A stretch of DNA of 39,039 nt from NCBI GenBank assembly GCA_949288485.1, contig CASEKC010000010.1:1-39039 (forward strand), written 5' to 3'. Below are positions 1-39,039 of this stretch, in pieces (positions within the stretch are counted from its first letter, which is position 1; every line of letters starts with the position of its first letter). The translations under genes were made by a program, and so were the position numbers. The notes beneath the pieces are model-generated. The model was not told the DNA's origin and made no database searches. It saw only the letters and a list, made by a program, of their open reading frames with translations. This DNA comes from an uncultured bacterium (GTDB lineage Bacteria > Bacillota_I > Bacilli_A > RFN20 > CAG-826).

Positions 1-160
1 ATATTCTAGTTCATTGATTATTCTGGTTTTGTTTTTAAAATCTTAAATTAATTGACGTTGTGTTGTTTGTACATCTGTCTAGTTTTCAAAGATCTCTTTT
101 GCACGTTAATCTCTTAATTTCAATTCTTTAAGAATTGAACCGTTTTTTAACGCGTGCATA
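1..160 (-). promoter_or_regulatory. 5' leader of an rRNA operon running out of the window to the left
   Basis: Read on the minus strand, this stretch holds TCTTTGAAAACTAG (about 82-95). That closely matches the conserved leader/spacer sequence found before 16S and 23S rRNA genes in Firmicutes. A perfect hairpin (CAATTCTT/AAGAATTG, 121-137) lies nearer the promoter. No recognisable 16S or 23S sequence is reached before position 1, so the rRNA gene itself must lie beyond the window. The match to the Firmicutes leader motif is from family knowledge; the operon is inferred. Confidence 0.6.
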
Positions 161-162
161 AC

Positions 163-192
163 AATATACTATAAACGAACAATGTTTGTCAA
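163..192 (-). promoter_or_regulatory. Strong sigma-A promoter, probably for an rRNA operon
   Basis: On the minus strand there is a perfect -35 TTGACA (187-192), an 18-nt spacer and a -10 TATATT (163-168). An A/T-rich run upstream of the -35 resembles an UP element. The region after the -10 contains GCACGCG, a GC-rich discriminator typical of stringently controlled stable-RNA promoters. It lies just downstream of the terminator of the preceding minus-strand gene. Confidence 0.65.
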
Positions 193-311
193 TAGTATTT
201 TTTAAAACTTAATAACATTAGCTATGAAGTTTTATGTGTCTTTAGTATGTTTTTCCTTTCCTAAAAACGCAGTGTCTAAATATTAATACAAACTTAATTT
301 TTTGTAAAGAT

Positions 312-347
312 ATAAAATTAAAAAAACATGAATTTTTTTATTCATGT
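312..347 (-). terminator. Intrinsic terminator of the BI-1 gene
   Basis: On the minus strand, hairpin arms ACATGAA and TTCATGT (341-347 and 326-332) with an A-rich loop are followed by a run of seven T. It sits 26 bp past the BI-1 stop codon and insulates that gene from the rRNA promoter. Confidence 0.75.
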
Positions 348-373
348 CTTTTATATAAAAATTTATATAAATA

Positions 374-1135
374 TTAATTATTATTTCTACTTCTTAATAT
401 AATAGATATTACTTTTAATAATATTAGTATGAAGTCAGAATAAAGTGATAAAGATAAATATAAGGCTAAAGAATTTGAATTATCTCCTCCTTGAGAAATC
501 TTTTTAATTCTAAATACATCTATCACTGTAATAATACAGGCATAAATAAGAATAATCCATTCAGCAATATAAATATTATTTACAACTGTTCCAACAAAAT
601 CACCATTTCCAAATAAAATTGGGAATAACATAAAAGTATTAATTAAATAAATAATACCTGCACTTAAAATTAGACCAACTGAAATAGCAATTAACCAACC
701 GATTCTTTTTTTAATTAATAGTCCAAAAATAGACATTATAAAAAATAAACAAGATGTAATTAAAACAGCTGTTCCAACAATTTCTTTATAACCAATATAA
801 AAAGAAATTGATGAAAGTAAAAAAGACATAAATAAGCAATATAAAAAAGTTGCTAAAAACCCACCTTTATTATTCGTAATTGCATTTTTACCAACAATAA
901 ATGAAGTAATTAAAAGACCAATTGTTGAAACTATAGTCAAAATAATATAAATAGTCATATTAGCTGCTTCATTTATTGGGAAAATATAATCAAATAGATA
1001 TGAAAAACCAAAAGTTAATAGAGCCGTAAGTAAAAGTTCAATACCAAAAAATAAAAAACTTTTAAACATCAAAGAAGAAAATACACCTTGATTAACTTCG
1101 CCTTGTTGAAACTTGGCATATTTATTTTCATTCAT
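374..1135 (-). CDS. Bax inhibitor-1 (YetJ/YccA-like) membrane protein
   Basis: This 253-residue polytopic membrane protein has about seven hydrophobic segments (around 25-50, 60-82, 93-115, 119-141, 146-168, 187-208 and 224-247). The C-terminal pattern fits the Bax inhibitor-1 (TMBIM/UPF0005) family, with the motif ALYLSLSLYSDFILILL and an upstream segment VIDVFRIKK. The family's paired acidic residues, which in B. subtilis YetJ control a pH-sensitive calcium leak, would correspond to D206 and D234. A GGAGGA Shine-Dalgarno sits about 10 nt before the ATG. It is a single-gene unit closed by its own terminator. The family assignment is fairly secure; calcium transport is inferred from homologues. 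Confidence 0.75.
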   Translation of the reverse strand: MNENKYAKFQQGEVNQGVFSSLMFKSFLFFGIELLLTALLTFGFSYLFDYIFPINEAANMTIYIILTIVSTIGLLITSFIVGKNAITNNKGGFLATFLYCLFMSFLLSSISFYIGYKEIVGTAVLITSCLFFIMSIFGLLIKKRIGWLIAISVGLILSAGIIYLINTFMLFPILFGNGDFVGTVVNNIYIAEWIILIYACIITVIDVFRIKKISQGGDNSNSLALYLSLSLYSDFILILLKVISIILRSRNNN

Positions 1136-1220
1136 ATATTTTTATCCTCCATTTAAAGTGCCATCCTTAAAATATTTTTTAAAAACAACAATTATATAAT
1201 AATGTGAATATTATTTTTTA

Positions 1221-1253
1221 CAATTAAAAAGTGGATAAGTTACCCTTATCCAC
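1221..1253 (-). terminator. Terminator of the gap-pgk-tpiA operon
   Basis: Minus-strand hairpin with 9-bp arms GTGGATAAG/CTTATCCAC and a 5-nt loop, followed by TTTTT. It lies about 30 bp past the tpiA stop codon. Confidence 0.85.
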
Positions 1254-1282
1254 GATTTTTAGATAATTCTACTAAAAATGAA

Positions 1283-2041
1283 TTATTCAATATTTCTTAA
1301 AAGTTCAGTAAATGAATCGACCTTTAATGAAGCTCCACCAACAAGTGCTCCATCAACATCTTTTTCACTTAAATAATCTTTAATGTTGTTAGGTTTAACA
1401 CTTCCTCCATAAAGAATTCTAACTTTATTTGCAGTTTTTGTATCGTAAAGTTCTCTTAAAATTTTTCTAATAAATTTACAAACATCTTCTGCAATTTCTT
1501 TGGAAGCATTTTTTCCTGTTCCAATTGACCAAATTGGTTCATAAGCAATTACGAGTTTTTTAACATCTTCTTTATCAACATCTTTTAAACCAACAATAAT
1601 TTGTTCTTTAACAAATTCTTTTGTTTTATTAGCTTCAAATGTTTCTAAAGATTCACCAACACAATAAACTGGAACCATATCATTTTTAAGTAAAGCTAAA
1701 ATTTTAGCATTACATTTTTCATTGGTTTCATTATCATATTGTCTTCTTTCAGAGTGTCCAACTAAAGAAAGAGAAATATTGATATCTTTAAGCATTGGGA
1801 TAGAAACTTCGCCTGTATAAGCACCACTTTCTAAATAGTGTACGTTTTCTGCTCCAACGATCATTGAATTTTTTAAGATCTTTTTAACTGGTTCAAGATC
1901 TAAATATGGAACACAAACACCAATGTCTATTTTATGTGATCTTGCTTCTTTAGCAAGAGGTTTAATTTCCTTAGCAAATTCTCTTGATTCGGAAACTGTT
2001 TTATTCATTTTCCAGTTTCCAAGTAATAATTTTCTTCTCAT
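1283..2041 (-). CDS. tpiA: Triosephosphate isomerase
   Basis: Interconverts dihydroxyacetone phosphate and glyceraldehyde 3-phosphate in glycolysis. The protein has 252 residues, the normal family length. All catalytic elements are present: N9 and K11 in GNWKMN, H96 in VGHSERRQ, and E168 in AYEPIWSIGTG, the start of the flexible loop 6. Phosphate-binding YGGSVKP is at 211-217 and GALVGGASL at about 231-239. It is the third gene of a gap-pgk-tpiA operon and starts 9 nt after the pgk stop. Its own ribosome-binding site is weak (GGAT), so it is probably translated in coupling with pgk. A strong hairpin terminator follows. Confidence 0.97.
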   Translation of the reverse strand: MRRKLLLGNWKMNKTVSESREFAKEIKPLAKEARSHKIDIGVCVPYLDLEPVKKILKNSMIVGAENVHYLESGAYTGEVSIPMLKDINISLSLVGHSERRQYDNETNEKCNAKILALLKNDMVPVYCVGESLETFEANKTKEFVKEQIIVGLKDVDKEDVKKLVIAYEPIWSIGTGKNASKEIAEDVCKFIRKILRELYDTKTANKVRILYGGSVKPNNIKDYLSEKDVDGALVGGASLKVDSFTELLRNIE

Positions 2042-2050
2042 ATTATAAAA

Positions 2051-3277
2051 TTATCCAATAATATCAATTCCTGGGAGGTGTCCATCATTTTCAATCATTT
2101 CAAGTGAAGCGCCACCACCTGTAGAAACGTGTGAGAATTTATCTGCATAACCAAATTCTTTAGCTGCAGCAGCACTATCTCCACCGCCGATAACTGAGAA
2201 TGCATCGGTATTTAAAGTGATTGCTTTACAAACTTCGATTGTACCTTTTTGGAATTCTTCTTTTTCAAAAACACCAACAGGGCCGTTCCAGAAAATTAAT
2301 TTTGCTTTTCTAATAATATCTGAATATAAAGCAACAGTTCTTGGACCAACATCTAATCCTTCTAATCCTTCTGGAATACCAGCAGAATGTTTTTCAATAT
2401 CGGTTTCAACTGTAACAATTTTTGTTGGATTATCAATAGAATCAGCACAAACGCCATCAACAGGAAGTAAAACTTTACCACTTGCATAGCATTTTCTTGC
2501 GTAATCTAATTGATCATCTTCACATGGAGATGTACCAATTCCAACACCTAAAGCTTTATAGAAGGTATAAGCCATAGCTCCACCAATTAAAATCTTATCG
2601 CATTTTCTAAGTAATGAATCGATAACTTTAATTTTATCAGAAACTTTAAATCCACCTAAAATAGCAACATATGGATGGACATCGCCTTTAACACAAGCAC
2701 CTAAGTTTTGGACTTCTTTTTCCATTAAATAACCTAAAGCAACTTGTTTACCTTCTTCTTTTAAGATTTCAGGAACACCATATGTAGAAGCATGGGCTCT
2801 ATGAGCACTACCAAATGCATCCATAACGAAAGCATCAAAATTATTTGCCCAATCTTTTGCTAATTCCGAATCGTTTTTGCTTTCACCTTTTTCATATCTT
2901 GTATTTTGAACAAGTAAAACTTCGCCATCATTTAAAGCATTAATGTGTTCGCTTAATTTTTCGCCTCTTGTTTCTTTTGAAAAACTAACTTTAACACCTG
3001 GAAGATGTTTTTCTAATACTGGAAGAACATATTCCATATTATTTTTTTCTTTTTCTTTTGCGATTTCAGCATCATCAACTTTTCCCCATTTAATTTTTCC
3101 TAAGTGGGACATAAGGACGACTCTAGCTCCTTCGCTTAATAATTTTTTGATTGTTGGTAAAGCTTGGACAACTCTATTATCATCTCTAACTTCACTACCT
3201 TTTAAAGGGACATTAAAGTCAACTCTAACGAGTACTTTTTTTCCTTTTAAATCATGTAATTTATCAATTGTATTCAT
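2051..3277 (-). CDS. pgk: Phosphoglycerate kinase
   Basis: Makes ATP from 1,3-bisphosphoglycerate in glycolysis. The 408-residue, two-domain protein has the N-terminal signature VLVRVDFNVPLK (residues about 15-26), the substrate-binding MSHLGK segment, the nucleotide-domain GGAMAYTFYKA, the WNGPVGVFE segment and the GGGDSAAAA ATP loop near the C-terminus. A GAGG Shine-Dalgarno lies about 9 nt upstream of the ATG. It is the middle gene of the gap-pgk-tpiA operon; a hairpin lies in the gap-pgk spacer. Confidence 0.97.
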   Translation of the reverse strand: MNTIDKLHDLKGKKVLVRVDFNVPLKGSEVRDDNRVVQALPTIKKLLSEGARVVLMSHLGKIKWGKVDDAEIAKEKEKNNMEYVLPVLEKHLPGVKVSFSKETRGEKLSEHINALNDGEVLLVQNTRYEKGESKNDSELAKDWANNFDAFVMDAFGSAHRAHASTYGVPEILKEEGKQVALGYLMEKEVQNLGACVKGDVHPYVAILGGFKVSDKIKVIDSLLRKCDKILIGGAMAYTFYKALGVGIGTSPCEDDQLDYARKCYASGKVLLPVDGVCADSIDNPTKIVTVETDIEKHSAGIPEGLEGLDVGPRTVALYSDIIRKAKLIFWNGPVGVFEKEEFQKGTIEVCKAITLNTDAFSVIGGGDSAAAAKEFGYADKFSHVSTGGGASLEMIENDGHLPGIDIIG

Positions 3278-3302
3278 TATAATTTCCTCATATTTTTAAT
3301 TT

Positions 3303-3335
3303 AAAAGGGGCTTTGCCTCATAGTAAAACCCCTTT
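3303..3335 (-). terminator. Intercistronic hairpin between gap and pgk
   Basis: Arms AAAGGGG and CCCCTTT (7 bp) enclose an 18-nt loop in the 76-nt spacer between gap and pgk. On the minus strand the second arm ends in TTT followed by AAATTAAAAA, so a full U-tract is missing. It may be a partial terminator or an mRNA processing/stabilising structure giving more gap than pgk-tpiA message; this is inferred. Confidence 0.45.
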
Positions 3336-3353
3336 AATTGCTAAATTATTATA

Positions 3354-4370
3354 TTATTTTAATTCTGCAAAGTATTTAATTGTTCTAACCATTTGGCTAG
3401 TGTAGGAATTTTCATTATCGTACCATGAGACGACTTGAACTTGATATGTATCATCATCAAGTTTAGCAACCATTGTTTGTGTAGCATCGAATAATGAACC
3501 ATATGTCATACCAATAACATCGCTTGAGACGATTTGGTCTTCATTATAGCCATATGATGCAGAGGTATGATTTTTCATCCAATCATTGATGACTTCTTTT
3601 GTTAAATCATGAGCTTTAACAACTGCAACAAGAATAGTTGTTGAACCAGTACAAACTGGAACTCTTTGAGCTGAACCGATAAGTTTTCCATTTAATTCAG
3701 GAATAACTAATCCGATAGCTTTAGCAGCACCTGTTGAGTTAGGAACGATATTGATAGCTGCAGCTCTTGCTCTTCTTAAATCACCTTTTCTGTGTGGTCC
3801 ATCTAATACCATTTGGTCACCAGTATAAGCGTGAACTGTTGTCATGATACCACTTTGAATTGGGCAAAGTTTATTTAAAGCATCTGCCATTGGAGCTAAA
3901 CAGTTTGTTGTACAACTAGCTGCAGAAATAATTTGATCTTCAGTTGTTAATGTATGTTCATTAACACCGAAAACGATTGTTTTTAAATCATTTCCTGCTG
4001 GAGCTGAAATAATAACTTTTTTAGCACCTGCATTGATGTGAGCCATTGCTTTTTCTTTCTTTGTGTAGAAACCTGTACATTCTAAGACAACGTCAACTCC
4101 GAGATCTTTCCAAGGAAGTTTTGAAGCATCTGCTTCTTTGTAAATTTCGATTTCGTGTCCATCAACAACGATTGATGATTCTTTAGCTTCAACTTTATCA
4201 GCTAATGCATATCTACCTTGAGCTGAATCATATTTTAAAAGATGAGCTAACATCTTTGGGTCTGTTAAATCGTTAATAGCAACGATTTCATAACCTGGAG
4301 CTTGGAACATTTGTCTAAATGCAAGTCTTCCGATTCTTCCGAATCCATTAATTGCAACTTTAATTGCCAT
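3354..4370 (-). CDS. gap: Glyceraldehyde-3-phosphate dehydrogenase, type I, NAD-dependent
   Basis: Oxidises and phosphorylates glyceraldehyde 3-phosphate with NAD. The 338-residue protein starts with the Rossmann motif GFGRIGR (9-15). D34 in NDLTD is the usual determinant of NAD preference. The catalytic C153 lies in [10 protein letters not shown], with H180 in [10 protein letters not shown]. The C-terminal [12 protein letters not shown] signature is also present. A near-perfect AAGGAGG Shine-Dalgarno precedes the ATG. It is the first gene of the gap-pgk-tpiA operon. No CggR-type regulator gene is adjacent. Confidence 0.97.
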
Positions 4371-4409
4371 ATTTTTTAAATTCCTCCTTAAGAATTTTAT
4401 AACGTCATT

Positions 4410-4438
4410 ATTATAAAAAAATTAACTAAAAAATTAAA
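4410..4438 (-). promoter_or_regulatory. Possible promoter of gap-pgk-tpiA
   Basis: On the minus strand a consensus -10 TATAAT (4410-4415) has a weak -35 TTTAAT (4433-4438) 17 nt upstream. It lies about 40 nt before the gap start codon, which has a strong Shine-Dalgarno. The -35 is poor, so the call rests mainly on the -10. No convincing terminator for the upstream DUF47 gene was found in this spacer, so read-through into gap cannot be excluded. Confidence 0.4.
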
Positions 4439-4513
4439 GATACAAACTGATTTTTTTAATATTTTAATGCAATTTTTTTCTTAAAATGGCTTAATTTTCT
4501 ATATTTTTGATAA

Positions 4514-5146
4514 TTATAAATTTTTATACATTATAATTTGAATTTGCTTAACAATGTCGCGGCATTTATCTGTGACATATTCAAAGTAAGAATAAACTTT
4601 TTCACTCATAACAATATCCATATAAGAAGCAATGTTTTCTTTATAAAGATCACGAACATTTACTTCATATAGTTGATCGACTTCTTCTTCGATTTCTAAA
4701 ACTTTATTTAGGAGTGGATCCATAATTTTTTTATTAGAGATTTTATCCATATTATCCAAAATTAAAAGTAATGAATTTATTGCTTCTTTACTTTTATTCA
4801 TAAATATCGATGTATTTGCAGGTATTTTTTGATAATTTCTAATATAAAGTTTATAAGAAATTTCATCAATTGAATCAGTTAAATCATCAATTTTATCAAG
4901 AAGTAAGAAAATATCTTCACGATCAATTGGAGTAATAAATTCTTTGGCTAATTTTTCTTCAATTTCATGTTTTATTAAGTCAGCCTTATGTTCAACTTCG
5001 TGAACGTTTTTTTTAAGAACAATTAAATTAGAAGGTTCAAAATTTGTTAAACCTTTTTCAAGTTCTTCAATAGCTTGTTTAGAAAATTTTGCTAATTCAG
5101 CAAATGATTCATAGAAATAATCTTTTTTCTTTTTAAAAATAGCCAT
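4514..5146 (-). CDS. DUF47/PhoU-like Pit accessory protein
   Basis: This 210-residue, all-helical, charged protein belongs to the PhoU-like DUF47 family (YkaA in B. subtilis). The helix-rich pattern FAELAKFSKQAIEELEKGL near the N-terminus, HEVEHKADLIKHEIEEKLAKEF in the middle and IDREDIFLLLDKIDDLTDSIDE (about 75-96) are typical, including the acidic residues that bind metal in PhoU-like proteins. It lies 15 nt after the pit stop with a GGGAG ribosome site, the classical pit-DUF47 pairing. Members are thought to modulate phosphate uptake by Pit; here that rests on gene order. Confidence 0.85.
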   Translation of the reverse strand: MAIFKKKKDYFYESFAELAKFSKQAIEELEKGLTNFEPSNLIVLKKNVHEVEHKADLIKHEIEEKLAKEFITPIDREDIFLLLDKIDDLTDSIDEISYKLYIRNYQKIPANTSIFMNKSKEAINSLLLILDNMDKISNKKIMDPLLNKVLEIEEEVDQLYEVNVRDLYKENIASYMDIVMSEKVYSYFEYVTDKCRDIVKQIQIIMYKNL

Positions 5147-5161
5147 AAATTATTCTCCCTT

Positions 5162-6256
5162 TTATAATATCACTATAAAAATTAGTGCAAATATATATCC
5201 TATAAGACCACATCCTGGAAAAGTAAAAAGCCAAGTTAAAACCATTTCTTTTGCAGTCGACCAGTTTACTTTTTTTATAGATCTTGTACAACCAACTCCA
5301 AGAATTGAAACAGATTTAACCTGTGTTGTTGAAACAGGTATTCCTAAATAAGTAGAAGCAAAAATACCAATTGCACTAGTAAAATCAGTAACAAATCCTT
5401 GATATGATTCTAAATTTACCATTCCCATACCAACTTTTTTAATAATTCTATATCCGCCAATCGATGTTCCAAGACCCATAATTAAAGCAACTATTACTGC
5501 TAAATACCATAAAGAGGCGTCACCAGAAAATTCAGTTTGCATTATTGATGTATTAAAATCTAAATTATATTGTTTTCCAGCCAAAGAAAGAGCTAAAAAC
5601 ATAACTCCGATAAATTTGAGTCCATCTTGAGCACCATGAACATAAGCCATTCCTGCTCCAGAAGCAATTTGAGCGTATTTAAAAAAAGGTCTAGTTTTAT
5701 TTCGGTTAGCTTTTCTAAATATAAATTCAAAAAGTTTAGTTAATCCATAACCTATAAAAAATCCAAAAACACAAGAAAGTATAAGACCATAAATTGTTTT
5801 TGCCCATGAAGAATCCCATCCAAAAGGAATATAAGCATCTTTCCCCATTGTCATAGCAGCAAGGCCAGCACCAGTAATTCCAGCAATTAATGCATGCGAT
5901 TCACTTGAAGGTATTCCAAAAGCCCAAGCGATAACTCCCCAAGTAATTACTCCAATCATTCCAGCACTTAAAGCATTTAAAGCCATTTCATAATCACTAC
6001 CAAAATCAACCATATTTGAAATGGTATCAGCTGTGGCAGTTGTTAAAAAATACATCGTAAAAACACCTAAAAAGTTGAATATAGCCGCCATTATAATCGC
6101 ATTTTTTGGTTTGATCGCTTTCGTAGAAATACAAGTTGCTATCGCATTAGGTGCATCAGTCCACCCATTAATAAAGATTACCCCAAAAACTAAAAATAGT
6201 GCTACTCCTAGCATTGGATAAGTCTTAATAAGTTCAAACACTTGATTAAAATTCAT
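5162..6256 (-). CDS. pit: Inorganic phosphate transporter, PiT family
   Basis: Cation-coupled low-affinity phosphate permease of the cytoplasmic membrane, 364 residues with about ten hydrophobic segments. Both halves carry the PiT signature: GWTDAPNAIATCISTKA near residues 31-47, and a C-terminal PVSTTQVKSVSILGVG. The intermediate FGIPSSESHALIAGITGA and AYVHGAQDGLKFIGVM are also typical. It is followed by its DUF47 partner. The ATG has no usable Shine-Dalgarno; instead a -10 box lies 7 nt upstream, so the mRNA is probably leaderless. Confidence 0.92.
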   Translation of the reverse strand: MNFNQVFELIKTYPMLGVALFLVFGVIFINGWTDAPNAIATCISTKAIKPKNAIIMAAIFNFLGVFTMYFLTTATADTISNMVDFGSDYEMALNALSAGMIGVITWGVIAWAFGIPSSESHALIAGITGAGLAAMTMGKDAYIPFGWDSSWAKTIYGLILSCVFGFFIGYGLTKLFEFIFRKANRNKTRPFFKYAQIASGAGMAYVHGAQDGLKFIGVMFLALSLAGKQYNLDFNTSIMQTEFSGDASLWYLAVIVALIMGLGTSIGGYRIIKKVGMGMVNLESYQGFVTDFTSAIGIFASTYLGIPVSTTQVKSVSILGVGCTRSIKKVNWSTAKEMVLTWLFTFPGCGLIGYIFALIFIVIL

Positions 6257-6263
6257 GACTAAA

Positions 6264-6292
6264 ATTTTAATTAAAATATCACCTATTTACAA
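6264..6292 (-). promoter_or_regulatory. pit promoter giving a leaderless mRNA
   Basis: Minus-strand -35 TTGTAA (6287-6292), a 17-nt spacer and a -10 TAAAAT (6264-6269). The spacer from -10 to ATG is only 7 nt (TTTAGTC), which places the transcription start at or within a base or two of the start codon. The AGGTGAT inside the spacer is 21 nt from the ATG, too far for a Shine-Dalgarno. Confidence 0.6.
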
Positions 6293-6332
6293 TTGCTCAA
6301 TATTCTTAAATATTTGTTTAAAATTTTTAATA

Positions 6333-6369
6333 ATAAAAAAAGTCGAGAAGTATCATATATTTCTCGACT
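6333..6369 (-). terminator. Terminator of clpB
   Basis: Minus-strand hairpin with 9-bp arms AGTCGAGAA/TTCTCGACT and an 11-nt loop, followed by TTTTTTT, about 24 bp past the clpB stop. Confidence 0.85.
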
Positions 6370-6392
6370 ATTAAATTAATATTAAAAATTAA

Positions 6393-8495
6393 TTATTTTA
6401 AAATTAATTCATTTTTAGCTATATCGTATTCAAGAAGATAGTGCTTATTAGGTTTCATTGTTTCATCAATAATATATTTTGCTAAATAAGTTTCAATATT
6501 ATGTTGAATAAATCTTTTTAATGGACGGGCGCCAAATTCTTCGCTGAAAGAATTTTCGACTGTATAAGAAATAAGTGAATCATCAAAATCAACATAATAA
6601 TATTCATTTTGAAGTCTTTCTTTAAGTTCATTCAACATCTTTTTAGCAATTTTATATTGAACATCTTTACTTAAAGGATTAAATGTTACAATTTCATCAA
6701 TTCTATTTAAAAATTCTGGTTTAAAATGAGCTTGTAATAAATATTTTAATCCTTCATTATGGCCTTTTAGGATCTCTTCACTACCAATATTTGAGGTCAT
6801 AATAATAACTGTATTTTTAAAATCGCAAAGTCGACCTTGCGCATCAGTTAATCTTCCTTCATCCATAATTGAAAGTAAAAGATTTAAAACATCAAGCGAA
6901 GCTTTTTCAATTTCATCAAATAAAACAATTGAATATGGATTATGTCTAACTGGTTCTGTTAATTGGCCTCCTTCTTCATAGCCAATATAACCAGGTGCAG
7001 CACCAATAAGTCTAGAAACTGAATATTTTTCTTGATATTCAGCCATATCTAAACGAATTACATGTGAAGAAGAATCAAATAATGCATCAGCTAAAGCTCT
7101 TGCAACTTCTGTTTTACCTACACCTGTTGGACCCATAAAAAGAAACGAACCAATTGGTCTAGAAGCATCGTTAATACCAGCTCTTTGTCTTAAAATGGCG
7201 TTAGAAACAAGTTCGATTGCATTATCTTGACCAATAACTCTCTTTTTTAAGATTTCTTCAAGATGTAAAACTCTTTCTTTTTCGCCTTTTTTAATACGAG
7301 AAACCGGAATATGAGTCATTTTAGCAACGATTTCAGCAATATTATTTTCATCAATCATTTCAGAAATTATATGATGATCTTTCTCTTTTTCCTCAATCTC
7401 TTCAATTCTTTTCTTAATTTGAGGAATTTCCTTGTAATTTATTTCACTTGCTTTTTTAAAATCACCATTATTATAAGCAGTTTGTAAATCAAAATTTAAA
7501 TCATCTAATTTTTTCTTTAAATCTTTACTTTCTTTAATTTCTTCTTTTTCCTTATTCCATTCTTTCATCAACTCATCTTTTTGACCTTGAAGTTGAGTTA
7601 ACTCTTTAACTAAATTAGCAAGTCTAACTTTTGATTGTTCATCTTTTTCTTGCTCTAAAGCTAATTTTTCCATTTGAATTTGATTGATTTTTCTATTTAC
7701 TTCATCAAGTTCATAAGGCATTGATTCAATTTCAACTCTTGTCTCAGCACATGCTTCATCAAGTAAATCGATAGCTTTATCAGGCAAAAATCTATTTGGA
7801 ATATATCTAACTGAATAATTTACAGAAGCAACTAAAGCATTATCTGAAATATGAACGCCATGATGTGCTTCAAATTTTGATTTTAATCCTCTTAAAATTG
7901 ATAATGTATCTTCTTTTGTTGGTTCATCAACCATGATTGGTTGAAATCTTCTTTCAAGAGCTCTATCTTTTTCAATATATTCTTGATATTCCTTTAAAGT
8001 AGTTGCACCAATACAATCAATATCGCCTCTAGCAAGCATTGGTTTTAACATATTTGAAGCATCAAGTGCGCCACTTGTTCTGCCGGCACCAACTATTAAA
8101 TGAATTTCATCTATAAAAAGTATAATTTTATGATCGCTATCTTTAATTTTATTTAATACAGCTTTTAATCTTTCTTCGAATTCTCCTTGATATTTAGCTC
8201 CTGCTAATAAAGCTCCCATGTCAAGTTCAAAAATTTCTTTATTTTTTAAAGATTGGGGGACATCATTTTTAACTATTCTTTGAGCAAGTCCTTCAATAAT
8301 TGCGGTTTTACCAACACCTGGTTCACCTAATAAAATAACGTTATTTTTAGTTTTTCTTGCTAAAACTGTAATAATATCTCTAATTTCTTGATCTCTTCCA
8401 ATAACTGGGTCAACTTTATTAGATTTAACTTCATCGGTAATATTTCTACCAAATTTTTTTAATATATCTTGATCTTTTGAATAATCTTCCATCAT
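6393..8495 (-). CDS. clpB: ClpB-type AAA+ disaggregase lacking the N-terminal domain
   Basis: ATP-driven unfoldase that rescues aggregated proteins with DnaK. The 700 residues comprise two AAA+ domains. NBD1 has Walker A GEPGVGKT (57-64), pore loop KYQGEFEER and Walker B ILFIDE. NBD2 has Walker A GPTGVGKT (455-462), pore loop GYIGYEEGG and Walker B VLFDEIE (524-530). Between them lies a long coiled-coil M domain (about 260-385) with a KEWNKEKEEI segment typical of ClpB, and no ClpP-docking IGF loop was seen. ClpB usually has about 860 residues; the Clp_N domain is absent, and translation starts directly before NBD1 from an AAGGAGGG ribosome site. A CIRCE-overlapped promoter controls it. Confidence 0.92.
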   Translation of the reverse strand: MMEDYSKDQDILKKFGRNITDEVKSNKVDPVIGRDQEIRDIITVLARKTKNNVILLGEPGVGKTAIIEGLAQRIVKNDVPQSLKNKEIFELDMGALLAGAKYQGEFEERLKAVLNKIKDSDHKIILFIDEIHLIVGAGRTSGALDASNMLKPMLARGDIDCIGATTLKEYQEYIEKDRALERRFQPIMVDEPTKEDTLSILRGLKSKFEAHHGVHISDNALVASVNYSVRYIPNRFLPDKAIDLLDEACAETRVEIESMPYELDEVNRKINQIQMEKLALEQEKDEQSKVRLANLVKELTQLQGQKDELMKEWNKEKEEIKESKDLKKKLDDLNFDLQTAYNNGDFKKASEINYKEIPQIKKRIEEIEEKEKDHHIISEMIDENNIAEIVAKMTHIPVSRIKKGEKERVLHLEEILKKRVIGQDNAIELVSNAILRQRAGINDASRPIGSFLFMGPTGVGKTEVARALADALFDSSSHVIRLDMAEYQEKYSVSRLIGAAPGYIGYEEGGQLTEPVRHNPYSIVLFDEIEKASLDVLNLLLSIMDEGRLTDAQGRLCDFKNTVIIMTSNIGSEEILKGHNEGLKYLLQAHFKPEFLNRIDEIVTFNPLSKDVQYKIAKKMLNELKERLQNEYYYVDFDDSLISYTVENSFSEEFGARPLKRFIQHNIETYLAKYIIDETMKPNKHYLLEYDIAKNELILK

Positions 8496-8524
8496 TTTTT
8501 AGACCCTCCTTTATCACAATAATT

Positions 8525-8552
8525 ATTATATAAAAAAATTAGCACTTGTCAA
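8525..8552 (-). promoter_or_regulatory. clpB promoter overlapping CIRCE
   Basis: Minus-strand consensus -35 TTGACA (8547-8552), a 16-nt spacer and a perfect -10 TATAAT (8525-8530), about 30 nt before the clpB ATG. The -35 lies inside the CIRCE inverted repeat, so HrcA binding would block RNA polymerase. Confidence 0.8.
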
Positions 8553-8565
8553 TTAAGAGTGCTAA
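8539..8565. promoter_or_regulatory. CIRCE operator (HrcA binding site)
   Basis: TTAGCACTT, 9 nt, then GAGTGCTAA: the CIRCE consensus TTAGCACTC-N9-GAGTGCTAA with one mismatch. It implies an HrcA repressor encoded elsewhere and heat-inducible expression of clpB. On the minus strand the repeat is followed by seven T, so as RNA from the upstream ktr genes it could also act as a terminator. Confidence 0.93.
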
Positions 8566-8587
8566 TTTTAATATTTTTTAATTGTTA

Positions 8588-9238
8588 TTATTTTTCAAAT
8601 TCTGCGATATTATCGGTATTTCCAATAACGACAATAGCATCATTTTCTTTAAAAACATATGAAGGAGAAATATTAATATCTATTTCATCATCGCTTTCAA
8701 TTGCGACAATATTCAAATTGTAATTTTTTCTAATATCACTATCTTGAATCTTTTTTCCTATATATCTTTTTGGAATATTAATCTCAACAATTTCAATATT
8801 TTCACTTAACGAAATAAAATCGAGAATATTATGAGATAAAATTCTTTTTGCTAAACGATCGGCACTATCTTTATCAGGATAAATAACTTCAGCACCTAGT
8901 CTTTCTAAGACTCTACCTTGTTCTTCACTTCCGGCTTTTGCAATAACTTTTTTTACACCTAAAGAAATAGCATTTAAAGTAGTTAAAATTGAAGCATCGA
9001 TTTTTTCACCAATACAAACAACAATAGTATCGCATTCTTTAAATCCGAGTTCTTCTAAAGTTTCTTTAGTCAAATCTTCGCTTACATATGCGTAATCAGT
9101 AAAATTTAAAATTTCTTTTACTTTTTTTTCTTCTTTGTCGATACAGATTACACTTTTTCCTTTGGAAGCAAGCTCAATTGCTAAAGACATTCCAAATCTA
9201 CCTAAACCAATAATTCCAATACTTGATTTATCACTCAT
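8588..9238 (-). CDS. ktrA: KtrA/TrkA-type potassium channel regulatory subunit (RCK)
   Basis: Cytoplasmic gating subunit of the Ktr potassium uptake system. The 216-residue protein has an N-terminal RCK_N Rossmann fold with IGLGRFG (10-16), the acidic end of strand 2 at CIDKEEKKV, and a C-terminal RCK_C (TrkA_C) domain (about 135-216) that in relatives can bind c-di-AMP. It follows ktrB by 12 nt with an AAAGGAG ribosome site, so the two are co-transcribed. No c-di-AMP (ydaO) riboswitch was seen upstream of the pair. Confidence 0.93.
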   Translation of the reverse strand: MSDKSSIGIIGLGRFGMSLAIELASKGKSVICIDKEEKKVKEILNFTDYAYVSEDLTKETLEELGFKECDTIVVCIGEKIDASILTTLNAISLGVKKVIAKAGSEEQGRVLERLGAEVIYPDKDSADRLAKRILSHNILDFISLSENIEIVEINIPKRYIGKKIQDSDIRKNYNLNIVAIESDDEIDINISPSYVFKENDAIVVIGNTDNIAEFEK

Positions 9239-9250
9239 ATTTTTTCTCCT

Positions 9251-10648
9251 TTAACCGATAGGTAATTCTTCGTCAACATATTTCCAATTAATGTTTTTCT
9301 TATATTTAAATAAAGATAAAGATATTGACATAGGCCCAATTCGACCAATAAACATTAATAAAATTAAACAAATTTTACTGCCAAGTGAGAAAAATGGCGT
9401 AACTCCAACAGATAATCCAACTGTCGCAAATGCACTAAAGGCATCAAAAACATAATCTAACGAATCAAAAGTCATTCCATTTCCTTTAATACTTCCACCT
9501 TCAAAACAGAAAATTAATAAAATAAAGAATGATAGGAAAAGTGTTGATAAGAAAAACAAGGTAAATGCTTTTTGAATTGTATCTTTTGCAATGCTTCTTT
9601 TAAAAGCGTGAGGATGTTTTCCATCGAAACCACTTCTTATTCTCATAAAAAGAGCGAATGCAGTCGTTGTTTTAATACCGCCACCAGTACCACCAGGTGA
9701 AGCACCAATAAACATCAAGATATTCATTAATAATATAGAAGCAATTCTAGCATCATATAAATTATATGTAGTAAAACCTGCAGTTCTTGTTGAAACACTT
9801 AAAAAATATGATTCAAGAAGAGTCATTCCAGCTGGTTCAGCATTATTGATAAAGTGAGCCATATTTTCACTTAAATATATTGTTAAAGTACCAGCAACTA
9901 TTAAAAATAAAGTCATTGAAATTACAACTTTTGAATGTAAATTTAATTTTTTAAAATTACATTTTTTACTTACAACATCGATTATTACTAAATAACCTAA
10001 ACCACCAAAAATAATTAAAAGCGAAATAATAAGATTTAAAAATACATCATTTGAAAAACTAATCAATGAAGTATTTCCAAAAATATCAAAACCTGCGTTA
10101 TTAAAAGCACTAACCGATAAAAAGAAAGCATGCCCAAAAGCATCATCAACTCCTTTAATTACATCACCATGAAGGAAATATAAATCAAAAAAGATCAAAA
10201 TAGCCCCAGCAAATTCAGCAATAAAAGTTATTAAAAAATTTAGATAAAAAATTCTTTTTAATCCTTTAAAAGAAGAAATATTCCAACTTTCTTTAATTAA
10301 AGTTTGTTGGTTCATAGTTAAAGAATTAGAAATTATTAATATGAAAGACATTGCTAAAGTTGCAGCACCTAATCCTCCAATTTGAATTAAAGCTGCTACG
10401 ACAAATCTTCCAAAAATATTATAAGTATCCGCAACTGAACCATTAGGTAAAGAAACTAAACCTGTAACACATGTAGCTGATGTCGATGTAAATAAAGCAT
10501 CAATATAATCAACACTGACACCTTCATTTAACGAAAAAGGGGCCCATAAAAATAATGAGCCAATAAATATTACTAGTAAAAATGCTAAACAGATAAAAGC
10601 AATAGGTCTAATTTCAAATTTCTTTTTTCTTTTTAACGCCGTATCCAT
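9251..10648 (-). CDS. ktrB: KtrB/TrkH-type potassium transporter membrane subunit
   Basis: Ion-conducting subunit of Ktr, 465 residues with four M1-P-M2 repeats. The selectivity-filter loops are visible: SATCVTGL (about 57-64), SAFNNAGFD, STRTAGFT and FATVGLSVG, each with the single glycine typical of the TrkH/KtrB superfamily. The SPGGTGGGIKTTT segment matches the flexible gating loop. Positive charges cluster at the N-terminus (KRKKK). It starts 51 nt after degV on the same strand, with no clear Shine-Dalgarno. Confidence 0.94.
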   Translation of the reverse strand: MDTALKRKKKFEIRPIAFICLAFLLVIFIGSLFLWAPFSLNEGVSVDYIDALFTSTSATCVTGLVSLPNGSVADTYNIFGRFVVAALIQIGGLGAATLAMSFILIISNSLTMNQQTLIKESWNISSFKGLKRIFYLNFLITFIAEFAGAILIFFDLYFLHGDVIKGVDDAFGHAFFLSVSAFNNAGFDIFGNTSLISFSNDVFLNLIISLLIIFGGLGYLVIIDVVSKKCNFKKLNLHSKVVISMTLFLIVAGTLTIYLSENMAHFINNAEPAGMTLLESYFLSVSTRTAGFTTYNLYDARIASILLMNILMFIGASPGGTGGGIKTTTAFALFMRIRSGFDGKHPHAFKRSIAKDTIQKAFTLFFLSTLFLSFFILLIFCFEGGSIKGNGMTFDSLDYVFDAFSAFATVGLSVGVTPFFSLGSKICLILLMFIGRIGPMSISLSLFKYKKNINWKYVDEELPIG

Positions 10649-10699
10649 AAATACTATGCTATATCATATACCACTAAAAAGAATATTTAAAATGAATTT

Positions 10700-11533
10700 T
10701 TAAAAACAGCAGATAATTCCTCCTTCTAAAGAGTAGAATGCTGCAAGTCCACGATTAGCAACGATTTTTACTTCTTTAAAATTGTATTCTTTTTGAATCA
10801 TTTCTTTTAAAGAAAGAGCTACGTCTTCACATTCAGTATAAGAAATAATACAAACTCTCGAAGAAATATCGTCACACATTTTCCCAATATTAAAAACTAA
10901 TCTTTTTAAAGCTCCACCAACAGATCTAATCTTTTCTTTAATTTTAATTTCGCCTTCATCACCATAACATAAAGGTTTAATATTAGCTAAATTAGCAACA
11001 AAAGCGACAACTTTTGACATTCTTCCATTTTTTACAAGATTATCAAATTTATTTAAGACAAATAATAGATTCATTGAATCTCTAAATTTAGTAATTTTTT
11101 CTTTTATTTCTTCAAAAGATAATCCTTGTTTAATTAAAGAAACAGTTTCAATAACAAGTTGTTCAATGCTTCCACAAACAAGTTTTGAATCAACTACAAA
11201 AATATTATCTTTATTTTCACTACTATCTTTAGCAATTAAAGCACTATTATAAGAGCCAGATAATTTTGAAGAAATAGTAAAAATAAAATAATGAGTTGCA
11301 CCTTCTAAATGATTTAAAAAATCTTGTGGGGAAGGGCAAGAAGATTTCGCGTTATCTTTACTTTTAGAAAGATCAATAAGCATTTGATGTACATCTAATT
11401 TTTCATCGTCAACGTATTCTTTGTTATCAAATCTTATAGTTAAAGGAGCAACAGCAAATCCAATATCATTTTCATTTTTAAGGTAATCGTTTGTAAGATT
11501 TGAAGATGAATCTACGATAATTTTAAATTTCAT
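10700..11533 (-). CDS. DegV family fatty-acid-binding protein
   Basis: This 277-residue protein has the DegV signatures: DSSSNLT at 8-14, APLTIRFDNKEYVDDE, the SCPSPQDFL loop, TISSKLSGSYNSALIAK, and a C-terminal region ending with EGGIICCF instead of the commoner GPGALG(L/V)-like end. DegV/FakB proteins bind a fatty acid and present it to the FakA kinase. FakA is not in this window. An AAAGGA ribosome site precedes the ATG. It is divergent from udk. The family is clear; the cargo is unknown. Confidence 0.9.
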   Translation of the reverse strand: MKFKIIVDSSSNLTNDYLKNENDIGFAVAPLTIRFDNKEYVDDEKLDVHQMLIDLSKSKDNAKSSCPSPQDFLNHLEGATHYFIFTISSKLSGSYNSALIAKDSSENKDNIFVVDSKLVCGSIEQLVIETVSLIKQGLSFEEIKEKITKFRDSMNLLFVLNKFDNLVKNGRMSKVVAFVANLANIKPLCYGDEGEIKIKEKIRSVGGALKRLVFNIGKMCDDISSRVCIISYTECEDVALSLKEMIQKEYNFKEVKIVANRGLAAFYSLEGGIICCF

Positions 11534-11652
11534 AAATAAAATCCTTTCTTAATTCATAATATTCTCTCATTAAAAAGAACTAAAGGAAACAAAAATAAAA
11601 AATATCTACTTTATTTAGATAAAAAATAATAGAATAAGAAAGGGCAATAAAA

Positions 11653-12276
11653 ATGGCAAAATTAATTTTAGTAGGCGGAGGTACCGCTAGTGGCAAAACT
11701 TATGTCATTAATGAGGTCGTTAAAATAATTGGAAAAGAAAACGTCGCTCATTTTTCAATTGATGATTATTATAAAGATTTAAGCGATTTAAGTTTAGAAG
11801 AAAGAAAAAAACAAAATTTCGATCATCCAAAAGCATTTGATTGGAAATATATGTTTCTTCAACTTTCAGATTTAAAAAATGATAAACCTATCGATAAACC
11901 TCTTTATGATTACAAAGAACATAATCGTAGTAACAAAACTGAACACATCGAACCTAAAAAGTTAGTAATTGTTGAAGGAATTATGGGTTTAGTTAATAAA
12001 AAAGTAAGAGATTTAGGTGATTTAAAAGTATTTATTAATGCTTCTAGAGAAAGAAGACTTATTAGAAGAATGGACCGTGATATAGTTGAAAGAGGAAGAG
12101 AAAGAGAAAATATTTTGAATCAATATTTCACGACCGTTCAACCAATGTATGAAGAAATTATCGGTCCATCTCAATATTATGCAGATTTAATTATTAATAA
12201 TGATGGATATGATAATAAATCAATTGAAGTTTTAGGAGCAGTATTAAAAGCTATCTTAAATGATGAAATCCATTAA
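11653..12276 (+). CDS. udk: Uridine kinase
   Basis: Phosphorylates uridine (and probably cytidine) in pyrimidine salvage. The 207-residue protein has the P-loop GGGTASGKT (8-16), the DDYYKDL nucleoside-site segment, FDHPKAFDW and the lid region RRLIRRMDRDIVERGR. An AAAGGG Shine-Dalgarno is well placed. It is a single-gene unit, divergent from degV and convergent with the XRE gene, with a shared bidirectional terminator between them. Confidence 0.92.
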   Translation: MAKLILVGGGTASGKTYVINEVVKIIGKENVAHFSIDDYYKDLSDLSLEERKKQNFDHPKAFDWKYMFLQLSDLKNDKPIDKPLYDYKEHNRSNKTEHIEPKKLVIVEGIMGLVNKKVRDLGDLKVFINASRERRLIRRMDRDIVERGRERENILNQYFTTVQPMYEEIIGPSQYYADLIINNDGYDNKSIEVLGAVLKAILNDEIH

Positions 12277-12285
12277 TTATAAAAG

Positions 12286-12319
12286 AAAAATTCGAGCTAT
12301 AAAACAGGCTCGAATTTTT
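12286..12319. terminator. Bidirectional terminator between udk and the XRE gene
   Basis: Twelve-bp arms AAAAATTCGAGC/GCTCGAATTTTT with a 10-nt loop. The flanking A and T runs give a U-tract in both directions, serving two convergent genes. Confidence 0.85.
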
Positions 12320-12322
12320 ATT

Positions 12323-13177
12323 TTACTCAATTATTTTATCATCTTTTCCCTTCTCATTATCTTCGTCAATATCTATATGAACACTACCATTTAAATAAGA
12401 ATTTTTCTTTTTCTCTTTTATTATTGCTCTAATTGAATTAACTATTGAATAATAAATTGGAATTATAAAAAGAATAACCCAATAAGGATGCCACCCACTA
12501 TTATTAGGAAGACATGTTCCTAAAAAGAAATATACTGTCAAAGAGATAAAAACAATTGGAAAATCATTTAATTTTTTTAAACCTATACATCTAAGAATAC
12601 CTCCAGGAATTAAGAAGGTGAAAAATAATGGCCACATTTTTGCCCATAAAGAGTTATCTAAAAATCCTAAAATCAAATAAATAGCTGAAATTACTAAGGC
12701 CATTATTCCATTAAGAAGACCAGCTACTTTTTTAATAATCTTTCTATTTTTAACTTTTTCATTATAAATAACTTTCCATTTTCCATTATCATTAACAAAA
12801 TCATATTGTTCATCTTCATTATCAAATGAACTACCTTTTTCTTTTATCTTAATACCGTTTTCATCAATTGAAAAAAAATCTCCCTCATCACTATCATTAA
12901 TAAAAATCCCTTTTTTAGAAACATGAACATATGATCCTTTTTCTTCATTTTTCTTATAACATTCATCAATATTTTTATTAACATTAATTAAATCATCAAT
13001 TGTAACATTATATAATCTTGCTAAATCTTGGAGATAATCAATCGAAGGAGAGGCATCTCCATTTTCCCAATTACAAATACTTTGACGAGAAACTTTTAAT
13101 CGATTAGCCAATTCCTCTTGAGAAAAATTATTTCTTTTTCTAAATTCTGCTAATCTTTTTCCTAATTCTAAACTCAT
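12323..13177 (-). CDS. XRE-family regulator with C-terminal membrane domain
   Basis: The 284-residue protein starts with a Cro/CI-type helix-turn-helix (residues about 3-62; NNFSQEELANRLKVSRQSICNWENG). A charged linker of about 75 residues follows (roughly 65-140), then about four hydrophobic segments (roughly 145-250) and a charged tail. The arrangement suggests a membrane-tethered DNA-binding protein; the signal it senses is unknown. An AGAGGTAGG ribosome site precedes the ATG. The upstream spacer has a promoter and a palindrome that could serve autoregulation. The HTH is certain; the membrane segments are read from hydrophobicity only. Confidence 0.85.
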   Translation of the reverse strand: MSLELGKRLAEFRKRNNFSQEELANRLKVSRQSICNWENGDASPSIDYLQDLARLYNVTIDDLINVNKNIDECYKKNEEKGSYVHVSKKGIFINDSDEGDFFSIDENGIKIKEKGSSFDNEDEQYDFVNDNGKWKVIYNEKVKNRKIIKKVAGLLNGIMALVISAIYLILGFLDNSLWAKMWPLFFTFLIPGGILRCIGLKKLNDFPIVFISLTVYFFLGTCLPNNSGWHPYWVILFIIPIYYSIVNSIRAIIKEKKKNSYLNGSVHIDIDEDNEKGKDDKIIE

Positions 13178-13222
13178 AAAACCTACCTCTTAAAATGCGA
13201 TAAATCAATATTTAAATCGCTT

Positions 13223-13252
13223 GTTATAGTTAAAGTTTATTCTTTAATGCAA
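13223..13252 (-). promoter_or_regulatory. Probable promoter of the XRE gene
   Basis: Minus-strand -35 TTGCAT (13247-13252), an 18-nt spacer and a -10 TATAAC (13223-13228), about 45 nt before the start codon. Confidence 0.5.
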
Positions 13253-13283
13253 AAAAATAAAGAAAATATATCTTTACATTTAA

Positions 13284-13301
13284 CTTTACAAGTTTGTAAA
13301 G
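13284..13301. promoter_or_regulatory. Perfect palindrome in the XRE/PAP2 divergent region
   Basis: CTTTACAA-GT-TTGTAAAG, 8-bp perfect arms, flanked by further TTTACA-like half sites (13272-13278 and 13307-13312). It lies upstream of the XRE promoter and about 100 bp upstream of the PAP2 promoter. It is a candidate operator; its regulator is unknown, with the adjacent XRE protein the obvious suspect. Confidence 0.4.
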
Positions 13302-13399
13302 AATGTTTTACAGAGATAAAATATTCGATGATTATCGTATTTTTCTTTTAAAAAATATAACTAAATTAAAAATTAAATGTAAAATATATTTTTATAAAA

Positions 13400-13411
13400 T
13401 ATAATATCGAC
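13400..13411 (+). promoter_or_regulatory. -10 box of the PAP2 gene, leaderless start
   Basis: A perfect TATAAT (13400-13405) is only 6 nt from the ATG at 13412 and no Shine-Dalgarno is present. Transcription would begin at or next to the start codon. The -35 is not convincing. Confidence 0.5.
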
Positions 13412-14017
13412 ATGAACACATTATTATCTATGAAGAATCCTTTTGATGATTCAATTACAAATTTTTTTAAACAATTTATTGAAAACGAAGGTTGGGTTGA
13501 ATGGATGACAATCTTCTCATGTTTTTTTGTTTTCTTTTTTGTCATCGCATTTATGTTTTTATTTAAAAAAGAAAATAGAAATATCGGCATATTAATGCTT
13601 ATAACATTAATTATTTCATTTATCTTAAATGATTTTGTATTAAAAAATCTTTTTACAAGAGACCGTCCTTTTGTTGAACTTGGAATAGATCCGGTTGGAT
13701 TTTATATTGATGGTTATTCATTTCCAAGCGGACATTCAACAATTGTTTCGGCTGGTGCTTTTTCATTTCTTTTTTATTTTCTTTTTATTGAAAAAGGCAA
13801 AAATAAAACCCATTTAGCATATTCAATAATTTTTATAGTGATTGCCCTTCTTGTTGTTCTTTCAAGAATTGCACTTTTACACCATTATTTTACTGATTGC
13901 TTAATGGGAATGTTTGATGGAGCATTGATTGCCTTAATTGTTATTTTAATTTATAAATATTTAATTCTTAAAAAATTGAAAAAATCACATCCTCAAAACG
14001 ATCATATTGATGAGTAG
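13412..14017 (+). CDS. PAP2-family membrane phosphatase
   Basis: This 201-residue integral membrane protein has the three phosphatase motifs of the PAP2 (type 2 phosphatidic acid phosphatase/BcrC-PgpB) superfamily: KNLFTRDRP, SFPSGHS and SRIALLHHYFTDC. These hold the catalytic Arg, His and Asp residues. About five or six hydrophobic segments are visible. Likely substrates are lipid phosphates such as phosphatidic acid, PGP or undecaprenyl pyrophosphate; the sequence does not decide between them. Its last 50 bp overlap the 3' end of the convergent HAD gene. The MNTLL start was chosen because the -10 box lies 6 nt upstream; the internal MKNP is an alternative. Confidence 0.88.
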   Translation: MNTLLSMKNPFDDSITNFFKQFIENEGWVEWMTIFSCFFVFFFVIAFMFLFKKENRNIGILMLITLIISFILNDFVLKNLFTRDRPFVELGIDPVGFYIDGYSFPSGHSTIVSAGAFSFLFYFLFIEKGKNKTHLAYSIIFIVIALLVVLSRIALLHHYFTDCLMGMFDGALIALIVILIYKYLILKKLKKSHPQNDHIDE

Positions 14018-14753
14018 CAATTTCTTTAACTTTATTTAATGCATCACTAGGACAATAACTATTTTTAGTTAAAGTTAACATCGAAATATCATTTTCACCA
14101 TCTCCAAATACATATAAAGGAAGCGATGAAATATTAAATTTTTCTAAAACAAATTTAAGAGCATCGCCTTTATTTCCTTTTAAAGGAGAAATATCTATCC
14201 ATCGATTATTTGCATCAAAAACTTCAATATCTTTGTAATTTTTATTTAAAGAATCATAAATTTTATAGAACTTATCGTCCATCTTATCTTTAAAAATAGA
14301 AATTTTAATAATTTCTTTGTTTTCAAAATATGAAATTAAACCATCTAAATCGATATTTTTATAACGAGTTTCTTCTTCCTCATCAATATAGATATTAGAA
14401 TCTTCATAATAGATAGCTTCAAATGGAGTTGAAATTAAAATTGCAATTAATTCATTTTTAATCGAATATAAGAATTTAATGATATCTATAGCTTTTTGAT
14501 GCTCAAAATTATTTATTTTTAAAAATTCATTATTAAATACAATTTGATTTCCGTTTTCAGCAATATAAATAACGTCTTTATTATTATCAAAAATTTTATA
14601 TAAATTTCGATAAGTTCTACCGCTAGCAACCATCAAATAGGATTTTTCTTCCAAAATTTTCTTAAAAGCTTCTTTTACTTCTTTTTTAAAATTGATTTCA
14701 CCAGCTTTTAAAGTTGTTCCGTCAACATCACAAACAATAATCTTCTTTCCCAT
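13968..14753 (-). CDS. HAD-superfamily (Cof/YidA-type) sugar-phosphatase-like hydrolase
   Basis: The 261-residue protein has HAD motif I DVDGTT (9-14) with the nucleophile and acid/base aspartates, motif II in VASGRT, the conserved lysine in KGNKGDAL and motif IV GDGENDISM. A C2-type cap between motifs II and III places it with the Cof-type phosphatases (sugar phosphates, FMN and similar). It overlaps the PAP2 gene by 50 bp tail to tail. An extended -10 (TGC TAAAAT, 14763-14771) is 9 nt upstream of the ATG with no Shine-Dalgarno. The substrate is unknown. Confidence 0.87.
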   Translation of the reverse strand: MGKKIIVCDVDGTTLKAGEINFKKEVKEAFKKILEEKSYLMVASGRTYRNLYKIFDNNKDVIYIAENGNQIVFNNEFLKINNFEHQKAIDIIKFLYSIKNELIAILISTPFEAIYYEDSNIYIDEEEETRYKNIDLDGLISYFENKEIIKISIFKDKMDDKFYKIYDSLNKNYKDIEVFDANNRWIDISPLKGNKGDALKFVLEKFNISSLPLYVFGDGENDISMLTLTKNSYCPSDALNKVKEIATHQYDRFEDVIFSIF

Positions 14754-14808
14754 AGCGGAAATATTTTAGCATGTTTTATTAAGTCTTTCTTTATCAACTT
14801 TATTTTTA

Positions 14809-14821
14809 TAAAATAAAAAAT
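14809..14821 (+). promoter_or_regulatory. -10 box of pfp, leaderless start
   Basis: TAAAAT (14809-14814) lies 7 nt before the ATG at 14822 in a purely A/T spacer with no Shine-Dalgarno. A TATAAA two bases upstream is an alternative -10. No good -35 is visible. Confidence 0.4.
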
Positions 14822-16033
14822 ATGTTTAAAGAAAAAGCTAACATTTTATATGGACAAAGCGGAGGTCCAACTAGTGTAATTAATTCTTCTTTTTATGGAT
14901 TAATTAAAGAAGCGAACAAACATAGAAATAAAATTGATAAAGTTATTTGTATGCATTATGGGATCGAAGGATTACTTAATGAGGATTTATTCATAATCGA
15001 TCCTTCTGATTATCAAGAATATAAAAAATTAGAAAATACTAGCGGTGCTTTTTTTGGAAGCAACCGTTATAAATTAAAAAAATATCAAGAAGACGAGACC
15101 GATTATAAAAAAATATTAGAAATATTTAAAAAATATAATATTCGTTACTTTTTTTATAATGGTGGAAACGATTCAATGGATTCTATTAAAAAAATAGATG
15201 AATATTTAAAATTAAATAATTATAAATGTGACACAATAGGTATACCTAAAACAATCGATAATGATTTAATCGGAACCGATTTTTCTTTTGGTTTTCCTTC
15301 AAGTGCAAAATTCGTTATAAATTCGGTATTAAATGTTTATAACGATGACATGTCTTATAAGAAAGGACGAGTTAATATTATAGAAGTAATGGGAAGAAAT
15401 GCTGGATGGCTTACTGCTTCTTCAATAATTTTAAAAGACTATGGGGTTAATATTGATTTAATATATTTGCCTGAATTTAGTTTTAATATTGATGAATTTT
15501 TAGCAAAAGTAAATAGCATTTATTCTAAAAAAGGACATTGTTTAATTGTTATTAGTGAAGGCGTTAAAAACGAAAATAATAAACTTATTTATCAAGCAAA
15601 TTTAAAAAAGGACGAATTTAATCACCATTCTTTAGGCGGCGTATCATCCTTTCTTGCATCTTTAGTTCAAGAAAATCTAAATTTTAAAGTTAGAGCAATT
15701 GAACTATCACTTTTACAAAGAGCAAACTCTTTTTCTCCATCCAAAGTTGACTTAACCCTTGCCCAAAAAGCTTCTTCTTTTGCATTAAAAAAAGTAATGA
15801 AAAAAGATATAAATAATCAAATGATAAAAATTGAATTTAATGAAGATAAATATAAATTTTCATTTATAGATATTAAAGAAGTTGCGAATAAAGAAAGAAA
15901 AATGGATGAAACTTATCTAGATTATTCTAAAAAAGAGATTAAAGATGGCTATAAAAAATATATTAAAAGATTAATTAAAGGAAATGTTAATACATTTTCA
16001 AAAAATGGTATTATCGATTTTTTAAGTAAATAA
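14822..16033 (+). CDS. pfp: Pyrophosphate-dependent 6-phosphofructokinase
   Basis: Phosphorylates fructose 6-phosphate, by signature with PPi instead of ATP. The 403-residue protein has YGQSGGPTSVIN (10-21), GGNDSMDS (114-121), PKTIDNDL (142-149) and MGRNAGWLTA (190-199). Two positions separate PPi- from ATP-enzymes: E. coli G104 is Asp here (D117), and E. coli G124 is Lys here (K143 in PKTIDND). Both are the PPi type. PPi-PFK makes glycolysis reversible and saves ATP, fitting the fermentative gap-pgk-tpiA operon in the same window. No Shine-Dalgarno; a leaderless start is likely. Confidence 0.9.
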   Translation: MFKEKANILYGQSGGPTSVINSSFYGLIKEANKHRNKIDKVICMHYGIEGLLNEDLFIIDPSDYQEYKKLENTSGAFFGSNRYKLKKYQEDETDYKKILEIFKKYNIRYFFYNGGNDSMDSIKKIDEYLKLNNYKCDTIGIPKTIDNDLIGTDFSFGFPSSAKFVINSVLNVYNDDMSYKKGRVNIIEVMGRNAGWLTASSIILKDYGVNIDLIYLPEFSFNIDEFLAKVNSIYSKKGHCLIVISEGVKNENNKLIYQANLKKDEFNHHSLGGVSSFLASLVQENLNFKVRAIELSLLQRANSFSPSKVDLTLAQKASSFALKKVMKKDINNQMIKIEFNEDKYKFSFIDIKEVANKERKMDETYLDYSKKEIKDGYKKYIKRLIKGNVNTFSKNGIIDFLSK

Positions 16034-16055
16034 ATAGTTCGTATCACATTTAATA

Positions 16056-16079
16056 TTTATATTTGATATCAAATATAAA
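16056..16079. promoter_or_regulatory. Perfect 24-bp palindrome, candidate operator of the ABC exporter
   Basis: Two perfect 12-bp arms (TTTATATTTGAT and its complement) meet at GATATC. The -35 TTGATA (16063-16068) sits at its centre and the -10 TAAAAT lies 17 nt downstream. The palindrome is not followed by a T run, so it is not a terminator for pfp. MarR-family repressors often use palindromes like this upstream of ABC exporters; no regulator gene is adjacent. Confidence 0.6.
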
Positions 16080-16091
16080 GAGTAATAAAAT
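16063..16091 (+). promoter_or_regulatory. Promoter of the ABC exporter operon, leaderless start
   Basis: -35 TTGATA (16063-16068), a 17-nt spacer and a -10 TAAAAT (16086-16091), followed 6 nt later by the ATG at 16098. No Shine-Dalgarno is present. Confidence 0.6.
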
Positions 16092-16097
16092 TTTCAT

Positions 16098-17843
16098 ATG
16101 TTTAAATTAATTTTTCGATTTTTAAAACCATATAAAAAGGAATTTATTATTTCTGCTTTTACAATAATAATTGAGTCATTACTCGAGGTCTCTTGTCCAT
16201 TTTTAATGGCTGAACTTTTAGAACACGGCATTACTCAAATCGGTACATCATACGAAATACATACTGATATAGTTATTACATTATCCGCTTTAATGATATT
16301 ATTCGGCATCCTTGCCTTTATAAGCGGGTTTTTATTTGCTAAATATGTCGCTATTTTTTCTAAAGGAATCGGATATGAAATTAGAAAAGGTGAATATCAA
16401 AAGTTAAAAAATTATTCTTTTCATAATTTAGATAATGTTTCTGCTTCATCACTTTTAACCCGTTTAACAAGTGATGTAAATATTATCGCTGATACAATTT
16501 CAACAGTTTTTAGACCGTTATTTAGAGCACCTGTTATGTTAATTTCAACATTTATTTTGACAGCAATAACTTCTCCTATTCTTTCAACTGTTTTATTAGT
16601 TTCGATACCTCTTGCAGGAATTAGCATGTTTATTATTGTTTGGTATGTAAAACCAAGATTTATTAAGATCCAAAAAGTTCTTGATAATATGAATAAAACT
16701 ACAAAAGAAAGTATTGTAGCAATTAAAACTATTAAAAGTTATGTAAAAGAGGATTTTGAAGAAGAAAAATTTAGAAAAATCAACGAATCTTCAAGAAAAA
16801 TATCTAATAATGCAATGGGTGCTAATGGATTAATGATGCCTATACAAGAATTAATTTTATATGGAACTACTGTTGCTCTTCTATATTTAGGTGGATATTT
16901 ATCATTAAGTGATCAATATGCATCAATTTTAATTAATATTTCAATGTTTTTAACTTATTTAACTCAATTATTAGCAACTACTCAAATGCTTGCCAATGTC
17001 ATGCTTAACTTAAATAGAGCTGAAGCTTCCGTTACAAGAGTTAATGAGATGTTAAAAGTTGATAGTGAAATTAGAGATAATCCAAACTCTCCTTTAAAAA
17101 TTACTGATGGAAATATTGAATTTAAAAATGTTTCATTTTCCTATTTCAATGATAAAAATTATGTATTAAATAATGTCTCTTTTGAAATTAAACCAGATTC
17201 TTTAGTTGGTATAGTTGGCCAAACTGGATCATCTAAAACTACATTAATAAATTTACTTTTAAGATTTTATGATGTTAGTGATGGTTCGATTTTAATTGAT
17301 GGTCATGATGTTAGAGATTATTCAATTCATGAGCTTAGAAAATCACTTTCTGTTTCTTTCCAAAATCCTTTTCTTTTTAACGATACAGTTAAAAATAATA
17401 TTAAATGGGGAAATAAAAACGCAACCGATGAAGAAGTTTATGAAGCAGCTAAGATAGCTTGTGCATACGATTTTATTACCAAAGATTTAGATAATGGATT
17501 TGATACAATCGTTTCAGAAGGCGGAACAAATTTAAGTGGTGGACAAAGACAAAGAGTTTGCTTAGCTAGAGCTATTTTAATGAAGCCAAAAATTTTAATT
17601 TTCGATGATTCCTTTTCAGCGTTAGATAGAATTACCGAAGCAAAAGTTAAAGCAAATTTAAAAAACAATTTAAAGGGAGTAACTAAAATTATAATTTCAC
17701 AAAAAATTTCAACAATCAAAGATAGTGATGAAATCATTGTTTTAGAAAAAGGAAATATTTCATCAATTGGTAATCACGATTATTTAGCAGAACATGATCC
17801 AATTTATAAAGATATCAACGCTATACAAAATGAGGGTTTATAA
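16098..17843 (+). CDS. Heterodimeric ABC exporter subunit with degenerate ATP site (BmrC/LmrC-like)
   Basis: The 581-residue half-transporter has six membrane segments in the first roughly 310 residues (type IV exporter fold), then a nucleotide-binding domain. The NBD has Walker A GQTGSSKT (374-381), in which the last invariant glycine before Lys is Ser. The signature LSGGQ is intact. The Walker B region IFDDSFSALD has Asp instead of the catalytic Glu. The switch histidine is Gln (IISQKIST). These changes are typical of the inactive-site half of heterodimeric exporters, though the Walker A Gly-to-Ser change is unusual. The second subunit follows after 2 nt. The substrate (drug, lipid or peptide) is unknown. 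Confidence 0.9.
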   Translation: MFKLIFRFLKPYKKEFIISAFTIIIESLLEVSCPFLMAELLEHGITQIGTSYEIHTDIVITLSALMILFGILAFISGFLFAKYVAIFSKGIGYEIRKGEYQKLKNYSFHNLDNVSASSLLTRLTSDVNIIADTISTVFRPLFRAPVMLISTFILTAITSPILSTVLLVSIPLAGISMFIIVWYVKPRFIKIQKVLDNMNKTTKESIVAIKTIKSYVKEDFEEEKFRKINESSRKISNNAMGANGLMMPIQELILYGTTVALLYLGGYLSLSDQYASILINISMFLTYLTQLLATTQMLANVMLNLNRAEASVTRVNEMLKVDSEIRDNPNSPLKITDGNIEFKNVSFSYFNDKNYVLNNVSFEIKPDSLVGIVGQTGSSKTTLINLLLRFYDVSDGSILIDGHDVRDYSIHELRKSLSVSFQNPFLFNDTVKNNIKWGNKNATDEEVYEAAKIACAYDFITKDLDNGFDTIVSEGGTNLSGGQRQRVCLARAILMKPKILIFDDSFSALDRITEAKVKANLKNNLKGVTKIIISQKISTIKDSDEIIVLEKGNISSIGNHDYLAEHDPIYKDINAIQNEGL

Positions 17844-17845
17844 AA

Positions 17846-19660
17846 ATGGAAAATAAAGAAAAGGGGAAATATAAAAATAGTTTTAAAACATTGATAAGAC
17901 TTTTATCATATTTTAAAGGCTATTCTTTTTTGCTACTTATCGTAATAATTTTAGTTATTTACACTTCTTTTGCTCAAATTTATGGAACTTTCATGTTAAA
18001 AGACATTATTGCAAATGGAATTGAACAAAGAGATTTTAATTACACTCTTATTTATACTTCAATAATGGCTTTAATTTATCTTTTAGGTGCTTTAGCAAAT
18101 TTATCCTACACTCAAATAATGGTTCGTTTATCACAAAGAGTCATTTTTAAAATAAGGGAAGACTTAATTAAAAAAGTTCTCTCATTACCTGTTTCTTATT
18201 TTGATAAAAAACAAGTCGGTGAAATAATGTCTTATTTTACAAATGATGTTGATTCGACAATTAACGCTTTAAACCAATCATTCGCTAATATTATTTTTTC
18301 TTGCTGTAATATTATTGGAGCGATACTTTGCATGTTCTTAATAAATGTATATTTAAGTTTAATTGCTACTGGTATAATCGCAATTATTGTAATTTTTATT
18401 ACTGTAAACTCAAAAAAATGTCGAAAATATTATCGTAAACAACAAATTGACTTATCGATATTAAATGGATGCATTGAAGAAGATTTACGTGGAATAAAAG
18501 TTAATAAAGCTTTTGAACATGAAGATGAATCTTATAAAAAATTTGAATATAAAAATGAAGAATGGAGAAAATCGACAACTTCCGCTTTCTTCCATACACA
18601 ATTAAATGTTCCTTTTATTGTTTCACTTTCATATTTAAATTTTGCAATTTGTTCAATTGTTGGAGTTTTATTTTTAGCAAATGGTCTTTTACCTGAAGGA
18701 ATAGCTGCTTTATCACCATTTTTAATTTATGTTAGACAAAGTGCTCAACCATTTAACTTTTTTACTCTTCATTTCAATACAATTTTAAATGCTTTAGCAG
18801 GAAGTGAAAGAATATTCTCTTTCCTTGATTTAGAAGAAGAAAATGTAAAAGATAAAGGTCATATCAAACTTGTAAAAATTAATGATTCATATTATTGGGA
18901 AAAAAGTGAAAATAATCACATCCCTCTTTTAGGAAATATTGTTTTTGAACATGTTAAATTCGGTTATGAACCAAACAAATTAATTTTAAATGATGTATCT
19001 TTTTATGCTAAACACGGACAAAAAATAGCTTTTGTTGGTTCAACTGGTGCAGGAAAAACAACTATTATTTCATTAATTACAAGATTTTATGATATAGAAG
19101 AAGGAAATATTACATATGATGGAATTAATATTTTCGATATAAAATTAGAATCATTAAGAAGAGCTACATCGATGGTTACACAAGACACCCATCTTTTCAA
19201 TGATACAATTTATAACAACATTAGATATCCTCGAATGCATTCAACAGTTGAAGAAGTAAAAAAAGCCGCTCAAATTGGTGGAGCAGAACATTTTATTTCG
19301 AAACTTAAAGATAATTATGAAACATTAATTTATGATGATGGAATTAATTTAAGTGAAGGAGAAAGACAGCTTCTTTCTTTAGCAAGAGCTGCTGTTTCTC
19401 ATCCCCCACTATTAATTCTTGATGAAGCAACCTCAAATATCGATACGAGAACAGAAAAAATTGTTGAAAAATCTATGGATGCTTTAATGGAAAATCGTAC
19501 TGTTTTAGTTATAGCACACCGTTTATCAACAGTAAGAAATGCTAACGCAATATTAGTTTTAGATCATGGAAAAATTATTGAAAGAGGTGACCATGATCAA
19601 TTACTAGCATTAAAAGGAAGATATTATTCTTTATATAATGGAAGTATAGAATTAGAATAA
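17846..19660 (+). CDS. Heterodimeric ABC exporter subunit with consensus ATP site (BmrD/LmrD-like)
   Basis: The 604-residue half-transporter has six membrane segments followed by an NBD. Walker A GSTGAGKTT, Walker B LLILDEATSNID with catalytic Glu, and switch His in VIAHRLST are canonical, but its own signature is LSEGE instead of LSGGQ. In the head-to-tail dimer that variant signature would face the degenerate Walker motifs of the upstream subunit, giving one consensus and one degenerate ATP site. It is translated from a GAGGG site lying inside the end of the upstream gene, so the two are coupled. A bidirectional terminator follows immediately. Confidence 0.92.
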   Translation: MENKEKGKYKNSFKTLIRLLSYFKGYSFLLLIVIILVIYTSFAQIYGTFMLKDIIANGIEQRDFNYTLIYTSIMALIYLLGALANLSYTQIMVRLSQRVIFKIREDLIKKVLSLPVSYFDKKQVGEIMSYFTNDVDSTINALNQSFANIIFSCCNIIGAILCMFLINVYLSLIATGIIAIIVIFITVNSKKCRKYYRKQQIDLSILNGCIEEDLRGIKVNKAFEHEDESYKKFEYKNEEWRKSTTSAFFHTQLNVPFIVSLSYLNFAICSIVGVLFLANGLLPEGIAALSPFLIYVRQSAQPFNFFTLHFNTILNALAGSERIFSFLDLEEENVKDKGHIKLVKINDSYYWEKSENNHIPLLGNIVFEHVKFGYEPNKLILNDVSFYAKHGQKIAFVGSTGAGKTTIISLITRFYDIEEGNITYDGINIFDIKLESLRRATSMVTQDTHLFNDTIYNNIRYPRMHSTVEEVKKAAQIGGAEHFISKLKDNYETLIYDDGINLSEGERQLLSLARAAVSHPPLLILDEATSNIDTRTEKIVEKSMDALMENRTVLVIAHRLSTVRNANAILVLDHGKIIERGDHDQLLALKGRYYSLYNGSIELE

Positions 19661-19684
19661 AAAAAGCCAAATTTGGCTTTTTTA
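19658..19684. terminator. Bidirectional terminator after the ABC operon
   Basis: Palindrome AAAAAAGCCAAA/TTTGGCTTTTTT directly at the stop codon of the second ABC gene. It gives U-tracts in both directions and also serves the convergent endonuclease gene. Confidence 0.85.
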
Positions 19685-19697
19685 TTAGTATTAAATA

Positions 19698-20846
19698 TTA
19701 TTCAATAAATAATAAATTTGCTAAATTAGGATAATCAACAAATGGATTTCTATTACCTTGTAAATTATAAACAATATTATTTCTAATCATTTCATTTTCA
19801 TTTACAGGGTCTTCTTCATTCCATTTTAAAAGTGTTGATAATTTTCCAAATTCAATCGGATTATCTTTTGTATCAGAAGGAATAATTGTTGAATCAATTT
19901 TAATAGCATCATCACTTAATCTTATAGAAGGACCTTCGGTTAAAATATCATTGCCTTCTTCATAATATCGGTATTTTAACGCCATATAAAATACTGCTCT
20001 AGCTATTTCACCCTTATCTTCACTAGGTGGCTCAAAATATGAATCATTATAATAAGAAATTGATTTATTATCTGGATCATAAACCTCATTAATATTTTCT
20101 AAAGTAGAAATATCATCATAAAGTCGATTGTTATGCCCAGTTGAATTACCTTTATGATCAGCTGATCTTAAATTATGTAAATCACAACCAGCATCAAGTT
20201 TTTGATAACCTGTTCCTTCATTATTAAATCCATATGATTTTGGTAAAATATGTTCTCTATCTAAAAGTCCGTCACTTCCTAATGACGATTTAAATAAAAT
20301 ATTATCTTGTCGATATAAAATATCTAGATAAACATCTTTATTCCGCCCGTTTTTTTTAACTTCATCTTCTGTTAAAGGAGAAAGTGTAAAATCACGATCA
20401 GCAATTACATAATTAGCCCAGGTAAAATTAGTATCTTCATAAGAAGAATTTTTCCCATCATAATTTAATTTATTAAAATCTTTAGAGAGCAAATCATATA
20501 AAGAAGTAAAAACTTCTTCTTTTTTTGAAACATCTTTTGCTAAATTAAAATCAACTGAAGAATAATAACTTTCAATTTCTTCTTGATTATATTGATAAAA
20601 AACACTCTCTTTTGAAATATTAAATTCATTATTCCAAGAAATTTTACTAGTGACATTTACTTTTCCTAACTCTGTTGGATAAGAAGGTTTCTCATCTTCC
20701 CCATCGTCTGGAATATTAACGTTATCACTATTGAAATAGTGTTCATAAAGAACATAACCGCAAGTAGCAAGTGCGATAATGCCTACCAAAACTATTGTTG
20801 AAATAATTACTTTTTTACTATTTTTCTTTCTTCTTCTTCGTGCCAT
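19698..20846 (-). CDS. Membrane-anchored endonuclease I family nuclease
   Basis: The 382-residue protein has a basic N-terminus (MARRRRKKNSKK), one membrane segment (about 15-38) that may act as an uncleaved signal anchor, and an acidic linker. A C-terminal endonuclease I (Pfam 04231-type, beta-beta-alpha-metal) domain has DREHILPKS and DLHNLRSADHKGNSTGHNNR, which hold the catalytic His and metal-binding Asn. It probably degrades external DNA or RNA for nucleotide scavenging, fitting Udk, GuaA and the nucleoside genes nearby. The start was set at MARRRRKK because AAAGGAGATG lies about 15 nt upstream, inside the longer reading frame that could begin at 20891. Confidence 0.83.
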   Translation of the reverse strand: MARRRRKKNSKKVIISTIVLVGIIALATCGYVLYEHYFNSDNVNIPDDGEDEKPSYPTELGKVNVTSKISWNNEFNISKESVFYQYNQEEIESYYSSVDFNLAKDVSKKEEVFTSLYDLLSKDFNKLNYDGKNSSYEDTNFTWANYVIADRDFTLSPLTEDEVKKNGRNKDVYLDILYRQDNILFKSSLGSDGLLDREHILPKSYGFNNEGTGYQKLDAGCDLHNLRSADHKGNSTGHNNRLYDDISTLENINEVYDPDNKSISYYNDSYFEPPSEDKGEIARAVFYMALKYRYYEEGNDILTEGPSIRLSDDAIKIDSTIIPSDTKDNPIEFGKLSTLLKWNEEDPVNENEMIRNNIVYNLQGNRNPFVDYPNLANLLFIE

Positions 20847-20890
20847 TGTCTTAAATTTACATCTCCTTTCATAAATTAATTTAACATACA

Positions 20891-21796
20891 TTATTTTTTG
20901 AAATATTGATTATATTTATCATCTAAGTCTTTAAAATATTTTTTAAAAAATCCATAAAATCCTTTTTGGTGATTTTTTAAAAAATTACCTTTAATATTAT
21001 CATCATTAATTATTTTGTTATAATCATATTCACCATTAACTTTCCAATTTTCTAACATTCCAATACTTATTGCATTTTTTGGACAGAAAAATGAACATCT
21101 CATACACATAATACATTTGTTTTGAAATTTGTATTTGTCATTTATTTTAACAATATTATTTGTAGGGCAATTATTCATACATTTATTACATTTAACGCAT
21201 TTATTGTAGTCAATTTTATAAAAATTGGAATTAATTGGACCACCTAATCTTTGAATTTTAAAAATTAATGAATTTAAATAAATAAATGGATTAGATTTAA
21301 TTTTTGAAGTTATATTATTTTTTAAATCATAAATAAAAATATCTAATAATTTTAAACTTGCCTCATATAATTCTTTAACAAGTTCGCCACTATAACGAAA
21401 ATGAATATTATATGGAAATAAAAAATGATATTCTCCGTTTAATGTAATCTTATTTTTTCTTAATTTTCTTTTAATATATCGTGATGAGGAATTATTTAAT
21501 GCTAAAGGTTCTCCGCTTTGTTTTAAAATATAGTATTTTTTGTTTTTAAAAAGTTTTATTTTTTTTAAATATTTATCAAAAATAATTGGAGTATTAAAAG
21601 CATAAACTGGATAAGAAAAAATAATTAAATCATAAATAGTTAGATCAATAATTTCTTTATTTGACTCTATTGAATAAATTTCAGCTTCATATAAAGATTC
21701 TTTTTCTAATCTATCTTTTATTAAGGATGCTAAAAATAATGTGTTTCCTGTTCCGCTAAAACATATAATTACTGCTTTTTTTAAATCATTTTTCAT
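20891..21796 (-). CDS. EFR1-type flavodoxin-ferredoxin fusion
   Basis: The 301-residue cytoplasmic redox protein has an N-terminal flavodoxin-like half, with FMN phosphate loop FSGTGNT (13-19) and LIIFSYPVYAFNTP. Its C-terminal half is a ferredoxin with two 4Fe-4S motifs, CVKCNKCMNNCP and CIMCMRCSFFCP. This is the EFR1 architecture of Firmicutes, whose exact reaction is unknown. Its ATG overlaps the stop of the upstream SDR gene (ATGA), so the pair is translationally coupled and probably works together as an electron-transfer unit; that is inferred from context. Confidence 0.87.
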   Translation of the reverse strand: MKNDLKKAVIICFSGTGNTLFLASLIKDRLEKESLYEAEIYSIESNKEIIDLTIYDLIIFSYPVYAFNTPIIFDKYLKKIKLFKNKKYYILKQSGEPLALNNSSSRYIKRKLRKNKITLNGEYHFLFPYNIHFRYSGELVKELYEASLKLLDIFIYDLKNNITSKIKSNPFIYLNSLIFKIQRLGGPINSNFYKIDYNKCVKCNKCMNNCPTNNIVKINDKYKFQNKCIMCMRCSFFCPKNAISIGMLENWKVNGEYDYNKIINDDNIKGNFLKNHQKGFYGFFKKYFKDLDDKYNQYFKK

Positions 21797-22707
21797 AAAT
21801 CATTTAATTCGTTACTTATCTTATAAATTTTACCAATAAAATTCTTATTAAATAAATCTTTTTTTAGTTTATATATTTTAGGGTATCCCCAAAAATTTAA
21901 TAGTCCTCGTGGTCCAATCCATAAATTATTATTTAGTTCTTTAACTTCAGCGCCAAGCAATAATGATAAACAAGCTTTTGAAGGTTTCATGAATATTATG
22001 TTCATTAATTTTGGGATGAAATAATAAAACCATTTACCATAAGCATTATTCTTTTTGTCAAAAAGATTTGTTGTACTAACTCCTGGATGAACGAATATTA
22101 TATTTTTTTGCTCATAAATTTTTAAAAATAGTAAATATTCCATCAATAATCTTTTACTGAAACCATAACGAACGGTTTTATTTTTTATTTTCCTTAAATA
22201 ATTTTCAAAAGATTCTTTATCATTCAAAAAATGATCATTTTTAATTCTTTTTAAAGAATATGTAACGCTGCTCACATCAATAACTTTTATCGAAGGAAAA
22301 ATATTAAAAAGAGAAGAAATGAAATATGAAGGTGCTAAATAATTGACTATAAAAGTTTTTTCTACATTATCAATATATTCTTCTTTTTGATGATAAATAC
22401 CACTTATATTTAAAAATATATCGATATGTTCATATTCCTTTAATCTGTCTAAACATTCTTTAAGACTATTTTTATTTAAATAATCAAAAAATAAAATTTT
22501 TATTTTAACACCATATTTTTCTTTTAATTCATTTTTTATAATCTCAGCTTCATTTAAATTTCTTACTAAAAAAATTAACTCGTTTTTCAAGGCTGCTAAA
22601 TAAAAAACTGTAGCTTTTCCTATACCGCCAGTAACACCGTTAATTAAGATAATTTTGTTCGACAAATTAACAATATTTTTATCTATCCAGTTTTGGTAAG
22701 TTCTCAT
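21793..22707 (-). CDS. Short-chain dehydrogenase/reductase (SDR)
   Basis: The 304-residue protein has the SDR cofactor motif NGVTGGIGKA (about 24-33), the NISG element, the catalytic Ser in DVSSVTYS and the YGFSK active-site Tyr-Lys pair. FVHPGVSTTNLF after the active site is also typical. It resembles retinol-dehydrogenase-like and WW-oxidoreductase-like SDRs that act on lipophilic substrates, but the substrate cannot be read from sequence. It forms an operon with the EFR1 protein. No Shine-Dalgarno is visible; a -10 TATTAT ends 11 nt before the ATG. Confidence 0.85.
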   Translation of the reverse strand: MRTYQNWIDKNIVNLSNKIILINGVTGGIGKATVFYLAALKNELIFLVRNLNEAEIIKNELKEKYGVKIKILFFDYLNKNSLKECLDRLKEYEHIDIFLNISGIYHQKEEYIDNVEKTFIVNYLAPSYFISSLFNIFPSIKVIDVSSVTYSLKRIKNDHFLNDKESFENYLRKIKNKTVRYGFSKRLLMEYLLFLKIYEQKNIIFVHPGVSTTNLFDKKNNAYGKWFYYFIPKLMNIIFMKPSKACLSLLLGAEVKELNNNLWIGPRGLLNFWGYPKIYKLKKDLFNKNFIGKIYKISNELNDL

Positions 22708-22761
22708 ACATCATTAAGATAATATTAATTTTTAATAAAAAGTGAATAATCTAAAAAATTG

Positions 22762-22806
22762 GAGCATTCTTGTACTACGTACGGGGTTGGGTTGAACCAT
22801 TTATAT
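22762..22806 (+). repeat. Copy 1 of a structured intergenic element
   Basis: Shares the exact block GAGCATTCTTGTA with a second copy at 33971-34014, followed in both by a GGGTT-x-GGG-AxCC-TTTATA pattern. It can fold into hairpin I (CTTGTAC/GTACGGG, 3-nt loop) and hairpin II (GGTT/AACC, 6-nt loop). It lies between the SDR gene and tRNA-Ser and carries no ORF. The function is unknown. Confidence 0.55.
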
Positions 22807-22838
22807 AAGAATCCCATTCTTATATTAAATATAAGAAT
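22803..22838. repeat. Three-arm inverted repeat with mutually exclusive hairpins
   Basis: ATATAAGAAT (22803-22812), CCC, ATTCTTATAT (22816-22825), TAA, ATATAAGAAT (22829-22838). The middle arm is a perfect complement of both outer arms, so only one of two 10-bp hairpins can form at a time. In DNA it gives two overlapping operator-like palindromes. It directly follows copy 1 of the intergenic element. Confidence 0.6.
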
Positions 22839-22895
22839 AAATTATATATAACTTTATTATGTATCTTTTAATCAGTTTTTATCAACTAATTTTTT

Positions 22896-22922
22896 CAACA
22901 AAAAAATGCGACTTTCATCGCA
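22896..22922 (-). terminator. Terminator of tRNA-Ser(GCT)
   Basis: Minus-strand hairpin TGCGA/TCGCA with a 6-nt loop followed by TTTTTTT, about 17 bp past the encoded CCA end of the tRNA. Confidence 0.8.
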
Positions 22923-22938
22923 CGTTTTTTAATAAAAA

Positions 22939-23028
22939 TGGCGGAGTAAGAGAGGATCGAACTCTCGCACCGGTTGCCCGATCTACTTCCTTAGCAGGGA
23001 AGCCCCTTCACCACTTGGGTATTACTCC
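22939..23028 (-). tRNA. tRNA-Ser (anticodon GCT)
   Basis: On the minus strand a 90-nt class II tRNA starts GGAGTAA and ends TTACTCC-G-CCA, with CCA encoded. The anticodon stem CTTCC/GGAAG holds the loop CTGCTAA, so the anticodon is GCT, reading AGC/AGU. The long variable arm folds (ATCGG-GCAA-CCGGT) and the T arm is GAGAG-TTCGATC-CTCTC. A -10 TATAAT (23050-23055) lies 21 nt upstream. Confidence 0.97.
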
Positions 23029-23049
23029 ACTGTCAATTCAAGCTTAAAT

Positions 23050-23055
23050 ATTATA
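23050..23055 (-). promoter_or_regulatory. -10 box of the tRNA-Ser(GCT) promoter
   Basis: Perfect TATAAT on the minus strand, 21 nt before the tRNA 5' end. No good -35 was found at normal spacing. Confidence 0.45.
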
Positions 23056-23083
23056 TCAAAGCAATTTCTAAATTACTACAATA

Positions 23084-23132
23084 ATTTTATTGGTTAGAAA
23101 AGCTCGTGAAAAAGCTTTTCTAACAATAAAAT
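23084..23132. repeat. Long hairpin between glycosyltransferase gene and tRNA-Ser
   Basis: Twenty base pairs of complementary sequence (arms 23084-23104 and 23113-23132) with a single bulged G and an 8-nt loop CGTGAAAA. It begins 5 bp after the glycosyltransferase stop codon. On the minus strand the stem is not followed by a clean U-tract, so it is an atypical terminator or an mRNA 3'-end stabilising structure. Confidence 0.6.
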
Positions 23133-23136
23133 TTAT

Positions 23137-24147
23137 CTATTTTGTCTTTTCTTCTAGAAGATTAGAATAAATATCTTTAAGTTTCTTTCCGATATTTTTT
23201 AAATCTCTTTCTTGAACAGTTTTATAACCTTCTTCAATTATTTTCGAATTATCAGAGTTAATAATTTTATCGATTAAAGAAGAAAAATCATCATTATTTT
23301 TACCCATATAACAATTTTTATTATTAATAAGCCATCCATCGTATACTCCAATATCTCTTACGAGCAATGGAGTTTTACTAGCTAAAGCTTCTAAAGCTAC
23401 TATTCCTTCGGTTTCTTCATAAGAAGGAAAGAAAACTAACGAAGCATATTGATAAGCGCCTTTAATAATATTTCCTGCGATATATCCAGGCATTATTACA
23501 TTTTTTGGTCTTTTTTTAATACATTTCAAGATATAAGGTTGAACAAGAATTTTAGCTAAATGCCCAAACCATATAAACTTTACATCTGGATGTTTCCTTG
23601 CAACTTCAATAAAATCTTGAATTCCTTTTCTTCTAAAAGGAAGACCAACACCAATGACAACTTTTTCGTCGTCTTTTATTTTAAAATACTCTTTAAATGC
23701 TTTTATAGATTCTTCATTATGTTGATATTCATTTAAATCTATACCATTTGATAGATTAATAACATTTTTATTATATCCATAAGAAAGAATCAATTTTTCT
23801 GAATAAGGTGTTGGAGTCACAATTAAATCAGCTAAAGAATACATCTTTTTTAATTGAGGATAAAAATAAATTTTCATCACTTTCCATAGTCTAAAAGAAT
23901 CTCTAAAATCTTCACGAGTAGAATGACCGTGCACAATTAAAGGTATTCCTTTTTTCTTGCATTTTTTTGCTAAAAAATATGATTTTGTAAAATATGTATT
24001 TATATGAGCGATATCAAAATTATCTTTAGGATTTATAGTGTATTCAATTCCATTTTCTTCACAAGCTTTTATTTGATGTCTTAAAGCTCGACCAATTCCG
24101 CTTTTTTTGATAGCATTTTCATTTTCAAAATATAATAAAACTTTCAT
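23137..24147 (-). CDS. GT4 glycosyltransferase, LafB/CpoA-like glycolipid synthase
   Basis: The 336-residue GT-B fold enzyme has an N-terminus (MKVLLYFENENAIKKSGIGR, then HGHSTREDFRDSF) that closely resembles streptococcal LafB/CpoA. Those enzymes add a second sugar to monoglucosyl-diacylglycerol at the membrane inner face. Retaining GT4 features include GVGLPFRRKGIQDF and the E-x7-E-type ETEGIVALEALA. A glycolipid role is inferred from this resemblance; another lipid or polysaccharide acceptor is possible. No LafA-like first enzyme is present in the window. AAGGA lies upstream of the ATG. It is 15 nt downstream of guaA on the same strand. Confidence 0.75.
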   Translation of the reverse strand: MKVLLYFENENAIKKSGIGRALRHQIKACEENGIEYTINPKDNFDIAHINTYFTKSYFLAKKCKKKGIPLIVHGHSTREDFRDSFRLWKVMKIYFYPQLKKMYSLADLIVTPTPYSEKLILSYGYNKNVINLSNGIDLNEYQHNEESIKAFKEYFKIKDDEKVVIGVGLPFRRKGIQDFIEVARKHPDVKFIWFGHLAKILVQPYILKCIKKRPKNVIMPGYIAGNIIKGAYQYASLVFFPSYEETEGIVALEALASKTPLLVRDIGVYDGWLINNKNCYMGKNNDDFSSLIDKIINSDNSKIIEEGYKTVQERDLKNIGKKLKDIYSNLLEEKTK

Positions 24148-24162
24148 AAATATAATTCCTTT

Positions 24163-25689
24163 TTATTCGTATTCAATTGTTGAAGGTGGTTTTGAAGTTA
24201 CATCATACAATACTCTATTGATTCCTTGAACTTCATTAACAATTCTATTAGCAATCTTAGCTAATATTTCATAATCCATTCGATAAAAATCAGCAGTCAT
24301 TCCATCGATTGATGTAACACATCTAATTGCAAGAGCGTAATTATAAGTTCGATTATCTCCCATTACACCGACACTTTTTAAATTGGTTAAAACACAAAAA
24401 TATTGCCAGATATCATTTGTTAAATTATTATTTTTAACTTCACTTCGTAAAATATAATCAGCATCTCTTAATAAATCTAACTTTTCTTTTGTAATTTCAC
24501 CAATAACTCTAATTCCTAACCCTGGTCCCGGGAATGGTTGACGATATAAAAATTCTTCATCTAAACCTAAAATTTTTCCAACTTCTCTTACTTGATCTTT
24601 ATATAAAGTTTTTAAAGGCTCAATTAATTTAAAGTTTAAATCTTTTGGTAATCCCCCAACATTATGGTGTGATTTTATTACTTTAGATATACCGCCTTTT
24701 CCAGATTCAACAATATCAGTATATAAAGTACCTTGTGCTAAAAAATCAACATCTTTATATTCTTCAGCAACTTGTTTAAAACAATCAATGAAAGTCTTAC
24801 CTATAATTTTTCTTTTTGTTTCTGGATCAGTTACTCCTTTTAATCTTTCTAAAAATAAATAACTAAAATCTTTTATTACTACATTTAAATGTAATTTTTT
24901 AACAAATCTTTCTTCAAGTTCTTCTTTTTCGAATTTTCTATTTAATCCATGATCAATAAAAACTGGAATTAAGTTATCACCAATAGCTCTATGTAATAAA
25001 AGAGCACAAACAGCACTATCAACTCCACCGCTAAGACCCAAAATGACTTTTTTATTTTTAACTTCTTCTTTAATTTCATTTACTTTTGTTTCAACAAAAT
25101 TGTCCATTTTAAAATCTCTTTTTGCTCCACAAATATCAATAAAATTCAAAAAGATCTCTTTAGAAAAATCTGTATTATTTACTTCTGGATGAAATAATAA
25201 TCCATATAAAGAATCTTTAAAAGAAAATCCAACAACTTCTTTATTTGAATTTGTTGCAATAATTTTTACATCATTATTATTTTCAAAAGTTACACTATCT
25301 GAATGAGACATCCAGGCATTAAATAAAGAAGGTAAATCTTTAAAAATAGGCGAAGAATTATCTACACTAATTAAACTTCTTCCATATTCACTATTTTTTG
25401 CTTTATTAATTTTTCCTTTTAAAAAGAAAGAAAGTAATTCCATTCCATAACATATACCTAAAATAGGTAAATTTAGTTTTAATAAATCCTTATTAAAGCT
25501 TAAAGAGGATGAAGAAACGGAATCAAAACCACCACTTAATATAATTCCTTTTAAATCTTTAATTTTTAAAGCATCTTCATATGAAAATGTAGAAGGATAT
25601 AAATAAGATTCAACATTTAAATCTCTTAATCTTCTTACAATTAATTCGTTATATTGACTTCCATAGTCTATTACAATGATTTTATCCAT
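24163..25689 (-). CDS. guaA: GMP synthase (glutamine-hydrolysing)
   Basis: Converts XMP to GMP using glutamine and ATP. The 508-residue protein has an N-terminal class I amidotransferase domain with C80 in GICYGME and H167/E169 in LLFHPEV. The ATP-pyrophosphatase domain has the P-loop GLSGGVDSAV (218-227). The C-terminal dimerisation domain has HHNVGGLP, RQPFPGPGLGIRV and the terminal DVTSKPPSTIEYE. The amidotransferase motif has Glu where Gln is usual (CYGMQ). No purine riboswitch was seen upstream; instead an (AT)9 repeat abuts the start codon. Confidence 0.96.
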   Translation of the reverse strand: MDKIIVIDYGSQYNELIVRRLRDLNVESYLYPSTFSYEDALKIKDLKGIILSGGFDSVSSSSLSFNKDLLKLNLPILGICYGMELLSFFLKGKINKAKNSEYGRSLISVDNSSPIFKDLPSLFNAWMSHSDSVTFENNNDVKIIATNSNKEVVGFSFKDSLYGLLFHPEVNNTDFSKEIFLNFIDICGAKRDFKMDNFVETKVNEIKEEVKNKKVILGLSGGVDSAVCALLLHRAIGDNLIPVFIDHGLNRKFEKEELEERFVKKLHLNVVIKDFSYLFLERLKGVTDPETKRKIIGKTFIDCFKQVAEEYKDVDFLAQGTLYTDIVESGKGGISKVIKSHHNVGGLPKDLNFKLIEPLKTLYKDQVREVGKILGLDEEFLYRQPFPGPGLGIRVIGEITKEKLDLLRDADYILRSEVKNNNLTNDIWQYFCVLTNLKSVGVMGDNRTYNYALAIRCVTSIDGMTADFYRMDYEILAKIANRIVNEVQGINRVLYDVTSKPPSTIEYE

Positions 25690-25705
25690 ATATATATATA
25701 TATAT
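25688..25705. repeat. (AT)9 microsatellite at the guaA start codon
   Basis: Nine AT units run directly into the guaA ATG. AGGGGG (25714-25719 region, minus strand) is the only Shine-Dalgarno-like sequence and is separated from the ATG by the repeat plus a short A-rich run (about 24 nt). Changes in repeat number would shift this spacing. Confidence 0.7.
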
Positions 25706-25724
25706 TTTTTATACCCCCTAAATT

Positions 25725-26603
25725 TTATATTAAATTTTTAATTTCTAAAGATACCGCACTATCACTTAAAAGTGTTAAATAAGCCATTTTTATTCCTAAT
25801 TCAACACCTTCATCTAAGCTTAAATCATTAATTAAGGAATGAAGTATTCCACTAAATAATGCATCTCCACATCCAGTAGTATTTTTAATATTTCTCAATC
25901 TTTTTACTTCTTTTCTTTTTTTGTTTCGATTATCTAAATATAAAACATCGTCACTACCTTGCGATATAACTAAATTCTTAACTCCTTCAACTAAAAATTT
26001 ATCAAGTAAAATTTCATCATCAGAATTAGTGTCTAATAATGTTTTAGCTTCATAATTATTACATTTTAATAAATAAATTTTATCTAAATAAGGTAAAAAC
26101 TTTTTAATCTTTAAATTTGATACTGCTTCAACAATTATTTTTTTATCATTAAAATTTTTAAAAATATACTCAATACATTCTTCATTCAAATTACCATCAA
26201 TAATTAAAAAATCTGATGAAGATAAAATATTTTCGTTTTCTTTTAAAAATGATAAATTTAACGATTCAAAAATCTCATTATCAGTTAATCCACAAATCAT
26301 ATCGTTATCATTATCATTTAAACATAAATAAATAGCGCTATTTTTATTAGTTTTTGGTGAAATAACAGTTATATTATTATTTTCAAGTTCTTCTTTATTT
26401 TTTAAACCGTATAAATCATTACCTATTGGCGTTAAAAAAATACATTTATTATTTAATAATCCTAATGAATAAGCGACATTTCTCATTACTCCCCCAAAAG
26501 ATATTTTTATAGTACCGGCATTTTTATTTTTTAATACAAATCGATCTTTTGAAGTAGCAATATAATCAACTGTACTTGCCCCAATTAAACAAACTTTTTT
26601 CAT
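25725..26603 (-). CDS. psuK: PfkB-family kinase, probable pseudouridine kinase
   Basis: The 292-residue ribokinase-like protein aligns by eye best with PsuK of E. coli. It has the N-terminal GAS-TVDYIA, GTIKISFGGVMRNVAYSLGLL (PsuK: GKIKFTPGGVGRN), the IGNDLYG segment, and the PfkB signature NTTGCGDALFSGIL with the catalytic Asp. PsuK makes pseudouridine 5'-phosphate; the partner PsuG glycosidase is not in this window. The start was moved to MKKVCLIGAS at 26603, since the 15-residue upstream extension to 26648 lacks a ribosome site and runs into the divergent promoter. It is divergent from a GPH transporter that could supply the nucleoside. Adenosine-like or other nucleoside kinase activity is the alternative. 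Confidence 0.65.
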   Translation of the reverse strand: MKKVCLIGASTVDYIATSKDRFVLKNKNAGTIKISFGGVMRNVAYSLGLLNNKCIFLTPIGNDLYGLKNKEELENNNITVISPKTNKNSAIYLCLNDNDNDMICGLTDNEIFESLNLSFLKENENILSSSDFLIIDGNLNEECIEYIFKNFNDKKIIVEAVSNLKIKKFLPYLDKIYLLKCNNYEAKTLLDTNSDDEILLDKFLVEGVKNLVISQGSDDVLYLDNRNKKRKEVKRLRNIKNTTGCGDALFSGILHSLINDLSLDEGVELGIKMAYLTLLSDSAVSLEIKNLI

Positions 26604-26674
26604 AAAATTTAAAATAACAAAAGAATTATATGAAAAAATTAATAACAATTCTATATAAATAAGGTGATATAAGT

Positions 26675-26687
26675 TATAATTTTAGAC
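26675..26687 (+). promoter_or_regulatory. -10 box of the GPH transporter gene, leaderless start
   Basis: Perfect TATAAT (26675-26680) followed by TTTAGAC and the ATG at 26688. The 7-nt distance and the sequence around it match the pit promoter (TAAAAT-TTTAGTC-ATG). AAGGTGAT is 20 nt from the ATG, too far for a Shine-Dalgarno. The -35 is weak. Confidence 0.5.
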
Positions 26688-28226
26688 ATGGAAAAATATA
26701 AAATATTTAGAACATTCAAAGGTGACCTAGCACCGAAGTCAACTATTTTTGGCTTTTCATTTGTTTCGACTTTTAGAGATGCTTTATTACAGTTTGTTTC
26801 ATTGTTTTTGCTTTTATATGTTCAATTCGCTTCTCCTCTAGGACAAGAAGACGTTTCTACATATGAAAACATGTACCTAATTATTACAATTGGTGTGGCT
26901 TTAATTAAAATAATTTCGGGTTTACTTGCACCACTTACCTCATTTTTAATTGAAAAATCCCATTTTAAAATGGGCAAGTATCGTCCATTCCTACTTTTTG
27001 GAGCAATTATTACATCGATTTTTTATTTCTTAATGTTCTTTACACCATTTAATGGCTATTTATATGTAGCATTATTTCTACTTTTTGTTTTATTACAAGA
27101 ACTAACATATCAATTAAACGATATTGCCTTTTGGGGATTTTTACCATCATTAGCAAGTGATGAAGTAAAAAGAGCAAAAATTTTATCTTTATTAAACTTT
27201 TTTATTGCTATAGGAACTTATACAATTTGTGCAATTTCTCCACTATTAACAACTGGTGATGCAAAAAGAAATTTAACAATTGTCGCTGTAATAGTTGGTT
27301 TATTTTATTTAATAACCCAGATCGTTTTTTCATTATTTTTCATGAAAGAAAAAGAAGAAAGTACATCTTCTAAAGATGATTTTAAATTAAAAGATAGTTA
27401 TATTCCTCTTTTTAAAGATAAACAAATTTTACTTGTAATTGTTGCTTTCCTTTTACAATTCGCTGCTCAATTCACAATTATAGGAAATAGCGCAAATTAT
27501 TTTTATTATAACTATGGATATGGCTCTTTTTCTTCAACTCCTTTAGAAGGAGCTTTATTAAGCGGTGGAGTTATGTCTTTTATTTTTTCTCTTGTCTATG
27601 GAGTTGGTTTTATTTTAGCAATGGTTCTTTATCCAGTTATGGCTAGAAAATTATCTAAGAAAAAGATGTTAATTATTGCTTTAATTTGTTTAACGATTGG
27701 CTATTTATATATGTTTTTCTTTGGTTTTAATAAAGGATTTGAAATTTCTTTATTTGTTGTAGGTTTATTTACCTTCTTCTTTCAAGGTCTCGTTTATCTA
27801 ATTTTTACAATTAATTGTACTAATATTGTTGAATATCACCAGTATTATTATAAAAAGAGAATTGCTTCTAGCGTTGCATCTTATAAATTTTTATCTGTCA
27901 AATTCGCTAATGGCTTACAAACAATTCTTCTCTATATTTTCCTTTTAGTTTCTTCTTTATTTGGTTTAAATAGCTCCATTTCAAATATTGAAGCTTTATT
28001 TAATACTCATCAAATTGATGAAATTACTAAAAATGAAATGATTTTAGAAAATATTTTATCTACAACCAATCTTTCAACGTCTTTAATTATTTATCGAGTA
28101 GGATTTGTATTAATTCCTTTATTATTTCTTATAATAGGTATAGTTATAACAATAAAATTCGTTAAAATATTAGATGAAAACACTTATGAAAATATTAAAA
28201 ATGAACTAACAAAAAATCCTAACTAA
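26688..28226 (+). CDS. GPH-family (MFS_2) sugar/nucleoside cation symporter
   Basis: The 512-residue membrane protein has about 12 hydrophobic segments. Features of the glycoside-pentoside-hexuronide:cation symporter family include the N-terminal DALLQFVSLFLLLYV, the loop SHFKMGKYRPFLLFGAI and a central KDKQILLVIVAFLLQ. The divergent PsuK-like kinase suggests a nucleoside or pentoside substrate; that is inferred from context only. The stop codon lies inside the loop of a bidirectional terminator hairpin shared with proS. Confidence 0.82.
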   Translation: MEKYKIFRTFKGDLAPKSTIFGFSFVSTFRDALLQFVSLFLLLYVQFASPLGQEDVSTYENMYLIITIGVALIKIISGLLAPLTSFLIEKSHFKMGKYRPFLLFGAIITSIFYFLMFFTPFNGYLYVALFLLFVLLQELTYQLNDIAFWGFLPSLASDEVKRAKILSLLNFFIAIGTYTICAISPLLTTGDAKRNLTIVAVIVGLFYLITQIVFSLFFMKEKEESTSSKDDFKLKDSYIPLFKDKQILLVIVAFLLQFAAQFTIIGNSANYFYYNYGYGSFSSTPLEGALLSGGVMSFIFSLVYGVGFILAMVLYPVMARKLSKKKMLIIALICLTIGYLYMFFFGFNKGFEISLFVVGLFTFFFQGLVYLIFTINCTNIVEYHQYYYKKRIASSVASYKFLSVKFANGLQTILLYIFLLVSSLFGLNSSISNIEALFNTHQIDEITKNEMILENILSTTNLSTSLIIYRVGFVLIPLLFLIIGIVITIKFVKILDENTYENIKNELTKNPN

Positions 28227-28245
28227 TTCGGTTAGGATTTTTTTT
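28211..28245. terminator. Bidirectional terminator between the transporter gene and proS
   Basis: Arms AAAAAATCCTAAC/GTTAGGATTTTTT with a 7-nt loop that contains the transporter stop codon. It gives U-tracts on both strands for the two convergent genes. Confidence 0.87.
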
Positions 28246-28259
28246 ATAAATCAATTATA

Positions 28260-29687
28260 TTAATATGCTTTTGCAAAATAAATTACATATTTTGCTTTTT
28301 TACCACATACTGGGCAAACATCATCAAAAGCTGTTTGATCAAATGGCATACATCTAGAAGTAGCGTTTGTATCTTCTTTAATTTTATTTTCGCATTCTTC
28401 ATCACCACACCACATCATCTTAGCATATCCGCCTTTATTGACTACTTCTTTTAATTCTTCATAAGTATGGACTTCTTTAATATTAGCAAGTAAATTTTTA
28501 AATGCAGCTTGATACATTTCTTCATGGATTTTCTTTAATAATCTATTAACTTCGTTAGTTACATCATCAATAGAAATTTGTTCTTTACTTCCATCATTTC
28601 TTTTAACAATTGTTAAAACATTATTTTGAATATCGCGAGGACCAATTTCAATACGTAATGGAACACCTTTAACTTCATATTCAGCAAATTTCCAACCAGG
28701 TGTTTTATCACTATCATCAAGTTTAACACGGATACCACTTTTTTTAAGTTCGTCAAATACTTCGTGACATTTTTTCATAACACCTTCTTTAGCAATTTGA
28801 ATAGGAACGATAACTGCTTGAGTTGGTGCAACAAATGGAGGTAAAACAAGCCCATTATCATCACCATGTACCATGATAATAGCACCTAATAATCTAGTTG
28901 AAACACCCCATGATGTTTGATAAGGATTTTTAATTTTTCCATCTTTATCTAAATATTGGACTCCAAATGCTTTTGAAAAGCCATCTCCAAAATAATGAGT
29001 CGTTCCACTTTGAAGTGCCTTTCCATCATGCATTAAAGCTTCGATTGAATAAGTTTCTAAAGCACCAGCAAATTTTTCTTTTTCAGTTTTTTTGCCCTTA
29101 ACAAAAGGAATAGCTAATAAATCTTTTCCTAAATTGTCATAAATTTCAAGCATCTTTAATGTTTCTTCTTTAGCTTCAACTTCACTAGCATGCATTGTAT
29201 GTCCTTCTTGCCAAAGAAATTCACTACCTCTTAAAAATGGACGTGTAGTTTTTTCCCATCTAACAACTGAGCACCATTGGTTGTATTTTTTTGGTAAATC
29301 ACGATAAGATGAAATAATATGAGCATAGTGATCAGTAAAAACACATTCACTAGTTGGTCTAATAATTAATGGATCAGGAATTTCATTTCCCCCACCTAAA
29401 GTTGCAACCAAACATTCTGGAGCAAAACCTTCAATATGATCTTTTTCTTTTTGGAATAAAGATTGAGGGATTACTAAAGGCATATAAACATTTTCGTGAC
29501 CAGTTTCTTTAAATTCTTTATCAAGATAATTTTGAATATTTTCCCAAATAGCATAACCGTATGGTCTATAAATAATAAAACCTTTTGTAGATGTATAATC
29601 CATTAATTCAGCTTTTTTACAAACATCAGTATACCATTGAGCAAAATCTTCATCTCTTGGAGTAATACTTTTATTTTTAATATCCAT
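28260..29687 (-). CDS. proS: Prolyl-tRNA synthetase, archaeal/eukaryal-type (ProS type 3)
   Basis: Charges tRNA-Pro. The 475-residue class IIa synthetase has motif 1 around RPYGYAIWENIQ, motif 2 with RWEKTTRPFLRGSEFLWQEGHT and motif 3 with GVPLRIEIGPRD. It has no bacterial-type editing (INS) insertion. The C-terminal zinc-binding-like module has CGDEEC and CPVCGKK, and the protein ends in the aromatic ...AKAY tail typical of the archaeal/eukaryal type. This form is shared by mycoplasmas and several Firmicutes. An AAAGGA ribosome site precedes the ATG. Confidence 0.95.
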   Translation of the reverse strand: MDIKNKSITPRDEDFAQWYTDVCKKAELMDYTSTKGFIIYRPYGYAIWENIQNYLDKEFKETGHENVYMPLVIPQSLFQKEKDHIEGFAPECLVATLGGGNEIPDPLIIRPTSECVFTDHYAHIISSYRDLPKKYNQWCSVVRWEKTTRPFLRGSEFLWQEGHTMHASEVEAKEETLKMLEIYDNLGKDLLAIPFVKGKKTEKEKFAGALETYSIEALMHDGKALQSGTTHYFGDGFSKAFGVQYLDKDGKIKNPYQTSWGVSTRLLGAIIMVHGDDNGLVLPPFVAPTQAVIVPIQIAKEGVMKKCHEVFDELKKSGIRVKLDDSDKTPGWKFAEYEVKGVPLRIEIGPRDIQNNVLTIVKRNDGSKEQISIDDVTNEVNRLLKKIHEEMYQAAFKNLLANIKEVHTYEELKEVVNKGGYAKMMWCGDEECENKIKEDTNATSRCMPFDQTAFDDVCPVCGKKAKYVIYFAKAY

Positions 29688-29704
29688 ATAATAATTCCTT
29701 TCTT

Positions 29705-31456
29705 TTATTTCGTAATATTAATTAATTTTTTAGTGGTTTTCTTATCAAGTGGAGTAATCATCGGCGAGAAATCTTGGATGATATTGCTTGAGAAGTATTG
29801 AATGCCCGAACGATATAATAATTCAATTTCAGAAAAAGAACGAGCATTAATTTCAATAATCGGCTTTTTATAAGAAACAAGTTTCTCTAATAATGCGTGT
29901 GCACTAATAAAAGTTTTAGAGTCCGCTTTAACATTTTCTTCTAATTCACAATCAACAAAGAACATATCAATAGATTCATATAATTCTTTTTTAATTTGGA
30001 ATTCACCTTCTCTAATAAGCAATCCAACCTCATATCCTTTTAATTGAACCTTTTTAATCGTTTCGTAAGCAATATTTAAATCTTCTAAATCTAAAAATTC
30101 GTTAATATCAAGTAAAAATACAATGTGTGATTCTTTTAAATGAGTTATTCTTGTTGCTTGATCAAGCGTGGCGTCTAGTTCACCATAATTAATCGGGATA
30201 ATCAGTTTAGAGAAATAATTTTCTCTTGCATTGTAATAGGGCGGAACACATTCTTTCATACATAAAGAGAGAATTCCTTTACATTGATTAAATTGTTTTC
30301 CTGCTTTTTTTAACATTTCAATATTTTTAAACATGTTACTTTTAACTTTAAAATCAACAAAATAACCATAGTTAAGAATACGATCTTCTTTGATTTGAAT
30401 AATAGAGCGGAAATTAGCTTCTATTCCTCTTCTAGAAATAACTGAATGGAATTCATTTTTAACATTATCTAAAGCATTGTTTAAATTTTCTTCTTTTCTA
30501 TATAAAGTGCACTCTAGATTCCTATCAAAATTATCGCCAATATATTGATACAAAGAATTATACATTGTATCGAATGAATGCGATAAATCTGATACAACTC
30601 CTCCAACTACAGTGTATTTATAGAAGTTTAAAAGACCAAATCCTTCCATTGTTTCATTAATTTTCTTATAAATTGTTTTTAAATTTGCTTTTGTTTGAGC
30701 GATTGTAACAAAGTTTTTATCTAATAATCCTATTTCAAACTTATTTGGATTTTTAAAATAAAAGGAAATGTTGTTTTTATCTAAAATACTATAAAGTCCA
30801 TCAATAATTAATAATTTTACATATGTTTCATTGAAAATAGATTCCACACTTTCTTTCTTTTGGAAAGAGATTACATAAGAAGAACCTTTTGCAAAGAAAC
30901 CATCTTCATAACTTTTTTTAATTTCACTTAATTCATAACTAATTTTTTTAACTCTTTTTTTAGCTTTATAATCATTTGTTGGAAAATGAGAAAGCTTATG
31001 TGTTTCTAAAAAAATCAACTCATCATTTGAATCTATCGCAACAATCTTTAAAGCAATTTTTTTATATAACGTATTAATCTTTACATCGGCAAATGTAAAT
31101 AAACCAACAGCGTAAGGTTGAAAACTATCAAAATCTTCACGATTTAAATTTTCTATTAACCAATTTTTAACATTATTTTGTTCTTCACTTGAAAATTGAG
31201 ACAAAAAATCAACAAATGTTTCATTTTTATATGATCCTAAATCACGAGAATTATATTTTAAAACTTTTTGATTTCGTAAATTTATAACATAATAAAAAGA
31301 AGAATTATGCTCTTCTAAATACTTTTTCTTGTTACGTTTAATAGAAAATTTAAAAGAAAAAATCGTTATAAAAAGTACGAAAACTAATAAAATTACTAAA
31401 ACAATGAAAAATACTGTAAACGAAGAAACATCAATTGCGAAATAATGAGTGTTCAT
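29705..31456 (-). CDS. Membrane protein with degenerate GGDEF and EAL domains
   Basis: The 583-residue protein has one N-terminal membrane segment (about 13-36), a PAS-like stretch (about 50-155), a GGDEF-like fold (about 190-315) and an EAL-like fold (about 330-575). The position of GGDEF reads NPNKF (236-240, in FYFKNPNKFEIGLL). EAL reads FVD (in NYGYFVDF), the catalytic Glu of the lelE strand is Leu (FLLD), DDFG reads REGEF, and the AEGVE position reads EINARS. Neither cyclase nor phosphodiesterase activity is therefore expected; a nucleotide-sensing or scaffolding role is possible. Domain calls are by fold pattern, not by search. A palindrome overlaps its -10 box, and proS follows 17 nt downstream. 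Confidence 0.65.
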   Translation of the reverse strand: MNTHYFAIDVSSFTVFFIVLVILLVFVLFITIFSFKFSIKRNKKKYLEEHNSSFYYVINLRNQKVLKYNSRDLGSYKNETFVDFLSQFSSEEQNNVKNWLIENLNREDFDSFQPYAVGLFTFADVKINTLYKKIALKIVAIDSNDELIFLETHKLSHFPTNDYKAKKRVKKISYELSEIKKSYEDGFFAKGSSYVISFQKKESVESIFNETYVKLLIIDGLYSILDKNNISFYFKNPNKFEIGLLDKNFVTIAQTKANLKTIYKKINETMEGFGLLNFYKYTVVGGVVSDLSHSFDTMYNSLYQYIGDNFDRNLECTLYRKEENLNNALDNVKNEFHSVISRRGIEANFRSIIQIKEDRILNYGYFVDFKVKSNMFKNIEMLKKAGKQFNQCKGILSLCMKECVPPYYNARENYFSKLIIPINYGELDATLDQATRITHLKESHIVFLLDINEFLDLEDLNIAYETIKKVQLKGYEVGLLIREGEFQIKKELYESIDMFFVDCELEENVKADSKTFISAHALLEKLVSYKKPIIEINARSFSEIELLYRSGIQYFSSNIIQDFSPMITPLDKKTTKKLINITK

Positions 31457-31458
31457 AC

Positions 31459-31481
31459 AATTTAGTATTATATACTAAATT
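31459..31481. promoter_or_regulatory. Palindromic operator over the -10 of the GGDEF-EAL gene
   Basis: Perfect 10-bp arms AATTTAGTAT/ATACTAAATT with a 3-nt centre. The minus-strand -10 TATAAT (31467-31472) lies at its centre and the ATG is 10 nt downstream of the -10. A weak -35 TTTAAA lies 17 nt upstream. It is positioned to block polymerase binding; the regulator is unknown. Confidence 0.6.
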
Positions 31482-31560
31482 TATGTTTTTTTAAAACATC
31501 GCTATAAATTTGAGTTAAAAATTAGATAAAATTAATGTAATATATTAAACGTAAGAAAAA

Positions 31561-31648
31561 GGAGAAATACCCAAGAGGCTGAAGGGGTTGGTTTCGAAAA
31601 CCAATAGGAGGAATACTCGCAGGGGTTCAAATCCCCTTTTCTCCGCCA
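31561..31648 (+). tRNA. tRNA-Ser (anticodon CGA)
   Basis: An 88-nt class II tRNA starts GGAGAAA and ends TTTCTCC-G-CCA, with CCA encoded. The anticodon stem TTGGT/ACCAA encloses TTCGAAA, giving anticodon CGA for UCG. The long variable arm TAGGAGGAATACTCGC follows, and the T arm is AGGGG-TTCAAAT-CCCCT. It is a single tRNA gene with its own terminator. Confidence 0.97.
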
Positions 31649-31663
31649 ATTAATTAATATTTA

Positions 31664-31690
31664 AAAAAGTCCGAAACTTTCGGACTTTTT
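31664..31690. terminator. Bidirectional terminator between tRNA-Ser(CGA) and yitT
   Basis: Arms AAAAAGTCCGA/TCGGACTTTTT with a 5-nt loop, ending the plus-strand tRNA gene and the convergent YitT-family gene (its stop codon overlaps the right arm edge). Confidence 0.87.
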
Positions 31691-32765
31691 ATTTAATTGG
31701 TTTTCTATAAAATTTACCATAAACTTGCTCGGCACTTAATACATTTATAAAGCAAGATGGATCTGCTTGTTTAGCAATACGAATAACTTTTTTACGTTCA
31801 TTTTTTCTAATAGTAACCATAATTATGAAAACTTCATTTCCAGTATAGCCGCCTTTTCCTTCAATAACGGTACAACCATGAGGAATATTCGACATAATTA
31901 CCTGCGATAAATTCGCATCTTTAGAAATAATTTGTAATGATAATTTTTTGTTAGAAATATTTATCGTATCAACAACAACCGTTGTTAAAATCATATAAAG
32001 GAATGTATACATGAAAATAATTGCTTGTTGAGAAATTGGAACAGGTGAAAAATGAACTCCATCAACAACTCCTCCACTTAAACAAGATAATACTGAAAAT
32101 AAAGATACAATGAAAAAATTAATTATTGCACTATAAATTCCAACTCCAGTTGATTTTTTCTCGCTTATATAATAAGCAATAATATCAATTCCACCACAAG
32201 TTGATTCAATTAAATAACTTAAAGCTGTTGCTGCTCCAGTACATAAACCCGCAAAAAGAATTCTTGCAACAGGTTGATTAAAAACTGCTTCCGAAATTTC
32301 AGTAATAAAATCACCAGCATTATTAGGTAAAACAATACCAAATACTGTAACAAAAATAACATTTATTAAACTTAATAATGCGAATTTTTTACCTATTTTA
32401 AAGTAAGCTAATAATAAAAGTGGAATATTTACAACAAAGTAAGCAACGAAATTTGTAACGTAAGAATTAAATGGATCAACAATAAATTCAAAACCAAGTA
32501 ATCGACATATTTGGACTACGGATTGAGAAATACCACTCGCTCCAGATGAAGCAAGTGTTAAAAATACTCCATTTTCATGAATTAAACTAGGGTCAGAAAA
32601 AGCTTGGTAATTTGGTTGAATAAAACATTTAAAACCAAAAGAAAAACAAATTGCACTTATTGCTGTAACAATGATTGCATAAGTATAATTAATAGCACCT
32701 TTTTGAAAAGGATGATCATAAAAATAGTTATTAACTTTTTTCTTAAAGCGATTCCAGTAATACAT
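31689..32765 (-). CDS. YitT family membrane protein (DUF161/DUF2179)
   Basis: The protein has about 358 residues, with five to six hydrophobic segments in the first 260 and a soluble C-terminal DUF2179 domain (about 275-358, with GCTVIEGKGGYTGNEVFIIMVTI). ESTCGGIDIIAYYISEKKSTGVG is the typical YitT segment. The function of this Firmicutes family is not established. A longer frame could begin at a TTG at 32801, but there is no ribosome site there. The promoter TTGTTT-N17-TATATT (32773-32801) ends 7 nt before the ATG at 32765, so that ATG (MYYWNRFKKK) was chosen. An ATG two codons upstream is the alternative. Confidence 0.85.
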   Translation of the reverse strand: MYYWNRFKKKVNNYFYDHPFQKGAINYTYAIIVTAISAICFSFGFKCFIQPNYQAFSDPSLIHENGVFLTLASSGASGISQSVVQICRLLGFEFIVDPFNSYVTNFVAYFVVNIPLLLLAYFKIGKKFALLSLINVIFVTVFGIVLPNNAGDFITEISEAVFNQPVARILFAGLCTGAATALSYLIESTCGGIDIIAYYISEKKSTGVGIYSAIINFFIVSLFSVLSCLSGGVVDGVHFSPVPISQQAIIFMYTFLYMILTTVVVDTINISNKKLSLQIISKDANLSQVIMSNIPHGCTVIEGKGGYTGNEVFIIMVTIRKNERKKVIRIAKQADPSCFINVLSAEQVYGKFYRKPIK

Positions 32766-32772
32766 CGCCATT

Positions 32773-32801
32773 AATATACTCAAATTAAAAGATAAAAACA
32801 A
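32773..32801 (-). promoter_or_regulatory. yitT promoter, leaderless start
   Basis: Minus-strand -35 TTGTTT (32796-32801), a 17-nt spacer and a -10 TATATT (32773-32778), 7 nt before the chosen ATG. No Shine-Dalgarno is present. Confidence 0.5.
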
Positions 32802-32909
32802 TAAAATTTTAAGTTGTTACTTCAAACTTCTTATCATATATAACGCATATATAAAAATACTATATTTTTTTGTTTCATTAGTTTATAATTTTAAAGAAAT
32901 TCGATACCC

Positions 32910-32926
32910 TTATACCATAGGTATAA
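32910..32926. promoter_or_regulatory. Palindrome upstream of the thioredoxin-like gene
   Basis: TTATACC-ATA-GGTATAA, 7-bp perfect arms, 15 nt upstream of the -35 box of the thioredoxin-like gene. Candidate operator; the regulator is unknown. Confidence 0.35.
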
Positions 32927-32941
32927 AGATATATTTTCTAC

Positions 32942-32970
32942 TTGTTTATAAGTCGAGATAATGGTATCTT
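32942..32970 (+). promoter_or_regulatory. Probable promoter of the thioredoxin-like gene
   Basis: -35 TTGTTT (32942-32947), a 17-nt spacer and a -10 TATCTT (32965-32970). This leaves a leader of about 40 nt with a GAGG Shine-Dalgarno before the ATG at 33017. Confidence 0.45.
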
Positions 32971-33016
32971 ATTATTTGCGTTTAAATTAAACTATATATA
33001 TTTGAGGATTAAAGAA

Positions 33017-33892
33017 ATGAATATTTTAAAGAAAATTGGTACTCCATTTATTGCAATATGGAGATGGATAAAAGAAACCGCTTGGGTTCAACCACTTCTT
33101 ATTGTCGGTATTATATTTGCAATTATTTTCTCAATCCCTTCAATTACTAAGGGAATTCAAGGATTAATGAATCAACAAGAAAGCGATATCGTTTATTTCC
33201 AACAACATCAACTTTCTTTAAAAGGTTCTAAAAGAGGTGAAGAAAATAGTCAGGCTAATATCTTCTTCGATAACTTCGTTGAAGCTCAAGGTTTATGGGA
33301 AAATGGCGATAAGGAAGGAGCAAGAGATTTATTATCTTCTTATTCCAATAATGGTGATAAATTCTTCCTCTTCTTCGTTCAAGAAGAATGTGCAGGATGT
33401 ACTTCATTAAAAGAAGGTGCAGAATATTTAGAAGACAACTGGTCAACATATGTCACTGATAGTAAAGAAGCTTCATTCCACTTCCAATCTATTATTGTAG
33501 ATCAAGAAATTGATGATCAATATTATGAAGACGAAAACAAACATCCAATCGATGATTTAGTAACTTATCAATCTTATCTTGAATTCTACCGTATCGTAAT
33601 GGGTAATATTCAAAATCAAAGATATTATATCAATGTTGGTATTAGAGATGGGTCAAGTGGACAAAATACTATTTATTCAAATACTGAAGCATTAATTAAT
33701 ACAACTGACTTACAAACTCCAACAATTATGTTGCTTGATTTAACTGATGCTAACACTTCATCTTATATTGTTAGCGAAGTCTTCTATACAAGCGATGCAA
33801 CATTTAGCGCAGCTAGTGATGTTTATGGAAAAGCATCATTTATAGCAGATGCTTGGACTTATGATGGTATTTTCGGTAACGATTACCATTAA
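33017..33892 (+). CDS. Membrane-anchored thioredoxin-like protein with CAGC motif
   Basis: The 291-residue protein has one N-terminal membrane segment (about 24-42). The rest is probably outside the membrane. A beta strand FFLFFV is followed by ECAGC (C125, C128) and a helix, as in thioredoxin-fold active sites; TPTIMLLDL (about 235-245) looks like the cis-proline loop. The spacing is long for thioredoxin (an insertion of about 80 residues between them), so the fold is inferred. A thiol-disulfide or thiol-binding role at the cell surface is plausible. The start at 33017 was chosen because TGAGGATTAAAGAA gives a Shine-Dalgarno there; the 25-residue upstream extension has none and crosses the promoter. 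No family name was recognised. Confidence 0.7.
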   Translation: MNILKKIGTPFIAIWRWIKETAWVQPLLIVGIIFAIIFSIPSITKGIQGLMNQQESDIVYFQQHQLSLKGSKRGEENSQANIFFDNFVEAQGLWENGDKEGARDLLSSYSNNGDKFFLFFVQEECAGCTSLKEGAEYLEDNWSTYVTDSKEASFHFQSIIVDQEIDDQYYEDENKHPIDDLVTYQSYLEFYRIVMGNIQNQRYYINVGIRDGSSGQNTIYSNTEALINTTDLQTPTIMLLDLTDANTSSYIVSEVFYTSDATFSAASDVYGKASFIADAWTYDGIFGNDYH

Positions 33893-33913
33893 TTAAAATA
33901 AAAATTAAAAAAT

Positions 33914-33942
33914 AAAGGGGGACTAAGTTCCTCTTTTCTTTT
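33914..33942. terminator. Terminator after the thioredoxin-like gene, also usable from the right
   Basis: Ten-bp stem AAAGGGGGAC/GTTCCTCTTT with two G-U pairs and a 3-nt loop, followed by TCTTTT on the plus strand. On the minus strand ATTTTTTAATTTTT follows, so it could also end coaD-side transcripts that contain the repeat element at 33971-34014. Confidence 0.65.
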
Positions 33943-33970
33943 ATATAAAAATACATATATATAATATAAA

Positions 33971-34014
33971 GGGTATAAAAGGCTTCCCGAACCCTTGTAA
34001 CTACAAGAATGCTC
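33971..34014 (-). repeat. Copy 2 of a structured intergenic element
   Basis: Minus-strand copy of the element at 22762-22806: the identical GAGCATTCTTGTA is followed by hairpin I (CTTGT/ACAAG, 4-nt loop) and hairpin II (GGTT/AGCC with one U-G pair), then TTTTATA. It lies in the 152-bp region between coaD and the terminator at 33914, so it could be part of the coaD 3' UTR. No convincing independent promoter was found. Confidence 0.55.
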
Positions 34015-34094
34015 TTAGTTCTCAAAATATTGCAGATTTAGTTTTAAAAGTTAAAAGATTCCTTTAATTTTATAAACATTTGTCACCAATTAAT

Positions 34095-34589
34095 TTACTT
34101 ATTTTTGTTCATGCTTATTAAATACTCATTAACTTTTGAAGGAACCAATTTTGAAACATCGACACCCATTGAAGCTAGTTCGATAATATTTGAAGAAGAA
34201 ATAAATGTATTTTCTTTTTTAGCCATTAGAAAAACCATTTCTATCTCATGATCTATAAATTCATTTGATGCAGCTAAACTCCACTCATAATCAAAATCAG
34301 AAACAACTCTCAAACCTCTGATTAAAAATTTAGCATTATTCATTTTCGCAAAATTAATAGTTAATCCATCATAAGAATCACATCTAACGTTATTCATATC
34401 TTTAATTGCATCATTAATCATTTCAACTCTTTCTTTTACGCTAAAACGGTTATTAGTTTTAGAAGAATTATATGCAACTAAAACAATTACTTCATCAAAT
34501 AATTTTGAAGCTCTTTTAATAATATCTAAATGACCATTAGTAATTGGATCAAAACTTCCTGGATATACTCCAATTTTCTTTTCCTTCAT
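34095..34589 (-). CDS. coaD: Phosphopantetheine adenylyltransferase
   Basis: Catalyses the penultimate step of coenzyme A synthesis. The 164-residue protein has the nucleotidyltransferase motif YPGSFDPITNGHLDII near the N-terminus, LIRGLRVVSDFDYE in the middle and the C-terminal FISSSNIIELASMG, which corresponds to the usual ISSS motif. The start at MKEKKIGVYP was chosen because AAAGGAG lies 9 nt upstream, inside the end of rsmD; the longer frame to 34610 would lose this. It begins one base after the rsmD stop codon. Order ylbF-rsmD-coaD matches Bacillus. Confidence 0.95.
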   Translation of the reverse strand: MKEKKIGVYPGSFDPITNGHLDIIKRASKLFDEVIVLVAYNSSKTNNRFSVKERVEMINDAIKDMNNVRCDSYDGLTINFAKMNNAKFLIRGLRVVSDFDYEWSLAASNEFIDHEIEMVFLMAKKENTFISSSNIIELASMGVDVSKLVPSKVNEYLISMNKNK

Positions 34590-34590
34590 C

Positions 34591-35178
34591 TTACTTTCTC
34601 CTTTCTTCACTTTTTAAAGTTAATAAGAATAATAAACTACGACCATATTTATATTTTTTAATATTATAATTTTCATTTAAAGAGGAATTTAATTCACTAT
34701 CTTTTTCAATAAAAATTAAACTATTTTCATTAACTAAATGATTAGATAAAAGTAATGATAAAATATTCATTTCATCATTATATAAATAAGGCGGATCTAA
34801 AAAAATTATATCAAATAATGTTTCTTTAAATTTATTTATAAAATCTATATCGGTTAAATTGGTAATTGTAAGTTTATTAAAATCATCTAAATTATCATTA
34901 ATTTTTGATTTTAAAGTAATATCACGATTTTCTAAAATAACTTTATAAGCTTTTAAAGAAGAATCATTAATTACGACTTTTTTAGCTCCTTTTGATAAAG
35001 CTTCAAGTCCAATTTGACCACTTCCACCATAAAGATCTAAAAATGATGAATTAATAATTCTTGTTCCGATAATATTAAAAAGTCCTAATTTAACAATATC
35101 TTTACTAGGACGAGTAATTAAAGGATCAACTTCTTTTAATCTTTTATTTTTATATTTGCCGCTTCTTATAATTAACAT
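34591..35178 (-). CDS. rsmD: 16S rRNA (guanine966-N2)-methyltransferase RsmD
   Basis: Methylates G966 of 16S rRNA. The 195-residue Rossmann-fold enzyme has the N-terminal RNA-binding segment RSGKYKNKRL...TRPSKDIVKLGLFN, SAM-binding LDLYGGSGQIGLEALSKGA, and the catalytic FLDPPYLY motif. It starts 4 nt after ylbF and runs into coaD, forming a three-gene operon. No Shine-Dalgarno is visible, so translational coupling is likely. Confidence 0.93.
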   Translation of the reverse strand: MLIIRSGKYKNKRLKEVDPLITRPSKDIVKLGLFNIIGTRIINSSFLDLYGGSGQIGLEALSKGAKKVVINDSSLKAYKVILENRDITLKSKINDNLDDFNKLTITNLTDIDFINKFKETLFDIIFLDPPYLYNDEMNILSLLLSNHLVNENSLIFIEKDSELNSSLNENYNIKKYKYGRSLLFLLTLKSEERRK

Positions 35179-35182
35179 ATTT

Positions 35183-35515
35183 TTAAATTTTAAATAAATT
35201 ATTATTAATTAAATCAATTAATTCGTTATATTTATTTTCTTTTTCTTTATATTCTTTAACAACTGTTAAAGAATCAATTTTTTCTTTTGTTTCTTTAATA
35301 TTTTTTAATAGTTCCAATTCTTTTTTTAAATTATCTTTATCAAATTTTCTTAAATCAGTTAATTCATTAATATAGTTATCTTTTTTAATAACTAGTTTAA
35401 TTAATTCTTCATCATTCTCAATTATTTTCTTATATAAAATATAATCTTTATAACGAGGATCATTTTTAATTAAATCGACAAGAATATCTATTTGTTCAAG
35501 TAATTCTAAATTCAT
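35183..35515 (-). CDS. ylbF: YlbF family protein
   Basis: A 110-residue all-helical protein of the YlbF/YmcA (Com_YlbF) family. In B. subtilis YlbF works with YmcA and YaaT (the Y-complex) to steer RNase Y mRNA processing. The protein is almost entirely amphipathic helix with many Lys/Glu residues, typical of the family, and shows no catalytic motif. The family call rests on length, helical pattern and position upstream of rsmD-coaD, as in Bacillus. No Shine-Dalgarno is visible; TATAAT lies 17 nt upstream of the ATG, so the leader would be about 10 nt. Confidence 0.75.
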   Translation of the reverse strand: MNLELLEQIDILVDLIKNDPRYKDYILYKKIIENDEELIKLVIKKDNYINELTDLRKFDKDNLKKELELLKNIKETKEKIDSLTVVKEYKEKENKYNELIDLINNNLFKI

Positions 35516-35546
35516 AAATAAAAACTAAAAATATTATACAGTTTTA

Positions 35547-35576
35547 TTGTATTTATTTAAAAATTTTTTATATAAT
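35547..35576 (+). promoter_or_regulatory. def promoter, near-leaderless start
   Basis: -35 TTGTAT (35547-35552), an 18-nt spacer and a perfect -10 TATAAT (35571-35576), 10 nt before the ATG at 35587. The leader would be about 3-4 nt, with no Shine-Dalgarno. Confidence 0.6.
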
Positions 35577-35586
35577 TTTACTCGTT

Positions 35587-36138
35587 ATGAAAGATTTTAA
35601 GATTGTTAAAGATAATAAGAAAAGTTTAAGAGAAAGAAGTGTTGATATCGCACTTCCTTTATCAAATGAAATTAAAGAATTAGGAAAAGATATGCTTGAA
35701 TATTTAATTCTTTCTCAAGATGAAGAATATCTAGAAAAACACAAAAATGTTCGAAGTGGAGTCGGGCTTGCCGCTCCTCAAATTGGCAAAAATATTAATT
35801 TAATTGCTATTTATTTTATTGATGAAAAAGAACACGAAAATAAATATGTTCTTGTTAATCCAAAAATTATTAGCGAATCAACTAAACAATGCTATTTAAG
35901 AAATGGCGAAGGATGTTTAAGCGTTGATAAAGATCATCCAGGTTATATTTACCGCCCTTTCAAAATTAAAGTAAAAGCTTACGATTTATTAAATGAACAA
36001 GAAATTATATTAGATTTAAAAGGTTATAGTTCAATAGTAATTCAACATGAAATTGATCATTTAAAAGGAATTTTATTTTATGATCACATAAATAAAATTG
36101 AACCTTTTAAAGAGGAAGTCGGTGCTATTGCTATATAA
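35587..36138 (+). CDS. def: Peptide deformylase
   Basis: Removes the formyl group from nascent protein N-termini. The 183-residue protein has the three metalloenzyme motifs in order: GVGLAAPQIG (motif 1), EGCLSV with the metal-binding Cys (motif 2) and QHEIDHLKG with two metal-binding His and the catalytic Glu (motif 3). The length and insertions between motifs fit type 2 (Gram-positive) enzymes. It is divergent from ylbF and sits just upstream of rnj, as in Bacillus relatives, although the rpoY (ykzG) gene often found between them is absent. Confidence 0.95.
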   Translation: MKDFKIVKDNKKSLRERSVDIALPLSNEIKELGKDMLEYLILSQDEEYLEKHKNVRSGVGLAAPQIGKNINLIAIYFIDEKEHENKYVLVNPKIISESTKQCYLRNGEGCLSVDKDHPGYIYRPFKIKVKAYDLLNEQEIILDLKGYSSIVIQHEIDHLKGILFYDHINKIEPFKEEVGAIAI

Positions 36139-36232
36139 TTGAGAATTTTATATAATATTTTTGTTAAAATTATTGCTAATATTCAAATAATTTTTTCTTA
36201 TATTTAAGATTATTTTTAAAGGTGTAAATGAA

Positions 36233-37933
36233 ATGTATATTAAAAGAAATCCAATTTTAATTTATGCTTTAGGTGGATTAGGAGAGGTTGGAAAAAATAC
36301 CTATTGTTTAGAAAGCGACAAAGATTTAATTATCATTGACGCAGGTGTTAGATTTCCTGAAGATGATTTAGTTGGTGTCGATTATGTTATCCCTTCTTAT
36401 AATCACTTAAAAGATGTAAACCAAAAAATAAGAGCTTTAATTATTACTCACGGACACGAAGATCATATTGGTGCTGTTCCTTTTTTAATTAAAACTGTTA
36501 ACGTACCTATTATTTATGCTCCTAAACTCGCTTGTGCTCTTATTAGACAAAAAATCGAGGACCAAAAAATTAAAACAAGCGTAAAAATCGTTGAATATAA
36601 TCAAGATTCAGTAATAAAAATCGGTGGTTTTGATGTATCTTTCTTTAGAGTAACTCACTCAATTCCTGATTCTTATGGAATTTGTGTTGATACTAGCGAA
36701 GGAAGAATTGTTACAACTGGTGACTTTAAAATTGATTTAACTCCTGTTGGACCAGATATTGAACTTCATAAAATATCAAAAATGGGTGAAGAAGGTGTTG
36801 ACCTTTTATTAGCTGATTCAACCAACGCTGAAAAAGAAGGTTGGACTCCTTCAGAAAAGAACGTTTTAAATGCTATTAATGATATTTTTGATCGAGCAAA
36901 CGGAAGATTAATTATTTCCACATTCTCTAGTAACGTTTCACGTATCCAACAAGTTTTAGATTGTGCTTTAAAACATAACCGTAAATGTGTTATTGTTGGA
37001 AGAAGCATGATTACTGCCGTTGAATGTGCTAGAAAATTTGGCTATATCAAATTCCCTGATTCTTATTTTAAAGAAGTTGCTGATTTACCAAATATTAAAG
37101 ATAATGAAACTCTTATTTTATGTACTGGTTCACAAGGTGAAGCAATGGCTGCTTTAAATAGAATTGCAAATGGTACATTTAAAGGAATTAGAGTAACTCC
37201 AGGAGATACTGTTGTTTTCTCTTCTTCTGCTATTCCTGGAAATGGTGTTTCTATTTCAAAAGTTGTCAACCAACTTACTAGACTTGGTGCTGATGTTATT
37301 ACAAATAATATTGTTCACGATATCCATTCATCTGGTCACCCTTCAAGAATAGAATTAAAAATGAATTTAAAACTATTTAAACCTAAATATTTTATGCCAG
37401 TACATGGAGAATATCATATGTTAAAACTTCATGGTGATATAGCAAAAGAATTAGGTATGCCAAGTGAAAATGTCTTTATTTGTGCTAATGGTGATACATT
37501 AGTTTTAGAAAACCATACAATTAAAGAAGGCGATAGATTACAAGCCGAAGATGTTTATATCGATGGATATGATATTAATGGTGTTTCAACCGCTGTTATT
37601 CGTGATAGAAAGATTCTTCATGATGATGGAATGGTTTCAGTACTTGTTTTCTTAGATAGTAAAAATTCTCGCTTGATTGCTCCACCTCGAGTTAATACAG
37701 TTGGATTTGTTTCTTATGGGAAATATGAAGACCATTTAACAAGACACGCTTCAATGATGGTTGAAGAAGGATTAAATCAATTATTTACTTCTAAACATGT
37801 AACATTTAACGATATTAAAAATACAGTTAGAAGTGTTGTATCTAAATATTATTTTAGAAAAACTCAACGTAATCCAATGATTATTCCACTTATTTTAGAT
37901 AAAAAATCAAATTTAAAGAATATTAACTTTTAA
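36233..37933 (+). CDS. rnj: Ribonuclease J
   Basis: The 566-residue metallo-beta-lactamase/beta-CASP RNase combines 5'-3' exonuclease and endonuclease activity in mRNA decay and rRNA maturation. Zinc ligands lie in THGHEDHIGAVPF (about 73-85), further in VTHSIPDSYG and TTGDFKID. The beta-CASP part has ISTFSSNVSRIQQ, CTGSQGEAMAALNR and the C-terminal PVHGEYHML. The C-terminal RNase J domain follows. AAAGGTG precedes the ATG. The length matches RnjA-type enzymes. A bidirectional terminator follows. Confidence 0.94.
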   Translation: MYIKRNPILIYALGGLGEVGKNTYCLESDKDLIIIDAGVRFPEDDLVGVDYVIPSYNHLKDVNQKIRALIITHGHEDHIGAVPFLIKTVNVPIIYAPKLACALIRQKIEDQKIKTSVKIVEYNQDSVIKIGGFDVSFFRVTHSIPDSYGICVDTSEGRIVTTGDFKIDLTPVGPDIELHKISKMGEEGVDLLLADSTNAEKEGWTPSEKNVLNAINDIFDRANGRLIISTFSSNVSRIQQVLDCALKHNRKCVIVGRSMITAVECARKFGYIKFPDSYFKEVADLPNIKDNETLILCTGSQGEAMAALNRIANGTFKGIRVTPGDTVVFSSSAIPGNGVSISKVVNQLTRLGADVITNNIVHDIHSSGHPSRIELKMNLKLFKPKYFMPVHGEYHMLKLHGDIAKELGMPSENVFICANGDTLVLENHTIKEGDRLQAEDVYIDGYDINGVSTAVIRDRKILHDDGMVSVLVFLDSKNSRLIAPPRVNTVGFVSYGKYEDHLTRHASMMVEEGLNQLFTSKHVTFNDIKNTVRSVVSKYYFRKTQRNPMIIPLILDKKSNLKNINF

Positions 37934-37936
37934 ATG

Positions 37937-37963
37937 AAAAACTGCCAATTTATGGCAGTTTTT
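37937..37963. terminator. Bidirectional terminator after rnj
   Basis: Arms AAAAACTGCCA/TGGCAGTTTTT with a 5-nt loop, between convergent rnj and the flavin-reductase-like gene. Confidence 0.88.
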
Positions 37964-37964
37964 C

Positions 37965-38906
37965 TTATTTGCTTCTATCTTTTTCTTTTTTACGTTTATC
38001 ATTAATATCTTTCATTATTTTTTCATCAATATAAGAGATATTATTTTCTTTAGCATATTTTACACAGCCATTTAAAACAGTTTTTAAAAATACACGTGGA
38101 ACTTTAACAAGCATTGCACAAGCTTCTTTACTAAATTTTACTTCGGGATCCATTCTATTTGCAGCATACATTACTCCGTCAATACTATTTTGTTCAACAT
38201 TAGGAATAACTGCTTTAAGAGGTTTTTTAAATCTTGAATACCAAAAATAGGTAGAATCACGATAGCCATAATCAACTGGAACATTAGGAAAGCCTTTAGC
38301 TTTAACTCCATCAATAATTGTATTATAAAATCTTTCTTTTATTAAAATCTTATCGATTTTTAAAATAAAATGACAACCAAATTGAGATGTAATTCCATTA
38401 AAATTACGATAAGGAGGTTCAATTCCATCTAATAAACCAACTCTTACTTTATCTTCATAAGCATTTTCAAGCGTATCATCCCATGTACATTCAAATACTT
38501 GATAAGCGTCAGATAAAATTAAAGGACGATTCTCTCCACTAGCCATTCCTTTTTCCATTTTAAATGGGCAATCTTTCATTTTTTCTTTCGATGTTTGACC
38601 TGGAAAACCTAAACGAACAGTCTCTTTAAAATCTTTATAACTATCTTCTAAAAAATTTAAAGCACATTTTCCTCTTTTTAAAATATTTTGTGCAGTATTT
38701 GAAGAATTCCTACATTCTAAAATCATCGCATAATAATCTTTTCCGGCAATATAATAAGGGAAACATAAAGAATATGCTCCTAAGCTTGTATTTCCTTCAT
38801 CATCAATAGTAGAAATTAAAATTGTTGGCATTGGAAAAAATGCACTTGTTTGATAAAAATTATCAACAATTCTTAAATCTTTAAATTTTCCATTATTTCT
38901 TTTCAT
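37965..38906 (-). CDS. Flavin-reductase-like split-barrel protein fused to a PCP_red-like domain
   Basis: The 313-residue protein has two parts. Residues about 1-200 resemble the FMN-binding split barrel of flavin reductases (FPMPTILISTIDDEGNTSLG, LECRNSSNTAQNILKRGKCALNFL). The C-terminal roughly 50 residues (FSKEACAMLVKVPRVFLKT, then CVKYAKENNISYI) match the PCP_red pattern known from light-independent protochlorophyllide reductase and various other proteins. The substrate is unknown. The start was set at MKRNNGKF because AAGAGG lies about 15 nt upstream; the longer frame to 38954 has no ribosome site. Confidence 0.7.
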   Translation of the reverse strand: MKRNNGKFKDLRIVDNFYQTSAFFPMPTILISTIDDEGNTSLGAYSLCFPYYIAGKDYYAMILECRNSSNTAQNILKRGKCALNFLEDSYKDFKETVRLGFPGQTSKEKMKDCPFKMEKGMASGENRPLILSDAYQVFECTWDDTLENAYEDKVRVGLLDGIEPPYRNFNGITSQFGCHFILKIDKILIKERFYNTIIDGVKAKGFPNVPVDYGYRDSTYFWYSRFKKPLKAVIPNVEQNSIDGVMYAANRMDPEVKFSKEACAMLVKVPRVFLKTVLNGCVKYAKENNISYIDEKIMKDINDKRKKEKDRSK

Positions 38907-38963
38907 AAATATATAAAGCCTCTTTTCTATATAATATTTTATGTTATTTAACAATGTGAATGC

Positions 38964-38996
38964 AAAAAAAGGTGGTTAAATAAAACCATCTTTTTT
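38964..38996. terminator. Terminator at the right edge of the window
   Basis: Arms AAAAAAAGGTGGTT/AACCATCTTTTTT with one G-U pair and a 6-nt loop. It can end transcripts in both directions and probably closes a minus-strand gene entering from the right, whose coding end may lie at about 39001-39039 but cannot be framed from so little sequence. Confidence 0.7.
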
Positions 38997-39039
38997 ATAT
39001 TTAAATTATGTCCTTCGTTTGTAATACCAATGATAGCAA

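Follow-up and report, generated by a model that had tools for sequence, protein, structure and literature searches.

Probable small RNA genes of one dispersed family share a promoter with competence genes in an uncultured Bacilli bacterium

Several similar short RNAs encoded at dispersed intergenic positions, tied to competence and likely additive in effect, have been described in a Gram-positive bacterium as csRNA1-5 of Streptococcus pneumoniae, and the family reported here resembles them in these respects (PMC4507080). For sibling RNAs such as the csRNAs, base-pairing is the default action (PMC4507080). In streptococci with ComX/SigX, a dedicated box stands before genes of the comE, comF, dprA, recA and ssb type, as it does here, and the isolated non-coding RNAs srf-01 and srf-29 adjoin pneumococcal ComX sites, srf-01 being doubted by the authors (PMC6560143). 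Control of competence genes in Bacilli by a secondary sigma factor is likewise found with SigH of Staphylococcus aureus and Lactobacillus sakei (PMC3486894, PMC3364868). Forespore sigma-G/F promoters and the CsfG-type sporulation RNAs were also considered, the layout TGMATA-N15/16-CATTCTT resembling a sigma-G promoter.

The window, i.e. the whole stretch of 39,039 nt that was analysed, belongs to a genome of 1.36 Mb in 15 contigs (G000), in which copies were located by motif and model searches. A first-pass annotation had pointed to two intergenic sites in opposite orientation with an identical core, and the shared 13-mer GAGCATTCTTGTA was indeed found exactly at 22762-22774 (+) and 34014-34002 (−); when the window was shuffled with its dinucleotides preserved, 1 of 100 shuffles gave two matches to the 12-mer AGCATTCTTGTA at one mismatch or fewer. 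The contexts were as described: copy 1 lies between an SDR gene (21793-22707, −) and a tRNA-Ser gene (22939-23028, −), and copy 2 has coaD upstream (34095-34610, −; TIGR01510 match of 187 bits against a cut-off of 103) and runs into a terminator at 33914-33936. A 316-aa protein without NCBIfam match is encoded convergently with copy 2 (32942-33892, +). For copy 1, the proposed range of 22762-22806 gave the right site and too small an extent, the unit running from about 22725 to 22930 and its best-supported hairpin (22803-22825) lying mostly beyond that range. The features of both copies were as follows.

22725-22741, + strand: copy 1, A/T tracts on the 5′ side of the −35 box, which we liken to UP elements (column counts over 61 copies)
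22742-22748, + strand: copy 1, upstream promoter box GTGAATA, proposed −35 (TGNATA spacing in the scored copies)
22762-22774, + strand: copy 1, conserved promoter box GAGCATTCTTGTA, proposed −10 region (exact match; about 25 copies in the genome)
22769-22785, + strand: copy 1, inverted repeat CTTGTAC-TAC-GTACGGG, hairpin I (covariation; overlaps the promoter and the predicted RNA 5′ end)
22777-22844, + strand: copy 1, class I small RNA unit, model R1 (cmsearch E 8.4e-15)
22783-22798, + strand: copy 1, G-rich motif GGGGTTGGGTTGAACC, GGG then GG..CC (kept in class I and class II copies)
22803-22825, + strand: copy 1, hairpin ATATAAGAAT-CCC-ATTCTTATAT (two-sided changes in 8 of 9 model pairs, 30 copies)
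22907-22930, + strand: copy 1, terminator-like hairpin and T run (common to tRNA-Ser on the opposite strand)
34028-34034, − strand: copy 2, upstream promoter box TGCAATA, proposed −35 variant (aligned box spacing)
34002-34014, − strand: copy 2, conserved promoter box GAGCATTCTTGTA (exact match)
33992-34009, − strand: copy 2, inverted repeat TTCTTGT-AGTT-ACAAGGG, hairpin I (inverted-repeat comparison)
33939-34000, − strand: copy 2, class II small RNA unit, model R2 (cmsearch E 9.5e-10; copy 2 is itself in the training alignment)
33969-33996, − strand: copy 2, outer stem of AAGGGT (33996-33991) with ACCCTT (33974-33969) around GGGAAGCC (changes in the relative G003)
33914-33936, no strand assigned: copy 2, terminator hairpin common to the convergent gene 32942-33892 (flagged on the + strand)

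Across the whole genome, the 13-mer GAGCATTCTTGTA at up to two mismatches had 57 matches where its reversed control had 15; for GCNTTCTTGTA the exact matches numbered 23, and those of the control 2. The box GCATTCTTGTA was found 15-16 nt 3′ of TG(A/C)ATA in about 25 copies in G000; TGNATA lay 15-16 nt upstream of GCNTTC in 19 of the 25 scored copies, with near variants in the remainder, these copies having been selected by the box. Column counts over 61 copies, biased within the box because the copies were picked by it, gave T at −40, A from −39 to −35, T at −32/−31 and A from −29 to −23. The upstream element TG(A/C)ATA was unused for picking in the alignments that show the spacing and was loosely required in the search that fed the 61-copy counts. 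Two boxes at fixed spacing with A/T tracts are a promoter layout, and the 13-mer, one instance of the box that recurs about 25 times, was read as promoter DNA. The first-pass proposal of a repeat family or a small structured RNA is borne out in part, as to a structured family, but the strongest shared sequence is a promoter box and not RNA structure. At one gene of the box-bearing set, encoding an ABC transporter ATPase, the start codon follows the box after 7-8 nt without a Shine–Dalgarno (SD) sequence in four genomes (L016, L093, L112, L102), and its mRNA is likely near-leaderless there.

About 14 copies of the box in G000 precede genes, with an SD and a start codon within about 20-60 nt. 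They stand before recA, dprA (TIGR00732 match over the cut-off), comEA (domains SLBB and HHH_3) followed by a comEC-like gene (assigned from gene order and a sub-threshold Pfam match, 21.1 bits against 23), a comFA-like helicase gene followed by a comFC-like gene, and rpsF-ssb-rpsR, as well as before a pilus-type operon that includes a T2SSE ATPase, genes for an ABC transporter and a C39-peptidase protein, a methylase-like gene beside an uncharacterised one, and genes for small uncharacterised proteins. The late competence set of Gram-positive bacteria comprises DprA, ComEA, ComFA/FC, SSB and RecA. One promoter is thus common to DNA uptake and recombination genes, and the box-bearing genes, judged by their assignments, form a competence regulon.

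Some further genes under the box were recorded separately. A 60-aa peptide gene (L283 in G000:C1, promoter L001; also L085 and L100) encodes a product resembling class IIb bacteriocins (lactobin A/cerein 7B) at 17.1 bits, the cut-off being 21.5; the C39-peptidase protein (L021) is under the same competence box, and a competence-coupled bacteriocin is possible. The methylase-like gene (L284, G000:C3:128700-132500) has a weak Eco57I match, the gene after it could be its restriction partner, and the pair recalls DpnA of the pneumococcal competence regulon.

Another 13-15 copies of the box in G000, both window sites included, precede a structured non-coding unit of about 50 nt and no gene. The plan of this unit is GGG, GG..CC and CCC, followed by an AT-rich tail; class I, to which copy 1 belongs, shows an AT-stem hairpin whose loop contains CCC, and class II, to which copy 2 belongs, has a stem closed by GGG/CCC. 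The two sites had been said to fold into the same two hairpins. Minimum-energy folding gave otherwise, and they fall into two related classes. A classical terminator directly after the hairpin was seen in few copies only, and two outliers in G000 (L014, L017), matched by neither RNA model, carry a different insert, GTCTTGTAGACGTCGACGT, between the box and the GGG unit.

The class I covariance model, built without the promoter, found 9, 9, 10, 5 and 1 copies in G000, G003, G014, G005 and G022, respectively, and was without a match in the remaining 21 genus genomes; the class II model found 5, 6, 5, 1 and 1 in the same five. One of the nine class I matches in G000 is copy 2, so that the total there is 13 modelled units plus the two outliers. 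Neighbours are kept between species at 13 groups of loci, with some positions common to up to four species. Of the two window loci, that of copy 1, next to the SDR gene, is shared by G000, G003, G014 and G005, whereas G000 and G003 share that of copy 2. The family had not been recognised at first reading, and Rfam agrees: at the gathering threshold the window gave two tRNAs only, and ten RNA loci searched at E ≤ 1 gave only tRNAs and one chance match elsewhere. An origin from a plasmid, phage or virus was rejected, phages, plasmids and viral contigs giving no match, and the literature that was searched gave distant parallels only. The two sites are members of a dispersed, intergenic and structured family with further copies in its own genome and in relatives; the family is new to description and would comprise some 13-15 small RNA genes in G000.

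Conservation at the RNA level was assessed from paired changes. In 30 copies of the class I hairpin, 98% of cells pair and two-sided changes occur in 8 of 9 pairs (29 cells; 0 of 500 shuffles), in an alignment that was fitted to the model; a model-free search recovered 8-13 stem pairs flanking CCC in 28 of the 30 copies, a result that no more than 2 of 300 shuffles reached. The class I stem of G005 differs in sequence, with its pairing restored, and at the orthologous copy 1 locus of that genome the stem is altered on both sides. For class II, no covariation was found within the training alignment, the evidence being a change at the orthologous locus only: in the outer stem at the copy 2 locus of G003, one G-C is A-U and one A-U is G-U. 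Two-sided compensations, which the first two copies had lacked, thus appear once more copies are compared, as in a structured RNA family; the lack of further copies and of covariation, named in advance as grounds for abandoning the idea, was looked for, and both copies and covariation were found.

Hairpin I is a genuine inverted repeat in copies 1 and 2, as first proposed. Its variants include CTTGTAC-TAC-GTACGGG changed to CTTGTTC-TAT-GAACGGG, CTTGTTT-TTC-AAACGGG and CTTGTAT-GTT-ATACGGG, and it covaries at two pairs (7 cells; 0 of 500 shuffles, and further 0 of 1000 shuffles and 9 of 2000 swapped halves). Because it overlaps the proposed −10 and the start, it may be either an RNA 5′ hairpin or a DNA palindrome. 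The RNA of copy 1 is predicted to start within about 22772-22779; a start no later than about 22772 would place hairpin I within the RNA. The UUCUU of the box can also pair with the SDs of gene-type copies, which may make part of hairpin I incidental. A pseudoknot between GGG and the loop CCC is compatible by pairing, the loop being apparently too short for both helices at once.

Candidate readers of the promoter were sought among the sigma factors of G000, which are RpoD and a second factor, sigma2, in tandem (45% identical), and two small ECF-type sigmas. Sigma2 (P0001) is encoded directly after rpoD and is full-length and RpoD-like, with Pfam regions 1.2, 2, 3 and 4 all present, as in group 1/2 sigma-70 factors, and with scores below the RpoD equivalog cut-offs. 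Close orthologs (58-100% identity) occur in exactly the five of 26 genus genomes that have the RNA family and form a clade with 100/100 support. This co-occurrence (5/5 against 0/21) has a chance of 1 in 65,780 if genomes are independent, which they are not, and since the link is between related genomes, a single gain in their clade accounts for the statistics. The −35-reading helix of sigma2 (SRERVRQIE) is close to that of RpoD, and regions 1.2 and 2.4 differ; such a pattern would fit a −35 of the TGA type that was retained, about 17 nt from CATTCT, and a −10 that has changed. In G010 and G016 a divergent sigma occupies the place of sigma2 and a CGTTCTTGTA box precedes recA. Independent second RpoD-like sigmas were also seen beside rpoD in two other species of the genus, which are without the box (L348 and L351, in G018 and G019).

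The reading that we favour, with a probability of roughly 0.7, is that of sibling small RNA genes under a competence promoter, with sigma2 as the most likely reader and base-pairing as the mode of action. Each site would be a gene of one family with its own promoter, made up of A/T tracts, TG(A/C)ATA, 15-16 nt and GCATTCTTGTA, and a short non-coding RNA would begin just 3′ of the box, carrying the G-rich segment (GGG...GG..CC) and either the class I CCC-loop hairpin or the class II GGG/CCC stem. Because competence genes use the same promoter, the RNAs would be made together with the DNA-uptake and recombination machinery, and this co-regulation, as deduced from the common promoter, is the solid part of the functional reading. 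The RNAs most probably act as additive ‘sibling’ regulators, their exposed GGG/CCC pairing with other RNAs, the presumed targets, during competence.

Pairing with the 3′ end of 16S rRNA, for which we assumed the usual Bacilli tail, was scored relative to shuffled tails and reached z of about −4 in the GGTGATCC copies only, one in each of five genomes; the class I mean was −1.7, the same as for com mRNAs, that of class II −0.1, and the window copies gave −0.3 and +0.45. As a general action it finds no support in class II or in the window copies. GGTGATCC is a perfect 8-nt complement of the 16S rRNA 3′ end and occurs in one RNA copy per species (L250, L252, L253, L234, L239).

Other readings were weighed against these data. 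The box could be a DNA or RNA control element used by housekeeping RpoD with an uncharacterised activator or repressor, the RNA family being real and controlled by another factor. This fits G002 and G023 (L299, L300), where recA has a related box, AACATTCTTGATTATAAAGGAG, and a search for a second RpoD-like sigma found none, and the palindrome CTTGT..ACAAG that surrounds the start might serve as an operator; the two boxes, however, have a fixed spacing of the promoter type, the TATAAT box is replaced and not supplemented, and the co-occurrence with sigma2 is tight, and we consider the proposal rather doubtful. A second alternative, which we regard as unlikely, takes GTGAATA as the −10 box, as in the pneumococcal ComX site ...MCGAATA..., and GCATTCTTGTA as a transcribed 5′ leader that forms hairpin I and can mask SDs. 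The covariation of hairpin I, which includes bases inside the box, and the likeness to the published ComX consensus (PMC6560143) speak for it, but the ABC transporter gene that starts so close to the box in four genomes fits a near-leaderless start, and the A/T tracts directly precede GTGAATA, where a −35 box would have them.

Reading of the box by one of the small ECF-type sigmas (C2:137067 or C2:187887) appears very improbable. Small sigmas are common in the genus and run competence in streptococci and staphylococci, but most genomes that have them are without the box, and G022 (96% complete), with RpoD and sigma2 as its only sigmas, yet has the regulon, six exact boxes and one RNA copy, which counts against them. 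A mobile or selfish repeat of MITE or BOX type without RNA function is likewise very improbable: near-identical paralogs with unrelated flanks in one genome (L238, L241) would suit it, as would the homogenisation of sequence within species, but positions are kept between species at the 13 groups of loci where a mobile element should vary, compensatory changes occur at orthologous loci, no terminal repeats or target duplications were noticed, and a promoter box common to single-copy core competence genes, as the strongest shared sequence, points to the copies being separate transcription units of one regulon.

Beyond the favoured reading of sibling RNAs under a competence promoter, it is an evenly balanced question whether the tandem rpoD duplicate became a dedicated competence sigma with a regulon that includes a sibling RNA family rewiring RNA metabolism or translation. 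If so, a duplicated housekeeping sigma and a large small RNA family would act when cells become competent; the competence sigmas so far known to us in Bacilli all belong to the small secondary kind, and few small RNAs of competence have been described. That a genome of 1.36 Mb devotes 13-15 genes to one RNA family under a competence promoter suggests that RNA has a major part in DNA uptake. From sequence alone, the box offers a direct readout of the competence regulon in uncultured Bacilli, and RpoD and sigma2 lend themselves as a pair to the study of how a sigma factor shifts its −10 preference.

Compared with the known systems, a sigma-G sporulation promoter (TGAATA-N16-CATT) was the first idea and was rejected, since G000 has no sporulation sigma above the cut-off and no SASP gene, in contrast to sigma-G/F systems; CsfG gave no match. 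SigH is short, whereas sigma2 has regions 1.2, 2, 3 and 4 and adjoins rpoD in tandem. ComX is a small sigma reading MCGAATA (PMC6560143), whereas here the candidate is an RpoD paralog of full length, GCATTCTTGTA serves as the box, and this box is carried by a whole RNA family. The csRNA1-5 are driven by CiaR and repress comC (PMC4507080), whereas the 13-15 copies here stand under the promoter of late competence genes, which is unlike the CiaR promoter in sequence; no sequence similarity to csRNA1-5 was found (no Rfam match). Small RNA siblings in a competence regulon are known, and what would set this case apart is the unusual sigma factor and the copy number.
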